A stretch of 64,000 bases of DNA. It comes from Perkinsus olseni (taxonomy: Eukaryota > Perkinsozoa > Perkinsida > Perkinsidae). Of this stretch, positions 1 to 64,000 are shown piece after piece; the stretch's first letter is position 1; each line of letters starts with the position of its first letter. The notes below the pieces were generated by a model. That model was not told where the DNA came from, did no database searches, and saw only the letters and a list, made by a program, of their open reading frames with translations. The stretch spans positions 18,177 to 82,176 of the forward strand of contig JABANP010000217.1 in NCBI GenBank assembly GCA_013115135.1, read 5' to 3'. A program made the translations under genes and the position numbers.

Positions 1-66
1 CCAGAAGTCGCTGATTTCAACCCAGAAGTACTAGATTGAAATCGCCGACTTGGCGACTCCAGAAAT

Positions 67-366
67 TTAGGCTATACTCATACGTTCAGCATACGCATGC
101 CCGCTAGGCTGAGCAGTCATTTTGTCGACTTCGCAGTCATCCTGCTGTTGTTCGATCAGCGCAGTATCAGGGTTGCAAAGGTTTCCTTCCCCCTTACTGT
201 ACTCAATGCCCTCGAACCGCTTGAACGATAATGACGGCTCAACAAAGACGAGATGCACTAGAACTGATCTAGCGATCTCGATCATTGCTCGATCATAGCA
301 ATGATCAAGAGTGGGGTTTAGTACCTGGTAGTTGGTATCACCGACTTGGTAAATCATTATGATCAT
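67..366 (-). other. Unassigned ORF near window edge
   Basis: A 99-residue open frame with no recognisable domain, signal peptide or membrane segment. It starts in AT-rich DNA (about 340-400) and has no splice signal that joins it convincingly to a neighbour. A short hairpin, GATCATTGCT with its reverse complement, lies inside it at about 278-304, a feature typical of non-coding DNA in this window. It may be chance. Confidence 0.12.
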
Positions 367-543
367 AATATATAATAACTGATATGATGTGTATCATATA
401 AGACTTGTGAATCACAATCGCATCATAAACACTTAGAGTCCATTCACGGAGCCGACCACTCGGTAGCTACTGAATCAGCAGTACTGATTGTATTGCCAGC
501 AAACCGTGACACACAGCATATCGTTTCGCGATCAAGAGAAAAA

Positions 544-2150
544 TCAAACTTCACCAAGAAAAAATCTCACCGCCCAATTAGCGGGGTCGAAATCAAAGGT
601 TCTGACAACAGCGTGGGCTGAGCCGTAGTGGCTGCAATTGAACCTCTTGATAGAGACCACCCTCTCCTCTGCTGGACACTTCCACTCCTTCAGCCTTGTC
701 CAGTCGTTGATCCTCGTTCTAGTAGTTTCCTTCTTATCGCAGCCTATTCTACGGGCCCAAAGCCTCATATCTCTATTAGTCCTCGGGAAAAGGTCGGCGC
801 TGAAGTAGGAGGTGGTGTTCTTGCTCAAGATTGAACCATTGTAGGGAACAAATTGATCATCAAGGCAGTGTATGCTTGCCACCCTTGGCACCGGAGGTAT
901 CGGACCAAAGGAAGCGTTATTATAGAGTTTGTTACAAGTCTTGAAGCTACCTTGCAGGCCAGGATTCAAAGCCAATACAGCATTCACTGAGACGGCCTTC
1001 TGAATAACTTTGTGGCATAGAAGGGACTCCACCATCATACCACCATTACTGTAACCATAACCATATACTGGCAAGTTGTTCTTGTTCTCTTTTCGGAGAA
1101 TGATCCTCGTGTACTCAACGTCGTCGATGTCTTATCTCGTGCTGCAGCAAATCCCTGCATTCCATCCGTAAACGTATTTAAACCGGTTCGAATACCAGCC
1201 GTACTCACTACCACAGGCAGTGATTAGTATTAGACCGTATTTATCGGCAATGGCAGTGGTCTTGGAGTACTCTTCCCACGACTTGCATGTATCAGCCCAA
1301 CCGTGGTACTGTATGAGTATACCCTTGATCTCTACTTCCTTTGGGGGGATGTGGCGATGATAATATCGTGTTAGAGTGAGCGTAGAGGACACCGTCATGC
1401 TGAAACTGAGCTTTTCACTCCCTGGGATGACATCGTCACCCATCTCAGTCAGCGAAGCCTGGTGAGCCGAGACACGTCTTCCTTGAGCCGTCGGATAACC
1501 ATCATCAATGACACGAACGTTCAGCTGAGGAGCGTCGGCTGAACGGTCTTGGTGGGGCTGATATATCACGGTATGGATAGTGTAGTTTTGGGGAAGTACA
1601 CGAAGCCGGTTCTTGTAAGTTGTACCTGGAGCAGTCGAGGTCGATCCGAGATGAAGACTGACAAAGATCGTTTCGTGGTGAAGGAAACTAAACTCGGAAC
1701 CACCTTACCATCATCCAGGTGAGTCACATCATAGAGCTCGACCGCATAATACGTTTCATCACTGACGTCCCCCCTGGAACATGAATGATACATGGCCTTC
1801 ATGATGCACTTAAGTGAGTGGAGACTCCACCTACTTCAGTCGCCTAAGCTCCTCAGTTATATCAGAAGTGGCCGCGCTCACCACCATGTGGTTCAAGAAT
1901 ACTGGCAGACATTTGACTCTGAAAGAAAAACCTCTTCAGGAAACCTCACATAATAACGTTTGCAATTGCGCTACAGAGACCAGACTCACTCATCGAACTT
2001 TGGGTCTCGAAAACCGTTGATGCAAATATCAGGGATTGGCTCTAGGTCGCTGCCCTGAAGTCTTCTGAGAGGCACTCCCTCAGCAAATACCTGAGCGCTC
2101 GTTGTAGCCAAGCAGAGCAGCGGTACGAGGTACTGGGGAGCAACGAACAT
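544..2150 (-). CDS. Secreted PHB-depolymerase/feruloyl-esterase-like alpha/beta hydrolase, interrupted by one in-frame stop
   Basis: Predicted secreted serine esterase of the polyhydroxybutyrate depolymerase / CE1-like group. The start ATG at 2150 opens a signal peptide (MFVAPQYLVPLLCLATTSAQ). Exon 1 ends at 1990 and exon 2 starts at 1918, giving an in-frame join. A 68-nt intron (1625-1558) restores the frame from RPRLLQ to PHQDRSADAP. Family motifs follow in order: the strand and oxyanion region (ILIQYHGWAD), the GWNAG-CC motif, the nucleophile elbow GYSNGG, an acid-loop candidate (CLDDQFVPY) and a late His (SHYGSAH). The only defect is TAA at 1134-1132, between the CC motif and DDVEY, in a stretch where family members read straight through. 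It is therefore a recent pseudogene, a sequence error or an unrecognised splice. The boundary near 1830-1805 is uncertain. Family assignment is fairly secure; substrate is not inferable. Confidence 0.65.
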
Positions 2151-2299
2151 AATGTGGAAGATAATAACTCCGCCTACAAGCGTGGGTTCAAGGCAATCGT
2201 TGGGAAACGACAGTAAAGCTAGAGACGCCGACTTTATTTCATTCGGCGACTCCATCCAGCGATCACGACCGGAGGATGCGATTGCTCAAAGAAGAAACT

Positions 2300-4300
2300 G
2301 CTCGAGCAGTTCTTTGCTTAGCATCATCTAGTAATGCTGTGACAAAGCTCCTGAGACGCAGCTGATTATGATGTCGGGAAGTTCCCACCGGGAACGCAGG
2401 CAGAGAGATCTTGCGCTCGCGTTCCCTGCGCATGCGTATGGTGTAAGCAAATCGCCGGACAAACGGGCGGGAGAAAACGTGAAAGCACTTCGGAGGAGAT
2501 GCCGATCAATACATCCTGTTCACGAGCTTCCTGCGTATATCATACAAACAAGGATTCCTGGAATCTGATTGCAAACACCCCTTTCCACCGGCGCTCAGCT
2601 AGATGTATCTTCGTTCTGGTCTGGAGAGCCTACTTCTCCCAAGGTATTTGCGTGTAGTACACCGTGTAGACTATACGTGTGTCGAACGCCATCTTCTTTC
2701 CATACATAGTATCCGGTGTGATGCCAAGTGACATGCTCGATACGCGTCTGAACTGAACGTAGATAGATAAACGGGGTTACTCCGGAGCGAAACAGCAAGC
2801 GCTGCTAGTAACGAAGGATGATATCGAGGGGACGTGAAGGGGACAGCACGGAAAACAACGTCACGGTGAACAGGAGACACGATAGGGACAGTGGGGACCG
2901 CAGGGTCATGGGCCATGACCCCGCCATGACTCATGGCGACACCACCCACAAGCGTGTGCGTGAGTCTATAGTCTAACGCCGGTTCCGGCTCAGTTAGACT
3001 CTTGCCAATGTGCTCCAATGTGCCAATGTGCAGCACATTATGTGCTTGCCACAAGCGTGTACTGAACGTCGATCATCCATCCAGCAAATCTTAGAGCTCA
3101 ACAAATAATGGAATTTCCAGTTACCGGACAGTGATTGAGCTAAACTTTACTCGAAGATCGCACGCCCTTTGCAGGCTGCACTGTGCAGTACATGCGTTGG
3201 TACGGGCACGGGCGAATCGTTGAACATTCTTCACTATGTGACATAGTCTATGTCTCAGGTGACCTGTAGACTACAGGATGTAGTGCTAGAGCACACGCTT
3301 TGTGGCTTCCTGTCGCTCCGTGAGCCGTCGTCGCCAGCAAGATCCGTTCCAAAGCTATTGACTTTCACATCAAATCTCGCCATGAACGGTGCTGAAGCTG
3401 CTAATCCTCCTGCCCATCGTTGTGAGAAATCCGGCAGCGGACGTGGCGAGTACGAGAAGTATCATGCCGCACGACTCATGCAGATGCCCACATCATCACG
3501 ATATCATCGTGTAGGTTAGATCGAATTCAACAGATTTTTCGTGTGTTCTGCTTATTCTGTTGCTTGGCTCGTTTAAACGTCGCTTCTGCTACGCAGAGCT
3601 CAACAACCTAAAGCTACCCAGCCAGGAGCAGACCTTCTCATACCGTCCCTCCAGTCGCGGCTGTCTGTGGCACGTTGCATTCGCCTGTGCATTCGTGGTG
3701 CATCAGAACCACAACCGCCATGAACCATTGATGATCAATGATTGATCGAAACCGCCTTTGAAGCATACATTTTTTCCGGGGCAGTGCAACCGCATTCAAA
3801 GGCCTCACGTGGTAGTCTTGTTGGCCATTCTCGGACGGTAGAGCGTAACAGATAGCCGTGCATACCAGAGGAATTCCCTTGCCACCCTTGGGCGGCGTGT
3901 AGCTATCCGAGAGAAGAGTGACGCAGGTACCAACCACCAGCTGACTGAATACTGCCTCCGGAAAGGTTTCAGCCATGATGTCGTTGTAGAGAGAATCACG
4001 AATCTGTGTCGCTGTTCCATATCCAGGAGTTCTTTCCAGATCCGAACATACTATTCAACCAAGGTTTGAGGAGCGTACAAAATATCCCATTAGAGCCACC
4101 AACGTCCACGATACTCCTGACAGACCATCCAAGAGCGGCTCTGGCGCACACCAGGCGCCTATGAAAATAATGAATACGCTGTTTTCTGCATTCATTGTCA
4201 CCGATACATGGGCTTCGTCCAAATCGCTGAATTTGTCCCCGATGACTCCAGGCATTTTAATTGAGGAGGAAGTCATATCTACTGCACCATTTCGACTCCT
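2300..4300. other. Gene-poor stretch with short palindromes and a dispersed repeat
   Basis: No supported gene. A frame on the minus strand (3976-3638) contains a peptide rich in Gly, Pro and Cys (around VVGTCVTLLSDSYTPPKG) that could be an exon, but I see no partner exon. Small palindromes occur at about 2904-2922 (GGGTCATG/CATGACCC), 3234-3247 and 3723-3738. Confidence 0.3.
2950..3008 (+). repeat. Dispersed repeat, copy 1 (copy 2 at about 28163-28222)
   Basis: The stretch GCGTGTGCGTGAGTCTATAG followed by TCTAACGCCGGTTCC recurs near 28165-28205 with a few substitutions (GCGTGTGTGAGTTTATAG, then TCAAACGCCGGTCCC). Both copies are non-coding in context. The nature of the element is unknown. Confidence 0.5.
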
Positions 4301-4311
4301 GACGTTACAGT

Positions 4312-4845
4312 CTGTACATTCTCGTGCTCAACAATGTCAAGGAGATTGCATCTCTGGTAAGTTCGAGCTTTATGAGAAGACAGCGATGCCTGGAACCCCC
4401 TTCCGAAGGGACCCTTCGAAAAGGCCGAACCTGAGGTTCGGAACCTCCCATCCGGGTCCGGGAATTCACGGTTGCAGAAGAGGGCCAATGCGCCGTCAGC
4501 TTCTACCTGGACGACTTGCGCCAATCGGGGTTCTCGGCTCTGTATACGGTATACGGTATACCGTGGAAGATTTTTTACTGAGTTGAAGCTTTACGATGTG
4601 GACAGATACCAATCCCTTCCAACGACAACTTCGGTAGATCCAGAATTACTTGACGCTATCGGTATTATTGTATGATCCAATTGGTGAACTAGTCACTATG
4701 CTATGGGAAAGAGGGTTTACTAAATATGCCTCTACATGGTAGACATTTTCTCTGCCTCAACCTTAAGCTTCGCCGATTTCGAACTTCACTTCGCTCCAAC
4801 CTGTTGTCTACGGACTGGACATCATCGCATACCTTAGTAGCAACA
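4312..4845 (+). pseudogene. Decayed copy of the secreted-protein gene at 14.9 kb
   Basis: This stretch aligns along its length with 14938-15435, the body of the intact gene. Blocks such as HSRAQQ-QGDCISG-FELY and the region around FSALYT are still recognisable. The signal-peptide region is replaced by unrelated sequence, and the frame is broken by several small insertions and deletions. Three insertions are palindromic: around 4397-4422 (CCTTC, its inverse, then CCTTCG again), 4428-4447 (CCGAACCT then AGGTTCGG) and 4543-4563 (repeated GTATACG). The copy ends where the parent reads into its last third. No function is expected. Confidence 0.85.
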
Positions 4846-5151
4846 GGATTATCCGATCCGGAGGCGTCGGCGTAGAGCGAGATGATGAGTTGGGCCACAA
4901 AGAAGTTTTAGGCGAGCTTCGGAGACGTTCTGAACACTCCTATGCAAGAAATTCGCTTTGGGACAACTACGTGGGCGTGAATGCGTATGTGGACTCACAA
5001 ACGAGTAATGTTTCGGACCAGCTCACTGAGGGATGGACAGAGGTTGAAGTCACTTCATTATTCTCGTCAGTTCGCTCCGATGGTTCTAGCCGTTACCAAG
5101 CGCGTCAACCCAGCGGATAGAATAGTGGTTTATCTGGGTTAGAACAGGTAC

Positions 5152-5460
5152 GAAGGGCATAGCTGCTATGCTGAGCGCACAAAGGGACATTAGCGTCCCG
5201 GTTGTACATCCACGCTAGCAAGTTAGTGCCTTGAGCGCCACCTCGATCCGCCAGTTGGTCGATGACAGTTCGAATCGACGGGCCTCGTGCTCTCGATGCT
5301 CTCGATGCCGAACTTCGGGCTTGACGAGTACTTCGAATCTATCATGGAAGCTGGAGGCTCGGTGGAGAACGCTGACGAGTTGGATTAATTGCCGCACAAG
5401 GCAATGTGCCCAGTGCAATGTGTGCCACCTTGAATGTGTCTCCTTTCCCGGTGGCGCCTG
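5152..5460 (+). repeat. Degenerate repeat related to 9718-9960
   Basis: Two blocks recur about 4.5 kb downstream but in a different order. The block at about 5178-5250 (AGCGCACAAAGGGAC to GAGCGCCACCTCG) matches about 9879-9955. The block at 5412-5466 (GTGCAATGTGTGCCACC to GGCGCCTGGCGC) matches 9722-9773. No protein homology is evident on either strand. It looks like a decayed dispersed element. Confidence 0.5.
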
Positions 5461-5580
5461 GCGCCTTCGTAACGAAAAAGCGGAGCTCGGGGAAAGTGTT
5501 GAAGCCGAAAAACCTCGGAGGCAACATGTTAGATTGAACAGAAACGGGCTTTAGAAGGCTCCTTGGGGTGTTCCCACACC

Positions 5581-5627
5581 ATTAGGGGAGAGCCTCTGCG
5601 TGCCGCACGCAGAGGCTCTCCCCTAAT
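5581..5627. repeat. Perfect 22-bp inverted repeat with 3-nt loop
   Basis: The arm ATTAGGGGAGAGCCTCTGCG plus TG is followed by the loop CCG and the exact reverse complement. It lies in non-coding DNA about 700 bp downstream of the decayed secreted-protein copy. There is no T-run typical of a Pol III terminator and no flanking gene end. It could be a hairpin RNA or a large template-switch palindrome. Confidence 0.85.
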
Positions 5628-6624
5628 GCGAGTGCGAATTATTCACGAACAAGATATTTGGTTGAGTTAGTTCTATGGGCGAGCCACTCTTTCACCCACA
5701 TGATGAGCATGGCGTCTGCATGGTGCCTGAGTCAGGCAGCCTGACAAGGGGATCGACAATGTACGTGCTTAATTTCCCCAAACGCATTGCTGCAATCCAA
5801 TGCAGCGATAGCCCATGGATTGTTGCGACTCGGAGACCGTTTGATATGGTTGACCAGCTTCGTGGTACTTCGAATGAACTTCGTGGTACTTATTCGGTGA
5901 ATAAGCATACGAGATATCAGACCGAAGTAGCACTCGTGTCTAGAAACGAGCTGCAGATGTACCCCATGCAGCATGGGCCATGCAGCATAGGCCCTATGCC
6001 ATAGGGCGCACAGAATAGCTATGCAATACTGCCCGGCGAGAACTATTTCATAGAGGTTCACCGCACTACTCAGTCGGTTCAGTCCGAGTCTATTGTCATC
6101 GCGCCAGAGTTCCTCCCGGATGGAGAAGGAAAACAATTTCGAACACATTGGAGCGTGTGGTACTTCGCCTGAGTTCTAAGCAACTTGAAAAACTCAGGTT
6201 CAGAGGGCTACTCATCGCTACTCTGAGCTGTTGGCGTAGGAACCGTTTACCAGCAGGGATCATGTCTGAGGTATGGGCAAGGTTGCAGATCCCATTGGTT
6301 TCTGTTTTCAGAGAAAACGACTCGGCCAATAGCTGTGCATCCGCACTCGATCGTAGTGGCGAAGAAGGCTATGCTTATCGAAGCTCACAAAGCCTATGGA
6401 TAATAGGCTCTCTGGGCCACCTGCTGCAATTATGTGTTAAAGATGTATAACGTGGAGATGGTGAGCTCTGTATCATTGAATTGAACAGAATTCATCAAAT
6501 AAATTAGCGCTAGACGAAATCTCAAAGCTGGCACATGTGTCAGACACATTTGGAAATGACGGTTTCCTAGTCTACAACAGGCTGTTGTCACCAGCTGCTG
6601 AGTAACTCGGCCTGAGCTTAGACA

Positions 6625-6745
6625 TCCCCGACTACCGTGGTTTTCACACTACGGCTGAGCCGCTATCAGTGGAGCAAGAGGTGCAGAGATTCGATATTCC
6701 TGCATATCGCAGTCTGACCACTGAATCAGTGGCACTGATGTTCCT
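6625..6745 (+). pseudogene. Fragment of the TLPGDE surface-protein family
   Basis: One frame reads LDIPDYRGFHTTAEPLS then VEQEVQRFDIPAYR. This corresponds to the central module of the surface proteins at 22.4, 24.7 and 33.3 kb (xIPxYRGxxTTVEPLSxExxLQ). The N-terminal signal peptide, the TLPGDE motif and the C-terminal hydrophobic tail cannot be found in frame nearby. It is a relic of a further family member. Confidence 0.6.
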
Positions 6746-6749
6746 ACGA

Positions 6750-8240
6750 CCGGATTTCATTCCGGCAGCCAAGTCAAGTCAGATTCTTCTCCCTGGCGGC
6801 CGCGAACACGAGCGTCTCACCAACTGTGAGTCCACGAGGTTGGCGGTCCAAGTCGGTGAAGAGGTCGGTGAGTATTCAGCTGGTTTCCGCGTGGAATGCG
6901 TCGAACCAACAACGCTGCTGATGTTCTACAGAGCTTCCTCGGAGCTTACTTCCCCATCCGCCACCATCCCGACATGAACACTTTCGTCACCAACTTCGGA
7001 TTTCACGAGAACTCCGTGCAGCCGGTTGATCGTAGTACTTCGGAAGTACTACTTCCGCTGGTGAACGCAGAAAAGTACCTGCATCCGCTGGTGAGCTCCT
7101 GTGTCTTCTTTTCTGTTCTGTTATTGAGTGGTCAGGTTCTGCTCGGCGCAGAGTAAAATCTAAGGCTTCTGCAAAGGGCAAGACTTCTACGGTTCCGAAG
7201 TGTACGGTGTTCAGTGGCATTGGTGGTAAAAGTCCAAGGTTTCCTCCCGGTACTACCGTTCGTAAGTCCGTGTCGAAGAATCATACTACTAGTAACTGCG
7301 CTCCACGTATCTCGACACGGGGCGCAGTTGGATTTGGGTTGGAATGAGAGGTTGGTTTCAACCCGTCGATCATTCGATCTCCACCAGATAAACTTGCTGA
7401 AGTATCGTGAAGAGATTGGCAAAGCGGTGAACTTTTTGGAAGTTTCAAGTGACGAAACCCATATCCTTGCCTTAAGTCTGATTCGACATCCAAATTGCGC
7501 CTCATACCTATGCGACCATTTCAAAGTTATGGTTTAATTGGGGTCCTCGAATTGGACTTCAAACTGGAATTGGGGAGACCATGCTTGAACGAACAGAACA
7601 ACGTCACTTCGGAACATAGGGGTCCTGCGGCGCAACTACCGACGTGGGGAGGCCGAGAAAAAAAGAGCTTTGGTCTTCTCGTCGAGGACGATATGTTCTC
7701 CATCCGTCGTCAGCAGAGGTGCCATCATCAGTGGCCTCGTCAGTGGCGAGTCAGTGCTGCTGACGGTGACGAGCCGTCACCGTCAACAACATCGCTGCTG
7801 CAACAACCACTGGGGCTAGCAGCAACTCGATCCACCTTAAGATTGAGGCATTGTCTAGCCCAACGCTTCTATGTAGGTCCCGTTATGGGGCAAGTTCAAG
7901 GACGAACGAGTTGTGATTTACTGATGCGGGAACGTGCTCGGAGACCTCCTCGTGGTGTTCCTGGAAATTGCTCTCCCAGAGGAAGATTTTTTTCTCTTCT
8001 CTAGTATGATGGAGCGTTTCTGGACTGTCTTCACCATTGGTGGACCACCAATGGCCAATGCTAATTTGTCTGTTTATTCGTCACAGGTTCCGACGATGTG
8101 AGATGCCTGTGACAATCACCCAAACCTCCATATATCTAGAAACTTGGGGAGTAACTGGTAAATCCACAAGGAAGGAGTTGAAGATTGATCTTCTAGATTC
8201 GATTCAAGATTGCTGGGGCTGCAACGGGTTCTGCAGAATA
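6750..8240. other. No supported gene
   Basis: Several overlapping frames up to 169 codons exist, but none shows domain, signal peptide or consistent splice signals. Palindromes are frequent, e.g. 7034-7054 (GTAGTACTTC/GAAGTACTAC), 7773-7794 (GACGGTGAC/GTCACCGTC) and 8034-8049. Confidence 0.3.
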
Positions 8241-8245
8241 AACCC

Positions 8246-8335
8246 AAAAAAAGAAAATAAAAAAAAGAAATAAAGAAAAGAAAAGAAAAAAATATGGAAA
8301 AAAAGAAAAAAGAAATATAAAAAAAACCAAAAAAA
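8246..8335. repeat. A/G-rich simple-sequence tract
   Basis: About 90 nt made almost entirely of A with interspersed G (runs of AAAAG/AAAGAAA). It precedes the 15-nt repeat array by about 220 nt. Any reading frame through it is low complexity and should not be taken as protein. Confidence 0.9.
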
Positions 8336-8555
8336 CCATTGTACTATTATCTACCATTGTACTATCGAATAATGAAGACATTTCGTCGTGCACTATGTAT
8401 AGTTCGCAGACTGAGGCCTACTGGCCGTCACATTTCTTACCAAGGCCTGGTCAGCCTCTTTATACTTCCATTGTTGACCTTATAAACTCTGTCGAACCCT
8501 TCGAGGCTTCACAGAGTCGCCTGGCCGAAGAGCGGCCGTGAGCGAGAGAGAGAGG

Positions 8556-8830
8556 ATCGTTCAGTACAGTGACAACTCGAAGAAAGTACATTCGTACGAG
8601 CCTGATCCGTACAGTTTCCACACGTACAGTCTTGGGCCATACACTGACGACTCATACAGTATCCAGCGGTACAGTTTCAGCCCATACATTGGTAGCCCGT
8701 GCACTGACGGTCCGTACAGTATCCAGTGGTACACTTCCAGTACGTACAGTGACAAGTCGTACAGTTCCGACTCGTACAGTTGAAACTCGTACAGTATTAT
8801 TTCGTACATCGAATTTTCGTACTTTTCGGA
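8556..8830 (+). repeat. Degenerate 15-nt minisatellite array, unit CGTACAGT + 7 nt
   Basis: About 18 units of 15 nt with a conserved core CGTACAGT and a variable 7-nt spacer. The most regular part is 8743-8820. The 5-codon period yields open frames of pentapeptides (YSxxx in one frame, RTVxx in another) on both strands, which is a consequence of the period. An inverted array of the same unit follows at 9115-9400. Confidence 0.85.
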
Positions 8831-9114
8831 ATTTTCGTGCAGCTGGGTAATTTTTTAATCATTATTTTTGGGCCACGCAAAAATAATGATTACAAAGTCA
8901 TTATTGTGCCCGCGTGCTCCGCGTGCGACTCTCCTCGACTCAACGACTCTGTCATTTTCCTCCCTCCTCGCTTACTGTTGGGATCGATCCAGGGTGATCC
9001 GCTTGATAACAGGCGCTCCCACCACTAAACCAATTAGTGAATCTCCCTTTAGGAATTTTAGCTATCGAAATAACTCCTTCACAAATTTGCCGCGATTTGC
9101 GTAAGGAGGCAGCT

Positions 9115-9400
9115 GTACCGGATAACACTGTGCGAATAAAGCTTGTACCACTGGATACTGTATGAATGGTCAGTGTACGGCTGGCTAGTGTACGACTTGT
9201 CACTGTATCTGTGGGTACTGTGCTGAACGTCACTGTATTACTGGCAACTGTACGAACCGTCACTGCACGACTTATCAGTGTACGGCTTGAAAGTGTACGA
9301 GATACTCCTGTATGAATGAAAGGCGTACCGAATAAAGCCTGTACCAACCCGAGGGTGTACCAGTTGTCACCGTAACAGTTGTCACCGTAACAGTTGTCAC
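9115..9400 (-). repeat. Inverted counterpart of the 15-nt array
   Basis: The same unit in opposite orientation (ACTGTACG + 7 nt), clear from about 9125 to 9350. It is followed by three nearly identical 15-nt units (CAGTTGTCACCGTAA) at about 9360-9400. With the 8556-8830 array it forms a long imperfect inverted repeat around a spacer of about 285 bp. The spacer carries its own hairpin at about 8857-8894 (AATCATTATTTTTG and its inverse). The layout resembles a foldback element. Confidence 0.75.
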
Positions 9401-9717
9401 TCACCCACTTGATCACCTCTGTGTACTCTGAGTCTGTGCACTCTGAGTGAGGTAAACTCAGTTTGCCAGGAGCCCTCACTGAGCGCTCAGTATCAGGTTA
9501 CCGTCTGACTTCATTCTGCGCCTTGCACTCGCGCGTTGAGTACGTTGTAGACTACAACTTGTAGTCTACAACTTGTAGAAGTGCACCTAATGCGGACTCG
9601 TCTTGGCTCAACTCGCTCCACTAAACGTGATGTGAGATAATGTCAAGACAATGGCAAAAGGATATCGTCTAGCCAGGAGTCCGACACCTGGAGTCGGGAA
9701 TCATCATAACGCCGCCA

Positions 9718-9960
9718 CCCCGTGCAATGTGTGCCGCCTTGAATGTGTCTCCTTCACCGGCGGCGTCTGGCGCTGATTTCCGAGCGGAGTTGTTCTCGAC
9801 TCTGCTGAGATGCTCAGTGGATGTCGATCAGACACTGTCACTCTATCACCTGAGGCAATAGCAGATGCCATGTTATGTTAAGCGCACAACGGGACACATA
9901 GTGTCCGGCTTGTGTCCCCACCCCAGCGAGCTAGTGCCCTGGGCCGCGCCTCGCCCCATC
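9718..9960 (+). repeat. Degenerate repeat related to 5152-5460
   Basis: Contains the same two blocks as the 5.2 kb copy, here in the opposite order: GTGCAATGTGTGCCGCC at 9722, then AGCGCACAACGGGAC at 9879. No coding potential is evident. Confidence 0.5.
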
Positions 9961-10403
9961 TCGAAGACCAGAAGTTTCATTCAAAATGCATCACTAGTAA
10001 CGATTCATCACCACCATCGTCGCGAACCATTGATCAAAGGCTTCTTAGAGGCACAATTTACGCTGTATAAACTTCACTGCCCGCTTCGAACTATTTCGTC
10101 GTTTGCCGTGGATTGACTTCATCGAACAAGTTCTCTGAACGCAACTTTCCCAACATCACAGGAAAGAACTGCAGGACGCACAACACGGACTTCCATGGGA
10201 TCTTCGGTGGCCACGACTATATACTGCCAATATACTCGATACACCACTGGCAGCTCGAGTAATAACACCGCCTGGCTCCAACCTGGAAGGAAGCTTCTGT
10301 CATCATGTCTGACAGTCAGACCAAAGACGGCCTGTGACAGACCGTTAATTCAACATTTGCAACACTTAATACTAATTGTTCTCGGGTTCGAACTGGCGAG
10401 GAC

Positions 10404-12939
10404 TTACTGAGGTCCGTGGTAGGACCGTATGAGTCCGACTCGATGATGTGCATCATCAAAAACGGAATAATATCTCCGCAGGAATGTATCCCCGAGGACC
10501 CAGACTCCACGTCCTTGGTGATGGCTGTCGCGATTGAAGGGAAGGTCCAGCTTGCCGACACCAAGCTCGCAGGTCCTGCAGGATCCCTCATGCGAGTCAC
10601 ATTGAGTCAACCCTCACTGTGATGGGCCGGTGTGCCCGTTGTGATGCTCGAATCTAATGACGTAATCACTAGGCTTGAGAGGGTACCATACGTCCTTGCC
10701 AGAGCTGTCTCGTAATATAATATCGAGCTGCGGCAGTCGACGGTTCAATTCTTCGGAGCTCAACTGAGAGTACTCATCGTGCTGCCTATCGAGGTTAGCC
10801 TAGTGACCTACTCGATCACAAGCGTGTGGAAGCGGCCCTATGCGTTCAAGGACTTTCGAAGCATCTCCTTGCGGGCCTGTGATGAGACTGCTTCCGGTGT
10901 CCACCATAGCCTGACCAAAACAGGGCAAACCAATGGTTGATTCCAACCGCCGATCTGTTCGTAAAGATTAATTCATTAGACGAAGACACACCGTTCTGGT
11001 CCGAATTATAGTTCATAGCTCATAAAGAATTTTGCGGCGTTCACATCATATGAATCACATGAATGGAGACCTTCTCCAGAAGGCGGCAAAGGAGACGTAT
11101 GAACTTCGGAAAATACTAGCAAGAATTCCGCCAGAGACGAACTGTGTCGAACTGTTCGTGTTCACTCTAGCCTAGAGTGCCACCTAATTTGGCAAGTTGC
11201 CAATGGCAACACAGCGTTTCTGCTCTAACGAATTAGAGAGTCCTGAAGCTTGTCTGACGTACCTCGCAGGTCCCCTCTGGGCCATCAACGCCACTTCCAC
11301 AAAGATGAAGTGGCTTGCCGTCAACGGCAATGTCAACCAGTTGCACTCTCCAGGCATCGGTAGGTGGATGAATATTGTGCCTGTCCACTACAACTGACCA
11401 GGGGCGACCCAAAGGCGACCCCACCAGCGGAGTTTATCCGACTGATCAATGTGGTGTCTGTCGATTCCACCTATCGCGACTGAGCCTTTGACGGAGGTAT
11501 CGGGAGACAAGTAGAAGCTGATCAGTCTTGGATGGTGGTGCCGGAATCTAAAATACATCAACTTCCCTCGTGAAAGGGGCGAATGGCTGTGATTGTGTAA
11601 ACACGCACTACTCATGTCTCTTAGCGCAGTAGTAGTACTACTGTAGTACTTTTTCCTCAAGTGAAGCCTGTCACACATGACTATTGTTTGATATTGTTAC
11701 CAAACATTCGAGGTCAATTTATTGGGCAGATTAATTCGAATCAGGATGACGCAGGCGTGCTAGCTAGACACTGGCACAATTGCGCGCGCGTGCAGGAAGA
11801 TTCAAGCCACCTTCGCGGGAGTGCGGGATACCCCGTGAAGAGCTACATAAGCTCTCGCCCAGCGGCAATGCTGCGCCCAAGGCGCAAGGAATAAGTATAA
11901 GCGCTAGTAGCGCGATCCCCAATCTTTTCCACTACCCAACGCCTGGTCGGAAGGACAGAGAATTAGCTTTAGTATTATGGGTCTTATCAGAATCTTTATT
12001 ATCGTGTCATGGTGATTACAATGGCTCACCTCGCAACTTTGAGCCACTCACCGAGGAGCGACTGATGGTGACCGTCTCCGAAGTTGCCGCTCGGGGGCAG
12101 GCCCAATATGCCGTCGAAGGGCAGCTTCTTGAAAGGGTCTGGGCTTTGATAAGAAGTCATCCCAACTGGCTAAAAGGAAAGAATTCCAATCAACTAGCAG
12201 CCTCCAGGTGGAGAGGAAAGTAACACTGATGAAACATTGGGAGAAAACATTTGGAATTTCGAGTATTTTCAGATGTCGGGCAATGCACTAAGAATAACCC
12301 ACCTGCCTATCGGCCGCGAGGGCCGTGACAGGTTTAGTGCTGCCCGGTGGTCGAGGAGCCTTGGTTAGCTCATCAAAGCACCCTCTGGTGGAATCACAGA
12401 GCCGAACGGTGTCCTTGCCTTCCCTGAAACGAACCTGCAGGAGAACAACTCTAGCAGTTCGCGCGGATCTCTTGGTCATCAGTTCTCAAGGCGGCATAAC
12501 AAAAAGTTATTATGTCCTGGACGGTGCCCAAAGGCTACCTCTCCTGTGCCGTACGTCATGCGTCGCTCGCCACCGATACTCTGCTGAAAAGTTTGGCTCT
12601 TCACAGGATGGAACCTGACCGGTTCCTATTCGGCTAGCTCGGTTGACTGCTCCACGCGCTATGGCCTTCAGAATGTGCGATGTGTCATCGATCCTACTTG
12701 TGATGATGAACGCATGCTTCACCGTGGCATCGTTCGCCGGGGACCCAGAGCTGCTCTGAGCCTGTATCGTATATCGCTAGAAACTTCTGTGGTGGGTCGC
12801 CGATGTGGACTTCCCCGTAGTATTGAAGATTGTTGTTGTTCACCTGGTAGGTGACACCTACCAACGGGCCGAACAACGGAAAACACGACAGCGCCACAGT
12901 CTCGACTCACGAAAGAAGGATGAGCATAGAAATCAGCAT
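10404..12939 (-). CDS. Pepsin-family (A1) aspartic protease, multi-exon
   Basis: Predicted secreted or endomembrane acid protease. Exon 1 starts at 12939 with a short hydrophobic leader ([10 protein letters not shown]). The N-terminal lobe follows at about 12850-12697 ([14 protein letters not shown], catalytic [15 protein letters not shown]). Next come the flap region near 12580 ([10 protein letters not shown]), the [16 protein letters not shown] segment (about 12120-12060), [16 protein letters not shown] (about 11525-11460), [13 protein letters not shown] (about 11365), the second catalytic motif [13 protein letters not shown] (about 10910-10870), [15 protein letters not shown] (about 10740) and the terminal [17 protein letters not shown], with stop TAA at 10406-10404. 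Both catalytic Asp motifs are intact and the domain order is canonical. A long propeptide is not visible. Not every junction could be fixed by hand, so some frames may conceal decay, but the preservation of every landmark argues for a working gene. Confidence 0.85.
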
Positions 12940-12999
12940 CGAATTTAACTCAAAACAGTGCACAGACCCTACCAACCAGATCAGTTCTCATTAGAGGGT

Positions 13000-14750
13000 T
13001 GCCGAGTCCTCGGCTCATTAAGCTAGCAACAGACTCCTCAGAGTAGAGCTTCTGGTGCACATGCTCGGGAGACCCTGCTAGAGCCTTCAGCGGCGGCGGA
13101 GATTTCTCTATCGGATTCAGTGTAGTAGCAAGCGCCGTCGCTGGAGCTGGTGGTGCCTGAGGTCCAGCGTGTAGGTGGGATTATGCACCTTGATGCCATA
13201 AAGGAGAAGCCGTAAGAAATGGTCATACCTCTCGGATTGGCTCTTGCACCGAGCTTGGGATGCCGTAGAAGGAAGTGTGACCAAAGCCTACGGAGTGATA
13301 GTTTATCCTTCGGAACAAGTGGGGCATTCGAAGAGACACTCCCACCTCACGAGATGAAGCGAGCCGTGCTACCTGAGTCGCATGTATGAGGATGATTGTG
13401 AGTACCTGGAGAGTTTAGGAGACCGTGAAGTACCATACGAGCATCCACCAGATTGAATGGTTATTATGAACTGAACCCGTCTACGCGGGACGCGAGAGTT
13501 AACGACGGACCCGCCTTGGTTGAATATGTGGGAAGAATCGATCGACGCGCTCAGCAAAGGATAAAACGTGAAAGCTCAAAGTTGGTGTGGAAGGGCAACT
13601 GGAGGGATCTTCGGAGACAGGTGAGCGCGATTCGTGCTGCACGAACACTGCCTGTCGGACAGGCCCTGTGACAGGGGCCCTGTCCCGCGTTTATCTGGAA
13701 CAAAGAAGACTTCGTCCGTTAACTCGAGGCCCACGCGCCCTCCTCATTCGAAACGCCAGTGTCACATGTAATACATTTCGCACAGTGCTGAATGTCTCTA
13801 TTTCATGCATGCCGCAGGTGAAGCTCGTGGGTGTATTCAGCAACGGCTTTGGCGCCTGACCGTTCGGCCGCCGGCAGCTACTGTCGAACTTCGGCGGTTT
13901 TGACAGCCAACGTGGAGCGAGGATGATAACCACGAAACTACGACATCCGATGCCCGCCATCATGGCGGGCATCGTGCTCATCTACATGACCGCGTACGAC
14001 ACGAGAAACTGGATATGCTGAGAATCTGTCGAGGAGTACATAACAGTGTCATACATACAGCGTCGTCCTCATGGAGACATCAAGACGGCAGCGATTTTCG
14101 CCTTATCCAGCCCATGATGGGCTGCCCATCAATCCTGCGCTGGACCAACACCGAGGGCGTTGCCTAGACCTAGGTAACGGTTTGCCAAGTCTTGCGGCGT
14201 ACGGAGCAATAAGAGAGGCTGTCCTAGGAACGATGTTGTCCGTTCGTAACTGCGTCACCGGCGGTGACATAACACTGTCCCGACCGGGAGACCAGGAGTC
14301 ACGCCGTGACTCCCCGGGAAGGGACAGAAAATGTCCCGTTGGGACATGGCTCATCGGGTGTCAGCCTCCTTTCCGTCGGGTACCAAGGGATACGTCAGTC
14401 TGATCCGCCGTTCCACTAGCGAAACGACTAGAGAGCGGCGAGAGTGCCGATCACGGACTTACGCGCACCCCGAAACTAATTCTTAACTAATCCTCAGTGG
14501 CTAAGATGCGCCACAGTCACCCCTCTGTCCCCGTGGCCCCCAACCCGCATGCGTACGTAGGTCCTGTAGCTAAAAATCCATGTAGACCGCGGCGCCTTCC
14601 GCTCGTCCGTTCGGTCTTCTTCAGGTGCACCGTGTCGAGCTGTCGACTACGACTCATGCCCTGGGCGCTAACACTAATGGCCTTGTTTCAAGGCGACTAT
14701 GGTCCCAATAGTGGAATTGTAGCTGACAGCGAGTAGCGCCACTCATAACA
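13000..14750. other. Mostly unassigned; possible coding exon at 13453-13620
   Basis: One frame (+) at 13453-13620 reads like protein (NDGPALVEYVGRIDRRAQ then RESSKLVWKGNWRD) and ends at a good donor (GACAG/GTGAGC), but I found no partner exon and recognise no family. The remainder has only short frames and many palindromes, e.g. 13952-13971 (GATGCCCGCCAT/ATGGCGGGCATC core) and 14286-14304 (GAGTCACGCCGTGACTC). Confidence 0.25.
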
Positions 14751-14890
14751 GAAACCTCCCGCGGTTAGGGTCCCACTGTGAGAGCACGCCTGGTATGGCG
14801 ACGACAGGAATTAGGGATTCTTCGGAGCTCTCTGGTCGAGTACGGCCACGACTTCTTGGGTTCTCCTCAGTTCTTTTTACTCAAACGACT

Positions 14891-15571
14891 ATGGCAATTC
14901 TCCCGCTGCTCGGCCTTCTGGCATTCTGTATCGCACATTCTCGTGCTCAACAATGGCAAGGAGATTGCATCTCTGGTAGTTTCGAGCTTTATCACAAGAC
15001 AGCGATGCCTGGAACTCCCTTCGAAAAGGCCGAGCCTCCCATTCGGGTCCTGGAATTCACCGTTACAGAAGAGGGGCAATGCGCCGTCAGCTTCTACCTG
15101 GACGACTTGCACCAATCGGGGTTCTCGGCTCTGTATACCGCGGAAGATTTTTTCACTGAGTTGAAGCTCTACGATGTGGACAGAATACCAATCCCTTTCA
15201 ACGACGACTTTGGGGAGATCCAGAATGACTTGACGCTATCGGTATTATTGTACGATCCAATTGGTGAAATAGTCACTATGCTATGGGAAAGAGGGGTTAC
15301 TAAGTATGCCTCTGACATGGTAGATATTCTCTCTGCATCAACCTCAAGCTTCGCCGAACTCGAACTTCACTTCGCTTCAACTTATTGGCTACGGACTGGA
15401 CAATGTCCAGTGGACATCATCGCATACCTTGGCCCGGATATAAACAGTTCGCTCATATTTCATCAGAGGCGCACAATGGATGTTAATAAAGTGCCTATCT
15501 CCGAATTCTACTTATTGCCTGTGTGTGCCACAAGTTGTGGTGCACAGGTGGTGACTTCGCCTTTCATGTGA
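14891..15571 (+). CDS. Secreted protein of unknown function, 226 aa
   Basis: An intronless gene for a small secreted protein. I chose ATG 14891 over the upstream in-frame ATG at 14795 because it begins a classical signal peptide (MAILPLLGLLAFCIAHSRAQ), and the upstream part looks like leader DNA. The mature part is acidic, with few cysteines (near DCISG, QCAVSF, QCPVD and a CATSC pair close to the C-terminus) and no membrane segment. I recognise no domain. Its importance lies in the duplicate at 4312-4845, which is broken by palindromic insertions while this copy keeps an open frame, implying purifying selection here. One short palindrome (GGACAATGTCC) is even found within this frame near 15407. 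The product is probably exported or lumenal. Confidence 0.7.
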   Translation: MAILPLLGLLAFCIAHSRAQQWQGDCISGSFELYHKTAMPGTPFEKAEPPIRVLEFTVTEEGQCAVSFYLDDLHQSGFSALYTAEDFFTELKLYDVDRIPIPFNDDFGEIQNDLTLSVLLYDPIGEIVTMLWERGVTKYASDMVDILSASTSSFAELELHFASTYWLRTGQCPVDIIAYLGPDINSSLIFHQRRTMDVNKVPISEFYLLPVCATSCGAQVVTSPFM

Positions 15572-16740
15572 ACCTGCTAGGGCTCGCTCAGACCGACATC
15601 CTTGGCGTTGTTACGCGGAGTTCTGTTATCTTCTCACAGTTGTGCTACCTAAATGGTTGCTCGCAGAAGACGAGGGGTATACAAATTTTCAAAGAGCGAC
15701 TTCTTGAGCGTTGTGTCGAGAGTGTACCACTCGCTGTGCATATCCTTAGTAAGGATTCCTTACCCAGTCAAAAGTTTCGCCTTCAGTCCTGCAGAAGGAC
15801 TCGTTCTGATGACAAAATTGTTGCTGCAATAAAATACGCCACAAATTGTGGCCCACAATGGCATAGCTAGTCATTTAGCAAACTGTGACACTGTTACACC
15901 GCTGCGAACCGCATCCTGCGATGCCACTGCAGCAGTGATATAATTTCACTATTCCGTCGTGGTATTATAGAGGCATGGGGGGAACTGCATCCCCATTCGA
16001 ACGCCTCGAGCCGAGGCTCGGATGAGGATTCAATTTCGTGAATATGGACCTTAGCTACAGGATGATCATAGCATGATCAAAGAGGACCATTTCGTTGAAA
16101 TTTCTACACCCTAATAGGGTGACCCTATTCAGTATGCGAAGTCGATGGAGATTCAGCGTGTTAATCACTTGCATAAATATGCAAGTCTGGGCAAGTGCGG
16201 TAGAGTGGCTGCCGCAAACCGATATATAGTGTCTCTTTCTAGGTAGAATGTCCCCCCGACTTGTAGCAAAGATCAGTGATCCTCGTAGCGAAGTCCTCGC
16301 GGCAGCGAAGCCCCGCAGCGTCATCCAAATATGGATCCACCCGTCACATGCGTCAGAGTGTCACCCCTAGCTCAGCCAAGGCGAACGCACTGACGCTAAG
16401 GCGACCTCCGGGATGTCTTGCTAAGTCGTTGAGAAACAAGACTCGTCCACGATGGAGCTGGATATGACCACAACATGGGGGCGGCAGCTTTCTTCAGAAC
16501 AGCAAACTAGAAGCGTAACACGGGTCAGGCTATAATCGAGAAGCTCCTGAGCTCTCAATCTCATTCCTGAATCAGGAATCCTGATGGCTGTGGAGGTTCC
16601 ACCTTGGTAGTCTCCGATAAATACCATAGCTGCGACGATAATCCGTGATTCCAGCTACGGGCAAAGCCTTTGACCCACAGGGCCTCGACAGTCCACTTCC
16701 CCAAGAAGCGTTATAATGCTCGATGTGCAGTACCACACGT
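15572..16740. other. No supported gene
   Basis: Short frames only. A copy of a roughly 60-bp dispersed repeat lies at about 16487-16560 (CAAACTAGAAGCGTAACACG). Related copies are at 18063 and 31373. Confidence 0.3.
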
Positions 16741-16751
16741 GCCGCTGCACG

Positions 16752-16826
16752 AAGCTCTGGGATTCCGCATCGTCGTTCTGGCTCGCCCCTGACCGCGACC
16801 GCGTTTGACATCCGCGACCAAGACTG
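16752..16826 (+). promoter_or_regulatory. Shared upstream element of the surface-protein family (copy at decayed gene)
   Basis: ATTCCGCATC, then GGCTCGCC, then CCGCGACC repeats, matching the elements upstream of the intact genes at 22.4, 24.7 and 33.3 kb. Here it precedes the decayed family member at 17.0 kb, and its second CCGCGACC repeat is damaged. Confidence 0.6.
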
Positions 16827-16984
16827 TCGGAACTCACCAGGCAAACGCCAGCAATCGCAGTGAGCGTCACCATCGTCGATGCACCATTCACCATTCTCGA
16901 GTTGATGACCTTCAAATTATCTCGCTCGGAGCGAGTTATTCCAACCGTCTAAATGCCTACTAAGCATTGCCTAGCGTGCTCGTC

Positions 16985-17456
16985 CTGATCCTTCTCCATT
17001 CTGCTGTTGCCAACAGCCTGTTGGGAGCAGCCCCTTCGAAGGATTCACTTTGCCTGGAGGCGGGCAAGATTGGATACCATCCGAAGCGATCGGCAACTCT
17101 GCTGCGGCTCCGGCCATATCCCCCACCGCTGAACCACTATCGATAGAGCAGAAGCTACAAAGCCTGGATACCCTCCCATATCACATCCTGACCACATCGA
17201 CTCCCAAGGCGCCGAACTCTACCTCGGTTGCGGTCACAATGTGACCGTCACATCGAAGTCTGTGCTCAGCACAGAGCCTGGAGAAGTTGCTCCAGTTGAG
17301 AGAATCCCTACTGAAGGGGATATTCACTCACAATCAAATACTAACTCGACCGCTCCACCCCAGGGGAGTTTCCGGGGTGGTGGTCTCACGAGCTTCGGGG
17401 TTACGACTTCGGTCAGGCGGATAGTGGTTGGGATGACGGCAGCGATGATGCTCTGA
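16985..17456 (+). pseudogene. Decayed TLPGDE surface-protein gene
   Basis: Residual family blocks in order: a damaged form of the N-terminal motif (around 17045-17075), EPLSIEQKLQSLDTLPY (about 17130-17190), a second module near 17290, and a C-terminal region (about 17345-17455, FRGGGLTSFG then TTSVR) ending in TGA at 17454. The frame is broken around 17240, where a palindrome GGTCACAATGTGACC sits at the break. The 3' hairpin element is also partly retained (17477-17502) but has lost its outer stem. Gene and flanks have decayed together. Confidence 0.75.
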
Positions 17457-18061
17457 GAACGGCTGTAACAAGGATGATCGGCAAGCCCACGCGGCTACTA
17501 GTGACTGCACCGTAATTGATTTGATATGATACCACGTTTTGTTGTTCGCGTACGCTGATTCGATGTAGCCGCTAAGGATGTTGAGTTGGCGGTAGTCCCT
17601 GGGCGGAGGTGATCTCGGGTATATCGCAAACGAAGGAACTGGTCGGAATTTTGCGGCGGGTGAAAGAAATAACGCGTTGCAACTCGTTGGATAAAACTTG
17701 GAAACTTGCAAAACTTTCGACTCGAAAGTTTCGAGTACGCCTGCGCATAATCGACAAGCAATTTGACGCTAAAGTTTCCCTTATGATTGAAGACGTCTGT
17801 ATACCGATGATATAAGCATATGCTTGGATTAAGAAGGATCGCCAACGATGCACTGATGACTTGAGTTAACTGTGCGGGTCTCACTAGACACAGAATGGTC
17901 AACACGCAGCATGCATAAGCGCGCGCCCTAAATTATGACCACAGTGGTCAGACCACCACTGTATTGCGATGGGAAAACGCAAACCGGCAACCAACCACGA
18001 GCATATCCCTGTCCACGATGACAACCGAAAGAGTTCAACGATGAACGGGTCAGCTAAATTG

Positions 18062-18125
18062 CCAAACTAGAAGCGCAACAGGTGACGCCTCGAATTAGGA
18101 AGCGCCTTGCTCTCATGTCGCAGCT
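18062..18125. repeat. Dispersed repeat flanking the coiled-coil/tRNA duplication
   Basis: AAACTAGAAGCGCAACA with about 40 further similar bases. Related copies are at 31373-31435 and 16487-16560. In the 18 and 31 kb copies it sits at the same position relative to the duplicated exon and tRNA, so it belongs to the same duplicated segment. Confidence 0.5.
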
Positions 18126-18322
18126 GCGTACTGACAGTCAGTAGCGAGAAGCTGCTCTCCGCACGAGTCCGTGTACCTGAGCACGGCTCACTGGGATGGA
18201 ATACCCTACATGCGAATTGATTGCTGATGACAGCTGGGCAGCTGAGCTGCCCCCTGGGAAAGGACTTCCTATGGACCGCATATGCGGAGTCGAGACGGCC
18301 CAGCTGACGTCACTCGAGAACC

Positions 18323-20700
18323 TCACTGAATCCGATCCTCCAGGTCCTTGATGAGCCTCTCGTTCTTCATTTTCAGCTCCTCTTGAACAGCAAGTTCCAT
18401 TTTTTGAGATTCGAGCTTCAGCCGCAATTCCGACAAGCGTATCTGGGGAGAAGCAGCAAATTCGAGCGAAATGGTGCGAAACACGAACCGCGGGCAAGAA
18501 GACGCCTAATGCAAGGCCTACCACTTAACAGCCTCGGTAGCTCAGTCGGTAGAGCGCGTGCCTTTTAAGCCCGTGGTCGTGGGTTCGAGCCCCGCCCGAG
18601 GTGATAATTGCATTTACTCAACAAAGATGTACAGGCTACATCTCTCTCGGTTTCGTCCTCCTCCTGCAGGCACTCTCCATCATCACTCCCATTCGGACCG
18701 TCGGAAAGGCGCGAAGTGCTCCTCCGTTGAGACCTTAGTTGCTCTAATGCCTCGGTCAATACCTGACCGATACTGTATCAGGGCTGCTAAGCACTAATCA
18801 GGCAGACCCGAAATAAGTACTTGCCCACGCTCAACGGCGAGAGCTCCCAACAAGACACCCTGCTCGCGCATACTCGATTTCCCGACAAGAAGGAAATTCG
18901 CAGTACAGCAATTCCAGTGCTAACGATACCCCACCTGCTCTCTTGCTTTCAGGTCTCTCTGCCGTTGAGCAAGGTTTGCCTCAAGCTCATTGCACTCTTT
19001 CTCTTCTTCTTTAATCGATTCCAGTATAGCATCATACTCTTCGCGACGACGCGCCAGCTGGAAATACGGTTCGACCGAGGGCATCAAGCACCAATACCCC
19101 TACTTGCGCTTCTTTGTCTGCCACCTCCTTCTGAAGGTCCTCCAACTCCTCCTTTGTCTCTGCCAACTTTGTCTCTCGCTCCTCAATCATAGCCGTTTTA
19201 GTGGTGACCTCCTCATGCATTTCAGCGCACTCCTGTTGTACCGTTTTCAGTTCCACCGCGACAGACTCGGCACGCTAATAAGGCAACAACAATGAAACCC
19301 TAGGTCAGCAATCTATGACAGACTGTTATTAACAGTCAGAACACAATCCGTCCTTTCCCCTGGAGCCACCATAATAGCACAGCCTGTAACGGTTGCAGTG
19401 TAAGCCACGGGAGAAGCTCACTTCTGTTTCATCCTCGAGCATACCCCTGACCTGTTCCAACTCCCTCTCAAGCTGGGCGTTGGTGCTGTGCTGATCCTCG
19501 ACAGCTTCTCTACAGAACCACTTAATCCAGTGTACAGCTACTTTACCTCACCTCAGAGCTTGGACGTCTTCTCCCTCATTGTGGAATCCCCTACCAGCAA
19601 GGAATGTCGACAATTCGCGATTGGCCGTCGCTAAGGACTCGTTCAGCTGAACATCAGAAGGCTATCGAACCGCATTCAGCGGTATCAACGGGCCCTAGAC
19701 AAGTACAGTAGTGACCACTGAGTGGTCCCGCCCCTTCAGCAAGTTCTCCGGTTATTCAGTCCTTCGTACGACGAAGCGAATCGGCTTCTATAACTATATC
19801 TTTGAAACTCTCCATGTAGCGGTCTCAAAACTCAGGATCGCGACAACCATACACACCCGAGCCAAAGCTGTCCGATACTCCGCTCACCCGGTCGGTTTCC
19901 TGTTGGATTTCCTGCTCCTCTTTTTCTATTTTCCTCTCCCTCTCCTGGAGATCGGCCCGTAACGTTGCGTTGGCCGAGACCATCCTATCGAGCCTCGCTC
20001 GGACTTCCTCTGCTCGAACTGCCGAGCTGCCTGGCAGCGCGAAGAGTACAGAATTCCGGAAGCCGGCGACCGCATATTCACATTCCCTCGACTTCATAAT
20101 GGCCGTATCAACAATTCTCGAACTCAACTCGTTCACAACTTTCGCGGCTGAATATTCGCCCCAATCTCATTACCTTGAGCCTCTTCCTCTTGGATCCGCC
20201 TAGTCAGGTCGGCAAGGGCAGCCTCGTAGCGGCCCTCACCGTCAACAGCACGGGCTTCAAGTTCAGCGAGCTGCCGGGCCGCTGACGAAAATGCCACGTA
20301 AGAACCCTCGTCCTCCACTATGGAGGTGTATGGAACCGGTAGCTCCTAATCCTCCCTGCTCACTACTGACCTGTCCCATCAATGCGTTCGCGATCTCTCC
20401 TAACCAACGCCACCTTCTCCCTGGACAGAACCGAAGACACTGATGGACCGCAAACGCACACTCTACACCGGGCGGGATTGAGAGCCTGACCACCAACTTT
20501 CGAGGGCGAAGCAGCCGAAGAATCACCTTGGAGCTGCGACCGTGCCGGATGTCACTTGCATTCAGCGAAGTGTCGTTGAGAGATTCCGATGAATCGTCGG
20601 CTGAGGAGACTCATCAACTTTCCCCTGCGCCCTTCACGTACCACCGAGGACCCCAGCATGATATTCCTGCTGCAGCTGTACGAGCCTCTCTTTTATACGT
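18323..20700 (-). CDS. Coiled-coil protein, at least eight exons
   Basis: A Glu/Lys/Leu-rich protein with long coiled-coil segments and no recognised globular domain. Exons read from the minus strand: about 20695 (KERLVQLQQEYHAG), about 20430 (LSREKVALVRRDRERIDG), 20330-20164 (AARQLAELEARA, LTRRIQEEEAQ), about 20130-19890 (RARLDRMVSANATLRADLQ, RKIEKEEQEIQQ), about 19645-19553 (LNESLATANRELSTF), about 19505-19424 (AQLERELEQVRGMLED), about 19275-19104 (ERETKLAETKEELEDLQKE), 19057-18935 (ARRREEYDAILES) and 18442-18323 (RLSELRLKLESQKME, stop TGA). Several introns are tiny, e.g. 19103-19058 (46 nt, in phase) and one near 20164 of about 35 nt. The last intron (18934-18443, 492 nt) contains tRNA-Lys on the opposite strand. 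The start is not resolved. A cytoskeletal or scaffold role is likely but inferred only from the coiled coil. Confidence 0.75.
18531..18603 (+). tRNA. tRNA-Lys (anticodon UUU), inside an intron of the coiled-coil gene
   Basis: A 73-nt cloverleaf: acceptor GCCTCGG/CCGAGGT with G1-U72 wobble, D-arm GCTC..GAGC, anticodon loop CTTTTAA (UUU), T-arm GTGGG-TTCGAGC-CCCGC and discriminator G. The anticodon stem (CGTGC/GCCCG) has one T-C mismatch. A-box and B-box promoter sequences are canonical. It is antisense to the host gene, inside intron 18934-18443. An identical copy is at 31875-31947. Confidence 0.93.
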
Positions 20701-22225
20701 TGGATCCGACTCGACCTAGCAGACACAATCGGGGAGGTTTGCTGTCCCGGTGAGTAGACTGATGGGGCCATATAAAAATTGGAGAACTTCTATATGACCG
20801 ACATCCTTCGCCTGGATACTGCCAGAGATAGGTAGGAAGAATGATGGACCCTCTTCCTGAGCTGACCGACAAGCTTCGCGCCAAAGCCTCCGGCTCTTGA
20901 TGGTTATACAGGCTCTTCCCTGTGGGCGGCCCACAGTGGGCCATCTCAGCTCCAATCCCCATCGATTCCATGTCTCCTAGAGTTCGCAACTGTAGAAATT
21001 CATATTAAATAACCCGGCCATCAGGCCCTGGTCTGCTCCCTTCTGATTTAAATTCAGGACTGGCTCTCGACTCCGAGCATGGCTCGGCCACACATTGTAG
21101 GGCGACTGTGAACATCCAAAAGATAATACGCTCAGATCAATGAGTTAAACCCCAGAACCTCATCCGTGCATCCGCAAACTTCCGCGGAGAGATATGGACT
21201 CCTGCGGGGTCGTTCCCATGTCGCTCTGCTTTCTCAAAATCCATCCACTTCCAAGATTCCCACCTTCCTCCTCTATTTCTCAAGGCGCGCCCCTCACTAC
21301 CTCCGATTCTCTCACACAGCCCCACAAACTCTGCCGCGGATGGCCACCTGACTGTCGAGCGTGAGTCTCACAGCAAGCCTACCATATTTTCTGGGTAGAA
21401 GGGTTCCCACCTCAAAATCGCGAATTCCGTACCAAAAAACACAGATAACTGCCTAGGAAAATTGTTGCCATTTCGGCTTTCAAAATCGGGTTTGCGCCCT
21501 TCTGCGGAGTGAACAGAACGACTCAGACTCAGACTGCTCAGAAAATCAATGAAGCAGCTAGAGATCACGAAGTCACGGTATTCGGGCCGCCGGCAGGTCA
21601 AGACTGCGATCCTTCCCAACGAATTAACGGGCCAAGAGCACAGCGGGAACCATCCGATTCGGTCTGAATCATTCAGACGATCATGAAATTGAAGGTGATT
21701 TCGTCAGTATATGACCCAAAAGCATCGCGAAATGTCGGATATCGCAATCTGCCACCATCCTAGGCGGCCAAGGCAGACGCATCGCTACCCCCGCTGCTGT
21801 CGTTGTACAGCTCCGGCGAGGAGGTTCGCCCATTTCCATGAGCTACTCGGAACTCAACAAGATCCGTGTCAGGGAAAATTACGCCACAGAGGAGCCCAAA
21901 AAAGTGTTGCCATCATAACCAAGTCGCTTCGCTATGATGACAAGCACTTCGTCGAGGCGTGATTAATCAACAGAAATAGTGAGACTCGCGCTGGCAGCCT
22001 GGCTCAGTGAGCCACTGAGGAACAAATGTCAGTCACTGAGTCACTGAGACTCGGTGCCACCGAGCCGGTGGCATATACGAGATGTACTCATGCTTGTTGG
22101 AACATGCTGTGACCATGATGTCGGATCAGAGGCGTGAATCGCATTCCCTCAGCAATGATACGCAAGCTCCTGCAAGCAGATGATTCATCTAAGCTCTATC
22201 ATGCCACGATCGCGCGCTTCATCTG
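20700..22225. other. No supported gene
   Basis: Short overlapping frames only. The 5' end of the coiled-coil gene may extend here, but no exon with coiled-coil character is visible. Palindromes occur near 20933-20942 and 22000-22020. Confidence 0.3.
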
Positions 22226-22229
22226 AGTG

Positions 22230-22299
22230 CTCGAATTCCGCATCCCAGGTTTGGCTCGCCCTTAATCCGCGACCGCGGCACCCATCCGCGACCGCGATA
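22230..22299 (+). promoter_or_regulatory. Shared upstream element of surface-protein gene
   Basis: GCTCGAATTCCGCATC, TTTGGCTCGCCCTT, then two copies of CCGCGACCGCG separated by about 11 nt. It ends 101 bp before the ATG at 22400. The same order of blocks precedes the genes at 24.7 and 33.3 kb while the surrounding sequence has diverged, so it is a good promoter or 5'-leader candidate. Confidence 0.7.
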
Positions 22300-22399
22300 G
22301 TCAAGTGGCAGCACAGTTCTGGGACCAGAGATTTTTGCTGCTCTTGAGCGATCGATCGTAACATCTTCCTGTTCAGAGTCTCTCATTACAACTTCCCGA

Positions 22400-22855
22400 A
22401 TGACTACTCTCCTCCTCGTCCTTCTGAGCGCTCTCCTCAGTGGAGCCGGTGGTAGCATCTTCCAAGACTACACGCTACCCGGTGACGAGCAGTATTGGAA
22501 GCTCTACGGTACCTCCACCACAGCTCCCCCTACCACCACCCCAACCACTGCCCCTACTACCTCGGCGGAGTCCGCACTGGAAGAACTGCTTGGCTCTCTG
22601 GTCATTCCGGACTACCGCACGGTCTCCACCACGGTCGAGCCGTTGTCGATCGAGCAGCAGTTGCAGAGCCTGGAGGTGCTCCCTTATCGCGGCTTTTCCG
22701 CAGCGGCTCCTAACACATCGAGCCCTCTGCCTGCGGTGACCTCCACGAGTGCTCCTCCACCGGGCAACCTCCGCGGTGGGGAGCTCACGAGCTATGGCGG
22801 AGCTGCTTCCGTCAGCTGGTTGGTGGCAGTAACAGTGGTGGCGATGCTGTCATGA
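22400..22855 (+). CDS. TLPGDE-family surface protein 1, GPI-anchor-like
   Basis: A 151-aa intronless gene. Residues 1-18 form a signal peptide, followed by the family signature TLPGDEQYW at 25-33. A Thr/Pro-rich linker (about 38-55, likely O-glycosylated) leads into a module ALEELLGSLVIPDYR (59-73) and TTVEPLSIEQQLQSLE (77-92). A Ser/Ala/Pro-rich stretch and the conserved APPPGNLRG (118-126) precede a hydrophobic C-terminal tail (about 138-150). The arrangement of leader, mucin-like linker and hydrophobic end fits a GPI-anchored surface protein; a single-pass membrane protein is the alternative. It has one copy of the central module, where the paralogues at 24.7 and 33.3 kb have an extra half-module. 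Shared flanks suggest co-regulation. Confidence 0.8.
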   Translation: MTTLLLVLLSALLSGAGGSIFQDYTLPGDEQYWKLYGTSTTAPPTTTPTTAPTTSAESALEELLGSLVIPDYRTVSTTVEPLSIEQQLQSLEVLPYRGFSAAAPNTSSPLPAVTSTSAPPPGNLRGGELTSYGGAASVSWLVAVTVVAMLS

Positions 22856-22875
22856 GGACGGTCGGAGACAGAATG

Positions 22876-22901
22876 GCCGGCAAGCCCACGCGGCTGCCGG
22901 C
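22876..22901 (+). promoter_or_regulatory. Conserved 3'-UTR hairpin
   Basis: GCCGGC-A-AGCC, loop CACGC, GGCT-GCCGGC: a 10-bp stem with one bulged A, about 20 nt after the stop codon. The same structure follows the stops of the other family members, with a loop CACGY. Confidence 0.75.
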
Positions 22902-22978
22902 GACTATAATATTGTTAATTAACCATTATTGATACGATATTGCAGTTTATGTTGTCTGAAAAGAAGAATTGATGTTGA

Positions 22979-22991
22979 GCTCAGTCAGGAT
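22979..22991 (+). repeat. Target-site duplication, left copy
   Basis: GCTCAGTCAGGAT, identical to 23481-23493 on the other side of the LINE-like insertion. Confidence 0.8.
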
Positions 22992-23480
22992 TCAATTCAA
23001 TTCAATTCAATTCAATTCAATTCAAATTTTATTGCCCGGGCATTACAAGCTCAAAGCTTATCGCCCATCACACGACCCGCGCAAGCGGATCCCGATATGG
23101 TTAGACCCAACCAGAGAGCCTTAAAACAACAGAGGTTAATCAATCTTTCATCATCAGCTCGGAGGTTCTGGAGAGGAACTTCGTCACAACTACGTCGTGC
23201 AGCCAGGGAAGGCGAGGAGGGAGGCATGCCACACTGGGCAGCCTACTAGGCATGAGGGAGAAAGAAGGTGAAAAGAGGATCAAGTAGTCCCAGGACCAAC
23301 AACTGCGATTGCGGAAACCCAGATGATTAGATGGTGAAAATTTGTGTAGTAAGGGAGGGCCCAACCAATACCGAGTCACCAGCAAGGGGGACGTATGGGT
23401 ATGGCAGGTTCGATCTCTACTTCGTACCGGGAAAACCCCGGCCACCCTCACGCGACGTTGACGCGTAGAGACCTGTGAGG
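22992..23480 (-). mobile_element. 5'-truncated non-LTR retrotransposon (LINE 3' end)
   Basis: About 489 bp flanked by perfect 13-bp target-site duplications. Read on the minus strand it ends with AATAAAATT followed by seven or so TTGAA repeats, the kind of short tandem 3' tail seen in RTE/L2-like LINEs. No reverse-transcriptase frame remains, so only the 3' UTR was inserted, as expected for 5' truncation during target-primed reverse transcription. A partial B-box match (AGGTTCGATCTC, 23406-23417) lies inside. Confidence 0.75.
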
Positions 23481-23493
23481 GCTCAGTCAGGAT
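23481..23493 (+). repeat. Target-site duplication, right copy
   Basis: GCTCAGTCAGGAT, identical to 22979-22991. Confidence 0.8.
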
Positions 23494-24600
23494 GTGAGGC
23501 GCGCTGAATATAGTTGCGCTGCGCTATCGTATCTTGCGCATTACTAGCGCACGCCCTGGATCGGCGGCGCTTCAAAAGAGAACGATCGTAAACGGGTCAC
23601 AGGCACTCCCACGATGGCTCGTCGTCGATAAGCAGCATTGTGAGTCACAGTGAGTCATGGTTCATGACCACATCACAAGTTACGTTACGCAACAGCACGG
23701 GCCGCTGCCCACCGCGGGGTCGCGATGAGCCAGCGAGGACCAAATCAACCCGACAAAGATCAGAGAACGAAGAACCTGAAGAGCCGAACAGGAACCAGAG
23801 AGAGAAGTACTATTGGTACCGTAGCAACAGGATACGCGATGGAAGGAAACCCGAGAGGGCAAATGAAGCCGAACCCAGAACCGCTTCACACTGTGAAGTT
23901 CACAGCGATAGACCCTCAGCCGCTGAGACTCAGCGTTCTAGTACTCGGTGCTCACTAGGGAACAATGTCCCAGCGGCAGGCAAAAGCGCAGCCACAAAAG
24001 CGCCAGCAACTTGCGCTTTCTGGTTTCCATCTCCGATAACACCACACTCTTCCAGCAATCCTTCCAAGTTCACTACGAGGAACCCGATAGTATCGGGCCG
24101 ATACACTGTTCAATGACCAGTGGTCATATGAACGTTAATCCACAGAGTCAAACGCTCCTTCTTCAGCTGAGCGGTAATGCTGTACTGGGTTTGCTTCTCG
24201 GATACGGCTTCTCTGCCCTTAGAGGTCTATAATGCTCTTCTCTCGTTGTGAATTCTCTGGAGTCGAATATGCGGGTGATTGGTGATACGGTCGAACTGTA
24301 CCACAAGTTGGGTATTATATCATGTTATGCTGTCCGGCCCGGACAAGCCGGGGGAGCAATACGGTTGGCAACCGTCGGTTGCAACCACCAAACCGGCGCC
24401 GGGCTGCAGGACCGGGTTCTCCCGCTCCTGCACCCCCCCAACCTCAGTCCAGCCGACAACACTGCTCGGAATGAACACACAGACTGTGGCCATTCTCGCA
24501 GATAATTCACACTGTGGATTGCACAGGAGAAATCGGCGATGTTTCCCCCTGTAGAAGAGCTCCCCATAGAGCAAAGATTGCGCTGCGCAGTAATGCACCA
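23494..24600. other. No supported gene; weak relic of a surface-protein module
   Basis: Only overlapping short frames. At about 24543-24580 a frame reads VEELPIEQRLR, resembling the EPLSIEQ-LQ module of the surface family, so an old member may have decayed here just upstream of the intact 24.7 kb gene. Confidence 0.25.
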
Positions 24601-24622
24601 GGAACCACCAACGCACGAAGCC

Positions 24623-24671
24623 CTTGATTTCCGCATCTTCATTTTGGCTCGCCTGCAAACCGCGACCGCGA
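24623..24671 (+). promoter_or_regulatory. Shared upstream element of surface-protein gene
   Basis: TTGATTTCCGCATC, CATTTTGGCTCGCC, then a single CGCGACCGCGATGG. It ends about 58 bp before the ATG at 24730. It lacks the second CCGCGACCGCG repeat found at the 22.2 and 33.1 kb elements. Confidence 0.65.
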
Positions 24672-24729
24672 TGGCCATCCCAAGCACTGGAGAGTTCTCT
24701 GCCATATTCTTGTCTCAACGGCATCTCGA

Positions 24730-25254
24730 ATGACTACCCTTCTCATCTTCATTGCTCTCCTCCTTGGAGCTCATGCCGGTATCTTCGAAGGTTACACTCT
24801 TCCGGGAGATGAAGACTACTGGGCATCCGCAGAGACACTCGCCGATTCAACTACGGCCCTCACCACGACCCCATCCTTCACCTACGTGGCCACCTCTACG
24901 GAATCCTCCCTCCAGCAGCTACTCAAGCTGGACATTCCGGTGAACCGCGGTGTTCCTACAACGGTCGAGCCCCTCTCACTGGAGGAGAAGCTGGAAGATT
25001 TGGAGATCCGACCCTTCCGTGGGTTCACCACAAGGCCTCCCACAACAAGCAGCCCGACGCCTCCTACCACGAAGTCAGTGCTGGGGCAGCTACTCGAGTT
25101 GAGAATTCCCATCCATGGGGACATCTCGCCGGGAGCTGACAACACGACTGCTCCTCCCCCGGGGAACCTGCGAGCAGCTGGTCTAACCAGTCACAGCAGC
25201 GCTGTATCGGTTTGGTGGCTAGCGGTGGGGTTAACGGTTGCGACGGTCTTCTGA
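24730..25254 (+). CDS. TLPGDE-family surface protein 2, GPI-anchor-like
   Basis: 174 aa, no intron. The signal peptide (MTTLLIFIALLLGAHAG) is followed by TLPGDEDYW. The central part has a module SSLQQLLKLDIP (about residues 62-73), VPTTVEPLSLEEKLEDLEI, and then a second half-module SVLGQLLELRIPIHGDIS, each a predicted amphipathic helix ending in a Leu-x-Ile-Pro turn. NTTAPPPGNLR precedes a hydrophobic C-terminal tail (WWLAVGLTVATVF), consistent with a GPI signal. It lies about 1.9 kb downstream of the paralogue at 22.4 kb, with the truncated LINE between them, which suggests a tandem duplication later split by the insertion. The frame is open with no decay, in contrast to the 17 kb copy. Confidence 0.8.
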   Translation: MTTLLIFIALLLGAHAGIFEGYTLPGDEDYWASAETLADSTTALTTTPSFTYVATSTESSLQQLLKLDIPVNRGVPTTVEPLSLEEKLEDLEIRPFRGFTTRPPTTSSPTPPTTKSVLGQLLELRIPIHGDISPGADNTTAPPPGNLRAAGLTSHSSAVSVWWLAVGLTVATVF

Positions 25255-25274
25255 GCGCAGCTTAGAGAAGGATG

Positions 25275-25300
25275 GCCGGTAAGCCCACGTGGCTGCCGGC
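25275..25300 (+). promoter_or_regulatory. Conserved 3'-UTR hairpin
   Basis: GCCGGT-A-AGCC, loop CACGT, GGCT-GCCGGC, 20 nt after the stop. The C-to-T change in the left arm still pairs (G-U), which supports selection on RNA structure. Confidence 0.75.
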
Positions 25301-25319
25301 GGCTATAGTATTACTAATT

Positions 25320-26510
25320 AGTTATGACCCATTGCTTTGATACTATATCTTATGTTGGCCAGTGAAGTACCATGCTGAGTTGAAGTAACTCCAATAATAC
25401 TCGGGAATAGAGACATTCCTGGGATGGGAACCGCCAACATGATGTGCGACGAATCTAAGTGTGCGCAAGATACAGTAGCGCACGCCCTAAATTCAGTTGG
25501 TCCATTATTTCAAATTGAAGGACGAGCGAGAGTCGGCGACCATCAATCCTTCGAGGCATGATGGCCATCAGTAGATCTCTAGTCATCTGTGTCATCAGTA
25601 GTTCTGTAGATAGCTCTCGATCCCGAGGATTTTCCCTGAGATCGACAGCGATCTACAGGACTCGAAACCCACAGCTCTCAACTGCTAGACGGCCGAACAG
25701 TGTTCTAAGAACACCGATAGACTGCTGGCAGATGCCTGCTGCAGTCCTGCAACAATTCTCAGGTCACAATACAACTTGTGTTGTGTTGTGCTGTGTTGTG
25801 TTACACAACGAGTGATGAGCAGCAGCAAAGGAAATCCAACGAACCGCGTAGACCGGCACCATGGCAGCATTATAGGAACAGAGAAAGCGACTGACTTCAC
25901 GAATCGACGAGCATTCACGAATCGCGCAATAAGCGAATGCTCAGGCTTGAACTGCTCACGCTGAACAGGCAGGCGAACTCGCAAGACTTATTCTTTGCCA
26001 ACTTCCATCTTCTGAGAAGATGGAGAGAAGATGCTCCTTTCTCACCGCCAGCCCTACAAGCATCACACCTAGGATAATTCAGGCATGCATGGAATATGCC
26101 AGTTACAAGATTCATCTCAAGAAACACTACAAGCGCTCTAGATCCGGCTTCTCACACAAGCAAATTTTGCCGGTCTTGTTTTAAACAAGACCGGCGGTTA
26201 GACCCGGAGCAAAATGCATGGTGCCACCCTGATGGTGGTGGAGCGCCATTGCATGCCGTTGGTCAACGATTTTTAATCGTCGATTAACCGCCGCAGTGGG
26301 TCAATTCACTGGCCATTCCCGCTGGTACCGAATAAAAGATGAACATCATGATGGATATTAACTCCGCTGCTGCATCAGCTTACAATTCGACCCACAGTGA
26401 GTCACCCACTACTAGTGAGTCACTAGATAACACAAATCCTGATCATCATAAGATGAAATCTATTAATCTGTCGAAAAATGCCAAATAAGTGAGCGCTACT
26501 GAGCATTATC
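25320..26510. other. Intergenic, palindrome-rich, no supported gene
   Basis: Contains a TGTTG-type microsatellite (about 25774-25805) and the perfect 13-bp-arm palindrome at 26169-26195. No frame shows a recognisable domain. Confidence 0.35.
26169..26195. repeat. Perfect palindrome, 13-bp arms
   Basis: GCCGGTCTTGTTT, a single T, then AAACAAGACCGGC. It is not at a gene end; the nearest stop codon is about 325 bp away. Confidence 0.9.
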
Positions 26511-26519
26511 AATTACTAC

Positions 26520-27983
26520 TCAGTCACTCGAGGAGTACCAGACTACACGCCCTCTGCTGAATGATTCCGCAGCACAGCGATCTGTTGGCCCCTTATCGCA
26601 GAATGACTCCACAAAGTCACCGTCCCAACAAGGAATCTCCACCTTGTATGTTGGCTCCGTTCTCAACTGCCATATCCGCCCACCAGCTTCAAGCAGCCTT
26701 CTGAATCCATCCCACAATTCATGTTCGTGTGCCACACCGGTGCCGTGCACTGGGCAGCGGAACTCTACACCGCCATCCCAGAGCGGGCGGATTCTTCCAC
26801 TGAAGAGGCCGTGCATGAATGCTGCTCTTTCCGGTGTAACTGGCGTGTACTCCAAACCGAGGCGGGTAATATTCGGGCAGCTCTCAAGTAGACTAAAGAG
26901 CATATCCTCAGTGATGTTCCATTCACCGAGACCCAATACACTCAAAGAGGCCGGGCTGATGGTCTTGAGACCGTCGAAAAAGGACATAAGATACTCATCA
27001 CTCGCTCCCGAGGGTCCAGAGAAGTCAACGCATCGCATGCGGGAATTCGATCCCACCCAGCGGAACATATCATTGACTTCCTCGACGGGAGCTTCGAAAT
27101 ATGGGCGGATCATTTCCAGGTTGCAGAGGTTGGCACAAGAAATTAATCCATTATAAAAGAAGCCGGATTTGATGATGCCTCCCGAGAGACAGAGGACACG
27201 CAGACTTGAAGGAAACGGATAGACTATCACCCTGTGGTAATCCGAAGTTGCCGTCGATGACAAGTGCAACACTCTCAGAATAGAGCACCTCTCGATTGAC
27301 TTCCGTAACTGTTCGATGTCGGTCGACCGTGTATTCTTCTCAAAGTGAACGCTCAAGCCCAACTCCACCAGCGGCTCATGGGCTTGGTCACAGACAACCT
27401 TCAGGCGAGCCAAAGGAACTTTAGTTCTTTCTAGGCGAAGGACTCTCCACGGCTTCCTTCTTGCTCCACCATCTAACCATCCCCTACCGGTGACGCAAAG
27501 CCACACCACCAACAGTTCTGTGAGGTTCGGCAGACTGCCACAGCACAGCGACAGATCATCATCTTTGATACCGGGATGGTACGACAAGTCGAGTCGGACC
27601 AATTTCGGCAAGCAATCCCAGAGTCGCCGATTCAGGCGGAGAGAGCGTGTCGCCAAAGTCCTCAAATTGGGAGCAGCACCATTCTCGAGAACCTCCTGCA
27701 GCTCATCCACGTCGTCCTCCATCGGTGCGTTAAGCTCCCCCGTGTACCTTCCATACGTCTTCATCATGGCATTCAAGCCCTCAGCATGTTTCTGCCGAGG
27801 CATCGTTATCTTCAATATCCCATAGCCAGTTCTAGCTCCCTCATGAAGTAAATAGTCCAGCACAGACCTTCTCCAACTGCTGCACACTGACGCCATTCGG
27901 ACAGCACTGGTGACATCAGAGATGAGCCAAGGGAGGAGGTGCTCGAGGATAAGGCCATCAATGGGAAGAGAAGTTGGAAGCAT
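26520..27983 (-). CDS. F-box/leucine-rich-repeat protein, intronless
   Basis: 487 aa from the ATG at 27983; the frame is open further upstream but only to a TTG. An F-box-like helix set opens the protein (LPIDGLILEHLLPWLISDV, then VCSSWRRSVLDYL). LRRs follow: LRTLATRSLRLNRRL, LVRLDLSYHPGIKDDDLSL, LTELLVVW, LRVLHLSSTA, LRVLCLSGG, LSVLGLGEWNITEDMLFSL and ITRLGLEYTPVTPER. This is the plan of a substrate receptor of an SCF (Skp1-cullin) ubiquitin ligase, with the F-box binding Skp1 and the LRR surface binding the substrate. The C-terminal about 80 residues are Trp/Cys-rich and unfamiliar. The gene is intronless, unlike its neighbours, and is preceded by a 25-bp-arm hairpin. It is not closely similar to the F-box/LRR genes at 54-64 kb. 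Confidence 0.8.
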   Translation of the reverse strand: MLPTSLPIDGLILEHLLPWLISDVTSAVRMASVCSSWRRSVLDYLLHEGARTGYGILKITMPRQKHAEGLNAMMKTYGRYTGELNAPMEDDVDELQEVLENGAAPNLRTLATRSLRLNRRLWDCLPKLVRLDLSYHPGIKDDDLSLCCGSLPNLTELLVVWLCVTGRGWLDGGARRKPWRVLRLERTKVPLARLKVVCDQAHEPLVELGLSVHFEKNTRSTDIEQLRKSIERCSILRVLHLSSTATSDYHRVIVYPFPSSLRVLCLSGGIIKSGFFYNGLISCANLCNLEMIRPYFEAPVEEVNDMFRWVGSNSRMRCVDFSGPSGASDEYLMSFFDGLKTISPASLSVLGLGEWNITEDMLFSLLESCPNITRLGLEYTPVTPERAAFMHGLFSGRIRPLWDGGVEFRCPVHGTGVAHEHELWDGFRRLLEAGGRIWQLRTEPTYKVEIPCWDGDFVESFCDKGPTDRCAAESFSRGRVVWYSSSD

Positions 27984-28044
27984 CGAGAAGATACTGAAGG
28001 CCGAGTCAGATATTTCAATAGAATTTCTATTAAGAGGCAATTCT

Positions 28045-28095
28045 AAGCAATTGTAGGTTCATTTCTATTATAGAAATGAAGCTACAATTGCTTAT
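28045..28095. repeat. Hairpin with 25-bp arms upstream of the F-box/LRR gene
   Basis: TAAGCAATTGTAG-G-TTCATTTCTAT, one T, then the reverse complement with a single mismatch. It lies 62 nt upstream of the start codon at 27983, probably in the 5' UTR or promoter. Confidence 0.9.
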
Positions 28096-28608
28096 TCGAC
28101 GAGAACTTCTCATTGAAGTATAGAGGTACCAAAACCGACGGAGAAGTGGTCCAATACACACAAAATATTCGCGTGTGTGAGTTTATAGTCAAACGCCGGT
28201 CCCAGCTCTGCTTAGTCGAGGGTGCTCTGTAACGTTCATGATGAGCTTGGTGCCGGCCTCTCCCGACCATTGGACATCGGGAGCCCTCATCTCGCACTTT
28301 TACGGGCAGGCTCACCAACGATTCATGCCATGGGATGTCCTACAGCGTCAACATACAATAGCAGTGCTCTCCATAAACGGCGATAAGCACCATAACTAGC
28401 CGAGTAGCGAAAGCCGAATTCCTCCCTCGGCCATCCCACAATTCACGAGACTTGGATAAACTCGAGACACAATCACTCAGTATACGAAGCTCTTCTTTGG
28501 ACCCCCGAAACCATCATAAATCAAGGAACTTGAAACGACTGAATAATATGCTACAGCAGTCCCTGCACGGAGCACACAGGCAACTTGTGCTCTCGAGAGG
28601 TTCAGGAA

Positions 28609-31263
28609 CTATCCCTGACTCGCTGATCGACTCAGTGCTCTCGATCTTGGATGCGATATTGAAGGGGCCCTTGACCGAGGGATCATCTCAACAGGCACAT
28701 GGCATCCGAACAGCCTCGTCTCCAAGACAGTCCACTGCTCAGAGAACAACTTCAAAGCATACATCAGAAAGAACGCTCTCGCTCCGCCAGAGTCGAGCTT
28801 CTCACTCAGAGGCTCGCTCCAATCCTTCGCCTCATCAAGATCTGCTCTCCGAGCAGCAAAGAACGCGTCAAAGCATTTCTGGACAGCCACGTTGACGTCC
28901 TCGTTGATTGTTATACGGCGAGACCTCGTGTCATTTCTGATCTTATCAACAACACGCATTCTCGCCAACGTCAAAGCCGCTTCGATTTCTTTCAATGGCG
29001 GAAGCACTTTCGACAGTAAACCATCTTCTCTGTCCTTGGGAGACAAAGAAGTCTTCACTAGCGCATTGTGCAGAATTATAGCGCATCTATTCATCTTGCT
29101 GATCTCTAGCTCGGAGTGAATCATGCTCTCCACCAGACGAGGAATGATGCCGACAGGACCATACACCAGCACTTCAGCTCGACTGTCGTTCAGTAGCGAT
29201 AGACGTTCTCCCAGCAGCTTGAAACTGAGAGCGCTGAACTCGGCGCGATTATCTTCAACTTCGCCCTCAGGCTGAGTGTACACGTCAACTAGCTGAGCCA
29301 TCGCCTTCTCCACCTCCTTGGTGGAGTTCTCGATCGCGAATGCTGATGATAGACGTAGGCGATAGGAAGCATATGACGGGACCACCACGCAAGAAAAGAT
29401 ACTCCCAAAGATGACACCACCCAGGGTCAAAGCGGACCGCCACGCCGACACAATCATCATGTCTCCGAGCTCATCATCGTACATTGTGAAGGAGAGGCCC
29501 ATGCAAACGATGAGCCAGGTGAGAAACGTCACGAGAGAGGCATAACCAATCGCCTCGTTAGAGAGCTGAACCATTTTGCAGAAGAAAGATATGATAAGCA
29601 TCTCGACCACCATAGACGATACACTGTGGGCGTTGACCCATAAACAAAGCATGCCGATTATACATCCCAGAATAGTACCGATGACGCGGTGCGTCCCGCG
29701 GACTAAAGTCGCGCCTGCGGTGGGCAATGAGGCTACTTGCACGCCCAAGATACACCACAAGGAATGGGCTTCCAATAATAGTGAGTAAAGGGCGCCGGCG
29801 CGTAACAGTAGTGAGCCAATCGTTATTGATAGCATATACCGCACGGAGAACTTCATCTTATGCCATATGCTGGGGTCCTCTTCCAGACCGACAAAGAAAG
29901 GCTTCTTCCACCAGTCACGAAGAAAGTCTACGAACTCGTACATGGGACCAAACAGCAGCTCCATGATAGGAAGCTGAAAAGAATAAGATATCAAAAGCAG
30001 CTCGAACATAGCAGACTGATGAGCGAAGCACTCGGATAATGATATCGAGAAGAACTCCACTTATCGTGGTACGCTCATCGGCTCACCCTCTCTTTGTTCT
30101 TTTTCTGAGATCGCAGCTTCGAGAGAGCATCGTGAAAGGCCTGCACTTCTGATGCAAAGTACAGCATATTCCCCATACCAAATCTGAACCGCATCAGCTC
30201 ATCATGATCCGAAAAACTGGTGCCTAGTAGTTCTTCGCATGCCAGTTGATTCTTCAAAACTTTCTCAAAACATTTCCGTGAGAGATCCCCAACATTGTCA
30301 TTCTCCACAGCAGCCGGAGTGGTGCTGTCGAAGCAGGCTCTGAGCATAACCGCCGCCTCTGACCTCAAGTCAAGAATATCTACGGCAAGTGGACGCCAGA
30401 GCAGATCGATCATAGTATCATCGAACGGACCACCGGACATCGCCTCCTTTATAGAGATTAGGAATCCACTCATACGCCACATCGTATTCTTCAACTCTGG
30501 TGGTATGGGGAGAGCCGATAGCTCACGGCATTGCTCAACCAGCTGAGCATACGTTTGATCGATCAGAGCAGGGTGCTTGTTAGCAGACGTGAAGAAGGTA
30601 CAGAATACATCGTAAACTTCAGCCACGGTCGAGGCAAAAGTTTCAAGTCTCGAAGGGCCACCTCTCGGAAGAGCATTGAATGCTTTCAAAATTCGCATAA
30701 TCACCATTGCCACAACGGCCCCGTACGTACTCGCAGTTGTGAAAACGAGCCCATCCAAATAGGGGTGAAAAACATAGAAGGCCACAGGAGAACAGTTCAT
30801 GATCAGTGCTGCTTCAGCTAACCACAGCTCCCTCAGTTTGCATGGTGACGCTCGATGACCCATGCAAATGAACAACGTGAATGGTATATTCAGAACAATA
30901 CTCCAAAGCCTATGATACTCATCTGGTGGGTCTAAGGCTGCGATTATCGCGTGGACGAGAGCACCTAGGCCGTAACCTAGCCACGCACCAGAGATGACTT
31001 TCAGACAGAATCGACGACAGGGCTCATAGCCGAGTTGAACGGCAAAGACGGCCCAGATTGGGGCAATCACCTGACCAGCAAGCATAAAGTCAACAATACT
31101 ATTTCACCATACTCACCAAGTAGTATTCATACCAAGGGTGATAGTAGGACATGACAATGAAGGGGATGGCGGCTACAGCACATACAATCGACGCCAATAT
31201 CGCGCAGTAGATAACCGATAAGGGAATGGTTGCTGGACGAGTTACTTGATGACGCTTAAGCAT
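28609..31263 (-). CDS. FUSC/ALMT-like membrane transporter, 831 aa
   Basis: Three exons in phase: 31263-31117 (49 codons, first TM segment), 31070-30087 (328 codons) and 29973-28609 (454 codons plus stop). Introns of 46 and 113 nt have good GT-AG ends, joining EYYL to VIAPIW and KNKER to LPIMELL. The protein has two homologous halves, each a block of about six TM helices followed by a cytosolic helical region. The first covers IAPIWAVFAVQLGY to VVAMVIMRIL and the second FSVRYMLSITIGSLLL to IFGSIFSCVVVPSY, including the family-typical RGTHRVIGTILGCIIG. This is the architecture of FUSC-like proteins, which include bacterial FusC/YccS, plant ALMT anion channels and fungal Brefeldin-A-resistance-like proteins. 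The function is probably anion or small-molecule export; the substrate is unknown. Two apparent separate frames are one gene. Confidence 0.85.
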
Positions 31264-31368
31264 ACTCTGGAAAGCGGAAAGGAGATCTCAATGAGAAAAC
31301 TACATCGAAGGCCTGAGCCGCTGTGCTCGTCGAACGCACGTAAGACAACAAGTTGGCCATCATATCAT

Positions 31369-32650
31369 CAAACTAGAAGCGCAACACGGTGACGGCTTTG
31401 ACGAGGAAGCTCTCTGCACTCATGTCGCAGCTGGGTATCAACGCTCAGAAGCAGCGGTGACCGGTGAGCGGTCTAGAGGAGCTGCTCTCTGAGAATCTAA
31501 GGATAAACTTCCGTACGGCGTACGCGCCGGTGAACTCCAGCTGGCAGTAAGGGGAGTCAGCCCGGGCCCACCGGTGGCCGAGTTCTGGCCGAACCTACGG
31601 GTGTCCCGAGCCATCATCCCTTGACCACCACCTGAACGCGTTCCGTCAACCTGGATGCTCCAGGTTTTCGATGACCGACTAATGATACTTTGATGCTCAA
31701 AGTTCTCCCGTTATTGATTCTCAGTTCCTACAGAAGGGGAAGCTCGATCTCTCGGGGCTCGAGCTCGAACCACAACTTCGGTTCGAAGATCTGGCGAGAT
31801 GAACGCTACGCTGTGGGAGTGCAAGCGCGGAGCACGGGAATGGCCAGGCCGAAGATGAGGCACCTTCGTTAACAGCCTCGGTAGCTCAGTCGGTAGAGCG
31901 CGTGCCTTTTAAGCCCGTGGTCGTGGGTTCGAGCCCCGCCCGAGGTGTAAAAACCTTCAACCTAATTGATTCACTCCATGAGGATGTAATTGACACTACT
32001 CCGCCTCGTCGCCCCCGCGCAACACTCCCACATCATCTCCTCTCGGACCGCCAGACTGAGGCGGGTTACTCCTTTGCTGAGACTTTTCGCGTACCTTCGC
32101 CTAAGCCTACTGCCTGATAGTGAGCAACGCTCCCGAAACTTGATTTCTCGACTGATCGTACCCAGCCACAGTCGCGCGCATTCAGTGCTGGTTTGTCCCG
32201 CGGCGCGAGACCGCGACGCGGCCTCCGCGCGTCTCCAGATCTCCACTAACAATAAGACTCAACTTCCTCCGCCCTTCCTTGGAGCTTGTGCTGAGTTCAT
32301 CGGCAATGAATCATTGCCAATGCACCATTTCACACTCACTCTCCGTTGTCAATTGTTTCAAGAGAGGTTACCCTACTAATGTATCATGACCCTACCGACA
32401 CGCTCCCTCTCAGGAGTCGTCAGAGCAAGCAGACTGATCACTAAGACTCTGTTACGACTTCTTTTTCTTTCCCTCCCCCTCTCTCGAAACCCAATCCAAC
32501 TCCTATTCCAGCGCAGCTAACTCCGTCTCGCGCCCCTCAATCGTAGTCGTTCTCGCTATGGTGACCTCGTCTCTGTGTGCCGCTCGGAGAGGTCCGCTCT
32601 CAACTGGCATGATAGACTCGACACGCTTATTAAAACAAGCTGTAGCTCGG
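31369..32650 (-). pseudogene. Decayed duplicate of the 3' part of the coiled-coil gene
   Basis: Diverged but colinear with 18.06-19.27 kb: the flanking repeat (31373), the last exon (about 31830-31670; AGCTCGA-CT blocks align with 18380-18440), the tRNA-Lys inside the former intron, and part of the ERETKLAETKEEL exon (about 32620-32500, aligning with 19150-19270). Stops and indels break the exons. The intronic tRNA is unchanged while everything around it has drifted. Confidence 0.65.
31875..31947 (+). tRNA. tRNA-Lys (UUU), second copy
   Basis: 73 nt, identical to 18531-18603 including the T-C mismatch in the anticodon stem; identity extends only a few bases upstream (TTAACA). It is embedded in the decayed duplicate of the coiled-coil gene, in the position of that gene's last intron. 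Identity over the tRNA alone implies selection or gene conversion. Confidence 0.93.
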
Positions 32651-32699
32651 CAGTCCCTAACGGCCTGACTACCGGCCTAATCGACATGATAAGACCGGA

Positions 32700-33110
32700 T
32701 GGGTACTGCCCAACGCGCGCCCCATGCTGCCGCTCGATTCCAAGAGTCTTTCGCTCCTTCCCCACATTCCTCCCCTCAGTTATTCAATTCCGTCTTGCAC
32801 CTCACTGCAATTTCGCCGCGTTCATCGCCGCCTCCGGCGCCTCTCTCACCGCGATCCAAAATCGCTGGGGTGACATCCCGGAAATGCCACAGTGGCATAT
32901 CGCGGCCAGGATAGGTCGTGGTTGGCTCTGAGATCATAAATTAGCCTTCTCTATTCTCACACGATGAACCTTGCTCCACTGCGTCCGTTCGTACCGCTCG
33001 GAAGAAGACCCCCCCCCGTGCAGCAATACAAATCATGATTCCTGTCCTGCCCCTGACGGGGGTATTTCCCGCAGGCATCGGTTATGCTTGAACCACCAAC
33101 GACGCGCCAA
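32700..33110. other. No supported gene
   Basis: Overlapping short frames without domain features, between the duplicated tRNA segment and the surface-protein promoter element. Confidence 0.3.
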
Positions 33111-33112
33111 CC

Positions 33113-33180
33113 GCTCGAATTCCGCATCTCCATTTTGGCTCGCCCTTTTTCCGCGACCGCGGAAGACTACCGCGACCGCA
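33113..33180 (+). promoter_or_regulatory. Shared upstream element of surface-protein gene
   Basis: GCTCGAATTCCGCATC, CATTTTGGCTCGCCC, then two copies of CCGCGACCGC separated by about 10 nt. It ends about 122 bp before ATG 33303. It is the closest match to the 22.2 kb element. Confidence 0.7.
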
Positions 33181-33302
33181 ATCCTCGAACTAGCCGACTG
33201 CGAATCTGCCACTAATACCTCCGAGCCGTTGAATTAGGTCGTTCACTAAACCACATGCACTCACGAAATCCCTTTCAGGATACTGTACCACCAATTTCCC
33301 AG

Positions 33303-33836
33303 ATGACTATCCTCTCGCTTCTCATCGCTCTCCTTACTGGGGTCTACGGTGGAATCTTCGACGACTATACTCTACCTGGGGACGAGCAGTATTGGGCATC
33401 TCTGGGCAGTACTGGTACCACTACCACAGCTCCAAGTACAAGTACTTCCTCTACTACGCTCGCCACTACTCCTGAGTCGGTGCTCCAGCAGCTCCTCGCA
33501 CTCAATATACCGGAGTACCGAGGCCTCCCTACTACGGTTGAGCCGCTGTCCGTGCAAGAGAGGTTGCAGGGCTTGGATATCCCTCCCTACCACAGGATCT
33601 CTACAGCGGCTCCTACCGAGTCCAGCCCTACTCCGATCGCGGATACGACAAAATCGGTGTTGGAACGGTTGGCTGAGCTGGATATCCCTCTTCTTGAGGG
33701 TATATCGTCACTCGCGACGGCCAGCACAAGCGCTCCTCCACCAACAAACCTCCGGGGTGTTGAGCGTACAAGCTTTGGCGACGGGATATCGGTGAGCTGG
33801 ATGGTTGTCGGGGTAGCGTGGGCGAGAGTCTTCTGA
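33303..33836 (+). CDS. TLPGDE-family surface protein 3, GPI-anchor-like
   Basis: 177 aa. An in-frame ATG 16 codons upstream exists, but 33303 begins the signal peptide (MTILSLLIALLTGVYGG) that aligns with both paralogues. TLPGDEQYW follows at 24-32, then a Thr/Ser-rich linker (about 36-56) and the module SVLQQLLALNIPEYRG with TTVEPLSVQERLQGLDIPPY. A second half-module (SVLERLAELDIPLLEGIS), TSAPPPTNLRGVERTSFG and a hydrophobic tail (WMVVGVAWARVF) complete it. The duplicated helix-Leu-x-Ile-Pro unit is shared with the 24.7 kb protein and missing from the 22.4 kb one. The GPI signal here is weaker because an Arg lies near the end. Confidence 0.8.
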   Translation: MTILSLLIALLTGVYGGIFDDYTLPGDEQYWASLGSTGTTTTAPSTSTSSTTLATTPESVLQQLLALNIPEYRGLPTTVEPLSVQERLQGLDIPPYHRISTAAPTESSPTPIADTTKSVLERLAELDIPLLEGISSLATASTSAPPPTNLRGVERTSFGDGISVSWMVVGVAWARVF

Positions 33837-33856
33837 GGACGGACTGAAAATGGAGG

Positions 33857-33882
33857 GCCGGCAAGCCCACGTGGCTGCCGGC
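33857..33882 (+). promoter_or_regulatory. Conserved 3'-UTR hairpin
   Basis: GCCGGC-A-AGCC, loop CACGT, GGCT-GCCGGC, about 20 nt after the stop. Outer and inner stems match the 22.9 kb copy. Confidence 0.75.
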
Positions 33883-34112
33883 GACTGTACCATTACTAAT
33901 TTGTGATGAACACCGCATGATTGATATATACTTTTTTGTCTTTGGAAACAATGCTGAGTGAAGTCAAGCTGCTGTTGCGTTGCATTTGGATACCGAGCGG
34001 CTATGATAATCTCAGAGAATCACCACATCAACTCGAGCTAGAGCCCCTGGCCTAGAGGGCGGTCGAGCGTTTACAACTCAGTCCGTATTATTCAAGGAGT
34101 AACAATCAAGCC

Positions 34113-34454
34113 CTACGGTTGTTTTGCCAGGACTTGCATATCTGAAATACCGGATCCCAGGTGGGAAGTAGTCATTCGAGGGGAAACATCGACTCGCCCC
34201 GAGCGCTCCATGCATAATAACAACATCACGAAAGCAAAGATCGAGGAGAGAAAGCAGATTGAGAACAATGAAATGTCAGCGCGATATTGAGCCTTCCTTG
34301 CATACTCCAGCTGCCCTTTCCAGCGAACTGTGCATAGAGCCTCTATGATAGAGGAGCTCCCCCGGTCAGCATACTCGAACTCAGTAGCCCACGCATGCAT
34401 AGAAAACATGAGGATAGAAGTCGACGGTGCATGACAATCATTCAATATCCACAT
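34113..34454 (-). CDS. Hypothetical small membrane protein
   Basis: A 113-residue frame lying 33 nt downstream of the BBS1 stop on the same strand. It has one convincing TM segment (FSICFLSSIFAFVMLLLC) preceded by a charged stretch (LEYARKAQYRAD) and followed by basic residues. No family is recognised. It may be an independent gene, or an extra 3' exon of a neighbouring transcript. Confidence 0.3.
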   Translation of the reverse strand: MWILNDCHAPSTSILMFSMHAWATEFEYADRGSSSIIEALCTVRWKGQLEYARKAQYRADISLFSICFLSSIFAFVMLLLCMERSGRVDVSPRMTTSHLGSGISDMQVLAKQP

Positions 34455-34487
34455 CAGAAACCTACAAGAAGCGCAAAAGAAACCGAA

Positions 34488-37400
34488 TTACCCAATAAAA
34501 CGCTCCAGCTCACTACGCCGTACCGGCATATGAATAACACAGATAGACCTGGGCTTTGAACCATGCTCGGCCGCATCAATTACAAGTAATCTCACAGAGT
34601 CTGTGATTCCAGAGGCAGGTTCTCCGATGAATTGCAGAGGGATCTGATCATAAGATACTTGGTCTTCCTTCGTGAACGTCAGCCAACACCAACGCCCCTT
34701 CGTCAAGAGGGTACAGTGAACTACTAAGGAGCCCGTACAGCACTGCGCGACCTACATAGAATGAATAATCAATGCCCGGCACTAGAGTCGGTAGCCGCAT
34801 CTGCGGGGTGTCAACGCTGTACCTGAATGAAGGCCGCCTCGGGGTATCAGATTCCCCGACTGGTGATGGGACGCGAGGCGTACGACGCCCATCTGGCGAT
34901 CTCTGGCGACGCTCGGCGACATTCGACCATCGCTTCATCCGGCCTGGAAATTGACGCAGTGACGGACGAGTGTCAGCAGAGCTGACTCAGCACCCCAGGC
35001 TGGGGTCCCCAGCTCACTCTGATCGAAGATACTTTCTACTATCATGTCAGCTCTGCGTGTTCTAGTACTATGATACGGTCCACTGCTTCTTACAGGGTAA
35101 TCTCATTGTTAATAGCAGCTGAGGTTCGGCAGTACCGCAAGATGCCTTACAGCTGCGTGTTAGGGATGGTCAAGAGAAGCATATCAGTCAGAAGCCGCCC
35201 TCCGCCTCTCGCCGTTATTGAGACGCTCAGCCGGAACAGTGGACCCATGCCTTGAACCTGATATAGGAGAAGTTGCCACAGCTAAGGGACGACGGGCCCA
35301 ATAGTAAGCTCTGAGAAATCACATAAAAAGCTGGAAAGGTCAAGCACAGCCACATACTTCATACAGTGATGTGCTCAAATTAGGATACAACCTGCATACC
35401 ATACGCGGACCAACCACCGGATACCTACCGAAGCCTTGACGTCTATCTTATCGTCTGAGCCGGAAGACTGCACTCTGGTGATTTGCCCTCTACGGCTAGC
35501 CGAGAGAATCTTCACATATTCGCGGGCAGTGCCTGACGAGACGCAACAAGCAAACTATCCACTAATGGACCCCTCCCTGTGGATCGAGTTTTACACTGCA
35601 AAAAAAGGAAATTTTTTTTGCGTTCTCAGAAAAAGTACATTATATCTGATTTCGTTTGACACAGGTTGCAAGGTTTTACTGTTTTACCATCAGATCAAAC
35701 CGCAAACCCCCAAAGCAGTACACCGTCCTTACGAAGCCGCAGCTTGCATAGATCTCGTTGAAAGGCTCTGTGAATCTCCACAGGCTGCTCCCTCTCCCTC
35801 TCAGTCTGTTCTATATACAACCGCGTCTTCTTTGGCACCTGTCAGGGGATGTGGAATGGGACCCCAACCCTCCAGGAATCTACGTTCAATGGGATATCCT
35901 GCTCAGGGGGAGGACCCGCAGTGGAACCCTCTTTTGTATTCAGCTTGACGTCTCCTGAAGGACGGCAGTGACATAACGTGATGAGGACTTCCCTCTTATG
36001 CAAATAATCTCATATAACACTAGCAGCGTTCCGCTACGAACTCCTTCATACCCTTCTGATAAGCGATTCAACAGAGAGGGCTCGAGCACTCAGCCTCAGG
36101 GCATGTACTGCGTCCAAGTCGGTGGTCGATGAGGGCGCCGAGACGACTGCCGCGCTCCCGTTGGCCCAGTACTGGCTCACTTTGAAGGATCTTCAATATC
36201 ACAGCTCCGGCTTTGGTAGAGACCGCCATCGTGGCCTCTTCCCGGCCATATGGCCCCAGACACACACCAGCAACCATATGCCCACCTCTCAACGTTATGG
36301 TATTGACCTGGCTCGTACGCATGCACATGTCATCGAACACTCTAGGAAGGAGAACTCACTAGATGCTTGCCGTTGTACAGACGTATCTCGCCATTGCGCA
36401 GGGCCACAACGAGCACTTTCACTGAGGGAAAATGGAGGCTGTGTAATCACCCAGGAGAACCAACAGACGCCAACCAACTGGACGATGAACGGGATTGTCG
36501 AGGCACGCTGGTCCAAGCGGTCATTACTAGCGGCTTCTTGCGACCATCTTGCAACTACCGTAATAGCAGACACATACTTGTTCCAGTCGTCTCCCAACTG
36601 AACTCCTCCATCGCGAGTATCGGGGCCGGCATGAGTAACGCGTGCATCTTCTTACCCTTCACATGGTAGCAATGCAGCCTAAAGTTCATACCTCGAAGGA
36701 GCATGATATTTTATGTTGTCACGAAAGCCGCGGTTGCTGCAAGATGATAGACTCCATACCACAGGATCTACACAGCCTCCCCTGCCTGTAGATCTGGTCT
36801 GATACACCGTCTCTCCACTTTTACCACACAGACAATATTCTCACCCTCGCACCCGCTACTATCCGCCTGGCCGAAAGACCGCTATCCAGAGAGAAGAATA
36901 CTCTCTCAGAGAAGTTTGGAAATGGCTAATCGCAAGTCTTGAAATATCAGCGAAGTCCACGAGGCGAGCGCCGGACTGTCTAGATGGTTTCGTCAGGTCG
37001 TTATGCAATACTCCGTAGGAACAAGCCAACTAAGTCCTCGAGGCCCCGGCCAAAAGACTCCGACTGAATCCAAGGGCGAAAGGTATTACGAACGGTCAAA
37101 ATACCTATCGCGTCTCTGAGGTCGAAAGGTGCTGTGCGCAGAGAACATGCAACCAAGTGCATACGAAGCGAAGTAGCAACCTACATCCAACATAGATCAT
37201 CTTGCCCAGCTTCACCAGCCCCGCAGGCATCGCGTCCAGGCTGATTTTCACATTCATAACCTGCGCAGCGAGAATCTCGTTCCACAAACATAACGCTGAG
37301 ACCGTTTTTAGTAGACTCATTCGTTTCTGAGTACTACCAATGCCCTGCTTGAGAATGATTCGAGAAAACGCCACTGGCAAGAACCAGCAGTTGCAATTTT

Positions 37401-40400
37401 TTCCTTGCAATTTTCAGTGGCTTGACCATTATGACCCAGCTAGGGGTGGGCACTGCTTTCGTTTCGGTTGGTTCGGTTTGGTTCGGTTCGCCGCAAAACC
37501 TAACCAAAATACGATGCCCGATTCGGTTCGGGCTCTGCACCGATTTCGGTTCGTCTTTTTTGTCGAATTCGGTTCGTTTTTGTCGATTTCGGTTCGCTGT
37601 CGGCCGATTTCATGCATGCTGCATCAATGCATGCATGTATGCTTGGAGTGGGTGTGACCTCCTATTTAGCACCGTTAGTCTAGTAACGGTGCGAGGCTCA
37701 CTATAGAGCTTCCAGCGATGTGCGATGGCTGCACTGAGTCCTATGATTGGACCAGCCGAACCGAATCAGCCGAAACGAACCAACCGACTTCACTACAACC
37801 GAACTCGGCGAACCGAACTCGCCGAAACAATCTCGGGGGCATCGAACCGAATCGCACCGAACTATGATTTTATCTTTCGGTGCCCACCTCTACACCCAGC
37901 AGTTGCAAGAAAATCCTTGCAATTTTCGGTGGCTTGACCAGCATCACCCATTGCGCGCTGCTCATCAACAACACATTGCGCGTGCGTGCAAGCTCGAGTA
38001 TCCTACGGCAAGGTGCTACTCCTACCTGCCCGTTCTTAATAGACAGTATTGCCCCTCCTCTAGTCGCTATAACAATGCGGTACTCAAGATCAAAGACGCC
38101 GCTCACAGCCATCAAGGCGGGCATGGAGCCCTCCGGAAGATCAACCTGACAGCAGCGAGAACCAGCCAACCTTGAATGAGAACTCATCCCCCACTTTAGC
38201 GGCTATTCCCGTCAGACCAGAGTTGAGCACAAACACAGTGCCAGATTCACAGGCAGCTACCAACAAGGACACCGCATTCTTCGAGTTCTGATTCTTCTTC
38301 AGTGCCTGCGATAAAAGTGTGGCCTTCACCGATTCGAGATAACTCACATCAAGACAAGTTATCGTCTGCGATGTCTGCAGCAAGGCGGCGTCGTCAGAGG
38401 CCTCTACCTGACACGGAAGGTACTCTCCACCTCACGCGCGGTCAAGAAAGCGTGCTCGGAAATCCAAGAGAATTCGGATTTCACGCAACTGGAGCCTTCA
38501 ATACGGAAAAGCAAATGGATAGGCGTAGTTGCAAGAGAGTAAGAGAACTCATGCAATTGCTGACACCATCTGAAACAGACGAGATCATCAATACCGAAAG
38601 TCGAGAAAGGACAGGTAAAAACTAGTGCAGTAATGACCATATTTGAATGCTTTCTGGAGACGGACCACGGGTGCGACTGCAAACTCGAACAACTGCGAGA
38701 ATACTTTCACAAACAACCAAGATCCCGCACGTCGAAGATTCGAGCACGACTCAGCCTGGCGGAATGCAAAGCACAGTAGGCGAGACGCATTGCGAACGAT
38801 TACTTGCAGAACCTCATTGAGCAGACCTTCCATCAGCCTTGGGTTCTCCGCGGTCGCCAGTATGTCCTGCGCTCGAACGGATATGTTCCTGAGAGTCGCA
38901 GCGTCGACCCGCTCGACACGCCATCCGAGCCGCCTGAGCTCACTTCCCAGACTCTCTCAGCTCCTGCAGGCGACCCAAGTAGAGAGCGACGTCCAAGTCG
39001 TCAGGCAGACGGGGGCTGGCAAACACCGAAACAATCTCTCTTTCCACGGCACGGCCAAGGGCAAACCGTGATCAGCGCCGACACACATGCTGGATGTGAC
39101 ATCCAAGACCGATCGGCGATCTGACTCTTCCCTATTCGTGTTCTATTGGACACTATGCAGAAGGCCCTTGAGCTCATGGCGGTAAAACGGAGGGCGCCCT
39201 TCCGAAATCTCCCAAATGAGTTTTCACTTCTCACATCTTAGTAAGATGTGAGAAGTGGAAACTCATGATGAGAAGATGACCTTACCACAGGCTGGTTAGG
39301 CGGAAGAACGCGTCTTCCTTGGGAGCATCGGAACGTTGAAGATCTCACCCCCAACGACGGCCAACGGAATCTCTCAATTTCTCATCAGATTTGTAGACGC
39401 CTCGCGTCGCCCAGAGTTCCTAATGATCACCCAAGTACCTCTCCGCTGCATCTTCGTCTAGTTCTGGAAGAGCCAAGCCACTCTCCTCAGCCTCATATCG
39501 ATCAGAGCGACGACACTTCAAGGCGGCGGAGCGGAAATCCTGAGAACCCGACTGAAGGCGGTGAGATTTTTGTGCTCTCGTGCAAGGGATGGAGGTCATC
39601 AGAGCCGTTCTCGGCTGTCAACAGAAGGGAGAAAAACGATCGAACCGTTACAACTCGGCACCCCATAAGAATGAAAGCAACTACACTTAGCGCCAAACTA
39701 GGAAAAACTCGCCTCTACTCAATCTCAAATGTCCCTACAAAAGCTAGATTTTCTCGCTCCCTGAAAAGTTCGGAAGAGCTCATGGACTTACGCCAGGACG
39801 ACGAATCGTCCCAATTTCCCCCGAGCACTGTGCGGCAGCATCCGAAAGTGTGAACTCGGGTGCACTAATGATTCGGCGACCTCGTACCCGTCGGAAAGAG
39901 ATGAATCAGTGCTCAACGTATATACACGAAATACATGCTCGGATCTCGTATATTACAACTCGTGAAAGGCTCCGGTCGTTAAGCGCCCACCACTACCGAA
40001 GTCCTCGGTCCCTACCCACAACTTAAAGTAGAGACTAAGACAGCGGCCATACGCTATGAGTGGACTATGACTACCATCAGCCACGATCTTAATCATACCG
40101 TAAATCACGCATCCAGCCCTCCTCACCTGCCAGATGGCTAGCTCTTCAGCGGTTGCCTCGATGGCGGGAAGGGTGAACTGAGAAGGGACCGAGGTTATCA
40201 GACGTCCCTTCCCGGAGAAGCATTCAACATTTTAAATTAAGCGCTATTCCGGTCCAACCGGAGAAACTGAGAAGTAAATAATCTAATAATTCTGACAATG
40301 AGCGCGATCGCTAACCAGAACTACGAATCTCGAAAAGACACTACCAGCGGAAGTAAACTTCCTCTTACCTTCAGATGAGGTTTGAGAAACCTATACACGA

Positions 40401-40969
40401 ACAAGTCGGCGCCAGACGCTACCGCGATACCTGAGTCATCAAATAGTTGAGAGTTTCGGTAGAGGACCGACGGTCCTACTGGGGACTGCGGCGTCGGACG
40501 ATGGGTAGAAGGGTTGTAGAGCTGTCGGTATGGCTGGCAGAAGCTGCTCCCAGGCCACCTTCGTACCTGTTCCGTTCTGATCGCGTCAACCGAGTGGCCA
40601 ACTAGCATTCATGCGAACTCCTCGACGTTGAAGGGATTGATGGAAGTCCGATCATTGTGAAAGACGAGCTTGAATCGGTTCTCTTAAAAAGCGTATAAGG
40701 GACACTATTTGCGTTTGCACAGGGTGTGCGATAACTGAACTCTCAAAGCACCGCATGCAACCTCCGCGCTCACCCTGATAAACTCGAATCCGTCTCTTCC
40801 TGTCAACCATGATGAGCCGGCCCTCCCCAGAAGCGTCAATATCGGCCATACCTGACCATCTGGCTGAACTGGTGAAGGAGTGGTACTTACACATTTGCTG
40901 GGAGTAGGATACGAAGTCGGCCGATGGGCACTCCCATGCATCGATCCAAACACGTTGTGATGAGTCCAT
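34488..40969 (-). CDS. BBS1: BBSome subunit BBS1
   Basis: Many-exon orthologue of Bardet-Biedl syndrome 1, the BBSome beta-propeller subunit that binds ARL6/BBS3 and carries membrane proteins in and out of cilia. Landmarks in order: ATG 40969; FVSYSQQM then [15 protein letters not shown] across a 39-nt intron; [20 protein letters not shown] (about 40430); [20 protein letters not shown] (about 38270); [20 protein letters not shown] (about 38080); [20 protein letters not shown] (about 37230); [19 protein letters not shown] (about 36390); [20 protein letters not shown] (about 36250); [19 protein letters not shown] and [13 protein letters not shown] (about 35835-35735); [14 protein letters not shown] (about 34790); and [11 protein letters not shown] before the stop at 34488. 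An intron near 35840-35880 is about 45 nt. A MITE lies within the gene at 37441-37892. Middle exons between 38.4 and 40.3 kb are only partly resolved. Confidence 0.88.
37387..37440 (+). repeat. Direct repeat flanking the MITE, left copy
   Basis: CAGCAGTTGCAA, CCTTGCAATTTTCAGTGGC, TTGACCA. About 54 nt matched by 37897-37950 with a few substitutions. The right copy sits at the edge of a BBS1 exon, so an exon-intron border was duplicated. Confidence 0.7.
37441..37892 (+). mobile_element. hAT-type MITE in a BBS1 intron
   Basis: 452 bp. It starts TAGGGGTGGGCACTG and ends with the inverse form CGGTGCCCACCTCTA, terminal inverted repeats of the hAT type. The subterminal regions consist of GGTTCGG-rich and inverted CCGAACC-rich repeats. 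An 8-bp target duplication is seen with one mismatch (GACCCAGC left, CACCCAGC right). There is no transposase frame, so it is non-autonomous. Confidence 0.8.
37897..37950 (+). repeat. Direct repeat flanking the MITE, right copy
   Basis: CAGCAGTTGCAAG, CCTTGCAATTTTCGGTGGC, TTGACCAG; see 37387-37440. Confidence 0.7.
39217..39265. repeat. Near-perfect palindrome, 24-bp arms
   Basis: TGAGTTTTCACTTCTCACAT plus CTTA, one G, then the reverse complement with one mismatch. It lies within the BBS1 transcription unit, presumably in an intron. Confidence 0.9.
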
Positions 40970-40979
40970 GAGTAAGAGT

Positions 40980-41480
40980 GAAACGGAGGCAAGCTACATA
41001 CACCCCCTCCCCGCGCCCTTTCAAAGGCCGCTTTGAAATTGACCCGAACGTCCGTTGAATATCCTTCGAACGCAACAGGACGACCACAAGAGGCGTGCCC
41101 TATAGTTCGAAAGTGGCTCCCAGTAGGAGCCAAGGATATTCCGGCGGCATTTCGTACCCACACCCTCCCCGCTACTTTCCGAATGCCGCTTTGAAACTGA
41201 GTTGAACGTTCATCAATGATCCTTTGAACGCAACTGGACGAACACAAGAGGCGCGTCCAAAGATCCGAAGGTGGTTCCCAGGAGCGTCTTCTACCATCCA
41301 TGAGGAAGGCTACAGTGGCGGTATCAGTAATCCACCCCCCACCCGTTCACGCCGAAAGCTGCTTCGCTGTTGAACTGAGCCTTCTGGGGCACCGGAGTGA
41401 TTAATCCGAAACACGGGAGCGGTGTTAGATAGAGTATGTTGTTCCCAGGAGCGACTTCTACCACGTTCAATATCATCCGG
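40980..41480 (+). repeat. Degenerate tandem repeat, unit about 170-180 bp, upstream of BBS1
   Basis: Three units are recognisable from blocks such as ACCCTCCCCGC, GCCGCTTTGAAA-TGA, CTTTGAACGCAAC-GGACGA, CACAAGAGGCG-GTCC and TCCCAGGAGC. They start near 40990, 41157 and 41330. The last unit is the most diverged. The array sits just upstream of the BBS1 start codon. Confidence 0.6.
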
Positions 41481-41542
41481 GGTCGACGATCCGGAGAGGG
41501 CTCGGCGAGACTTTAGAAGAGCTTCGTCGGTTAGTGCTGAAC

Positions 41543-41620
41543 GACACCCTGACAGTCAGGGTGTTCCAAGAATTAGCATTCGGATTCAGGCAGGGCCTGA
41601 CTGAATCCGAATGCTGATTC
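41543..41620. repeat. Two adjacent palindromes
   Basis: ACACCCTGAC/GTCAGGGTGT at about 41544-41563, immediately followed by a 20-bp-arm inverted repeat (41570-41589 and 41601-41620, core GCATTCGGATTCAG) with one mismatch. Confidence 0.85.
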
Positions 41621-41639
41621 TTTCGCGTGACACCACTCG

Positions 41640-42900
41640 GTGATGTGCAGTGCTGGTAGCCGACCCGAACTACTTGCCGAGGTCCACGAACTTATCGCAA
41701 CGATGAGAATTTTAATTCGGCCCAGCGCCACTGATGCAAGTCAATGACTGTTATAACTGGTAACTCGACGACACTATCAAGTACGAGAAACAGCAGATCA
41801 TGAACAGCAATCGATGAACCCTCCCATGCATCGAACCAGTCACGTCTACTTACGTGCCGTTCCCCAAAACTTAACCAGCCTTTTCACATTCACAAGGCTC
41901 GGCAAAGGCAAAGCTCTCTCATAAAAGGTCGCAACCCACTTCAGTCCCGTACCATATCCTCGTGGTTAATTCTTCGCGAGGATGACGAAAACCTCGCAAC
42001 ACCTAGCCTAGTCGGGAATCCACATTCTCAATTCCGCATGGACTTTCACTCTCAGTTTAACGAACGGCGTGAACCCAGAGAAGAACTCATAGGCATATGC
42101 AAAGTCTTCCCACCCATAGGGGTCCAGTCTACGAAGAAGCTTTGCTCAATGACCCTCCCTCTCTTCTCGAAATTATCTTCCAAACGAAAATCCAACATCT
42201 TATTGTCCCACTTGATCGCACAGTGGTTATCAGGAGTCACAGATACTTCACCGAGGAACTGTTCACGAAACTTCAACAATACTGTCTAGTATTGTAAGAC
42301 TGCATCTGAAAGGCTTTCGCTGCTTGCGAGTGCTGAGGCGCCAGAAGTGAAAGGGTGATAGTCGGCAGTGTCACCCTTTAGGGTTTCCCTTCGATTTCGT
42401 ACTTCACCCCTCATCGAAGAGATTTTGGTAGGCTAGGCAAAGAATCCTCAGAAGGGTCCCCTTCATAACAGCTGTGTCGGTCCAACACTGTCAGGCAAGC
42501 TACTTGGTGCAGGTACGGGCGCGTTATTTCGTCAGAAACTGCTATACGGGCCCCACTACGAGCCTCACAGAGGGACACAATCAAAACATCTCTCGATTCA
42601 CAACTTGTGAATCACAGGTATGAACGGAAAGCGCAGCTAAGTTGGTTCAGCCAACCATTCGCCACTCGGGATATTTTCGACTCTCTGTTGAACTCTGTTA
42701 GACACACCTGCGGTAAGAAGAGGTTGGCGTTTCGTTATAGACTCATAGGAAAGGTTCGTAGCCGCCTTGGAGAGCGTCTTGCTTGAACTTGACGATCTTG
42801 AACAAACTTGAAATCCTGACGCATCTTTACTCTCGCTCGCCCTGTGCAATGGGAGTTCAAGGGCGAGCGAGACTTTCTCGGGTATCTCGAGATACATTTC
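41640..42900. other. No supported gene
   Basis: Three overlapping frames at 42038-42297 on both strands compete; one (+) contains a plausible peptide (VYEEALLNDPPSLLEIIF) but no domain or partner exon is identifiable. Confidence 0.25.
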
Positions 42901-42914
42901 GAATTTCGCGACTG

Positions 42915-43558
42915 ATGCAGGTTCATCGCGTCAAAATCGGCCTCGGTCCAGTTCCTCGCGGACCGAAGGCGACAAGCAAGAGGAAGCTTTGCGCCTGGGA
43001 TGGGTGCCTAAAGCAGGTAAGCAACTGCGACTCAGGTTTGTACTGTAAACTGTTTTCCTTCTTCAGGCTCGCGACGGAAGCTTGCACTGCATCGGCCACG
43101 GCGGTGGTCGTCGGTGCAAGTTTCCAAACTGCACGAAGGGCGCCGTGGGCAGCAGCGATTTTTGCAAGGCCCACGGCGGAGGGAGGAGATGCACTGCGGA
43201 GGGCTGCACCACCGCTGCCCGCCCAGGCCCCCGGCAACTGTGCCAAAAGCACGGCGGTCGGGAGCCTAGGCGGGTTGGTGGTAGAGGTAAGTCTGGGTTG
43301 GCCACCCACAGAGAAGGTATGGTCGATGGGAGGTGGTTAGTCTATTCGGATTTAGACTCGCCTAGCTTTGCGCAGGAGTTGGTGGACATTCCTGCTTCTT
43401 CTTCTCAGGTTAGTGATCTGACGCTGGCGGTCGAAGACGGGAAGGGGGACATGACCATTTGGAGAGTGGACAAGGCTGAGGAAGAAATTGTTTTAAATGC
43501 TCTTGGTGATGGTTTTGTTTTACTTGATATTCCTCCTCAGGTACCGCAAGAAGGTTAG
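42915..43558 (+). CDS. Cys/His zinc-finger protein (WRKY19-like finger repeats)
   Basis: Two exons, 42915-43016 and 43067-43558, joined in phase across a 50-nt intron (CTAAAGCAG/GTAAGC ... TTCAG/GCTCGC). The joined protein has three tandem C-x4-C-x(10-12)-C-x2-H units: KLCAWDGCLKQARDGSLHC-GH, RRCKFPNCTKGAVGSSDFC-AH and RRCTAEGCTTAARPGPRQLC-H, each followed by a GGG turn. This spacing is that of the WRKY19-like zinc finger common in oomycete and other protist proteins, often nuclear. The remaining about 80 residues are acidic and unfamiliar, and an additional intron may lie near 43289 (GAG/GTAAGT). Met 42915 is the nearest suitable start, but the frame is open further 5', so the N-terminus is uncertain. 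Confidence 0.7.
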
Positions 43559-43569
43559 AGCCTCTAACT

Positions 43570-46240
43570 TAGAGGTCGAAGAATGAAGATGTAATTCACG
43601 ATCCGCATGACCGCTGTTGATTATGTATCCTCTGTCCTTGATTGTTGTGTTGTATGAGTCTTGGGGCCGCCCTGATGGGGCCTAGTGGTAGAACGTCTTT
43701 CAAGATCGCCCGCTACAGAAACTTGATTAGAGTGATTCCGAGTAACTCGTGGCCCGAGTCTCGAGCCAAGGTCTCGAGCCTCGAGATCTTAGTGTCGTGT
43801 TATGGTCACCACATGGCGGTAAGCAGTTCCGCCGCGGAACTCCTTACCGCGGATTCCGCGGCGCGGAACTTTCGCGGCACCGCCTGAGAGCGACGCAACA
43901 TTTCCCACCTCACTGTTGACTAAGTCTCAAGTTGAGACTCTCAACTCTAAAGTTTCAAGTTGGCGCCAACACTGACTTCAAGACTTGAAGTTCAAGTTGG
44001 GACCCTCATAGTGAACGCAAGCCATAGTGCAATGTACGACGCACATAGTATTAGATCTCAGTGGTTTCTTTAAGGAACTGTAAAGAACTTCCTTGCAGTT
44101 ACAGCTCCAAAGACTTTTGCAGTTCAGACTCTAAGACTAACATTGAGACTTTCCCTATTCTTCATGGCATGCGTGCCACTAGCAAGATTCCAAGTTTCGG
44201 TACATGTTGCAAATTGCAAAACTCTTGTACGTAGTAGCGCTCGCCCGAAATAGGACCAGATTCCATCTTGACACCCTTGCATTGAACTCTGCGCTTCAAA
44301 TTTGAAAGCTTCAACTTGAAACCTAGTATAGATTTGTTCTGATTGAAGAGTCTGGCTACTTACCATGCTTTACACCCCGCTGAGGAGATGTTGCGTCCGG
44401 CGCTTGTTGCTCACTTGCGTTGTGAAATGGAGCTTTTCACATGCCTACTCATTGTTATTGCCACGGCCCACTTGAGCGTATCGCATGTAAGGGCGATAAG
44501 CTCTGAGGTTGTAATATCCGGCAGTAACGCCTGAGTTGAGTTGAGTAAAAACATAACTGCTTTGCGTGCATGCTGGTGAGCTGGAGCCTTGAAATTGGAA
44601 CATTCCTGAGTTCCAAACTCTCCCGGCGGTATTTTCTCTGGGTCTTGAAGTTCAAGGCTTGAACTTGTCAACGGCATCGTTCAGAGAAGAAGCTCGATAA
44701 GAAGTCGCTGTAGTTGATTATTAATGTCTATTCCACCACAAGTGGAAACCTCGACTGTCCTAACGCTACCATCAGTTCAATGCAGAAGACATATTCTTAG
44801 CTCGGAAGAGGGGAAAAGCTCGATGAGAGGAAGCGGCTCGGGGAGGGGCTCAGTGGCAAAGGTAATAGAAACAGCAACCGCGGGAGGGTTATTATTACAC
44901 ATGCATAACCTCGAACTTGTTCACCTCGAAACGAATCTTCCTCTTCCGCAGGGGAACAAAACAGTTGGTAGAATACGGGTTGAGCGAGCATTGGCGTAAG
45001 CATATTCCCCTCGAAGGGTAACACTGTAAAGTACTTACTTGATCACCCTCCGCTGTACTGTGGTTAATGAGGGTACAGTGGCCTTGGAGGTTTTAAACAA
45101 GCCCTTCTATATCTATCTAGGTGTATCTACATCAACAACATCTATCTAGAGTGATAGATGGTACTCATCAGATTTTACCTGAGCACTAAAGTTGCTTCGA
45201 GAACTGGGTTAACCCCCTAAAGCAATCCTGGAAACTCAGTAGAGGCCTAGTGTGCAACTGGGTGGACTGAAATGCTCATGCGATCTTGGTTGAACTAATT
45301 TCACAATCATGGTCGATTCTAAGCTGGCTTTTGGCGCAGGATATGAATGCCGGGAATGATCTTAGGCTCCCGTATCATCTTGTAGAACAGCCGTTCGATG
45401 GACACCCCTCTCTGTCAAGCTGAGAATAATAACAATAACAACCGCTAGGTGGCGGAATAGGTATCGTGAATGCCGACGCTGAGGAGTTTTGAATGAGTGT
45501 CAAATCTCAGCTCGTTAGGAGAAAAACAACCGTGGGTGACGCAGGCCCATTTGGCCGGGCACATAGGCGATGGGACGGTTCGCGGAAATGAGCGACTCTA
45601 CCTGCATAAGAATCGTCTCTCTCTTTCGCTCAGAGCCAAGCGTCTTCTGACCACCATCAAAGGAACTTGTCAATTCTCACCAATCGCCGTCGAGGATCTC
45701 ACGAACACAGTACGACTAGGGAGAGGGGGCGATGAATCGCTCTTTGCGCTGGAAACATAAGTCTCTTTCTCGAAGTTTCTGAGATTTCAAGTGCGGAAAA
45801 TTCTTTCGAGGAAGCACAAGTTAAATTCAGAAAGTCGAGAAATATTGCTGGAATAGCCTCAACAATAGCCGAAACCCTCAACCGTCGTTCGAGCGTAAAA
45901 TTTCTTCTCCAACTTCAAGTTAGTAATGTCGTCATGGGAGTCAGAATCTTGTTCGCTGTTACACCCTGTGAGTCGTCCCACAACGTGATTGGCCCCCTAT
46001 TCAATAAAGTAATTCTGAAGCTCAGAATCGATTCTGGAATTGATTTTTATTCATTAAACGCGGTTCGAGGATCATAAGCGCTAAACATAGGGGGGGCAAG
46101 CTACAGTCAAGCTCGGGGGGGGGCGTGTCCCCCGGTGGGAATGCCCGTTTTGACGAACTTTATATACAGAGCCAAGACCGTTTCAGAATCGGTTTATTGA
46201 ACGATCCCTGGGCATCGATTATTCGATTATCTCGGCCGTC
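43570..46240. other. No supported gene; AT/palindrome-rich intergenic
   Basis: Frames at 44724-44999 and 45497-45760 (+) are open but show no domain. Short inverted motifs of CAAGTT/AACTTG and CTTGAAG/CTTCAAG recur through 43920-44680. A longer palindrome lies at about 43828-43862 (GCGGTAAG ... CTTACCGC). Confidence 0.3.
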
Positions 46241-46255
46241 GCCACGCTCCGTCCC

Positions 46256-46498
46256 TCAGGTGGAGTTGGAGACGACATTCTCAATCGAGTGCTCCATCGG
46301 CGGTCTCGTCAGATGAGCAGCCGCCTGCAGGAGCTTTGCTGGGATGTCTTTGGTGGCGGGGTGACTGATGAGCTCCTCCTTCTCTGTGTCGAGGGCACCG
46401 AGAATCAAATACATTCCTTCTGCGTTGACTGTATTAAAAGAAATTGGTGAAAGCGATAGAAGAGCATGACGCTGACCTGGTGCAAAGACAAGTGACAC
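46256..46498 (-). CDS. Small hypothetical gene with a 46-nt intron
   Basis: A likely 3'-terminal exon on the minus strand encodes NAEGMYLILGALDTEKEEL then HPATKDIPAKLLQAAAHL and stops near 46257. Just upstream, a 46-nt stretch with good ends (CCAG/GTCAGC ... ATACAG/TC) can be removed in phase to join LVFAP to VNAEGMY. The frame is also open upstream of the apparent ATG at 46498, so more exons may exist. No family is recognised; the composition is that of a soluble helical protein. Confidence 0.35.
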   Translation of the reverse strand: MSLVFAPGQRHALLSLSPISFNTVNAEGMYLILGALDTEKEELISHPATKDIPAKLLQAAAHLTRPPMEHSIENVVSNST

Positions 46499-46699
46499 GG
46501 AATGGTTTAACGGAGCAGCTACGCAGTGATGATGAGGGTCATCCTGAGAATGAAGCGAAGGTGATTGACATAGGGTGAATTGTGGTAATTACGTTCGAGG
46601 TGAATTGATCCGGATACGGAAGCCACTATGTCCTCCTTCCTGTTTTCGCTCAAAGGAATGCCACGGGACAATTAGCGTTTCGCTCTCAGCAATCGCTTG

Positions 46700-48760
46700 G
46701 CGAAATTAGCGAACTTTTGGGCCTTGTGTCTAAGTTTCGGACACTGGGATGCGGGCGTTGGTAGAACTATATTTGTGTTGGCGGGACACTCTGTGGTCGA
46801 GCTGAGCGGAGGACCTTTTGATCAACTGTTGCTTGAATGTGCTCATGCTATCGTTGATAATTACGACGGTCAAAAGTCTTGCGCCCTCAATTCTAACTGG
46901 AAAAAAAGTGAGAAGAGAGTACGGGAGTTTCGGAGAAGCCAATCTCGTTACGCTGTCCGAATCTGTTGTTTTCAACGGGGTTGGGAGCTCGGCGTTACAG
47001 GTGTGGCAGTGCTAGGTCTTGAGATTGCTTCCACTTCGTTGTGGCCGTTTTTGCCCAGTGCTCGAGACTGAGCATCCGAAGGTCGTCAGTTCTATTCCGT
47101 GTAAGTGCGTTTTTGTAGGTTCAGGGGCCCGGTGCCCTCGCCGCCACGGCATCCTCTGTTGATCATCACCGTTCACTAAGGCAGGACTCCGGGAAGATTT
47201 TTATTGACGAGGGCGTCCTCGAGGACACCCTATCGGAATTTCTAGCGACTTTACTGTAATATGACAGGGCGATTCTGACTCATCGCGGATTGCTCGCCGC
47301 CGTTCGGGACGCTCATGAATAGTAGTGGGAGGAGTAGCGAAAGTTGTGGTACTGGTGGTTGAGGGAATAGTAGTAGTCCTCCTTCTCAGTACTGTACGGG
47401 TGGTATTGATATACCCAGTTACCCAGTGTAACATTCGGAATGACTATTACGGAATGACTCGGCGCCTAGCATTCGACTAATTCATTCCCTATAGCTCAAG
47501 AGTCTCTTGCTGTTCTCAGTTTCACTTGCCTCAACACAGAGGAGTACCAGCATGCGAAGGATACGAGTCTGGTAGGGCAGCTGACCCCAGGGGGCAAGTT
47601 GACGCCGAGAGGGAGTAGAACTTTACTCAAACCAAATGCAGCCTGCATCGACCCAGTTATGGTCGCCGGAAGAAGGTCGGTTATCATGTCGGGATGGTGA
47701 TTCTCAGTGCGTTGAGGAAATGCAAGAGAGCAAGAGGCGTCTGATGCTTTGTGATGGCCACGGGTCCTTAGAATGGTCTCGTCCCAGGGCTCGTCATCTT
47801 ACCAGGGCTCGTGTTCTCGCGTGAGAACTGAGCGAAGATACTGGATCAGCGTAAAATGTTGAAGAAGTTAGCGAAGCGATTGCCGGGAGTGACGACTTGC
47901 AAAATTACACGAGAGTAGATGAAAATAATTTTCAATTCTCAAGAAGCAATTCTGTCCATGTGCGGACTGCCACTGTTTTGCAGCTCGCAAGTGACCGCTG
48001 GATGGTTTTCAGGGACGTCAAGACTGGCGCAGACGATGACTACTGGAGAGGGGATGGATGTTCCCATTGCTGTGGGCGGCATGATGCCGATAATGGCGGG
48101 AGGGGTAGGTTATAGGAAACTGTCACGCGTCCCTCGGGGTGGAGTTTCATACGCGTTGGCGAGAGGGAGCCATTTAATTTGTGCATTTATGAAAGGCGGA
48201 GTCTTTGAGTAACGCGAAACGATTCTCATCTGGATCCATCGTGTGCCTTTTTCATATGGGTTATACGATCGCTGGAGGCGCTATCGTGTGGGAAGTGCAG
48301 GACCTGCACGCATGCACGCTGAGATCGGACAGATAGCCAGTATTAGGGCATTTGTTTCGTTGGCAAGAAAATATATTCGTGTTTTTTTCATCGTCTCTGG
48401 AGTTTTTTTGAGTGGAAACGGAATTATACACGTCTGAAATGGTAGATTATACCATCACAAGTGAAACGTTTATCAACCTTTACCAGCCAAACAGAAGATC
48501 GCTTCTACCCTCATCGTCTCTGGAGTTGGCTCGCTACGTGCGCCCGGACGCTGTGCGCCTTCGAGGTGCATGCCTCATACTGTCCTTCGACGCTCGTGAC
48601 ATCCGCTTTTGTAGAGATCGTCTTCAGTTCTCGCCGATCGGAGCAGCAGCAACGACGGCAGGCCATCAGCCGCCGCCGGCAAGACGGTGGAGCATGGGGA
48701 ATATCAGGTATAGGAGCAGATGTATCGTCAAGGAGTGTCTGAAGTCGAATGAGCTTCAGT
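46700..48760. other. Unresolved stretch upstream of the adenylate cyclase
   Basis: Several frames up to 124 codons, none with a recognised domain. Missing 5' exons of the cyclase may lie here. Possible exon-like peptides occur near 48850-48925 (RPFIPWRLRFILGSETSG, followed by a GTGAGT donor). Confidence 0.25.
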
Positions 48761-48772
48761 AGGGAAGGTCGT

Positions 48773-48784
48773 GGGTTCGATCCC
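48773..48784 (+). other. tRNA B-box-like motif
   Basis: GGGTTCGATCCC, a perfect match to the Pol III B-box/T-loop consensus, within GGTCGTGGGTTCGATCCCTT. No full cloverleaf can be drawn around it. It is one of a cluster of such motifs at the cyclase locus. Confidence 0.6.
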
Positions 48785-49458
48785 TTGGCGAGGGTGTTAT
48801 TCGCATCGTAGGTTGTCTGTACTGAGCGATAGAAAGTATCGCCGCATACGGCCATTCATACCGTGGAGGCTGAGATTCATACTTGGATCGGAAACGAGTG
48901 GATCGGCGAAGGCGTGGCGTGAGGTGAGTCTGTGCTTTTGTCGCGCGCCACGAAATTCCTCTAATATTCGACGCGGTATCGGAGACGTCCTCGAACTCCC
49001 AGTTGAATGCAGGAGTCCTGACCGCTCGCCATACGCATTGAAGCTTAGACAAAAGCTTGGTCAATGTAACTGTTGTACCCATCTCCCCTCTCAGTGTGCA
49101 CCTGTCCCACAGTTAACGATAGTTGAAGCCGCCCCCCTTGGCCAGTGCGCGGTGCCAGTACTGGTACATGTCGAACTTCTATCAATATTTATCAGTCAAA
49201 CCTGATTATAATATTCTACCAAACTAGTGGACATTCCGATGTATAAATACTAGCCTCGCCGGAGCGCGGGCCCGTGCGTGTAAAACTTGACAAATGTGAG
49301 TATTTCACGCACGATTATGGCCGCGTAGCATAAAAGTATTGATGGACCCCCAAATTCAATGTTAATCGTAATTGTTAATAGTATGGACCTTCGGCCATGA
49401 GTTTGGGCGGTCAGTGGAAGAATGTTGCCCCAGCCTGATGGTGGCTGCCGTCGGTCAG

Positions 49459-52435
49459 GTTCAGTACACGAAGTTGGAAAGAGAAACGATGTGGAGGGCC
49501 TTTGGGCAGCCGACGCATTGGCTCACGCTGGAGTTTGCTGATGATGCTTCTCTGGAAAAAGGCTTCCAGGTAGGATCGAACCCGGGTCATTCGATTGCTA
49601 GACCTGGCGAAGTACTGGCTTAGCTGTTCTCAGGTGCATTTTGCGGAGAGGGCGCGGAGGTACCCATATTGGTATTTCCTTCTGACAGCCTGTCTAATTG
49701 TCCTCTATTGCTGGCTTCAATATGAAATACTCCGATCGAACCATCCTAGCGTCACCTTCGTCCGTGTCATCATGACCGAGCCGACGGCATTATTCTTCTT
49801 TGCAGCTATCGTGAAACTATCAGTAGGTCTCGGGTTCGATCCCTGCGGATGACATTTCTCCTTCATATTCTCAGATCGAGGTCATCTTCCTGGCGGATTC
49901 TCTCTGGTTCGTTGAGAACTACTTTCCCATTCAACTCCTCCTGGCCGCTCTCTCGGGCAGCGCGGTCCTCTTCTGGATGTACTGGAGCCCCTTGGTAAGA
50001 TTCATGGTGATTTCGGGAAAAGTTGGTATCTGGAGGACCCCGGCATTCCGATAGCTCGTCATTGTCTGCCATGCCTTTTTCGTGGCGCGGTGACGATGCT
50101 TGCCGTCTTTCGTCAGATTCTGAAATACTACATTTGGCCGCTACAAGAAGCTCTCACCTATAGTGTCCTCATGGCCTTCTCAATAGTCCTTTTCAAACTA
50201 AGGTGGGCGTTTTTGCAGCATCGCTCCGCCGATTTTAACCTCGAAACTTTCCCGTTCCTGTTGGGCCAACAGTGTTGGCTTTATGGGTGTGGAGACATTA
50301 CAGGCCACCGGTAGCTACAGAAATCCAGCCTCCTCCGCCATGCCTCTTATAAACGCGTTCACTCGACGATAGTCTCTTTGTGGCGGAGTTTGACGCATCG
50401 CCGTGACGCGACGCGATCCTGCATGGTGTCCCATCCGCGTGCTATCTCTATCGTTCTGGAAAATGTCCATAGAAGGTTATGGCATTGCGATAATAATGGC
50501 TTTCAGGTTCATCCACATTCTCTACCTGAGTATCTACCTCCTGGCCTTCCTTTTCTCAGCGCGTTGGATCGCCTTGGGGACGTATCCTTTCGAGCAGTCT
50601 AGTTTTTTTCACGAACCTCTACGAAGTGTCGCTATCATAGTCGCTCCCACCGCTGTTTTGGCGACGATTCGGTACATGTTTGAACTGCTGGTGAGGAAGG
50701 ATTATGTCCTTTCGATGACTCTTGCGACGGAGTCAGACCGGTCAGAGCGATTGCTCATGAATGTATTGCCAATACCAATCATCCAACAACTCAAAGACAT
50801 ACAAGACGATCAGCTGAGACAAGTACAAGGAGGGCCAACAGAAGGTGGCACTCTACTCACGCGGCAGATGGCGATGGGCTTTGCGGAGGCCTACGACCAA
50901 GTCTCGATTTTGTTTTCTGACGTGGTGGCGTTTACCGCTATTGGATCGAGCATAGAACCGGAGGAACTCGTCCAACTACTGAATGAACTCTTCACGCTGT
51001 TTGACGACATCGCGGAGGAGTGCGGGTTGGAGAAGATAAAAACTATTGGTGATGCGTACATGGCTGCTGCCGGTCTACCACGACACAACCCGATGCATGC
51101 CCATGCTACGGCTAGGATGGGCCTTATGATGATCGAGGTGAGCTACAGTAGTGCTCGTATCGTACTCGAACTGATTTTTTGGTAGTGGTTTTCTCTGCGA
51201 TAACCGTCAATGAGGAATTAGTTCTCAATAGCACCAATCAGAAGTCTGTTCGTTATACTGACGCTGTTAGTAGCTCGCCAATATCAGTTAGCTGATGGAC
51301 TGGAAATTCTCGAGCTTTTTGTGCGTTGAACAAAGGGTGTAATCCATCGCGATGGCTACGTCGCGCGCCACGAAATTCCGCAACCAACCATGCGCCTGGT
51401 TTGCCTCGGTACTATGGAAGCCATGGCGTTTACAGCTCTCGTCATCGTCAGGCCCTGCAGGACCCTTCCAAAGTGGAGGACGGCAACCTCGTGGATCAGC
51501 TCGGTCATCCGCTGAGGATACGAGTTGGTATCCACTCGGGCCACTGCGTTGCTGGTGTGATTGGCCGGAAGAAATTCATTTATGATGTCTGGGGAGACTG
51601 CGTCAACACAGCCTCGAGGTGAGGGAGGCAGATTTAAATGGTCGTGAAAAATGCCGCATGGTGGGATCGAACCCGATACGTAACGGTTCCACCACGACCG
51701 ACTGCACTGAATGGTCATGCGTCCAATGCGCTTCGAAAACTTTTGCGCACTGTGTGATACCAATCTAGTGGCCTCAGCGGAATTCAGTTCCTTCTGGGAA
51801 TTCCCGGGAAAAACCACGTCCGTGCCACCTCAGCACGGTTGTATCGTCTAGCTTTCGTCGTGCTTGAGTAACGCACTGCGGAAAATCTATCTCGACTCTT
51901 GATCAGGATGGAGTCCCACGGCACTGAGATGCGCGTGCACTGCTCGGAGGACACGGCCAATGAGGTGCGAGACAGCTTCGACTTGACCTGTAGAGGCGTG
52001 ATGCAAGTAAAGGGAAAGGGGCTGATGACCACCTACTACATCAATAAGGAGCGCAGAGCGAGCAAGAAGAGGGACTATAGAGGTAGCGCGCGCCCTGCTG
52101 ATCGATTTGGGAGGCCGCTCTCCACGTTAGGCTCTTATGGAGAATCTTTATCACTGTCGCATGCCATGGTATCCGAGGTCGAAGATGGGAGCTCAGGAGA
52201 TGAGGAGATGTCATCTGATGATTCATCTGATGCGAGTGCTGGTGGCCTGTGGGAGAACCACGCTGCGTCAGAAAGGAGCGATCGCATTGCCTCTCTGAAC
52301 GTGGAAGAAATCGGAATTGTTGGTATGACTCGGCGACGGCTTGGTTCGACGCACTCGGACGGCAGCCCGAGGGGGACCTTGTCATCGCCACGACCACCAG
52401 AGAGATCCAGCTTGGGTACAACGGCGAGGCTTTGA
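49459..52435 (+). CDS. Six-TM class III adenylate cyclase (5' exons missing)
   Basis: Makes cAMP at a membrane. Seven in-phase exons: 49459-49569, 49634-49822, 49875-49994, 50117-50202, 50507-51137, 51452-51618 and 51907-52435 (610 codons plus stop). The N-terminal part has [16 protein letters not shown] and about six TM helices (from [15 protein letters not shown] to [14 protein letters not shown]). A linker with [13 protein letters not shown] leads to one catalytic domain: first metal Asp in [13 protein letters not shown]; second in [16 protein letters not shown]; then [25 protein letters not shown], which holds the transition-state Asn and Arg. The Lys of KIKT and the Asp of YDVWG are the adenine-selecting residues of adenylate cyclases; guanylate cyclases have Glu and Cys. 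A Ser/Asp-rich tail of about 120 residues follows. One catalytic domain implies homodimerisation. Three of six introns contain tRNA B-box-like sequence. The real start lies upstream. Confidence 0.88.
49570..49633 (-). other. 64-nt intron carrying an antisense tRNA-like 3' half
   Basis: The intron runs GTAGGATC ... TTCTCAG between two in-phase exons. Its minus strand reads CTAGCAATCGAATGACCC then GGGTTCGATCC, i.e. an anticodon-arm-like stretch directly followed by a T-arm/B-box. Both junctions carry CAGGT, a possible 5-bp duplication of a proto-splice site. Confidence 0.6.
49823..49874 (+). other. 52-nt intron carrying a sense B-box
   Basis: The intron runs GTAGGTCTC then GGGTTCGATCCC (49832-49843), ending TTCTCAG. 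Exons join in phase (KLS to IEVIFLADS). The B-box makes up nearly a quarter of the intron. Confidence 0.6.
51663..51674 (-). other. B-box motif in cyclase intron 51619-51906
   Basis: The minus strand reads TATCGGGTTCGATCCCACC. About 35 nt before it on that strand is GCAGTCGGTCG, loosely like an A-box. It could be a degenerate tRNA or tRNA-derived SINE of about 70 nt (51655-51722), antisense to the host gene. Confidence 0.5.
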
Positions 52436-52469
52436 CCGAAATCGGGTGCATCAAGGGTGCCCTTTGCGG

Positions 52470-52480
52470 TGATCGAACCT
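52470..52480 (-). other. Degenerate B-box just after the cyclase stop codon
   Basis: The minus strand reads AGGTTCGATCA, 35 nt downstream of the cyclase stop codon, presumably in the 3' UTR. Confidence 0.4.
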
Positions 52481-52884
52481 GGGCGTCCCGCATGAACGTT
52501 ATAAATTGACTGATAACAATTGATATTTTGTATGGTAGATTACGGGATTGTAAGTTCTCACGCAAGTTTCATTCTTGCCCAATCCTGTTGTTCTTCGTAA
52601 CCAAGGGAGGATAGTTTGGCGGGTGGGAGGGGAAGATGTATATTTTTTTGCCCTCCCAGATATATTCGTGACTTTCGACGTGACGTGCGGTGTTTCATGA
52701 TGATTGCGACGCGAGCGGAGCTTCCCGTTCCGTGCTTTTTTTGTGCGTCTCTTATTCGAGTAACTTCGTCACAACTATGCTGATTGAACTTGCGAGCCAC
52801 GTGCCATTTGAAAGCTCACGGTTCGTGTATTCTATACAAAATAGAAGATAGTCATCATCCCTGTTTTACGTTCAAGACTGTGTC

Positions 52885-52960
52885 GTAAGGCGTAGTGGAT
52901 GCAACCGAGCGAACACGGAAAGGGCGGGCATGGGTTCGAACCCGTCAGTGCCGAGCTCCA
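52885..52960 (+). other. tRNA-like/SINE-like sequence with perfect B-box
   Basis: AAGGCGTAGTGGATGC ... CGGGCATGGGTTCGAACCCG (B-box 52932-52943). The T-arm can pair but the other arms cannot be drawn convincingly, so it is not called as a functional tRNA. Confidence 0.4.
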
Positions 52961-52999
52961 CTTTTTCGCCACGAAGGCCCAGCGTCTATACAGTGTTAA

Positions 53000-54100
53000 A
53001 TTTACAGCTCTAAACTAGGCAGCGATGAATGGAGAATCCTTGAGTTTGTCGCCTCGAGAAATGCACGCCTCTAAAGACGGGACCCGCCGTTAGAGAACCC
53101 GACTGGTGATCAAGAACATCGTGGTACGAGGAATATATGTTTTTGGTTTATTATCGGCTACCATCAGCGATGGCCTTTAAGAGTAATGATGATAATAGTC
53201 GTCGATTCGGAGACTTCGGGTGGGCGGCGGTCGGGGAGGATGGTACTCGATGTTGGCAACGGTCATCTTTGTTACGAAGATTGTGTTCAGTTCCGTCAAT
53301 GAGGGTGGTAACTCACGACAGTAGAGGGCCATGCTGGTCCTTCTATCCTATCAATAAGCTCCCATCAGGGCAGCTATACGCACCATCTGTGTAGCTTCCA
53401 TGGTTGAATAACCCGTTCGACGTGCCTCTTGGCTTCTGCGGTCAGCGCATGCCCCGAATTAAGTTCATCACGGGTGTGATATCCAGCCATTCATTCAGTG
53501 AAGCCAAGTGATATTTAGCTCATCAGTGGATGACAATCATTTCGGTAGTTCCCGCACAAGCATTCATCTTGCAGTACACTGTTGTTGCTTGTTGCGACAT
53601 GAGGATGCCTGGCTGGCCGAGAGAAGTGGACTGGCTAGCCGTATGCCATGCAGTTGATGCTAGAAGAGACATCTTGCCAACTGTTTTATATTGTTGCCGA
53701 AGCCGACGACCCTTGATGTTGACCAAAACACCTTGTCATCGACTTGGTGGCTTCGGGCTGGATAAGTTACGCAAGGAAGGTGCTTACACTTTCGTTTGCC
53801 GTCCCCTTACTGCGGGAGTGCCGTTTCTAATACCGAGTAGGCTTGTCCACCTTGGGCGGTGGATACCAGCCGCCACACCGGATACGCCGGACTCTGGGCA
53901 GAGGGAAGGGTCCAAAATGGCGACCGGAGGACTAACCGCACTTCGGTCAGTTGGCGCTTTCCCTGCTAGAGAGCTCGAATTTGTAGTTGTCTCTTCCCAA
54001 CCGTTTCACGGTCATCGAGTTAACCTCAGTGCGATGTCCATCTCGATAAGCATTTCTTGTTTTTTGTTTCGCGAGTTGATCTCTACTGTGCTCCCGCCCT
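53000..54100. other. Upstream part of the first F-box/LRR repeat unit
   Basis: No independent gene is supported. The segment 53597-53720 is similar to 57845-57960 and 60720-60790, marking the 5' part of the tandemly repeated unit. Confidence 0.4.
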
Positions 54101-54106
54101 TCATGC

Positions 54107-54180
54107 GATGAACTGGGGCGCGAGTACTGGCTGTTAGCTTGGATAACTCCACAAGTGTCCTTCACAGTGCTTATTGAGTT
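54107..54180 (+). promoter_or_regulatory. Repeated upstream region of F-box/LRR gene A
   Basis: CGATGAACTGGGGCGCGAGT, ACTGGCTGTTAGCTTGGAT, AACTC-ACAAGTGTCCTTCA, then TTACAACTACAACAACA. Nearly identical sequence occurs at 58144-58230 and 61049-61140 before genes B and C. Confidence 0.6.
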
Positions 54181-54702
54181 ACAACTACAACAACAACATC
54201 AACTTGAAACATCCTCGCACAGTGTGAGGATGGTGTGAGCAACACTGACGCAACACTTCGTGGCGGAAGTGTAGCCATGACGTCATCATATGAACTGTGT
54301 TTCAGCATTCGCGTTCTTCTCGTGTTCATTGGGGATTGAAGTGCAAAAAGTGCTGGGGACAACGAAATCGAACATCCCATTTGCGAAGTTGAATTTTCCA
54401 GTGCCGCGAGATTGAAGGTTCCAAGGACCGCTCACGAATATTGGAGGTTCGAATGTGAAATTGAAGTTCCTTATTGCAAAGTTGAAAGTTCCATCGTGTC
54501 GAAATTGAACTTACGAAGGGCCAACATGCGGATTCGAAAGTCCCAACGCGAAATTGAATGTTCCACGTGCGGAATAGATATTCCCGTTTCAGATTCGTAC
54601 ATCCAACTTCGCTCGCCTCTGCGAACTTGATGGTTCCACTGTCGAACTAGATGTTGAAAAGGTGCAGCGTTAGTCATCCTAGTGTAGCTTCTGTGTGCTC
54701 CA

Positions 54703-56532
54703 TTGATGCCCTTCTCTACCTCCTCTCGGCCCTCGGAGGGATCTGATGCCCGGCAGCCCGGGCTGGGAGCATTTTTGCGGCGGAAGGGGATCGGCGTGAA
54801 GGAGAGGGGAGACGAAGGCGATGTCAAATTAACAGAGATGAGTGGGCATAAGACCTCGCCTGTGACATTGAGTCGCCCTACTACGTCCAAGCCCCCACCG
54901 GCCACAGCACTCGAACAAACATTAGAGGACAAGGAGGTGGGGACTTCTTCGTTTGAGTGCCTCTCCGATAGTTGTATTTCAGGTCGCCGTGGATCCGCGT
55001 AAATTCTCGCCGGGCGGAGACGGGCAGCGCGGGCTCAACGACCTGCCAGATGAAATGCTCCAGATCATATTACAATACATTCCTCCGGAGAACAAGATCA
55101 ACTCCTGTACGATGGTCCCCACTCGCTGACCGCACCCCTCACCACTTCTGATGATCAGCTCCCTTCGGGTCCCTGGGTCTCACCTGCGCTCGCCTCGAGC
55201 ATTTAGTGCGGACCTTCAACGGCAGCAACCAGCTGTGGATAACCCGTGGTGAAAACAAGCCCATCACCGATGAGTTTGTGTAAGCCGCAGAGGATGTACC
55301 GATTCGAAGGCACGTTATGGTTTGCAGATTGAGGACTTTTCGCCGGCGGCGGGGGGTCTCTCGAGTGGTACTACATGGCTTAGCCACGCTCTCATCTGAC
55401 ACTTTTATCCGAATGGCTCAGCTGCCGAGTGAATATTATAAGAACTTCGTTGAGATAGAACTGTGCGACTGCAAGAAGCTCAATGCCACTTGCTTGAACA
55501 CATTCATAAAGAAGTAGGTTCCGTACTTCTGTGGGCAAGTGCTGTGCGTGAGCGGTGGCAGGTGTCCTTCGCTTGCTCGTCTGGGGTTGTTCGACATCCC
55601 AGCGGCCACGGCCAATCTTACCTTCAATTGCATCCGCGAGGCGTGCAAAAATTTAAAAATAATCCGCGTTGGTAAGCATTGCTGCCTCAACCTTTCTTCT
55701 CTGATGGATCCGCCAGTAGGAGCTCACGACTGCAAATTCACTTCAAGAATGAGCAAGAATGGCCTTTCCAACATCACCATGCCGTTGAGGGATTCACCCT
55801 CCTGCCTGGAGGAAATCATTTTGCTGAGACTGGACATGGCTAAGATCGGACAGTGTGGCCTGGACATGATCGCCGACCGTTTGCAAGCATCCCTGGTATG
55901 ACGACTCCTGTTCTGCAGGGACGGGATATCGTCTGTCAGTTGAGACTCGATCTGTCCAATCCGAAGGGAGAGTGCCCATCGGTTGAGAGCCTAGGGAAAT
56001 TGAGCCGCCTCGAGGGTTTGAGGTTGGCTGGGTGGGTGGGAACTGCGGCTGGGTGACTACTGTAGAGCTCTCACGGTTTTACTAGGTGGTCCTTCTCATC
56101 GGAGGCACTGACGTCAGCGCTGGCCAGCCTCAAGGAGTTGAAGCTCCTCGACTTAAGCGAGTCATCAATAGACGATGCGGGTGAATGCGCAACTCGGCCG
56201 TACGCAGGTCCGAGCTTTGATCTTTTCTCAGGCTTGTCGCTCCTTTCGAAGACTATGCCGCGAATAAGGTGGTTGAGGCTGCGCGGCTGCCGATCAGTGA
56301 GCGACGACGGTGTGATCAGCATCCTGGAGAACTGTAACCAACTTGAGATGCTCGACCTCTCTTACAACAGAAAGGTGAGTAGACGGTTGTCAAGCACAAG
56401 AACGGTCGGTCTGACCGACTCGATGTGCAGATATCGAGGGCCATCCTTCAGAGACTGAGGTGTGTGGCCAGCAAAGAGCGATTCAAAGGGCTCGGAATAA
56501 AGGAGACCAACCTGGTGAGAATCGATCGCTGA
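54703..56532 (+). CDS. F-box/LRR protein, copy A
   Basis: Multi-exon. The N-terminal Ser/Gly-rich leader (SRPSEGSDARQPGLGAF, LRRKGIGVKERG) is shared with copies B and C. An F-box follows a 48-52 nt intron (LPDEMLQIILQYIPPENKI, about 55040-55110). LRR exons then give LGLTCARLEHLVRTFNGSN, LCDCKKLNATCLNTF, LGLFDIPAATANLTFN, SNITMPLRDSPSCLEEI, LKELKLLDLSESSIDD, IRWLRLRGCRSVSDDGV and LEMLDLSYNRK, with a last exon ending GLGIKETNLVRIDR at stop 56532. It is probably an SCF ubiquitin-ligase substrate receptor. Relative to copy C, exon 1 is fused in frame to the middle of exon 3 (deletion of exon 2 and the Skp1/POZ-like segment). Frames around 55110-55160 could not be joined cleanly, so the gene may be degenerating. 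Confidence 0.65.
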
Positions 56533-56539
56533 CTGTGAA

Positions 56540-58140
56540 AGGCCTGTCGTGCGTGCTCAAAGTCGCTCTTAGGACTTTTGCCTCACCAGCGAGCTTCAGT
56601 CCTGTCTATATCGTCATACAGGACGAGTTATCTCCACCGAGGTAACTGAGGCAACATTTGCTAATATGGTTTTCTATTACTGTCGTTTCAGGTTTTCAAA
56701 TCTGTGTACTACTCACACAATTACGAGTGGAGGGAGTTTGAGTGGCAGCCATGAGTCGCCGTTGTATACTTGTTTTATGATACTTCGCCGAGTTATACTC
56801 TGGGTGTGCTCCGAATCCCACCCGGCATTCGCGATTCGCGGGATTTTAGTACGCCGGTTTCAAGTTGGCGACGGCTTGAAGTGAGGTTGCATGCATTGGA
56901 GTCGGATCGCCCGCCGAAAAGAACGTCTATTATCCACACTATTACGCGGTCCCCGATGTGGTCACAATTGGTTAACAACACCGCTTGTCGCACGTTACGC
57001 GTGATCTGCTTCGCTTCCACTGCGTCCTCAGGGATGTCTCTGATCGTACCACTGAAGCTCATTTCCTGTACGTGCCATGACAGACGTACGTCCTTGACAC
57101 CACCTGGTGGTCGTCGACCAACTGTCGAAGGCATGTCTGCCCCCACGGTCCCTCATGGTGACATCTTCAGGTGAGTTTCGACGGTCGGATTGATTCAACG
57201 CTGGGGCATTAAAGGAACAGCCTCCTGTACGTATTCACGTTCCTGACAGTGACACTGTCACAGTGTTGTTGGCGACGCTATGCGCCGGTGGTGTCTTTTA
57301 GGTGTTCTCTCGACGAGAGCCTCTCGTAAAGAGGTTCTGTCTTTGGGACGTGCTTGCATAGCAACAGTGAACGCTTAGCACGCACGTGCTTTGGCCGAGG
57401 GATTTATCATCGGACACTGAAGTGGTGGTCAGGCCCTGCACGAGAGTCCTACGGCAGTTCTACAGTTACTTGCTCCACATTATTGAGACTCTTGTCAGTT
57501 GAGGAGATTCAACTCTATCACTTCCAACCCCACGGCATGTGTGTCGTCTATTGGGACACAAGAATGATGGTGTTAATCCTATCAGTTGGCGTTTAGTTGT
57601 ATAATTTTCAATAGGCTTCGGAGAGGGCAACATCAGACGAATCTTCACGCATCATCAACGCAGTTTTGGTATTGAGTTACTCCTTCCGAGTGTTCTTCGG
57701 CTTCTGTCGCGACTGTGTAGTGCACAGTGTGTACCGGATTGAGTCTTTCCCATCCGGAGATTGTGATGTTTACCAGATTACAAATTTTGTAGTCCTCAAA
57801 ATCCATTCCATTCCTTGCAGTAGACCGTCCCTGCTTGTAGCGACATGAGGAGGCCTGGCTAGTCGGGGGAAGTGGAGGAGCTGCATAGAGACGGCAGCCG
57901 TCGTTGTGCCATGCAGTTGATGCCCGACGGGGCATCTCGCCGTTTGGTAAATATCTTGCCGCTTCTATCAATGCCCTCTGATGTTGACACAAACAATGTC
58001 GTGGACTCGGTGGCTTCGGGGTCTCGGCGATGGTCATTTAGCTGTCGATAGCCCCCCCCACTGAGGGAGTGCAGTTTGTAAAGCTGTCCTGCCGAGTAAG
58101 CTGCCCTGTCTTGGGCGGTCTCTACTTTGCTCCGCCGCTC
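56540..58140. other. Spacer between F-box/LRR copies A and B
   Basis: A minus-strand frame at 57146-56793 contains MSFSGTIRDIPEDAVEAK but no recognisable domain. The later part (57845-58140) is the 5' part of repeat unit B. Confidence 0.3.
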
Positions 58141-58269
58141 CAAGCGATGAACTGGGACGCGAGTACTGGCTGTTAGATTGGATAACTCAGCAAGTGTCGT
58201 TTACCGTGGTTATTGAGTTACAACTACAGCAACAACATCGCATTAGTGTAGCTTCCGTGTGCTTCGATA

Positions 58270-58560
58270 ATGTCCTCCTCTTCCTCCTCTCGGCCCTCGG
58301 AGGGATCTGATGCCTGGCAGCCCGGGTTGGGAGCGTTCTTGCGGCGGAAGGGGATCGGCGTGAAGGAGAGGGGAGGCGAAGGCGATGTGAAATTAACAGA
58401 GATGAGTGGGCATAAGACCTCGCCTGTGACTTTGGGTCGCCTTACTGGTGAGTTTCAGCTGCCGAGCAACAAGAAGAGGAAGCTCGTAAGAAGAACAGAG
58501 AGGTCCTCAGCAGAGGTGAGATCAGTAACGTTCTCGAGTGGATTCGAGTCTGTTCCGTAG
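58270..58560 (+). pseudogene. F-box/LRR copy B, first exon only
   Basis: Encodes the same leader as copy C (SSSSRPSEGSDAWQPGLG, KGIGVKERGGEGDVKLTE) with the same donor (ACTG/GTGAGT, about 58444). No F-box or LRR exon follows before copy C begins. The upstream region is also duplicated, so the promoter may still drive a truncated transcript. Confidence 0.6.
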
Positions 58561-59793
58561 AGTATTTGTAAGGGCCTCACCCTAGGCCGCATAGCCTGCT
58601 GAATGGTATAGTGGGAATTGAGCGGAGAAAGTTATGGCTCTTTTCACCTCTCCCCCCTCCGAAAATTTCCACGCCGGCTTTTGCATGCTCCTGTGAATTT
58701 GTGTTTGATGGGGATGAGACTTGTGAATTAAGTGCCGAGCTATCACTCCAATGACCTGAAGTTTCGATTTTGCTTTTGAACCGTTGCCTCAGAGTTAGCA
58801 TGCTGATTATCTCAGTGAACAAGCTCCATAAGATATCTCGTTGGGGTGCTTAGCTTTCGGCCCTCTGTTTCATGAGCTTTGAGCGGCACCTGGGAGTCCG
58901 GCTACGCAACGCTTCTGATGCTGTCCCTCAGACCATGGAGGCTGGATAAAACCTGGTGGGATGTAAACTTGTCAGGTAGGGCTCAACCACATTTCTCCTA
59001 GTTACTCGTGTGAAACTCCCACAGTGGCTACAGGCGTGCCGGAGATGCACACGGCGGGCACCGCGAGGCCACAGTTCTCAGGATGGTGCAGCCAAGCGGA
59101 GACCCAGTACGGAGGGCTTCAGGAAGCGAGGCTGCAAGTGTAGCGGATGACGCGCCCGCCTACCAGGCCGTCTTTACATGCTATCGTGCGCAACAGCAAC
59201 ACGTTTATCGTTTTCCTGTAAACCCAATCATGTCTTGCAGTGCATGCCGGCGTTCCTGTTATACTCGGAACTTTCTCTCCCATACATTCTTGATCGTCCA
59301 GGGTGCGTCCAGGCGTCCAGGCTGGACGCCTGCGATACAAGTATGACTAGTCTGAGTTATGCGCTGCGCCACTTGAGTCAGCGAGCTGCTGGTTCCGGTC
59401 CAACCCGTGATTGCTGTGATGGATAAGCGGGCAATACTTTTCAAGTGGTAGGGATCTCGGAGGAGTCCATAGTCAAACTCAAGCGGACATTTCGCCATCC
59501 CCTTACGAGCTTCGGTGCTCTCTCGCGCCCGCTGGACTTTTTCGTAACTTTGCGGTGCTGAATGAGTGGCTATTCAGCGAGCTCATCAGTAAAGAGTCTT
59601 TACCTTGGTGGAGAAATTCAATTTATCCGTTGTGAAAGTCTTGAGAATTCAATTCTCGGTGATGAGCCGACTCCCTGTGAATCTAGGTCTCGCTTCGATT
59701 CTCTTCATATCATAGTAACCGATAATATCGGTCCGATATCTCATGGACACAGGTTATACAACTGATTCTGCAGTGATTTGAGCCGTGTCTTCT

Positions 59794-60595
59794 TCATCGA
59801 GTGCGCGGAAGACGTGAATGCCGTTCTGGCGGCCAGGGAGACTTTAGGGTAAGCTGCGAAAACTCACCAAGGAAGAGAGGAGCAAATATGTCAGCCGCAT
59901 GATCCCGCCCCCGACGATATTGCAGGACCGGTTCAATAAAGTTGCCAAGGCCTTCTACGTCCTTGACGTGGACTGTACGGCTCTGTAGACGACTGGAGCG
60001 GTCTACAAACTGAATGAGTCTACCGTAGAGCCACTGGTTCAAATTCATCACAGTACCATGGAACCTTGAGTGTGTCGTATGAGGCGGAAGTGATACCTCA
60101 GCCATTGAAGAGGCCGAGAAGGCTAGGTCGGCTTTATCTGGCCGCAACGATAGATTGATCATCAACGCGTCCAGGACGCAGCTTCCCACTGTACTATAGT
60201 GACCGTAGCGCGGATATAAGTAACAGCGAGTTTTCTGTTCCATGTGCTGGTGATTTCACCACTGGACCTGAGTTCGAATTGGGTCGAGTGTCTCACGGTC
60301 ATCTTTGGTTGACCACTGGACCATTTCCAGGGTCTCGTTGGAAGGAAAATGCGATGGCGGCGCTGATTGTTCCATCAATTTCATTGACTGAATTATAGGT
60401 TACCGTGGAGAGTGTCGAGCAACTGTCACCATCCCACTGCGACACTCTGCCTGAACGGCTCCGGAAAGCCTGCCCGGGAGAGTTCAACGTGGAATAGATC
60501 AAGATACTTATGAAGAGGTAGCCGTACGAAACACTATTGAAGAGGCTAGAAACGGCGCGGGCTGACTCGAAGGGCACAAGGCACGTGCCACGCAC
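59794..60595 (-). CDS. Putative minus-strand gene between copies B and C
   Basis: Two long frames, 60595-60299 and 60243-59794. The second reads like protein (RPDKADLAFSASSMAEVSL, GTVMNLNQWLYGRLIQFVD, VKDVEGLGNFIEPVLQYRR) and has a good donor after FLG (GTGAGT, about 59867). No domain is recognised and no counterpart is found next to copy A. Low confidence. Confidence 0.3.
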
Positions 60596-61175
60596 TTCCG
60601 CAGTCTGCGGGATGAGCAGCCGGAGGACAGAGTAAACTGGCCTTATTTTCTGGCAGGTGTGTTGCGCTCACCCTTTTCTGCTTGCCTGAGGTCTCTGCAG
60701 CTGCCGGAGAGATGTCAGGCACAATGAAGCATGCAGAAGAGTTGATGTTGATGCCAGAAGGGGCACCTCGCTGCTTGGTTTAATACTGTCTGCTGCCACC
60801 GGTGACCTCTGATGTGATATCAGTCATGTCACTGGTGTCACCGGCCAGAGGTCGAGTCGTAGTGATTCAGTAGTCTTTACCCACCGGAAGTTGGTGCTCT
60901 TCCGCATGGAAAGCTCGAATCTGTAGTTGTCTGCTCCCAACTGTTTCACGATGAGGGAGCTAGTGTCATGGTAGTGTGATCTCTTATGCGAGTAGCATTT
61001 CTTGCTCTTTGATTCACGAGTTGATCTCTACTTTGCTCCCCCGCTTCAGGCGATGAACTGGGGCGCGAGTACTGGCTGTTAGCTTGGATAACTCAACAAG
61101 TGTCCTTCACAGTGTCTCTTGACTTACAACTACAACAACATCTTCACATTAGTGTAGCTTCCGTGTGCTTCGAGG

Positions 61176-64000
61176 ATGTCCTCCTCTTCCTCCTCTCGGC
61201 CCTCGGAGGGATCTGATGCCCGGCAGCCTGGGCTGGGAGCGTTCTTGCGGCGGAAGGGAATCGGCGTGAAGGAGAGGGGAGACGAAAGCGATGTGAAATT
61301 AACAGAGATGAGTGGGCATAAGACCTCGCCTGTGACGTTGAGTCGCCTTACTGGTGAGTTTCAGCTGTTCAACAACAAGAAGAGGAAGCTCGGAAGGAGA
61401 ACAGAGAGGTCCTCAGCAGGAGTGAGATCAGTAACGTTCTTGAGTGGCTTCGAGTCCGTTCCGTAGAGTCGTTGTAACCGCCGCCTCACCCCAGGCCGAA
61501 TAGCCTGCTGAATAGTCTAGTGGGGCTTGAGCGCAGAAAGGTTTGCGTCTTTCCACCTCTCCCCCTTCGACCATCTCCACGATGGATTTTTGCGTGCTTC
61601 TATACATGGGAGTTGATGCGCATTAGACAAGGACGGCAGTCTTGCTGACAGGTTCGTTGTTGTCTCAAATGGATGCTCTCACCAGTGTGATACAACCTGG
61701 GATCAGAGGAGCTGTCAAGGACACATGGGTGCAGCAGCCGAGGGTGATGCCGAAAGGTGTGTAACGGTGCTCTGAGTTATGGGTTCGTGAGACATCTGAT
61801 GGGATTATGATCACCTACTGCTTCATGGTGCTGGGAGTTTCTTTTTCATACCGTCACTGGAAGCAAGCCGAGAAATCCTTTGGAGGATGCCGGACTCAAT
61901 CAATCTGACCCTGGACTGGAGAAATAGCGCTAAGTTGCGGCCTTAGGTGCTGCGACAAGCACGAGCGGCAAGTCGCCGTCGTTCCAAATGGAGAGGAAAT
62001 TGAAGGAGGCTCGAAAGGTCCCCTTGCCGACGCGGCTGTCGGAGGGGCACAGGAAGATCAAGAAAAGCGGGTATGATCTAATTTGCATTCCGCCGAGGAC
62101 TCCGAGGTCTGAGCTCTCAATCAGGTTCCGGTGCGGCTCCTCGGTCACAACAGCCCAGGGCAAGCAGTTGAAGAGAGATCCCTCAGCAGGTCCCGTCTCC
62201 GAAGTTAAATTCTGGAAAGGTCGGTGTCGGGGAAAATCGGATGGACAACGTCTTTGCTTGGCCTCTTTGTCAGATAGTCCGAGATCGGGTCCCACCGGAT
62301 GCTGGGTTGAGGTCACCGGCTTTGTGAGGGAGATAGCGATGCCAGTGGCAGAGCTCAGTCGCCTGGTGGATCGGTAGGCCCGGTGCTGGCTATTGAATTG
62401 ATCGACGCGCCCGTCGCCTTCCAGGTTCATGTCTGATGGGAAGGTAACTCTGATGCACCGCAATGGAGACACGGTGAGAGACTCGCCCGTGTTGATTGCG
62501 GTTGAATGTGATTTTGTCAAGATAATGCTCCGGGACGCTTCTCCGGAAGATTTGGCCCACTTCACGCGGTGGCTGCGAGAGTGCAAGTCCCCGCCGGCCA
62601 CGACAGTGAAACGAAAGTTAGAGGACCAGGTCGATGGAAATGACGCAGCGAAGCGGCGAGCCAGCGCGGAGGGGCACCGGTTGGGAAAACCGCAGCCACA
62701 GTCTGGTCAGGTGAAGCCGAAAGAGGAGGTGGGGATTTCGTCGATTGGGGGCCTCTTTGATAGCTGCATTTTAGGTCGCCATCGAGCCGCGAGAATTCTC
62801 GTCTGCGGGAGACGGGTCGCGTGGGCTCAACGGCCTGCCTGATGAAGTGCTTCAGATTGTATTAGAGCACATTCCTCCGGAGAACAAGATCAACTCCTGT
62901 ACGATGGTCCTCACGCGCTGACCGCAGTCCTCACTATTTCTGATGATCAGCTCCCTTCGGGTCTCTGGGGCTCACCTGCGCTCGCCTCGAGCATTTAGTG
63001 CGGACCTTCAACGGCAGCAACCAGCTGAGGATAATCAGTGGTGGAAACAAGCCCATCACCAATGAGTTCGTGTAAGTCCAAGATGACGTACCGGTCCGAG
63101 GGTGCGGTACGGTTTGCAGGTTGACGACTTTCCGCCGGCGGCGTGGGGTCTGTCGAGTGGTACTCGCTGACTTTACCTCGCTACTACCTGAGATGCTCAC
63201 CCGAATGGCTCAGCTGCCCAGCAGTGAATATTATAAGCATATCACGCAGGTCTGTTTAAGAGGATGTGGGAAGTTAACCGGGAAAGCCATTAACATGTTC
63301 ATGAAGAGGTAGCTGCGTGAAACACTCCGGGCGGGGCTCGAACCCGCGGCCACGTGCTTAAAAGGCACGCGCTCTACCGACTGAGCTACCGGAGCTGTTA
63401 TTTGGAGACCCTCAATTTCGTAGGTGTGCTGTTCTCTCCCATATCGACTTGTTCGACATTCCTTCGGCTGCTGCGGATGCGACATTCGCTGGTATTCGGC
63501 GGAACTGCAGAAAGTTGAAGACGATTCGCGTTGGTGGGACACCTCCATCCCTAGCTGGGCTCCGCCGATCAACTCCCTAGGAGCCCTCCGCCGTCGCTTC
63601 ACCTCGAGTATGACGACAGAGAGCATCTCCAACATCACCATGCCGTTGAGGGACTCACCCTCCTGCCTGGAGGAGGTCTCCCTGCCGAGACTGGACATGG
63701 GGAAGATCGGACAGTGCGGCATAGACATGATAGCCGACCGCTTGCATGCATCCCTGGTATGCCGTCTCCTGTTCTGCAAGGAAGCGACATTGTCCGTCAG
63801 TTGCGACTCGACCTGTCCAACCCGGAAGGTGAGTGTCCATCGCCGGACAATCTCAGCAAGCTGACTAGTCTGAAGTCGCTAAACCTGAGCGGGTGAGCTG
63901 GAACTGGGCTGACCACTGTGTCGCCTCCACGGTCGTGTTAGGTGGTCCTCTTCCTCGGAGGCACTGGTGTCGGCGCTGACGAGCCTGGGAGAGTTGGAGT
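61176..64000 (+). CDS. F-box/LRR protein, copy C (truncated by window end)
   Basis: Exons inferred in phase: 61176-61353 (leader), 61947-62373 (basic region, RKLKEARKVPLPTRLSEG), 62425-62728 (FMSDGKVTLMHRNGDTV, then ECDFVKIMLRDASPED, faintly like a Skp1/POZ fold, then a Lys-rich stretch KRKLED), and 62775-62906 (F-box: LPDEVLQIVLEHIPPENKI). LRR exons follow: LTCARLEHLVRTFNGSNQL (about 62965-63075), VCLRGCGKLTGKAINMF (ends 63308), HIDLFDIPSAAADATF (from 63424) and SNITMPLRDSPSCLEEV (about 63630), then NLSKLTSLKSLNLSG near the window end. The intron 63309-63423 contains a whole tRNA-Lys antisense. It is the most complete of the three tandem copies. A frame conflict near 62907-62960 (shared with copy A) and another near 63570 are unresolved. 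Confidence 0.65.
63323..63395 (-). tRNA. tRNA-Lys (UUU), third copy, filling an F-box/LRR intron
   Basis: 73 nt: acceptor GCTCCGG/CCGGAGT (G1-U72), D-arm GCTC..GAGC, a perfect anticodon stem CGTGC/GCACG with loop CTTTTAA, T-arm GCGGG-TTCGAGC-CCCGC, discriminator G. It differs from the 18.5/31.9 kb copies by compensatory acceptor changes and perfect anticodon and T stems. It occupies 73 of the 115 nt of intron 63309-63423, antisense to the host gene. Confidence 0.95.

Follow-up and report, generated by a model that had tools for sequence, protein, structure and literature searches.

Short introns with a tRNA-like 3' half in Perkinsus olseni: sequence evidence suggesting that introns arose many times from tRNA-like fragments

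The window analysed here, a stretch of 64,000 nt of the Perkinsus olseni genome, contains a class III adenylate/guanylate cyclase gene at 46,262-52,437 on the forward strand (PF00211 in its homologs; first exon or exons not placed). A single open frame runs through the gene once six introns are taken out, and an earlier reading made from the letters of this DNA alone (the sequence-only reading) had defined these six correctly. The introns at 49,995-50,116 (122 nt, from the open frame and protein matches) and 50,203-50,506 (304 nt, from the open frame) carry no element, while that at 51,138-51,451 (314 nt, from the open frame) lacks the T-arm element described below and has, on the minus strand, another repeat core (TTTCGTGGCGCGCGAC; 51,360-51,375); at least five other short repeat cores are present in introns of the genome.

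Two short introns are made up in good part of a tRNA-like element. That at 49,570-49,633 (64 nt) carries it in antisense, with the B-box complement at 49,573-49,583, and that at 49,823-49,874 (52 nt) carries it in sense, reading GTAGGTC, T-arm, acceptor-like bases and ATTTC..TCAG. Neither length is a multiple of three, the frame is open only with each intron removed, and P. chesapeaki proteins are continuous over both junctions; P0003 and P0004 read EKGFQ/VDFA over the first and P0003 reads AAIVKL/AIEVIF over the second (slash, junction). R1, a looser sequence model from a 43-row alignment, matches the first at 49,556-49,591 on the minus strand (E = 7e-5) and the second with E = 4e-7, both sites being among its own rows. 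The 288-nt intron at 51,619-51,906, where the matches of P0001, P0003 and P0004 end at 51,619 and restart at 51,905, has, close to the 5' end, an element in antisense (51,647-51,679; E = 3e-6, again a site among the rows of R1), which is only part of the intron. These three were already reported to contain the motif, which they do, but the total is four, because the motif at 48,773, formerly placed outside the gene, lies instead within a 53-nt intron at 48,759-48,811 that has a sense tRNA 3'-half element as its main content (B-box 48,774-48,784). Here the tblastn alignments of P0001 (P. olseni) and P0003 (P. chesapeaki) are interrupted at 48,759/48,810, the spliced peptide SNELQ/LSVLSDRKYRR agrees with P0001, and R1 matches at 48,765-48,793 (E = 4e-5, the site being one of its rows).

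The nine-base motif GGTTCGANNCC was found nine times in the window against 0.57 expected, and none of 100 shuffles reached nine (the top shuffle gave four); three of the nine matches are true tRNA-Lys genes. Between 48,773 and 52,943 it occurs at 48,774, 49,833, 51,663 and 52,932/52,933, the last being a palindrome counted on both strands, so that the five fits claimed near the cyclase are present as matches but represent only four places. The sites at 49,573 (GGTTCGATCCT) and 52,470, also put forward as B-box-like, do not fit the motif and are found by R1, although the former is among the rows of that model; the latter is a weak, partial element match 3' of the cyclase stop codon (52,456-52,483, minus strand; 13.5 bits, E = 0.006). 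A longer tRNA-like repeat, with an A-box-like (by eye) and a B-box sequence, lies at 52,880-52,975 on the forward strand (from the motif count and site alignment), and the tail at its 3' end is found again close to tRNA-Arg arrays (L014, L019, L031).

The genome contains 1,189 copies of GGTTCGATCCC and 27 of the reversed pattern; the 19-mer AGGTCCCGGGTTCGATCCC occurs with up to three mismatches 2,312 times against 14 for its control, and GGTTCGANNCC 4,458 times, true tRNA genes included, against 602 for the reversed-pattern control. The idea that these are chance B-box-like words in introns, picked by eye, holds for some single matches such as the exonic one at L069:4,706 (in a gene which we take to be NSUN-like), but as an account of the motif it is refuted by counts 7 to 165 times over controls and we give it practically no credence. 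From 93 non-tRNA sites, 86 entered a B-box-aligned profile and 79 an intron scan. The 86 share a bounded unit of about 35 nt, consisting of the variable-loop AGGTC, the T-arm, seven variable bases, C-A and TTTT, which corresponds to tRNA positions 44-73 plus a Pol III terminator; conservation is limited to about -8 to +26 around the B-box and the flanks are at background. The T-run at its fixed distance is followed by CAG 137 times against 51 times for GAC. The profile takes in some paralogous pairs and loci L039-L068, chosen by a pattern fixing GTAGG and GGGTTCGATCC, but the consensus was unchanged in the 43-row alignment made without pattern-chosen sites (bar two in the window). The profile has no A-box signal within its reach of 45 nt upstream; single longer tRNA-like copies exist, with an A-box in a few (by eye). 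The anticodon arm that had been seen in the 49,570 intron finds no support as a regular component of the element, because the conserved stretch ends near tRNA position 44.

The resemblance to real tRNAs is partial. Outside the seven ascertained columns, the best similarity of the element to 41 real tRNA 3' halves of the genome has a median of 13/23, against 10 (95% point 12) for shuffled sequences, and GTAGGTC is found in the variable loop of a real tRNA-Ile of P. olseni. At the T-stem pairs 49-65, 50-64 and 51-63, however, pairing is no better than shuffled, and the idea of many intact tRNA sources was rejected after T-stem covariation was looked for and not seen; the outer T-stem being unpaired, the source is therefore described as tRNA-like and not as a set of intact tRNAs. 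The Rfam cloverleaf threshold was passed in the window by three tRNA-Lys genes only and, among 12 loci, most with element introns, by one tRNA (L041:2,678-2,750) lying outside the element introns, and no intact master copy of the element was found.

Across the genome the unit is shared by 35 curated introns, drawn from 21 loci, that lie in different genes and at positions unrelated to one another; the similarity is short and partial. These introns have a median length of 51-53 nt, of which the element covers a median of 66%, and it is present in both orientations with the conserved unit alike in each (AGGTC and C-A-TTTT at tRNA spacing). The pads between element and intron borders have medians of 7 and 10 nt, with spread (-14 to 34 nt on the 5' splice-site side). 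The 35 were hand-picked from the 79 scanned, on score, length and reading frame, and loci chosen by the GTAGG pattern supply 10 of the 19 sense introns (12 with the window's own two) and one of the 16 antisense introns, which biases both the proportion of sense to antisense introns and how often GTAGG starts are seen. Best scan scores had a median of 11.7 at the 79 motif sites and 8.7 at 400 random positions, but the overlap is wide (motif lower quartile 7.6, random 90% point 12.8), and the scan is therefore not taken as evidence alone; the introns rest on Pfam, homologs and length. Pfam matches above cut-off cross nine element-intron junctions, in kinesin, metallophosphatase, DEAD-box helicase, ammonium transporter, choline kinase, TPP enzyme and HEAT proteins, the HEAT match starting just four residues ahead of its junction; among nine Pfam peptides, that of an alpha/beta hydrolase scored under the cut-off and was not counted. 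An intron search allowing up to 400 nt without a splice-site score was too permissive and was set aside.

A test named in the sequence-only reading, whether B-boxes are no more frequent in introns than in the background, did not refute it. Once duplicate sites were removed, predicted introns, with 27% of the bases, contained 22 of 37 sites (p 4e-5); when loci L069-L071, chosen for many B-box matches, were left out, the figure was 15 of 28 (p 0.002). The gene finder behind these calls is blind to the B-box, but its splice model was trained partly on the 35 introns, so that its splice sites are not independent, and the calls come from 27 of 49 sequence pieces. B-box density was 2.87 per kb in short predicted introns against 0.27 in long ones (p 8e-7). 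The short class comprised 81 predicted introns, most of which belong to genes selected for a single other match, and contained 12 B-boxes. This bears on whether ordinary tRNA-derived SINEs sit in pre-existing introns that later shrank by deletion to about 50 nt, leaving the T-arm. Long element introns do exist (11 of 33 predicted ones exceed 120 nt, as does that at 51,619-51,906) and many introns of about 50 nt lack the motif (82 of 151 measure 80 nt or less), but we consider such shrinkage unlikely given that the density is some ten times higher in short introns. Moreover, element introns of up to 120 nt resemble other short introns in length (p 0.17) and are unlike such introns lengthened by 36 nt (p 7e-13), and within 42-55 nt an element of about 35 nt leaves hardly any space for an older intron.

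Selection could also hold a B-box in place, as a DNA site (e.g. one bound by TFIIIC where there is no gene) or as a splicing signal within the intron, in which case it would not be the trace of a mobile element. The core is indeed conserved better than its surroundings, partly since the sites were chosen on the B-box, and both orientations are present, as a DNA site would permit. Exact GGTTCGATCC outnumbers single-mismatch copies in predicted introns (18 against 7, where shuffled patterns gave 0 and 1.2; 13 against 7 without duplicates; 10 against 4 without dense-match loci), an excess that is not expected from a decaying family by itself. Such selection nevertheless appears quite unlikely to us, because AGGTC and C-A-TTTT are conserved as well, at tRNA spacing and in both orientations, because the 1,189 exact copies of GGTTCGATCCC stand beside 3,602 with exactly one mismatch (control 724; source variants included), which has the look of ordinary family divergence, and because in one of five gene copies (L075) the T-arm is broken by mutation and the intron is kept.

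Hallmarks of insertion were sought at the intron borders and in gene copies. Left and right borders of the 35 introns are no more identical than shuffled pairings (p = 0.27), giving no target-site duplication (TSD) beyond the splice consensus; the 49,570 intron does have CAGGT at either end, as noted, but this is not borne out as a TSD. No terminal inverted repeat (TIR) is visible in the conserved unit (by eye, 86-site profile). No empty site was seen among the copies of two genes, all of which keep their introns (L041, one more copy, 96% identical; L058, four further copies, 89-96% identical), and for the ammonium transporter the nearest to a second copy was a partial match at 71%. The missing TSD, the variable ends, the very variable acceptor bases and the lack of a master copy would all suit tRNA-gene or pre-tRNA fragments captured at DNA breaks during repair, as a frequent filler and not as a mobile family. 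We nonetheless judge this very unlikely, as unpaired outer T-stems do not fit fragments of intact tRNAs and the conserved unit ends rather uniformly. Acceptor composition differs between sense and antisense copies, a hint that copies evolved or were filtered once inserted.

Taken together, these patterns suggest that in P. olseni tRNA-like fragments have repeatedly, and often, turned into introns, and we think it probable, though far from certain, that a tRNA-derived, introner-like family is present whose scattered copies themselves form the body of many 42-75-nt introns. The tRNA-like 3' half, its genome-wide spread in both orientations and different genes, and its concentration in short introns support the original tRNA-derived introner proposal in part, while the TSD and a general anticodon arm drop out of it. 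On this reading, the thousands of copies of the unit that are scattered through the genome would stem from a source that was presumably a Pol III-transcribed tRNA-derived element, by a route that may have been retroposition or capture at a DNA break, and insertion would have created introns at formerly intron-less sites. A copy landing in an exon would be tolerated because the pre-mRNA could be cut at a GT and an AG near its ends: in a sense copy a 5' splice site (GTAGGTC) could come from the variable loop, while the T-run could act as a polypyrimidine tract ahead of the 3' AG, and in an antisense copy both splice sites would come from the borders. More tentatively, the 3' half of a tRNA gene might be a ready-made mini-intron, with the variable loop as 5' splice site, the Pol III terminator as polypyrimidine tract and the AG given by the target, reused in one lineage until it made up a sizeable share of the shortest introns, in parallel to several other introner-like families.

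Among known systems, tRNA-derived SINEs share with the element a B-box at tRNA spacing to a terminator-like T-run, dispersal and both orientations, but the element is only about 35 nt long, has no tRNA-unrelated body or tail in its profile and no TSD, and shows an A-box in few copies (by eye). Single introns have been traced to SINE insertions, for example in rice catalase, and there likewise a tRNA-derived element became an intron, but as one-off cases as opposed to a genome-scale family. Introners, or introner-like elements, were reportedly treated by Huff et al. in 2016. In the excerpted text of Gozashti et al. 2022 (PMC9860276), introner families have median lengths of 30-654 nt, and among those that could be judged TSDs are found in 49 of 130 and TIRs in 72 of 177, so that families lacking TSDs or TIRs exist; origins, where readable, are DNA transposons. 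Like the P. olseni element, introners are similar introns at unrelated positions in many genes, in thousands of copies and with splice sites partly from the insertion site, and short families exist among them, as do families lacking TSDs or TIRs (PMC9860276, excerpts). They differ in their DNA-transposon origins (PMC9860276, excerpts), where the P. olseni core is tRNA-like and its intron gain putative; the TIRs and/or TSDs that mark the DNA-transposon type were not seen in the P. olseni element. In the related lineage Amoebophrya, invasive short introns are again found, as introner elements with inverted repeats of 8-20 nt, direct repeats of 3-5 nt and often non-canonical splice sites (PMC7789003, excerpts), whereas the P. 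olseni element has GT-AG introns, no direct-repeat signal and a tRNA-like core; Perkinsus serves in those excerpts for gene content and pathways, not introners. The words tRNA, SINE and Perkins do not occur in the main text of PMC9860276, and no tRNA-derived introner family appears among the matches listed from titles and abstract openings of the open-access literature other than preprints.

The source of new introns is a long-standing question, and readable introner origins had pointed to DNA transposons (PMC9860276, excerpts). A genome-wide tRNA-like source would indicate an RNA-derived or repair-based route of intron origin, and would explain splicing in both orientations. Introns of this length are near the smallest that a spliceosome can handle, and gene annotation would be affected too because the element introns lie close to this minimal size.

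The class III adenylate/guanylate cyclase gene (46,262-52,437, plus strand) is, over best local alignments, 97% identical to a P. olseni protein (38% of the query), 81% to a P. chesapeaki protein (28%) and 74% to a P. marinus protein (60%), which identifies the source as P. olseni or a species very close to it. Taking out the six introns defined earlier left a single open frame, and a small gene finder blind to the B-box recovered six introns from 49,570 on, which bears out that part of the sequence-only reading. Extra upstream exons and a further intron at 48,759-48,811, which the gene finder missed, were found by tblastn with the cyclase proteins of P. olseni and P. chesapeaki. All three introns previously claimed to contain a B-box were confirmed (49,570-49,633, antisense; 49,823-49,874, sense; 51,619-51,906, antisense), but the total is four, as the intron added by tblastn, 48,759-48,811, carries one in sense orientation. 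These four were the top matches in 64 kb to a sequence-only model of the element, above three true tRNA-Lys genes, a rank which is partly by construction because the alignment behind the model contains the four sequences. Public records name Perkinsus cyclase genes (P0001 from P. olseni, P0003 from P. chesapeaki and a further homolog, P0004) Nitrogen permease regulator 2. P0001 and P0003 are without the segment encoded by about 50,700-51,137, which two others, P0002 and P0029, retain.

Copies were counted across the 61.5-Mb draft genome that contains the window, with reversed patterns as controls. GGTTCGATCCC occurred exactly 605 + 584 times (control 14 + 13), or 4,791 times with one mismatch permitted (control 751); GGTTCGANNCC occurred 2,301 + 2,157 times, true tRNA genes included (control 282 + 320), and the 19-mer AGGTCCCGGGTTCGATCCC gave 2,312 matches at up to 3 mismatches (control 14). 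Genome-wide, the T-run was followed within ten bases by CAG in 137 cases and by GAC in 51, some overlapping CAGAC. Some matches to the strict pattern are due to chance, one example being an exonic site in a gene which we take to be NSUN-like.

When 86 sites outside tRNA genes were aligned on GGTTCGA, conservation was confined to about -8 to +26. The unit comprised A-G-G-T-C (tRNA positions 44-48), followed by the T-arm, by seven variable bases in the place of the acceptor strand and by C/T72, A73 and a T-run, and it was shared by sense and antisense introns. There was essentially no signal in this profile upstream of tRNA position 44, and therefore the anticodon arm, read earlier together with the T-arm in the 49,570 intron, is not a general part of the unit. 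The three outer T-stem pairs paired no better than shuffled ones (19, 23 and 23 of 53 sites); outside the B-box columns, likeness to the tRNA 3' halves of this genome had a median of 13/23 against 10/23 for shuffled sequence.

A curated set of 35 introns bearing the unit, from 21 loci, comprised 19 sense and 16 antisense cases with median lengths of 53 and 51 nt respectively (range 42-75), the unit spanning a median of 66% of the intron. For nine peptides spliced as predicted, Pfam gave eight above the curated cut-off with at least one junction inside the match, and nine junctions in all fell within matches (two each in metallophosphatase and ammonium transporter, one each in kinesin motor, helicase C-terminal domain, choline kinase, TPP enzyme and HEAT). 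A predicted intron of 65 nt interrupts HRI|GRTGRAG in a DEAD-box gene and one of 49 nt interrupts GQT|GSGKT in a kinesin gene. Two results fit an introner origin less well. A gene present twice (96%) and another with four additional copies (89-96%) retain their element introns in every copy, one of which has a damaged T-arm. No target-site duplication beyond the splice consensus was detected in the curated introns (mean run 2.6 compared to 2.54 expected, P = 0.27).

The gene finder, whose splice-site model was trained partly on curated element introns, called genes in 27 of the 49 pieces of sequence and predicted 184 introns; the motif was present in 33, of which 22 were at most 75 nt long. 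With GTAGG-chosen sites and duplicates removed, 22 of 37 B-boxes lay in predicted introns holding 27% of the bases (P = 4e-5), and so the intron B-box frequency, which had been put forward as a test, was above background; dropping dense-hit loci as well left 15 of 28 (P = 0.002). With hit-chosen sites out, the short introns (97, totalling 5.2 kb) held 15 B-boxes and the long introns (73, totalling 18.2 kb) held 5 (P = 8e-7); with dense loci also out, the counts were 12 for 81 short introns (4.3 kb) and 1 for 60 long introns (14.1 kb; P = 3e-7). Element introns of up to 120 nt resembled other short introns in length (P = 0.17) and fell far below the lengths which the latter would have with 36 nt added (P = 7e-13), which favours the element itself constituting the intron rather than being lodged in an older one.

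In sense copies the variable loop may read GTAGGTC as the 5' splice site, as in the intron at 49,823, and the T-run would occupy the place of the polypyrimidine tract. A real tRNA-Ile of this genome includes CCGTAGGTCGTGGGTTCGA...TATTTTTCC. However, 5' splice sites reading GTAGG are common in this genome, predicted short introns that lack the motif included. Several antisense copies have an A-run just after the 5' GT (GTGAAAAATGC, GTAAAATGC). With the loop and runs so placed, the target would contribute little to either splice site. In the sampled predicted introns exact B-box 10-mers outnumbered single-mismatch ones (13 to 7), a pattern compatible with selection in place or with young copies; the opposite is indicated by the whole genome, where 1,189 copies are exact and 3,602 have a single mismatch (control 724).

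Further cores are common to short introns here: GGAGCGAAGCGATTC, GTATCTTAGGTTGAAG, TTTCGTGGCGCGCGAC, AATCGATCATNNGGGCGCGCGC and GAGGAAATGCAAGATTGAGCAAGATTG. The only one counted, TTTCGTGGCGCGCGAC, has 149 + 139 = 288 exact genome copies compared to 0 for the reversed pattern; it lies at 48,940-48,955 and 51,360-51,375 (minus strand) and, by eye, within short intron-like stretches ending in CAG in sampled loci L048 and L056. Introns containing the GGAGCGAAGCGATTC core include L071:3,743-3,797, L057:2,658-2,708 and L051:1,992-2,046 among others, GCGGAGCGA being common to 11 introns. The GTATCTTAGGTTGAAG core, sometimes with GATAC downstream, is in introns at L062:1,379, L071:3,026, L043:283 and in L058 copies, and AATCGATCATNNGGGCGCGCGC and GAGGAAATGCAAGATTGAGCAAGATTG are at L041:1,655 and 1,860 and L057:2,063, and at L043:1,649 and L055:1,082-1,092. 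As a caution, at equal total length, words of 9-11 bases in at least 3 segments were more numerous in exons than introns (10 bases: 460 compared to 218), and words in at least 4 segments, from 10 bases up, in introns than exons (12 bases: 66 compared to 4). As these other cores are common to short introns, the tRNA-like family appears to be one among several introner-like families, the sole one with an assignable origin.

A longer tRNA-like repeat, recognised by eye (52,880-52,975; L014:1,048, L019:543, L031:2,033), has the B-box GGTTCGA(A/C)CCC and a shared tail, GTGCCGAGCTCC(G/A)CTTTTT..ACGAAGGCC, and lies near tRNA-Arg arrays in the sampled L loci. ARAGORN gave 142 tRNAs, 99 of them Arg, in the loci sampled at that stage, overlapping loci being counted repeatedly, and contigs C778 and C823 contain tandem tRNA gene arrays with a step of about 166-184 bp. 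Two alike predicted introns of 46 nt (54,937-54,982 and 62,729-62,774; GTGGGGA-TTC-TCG-TTG...GATAG-TG-ATTT-AG) perhaps sit in duplicated genes.

Known introners have been tied to DNA transposons, with target-site duplications in 49 of 130 and terminal inverted repeats in 72 of 177 judged families (PMC9860276), and that paper's main text makes no mention of tRNA, SINE or Perkinsus; those of Amoebophrya carry inverted and direct repeats (PMC7789003). Among the titles and opening abstract lines listed from open-access literature, none showed a tRNA-derived introner family. Judged from sequence, the elements of P. olseni are probably a tRNA-derived introner-like family, new compared to the introners described in the literature searched.
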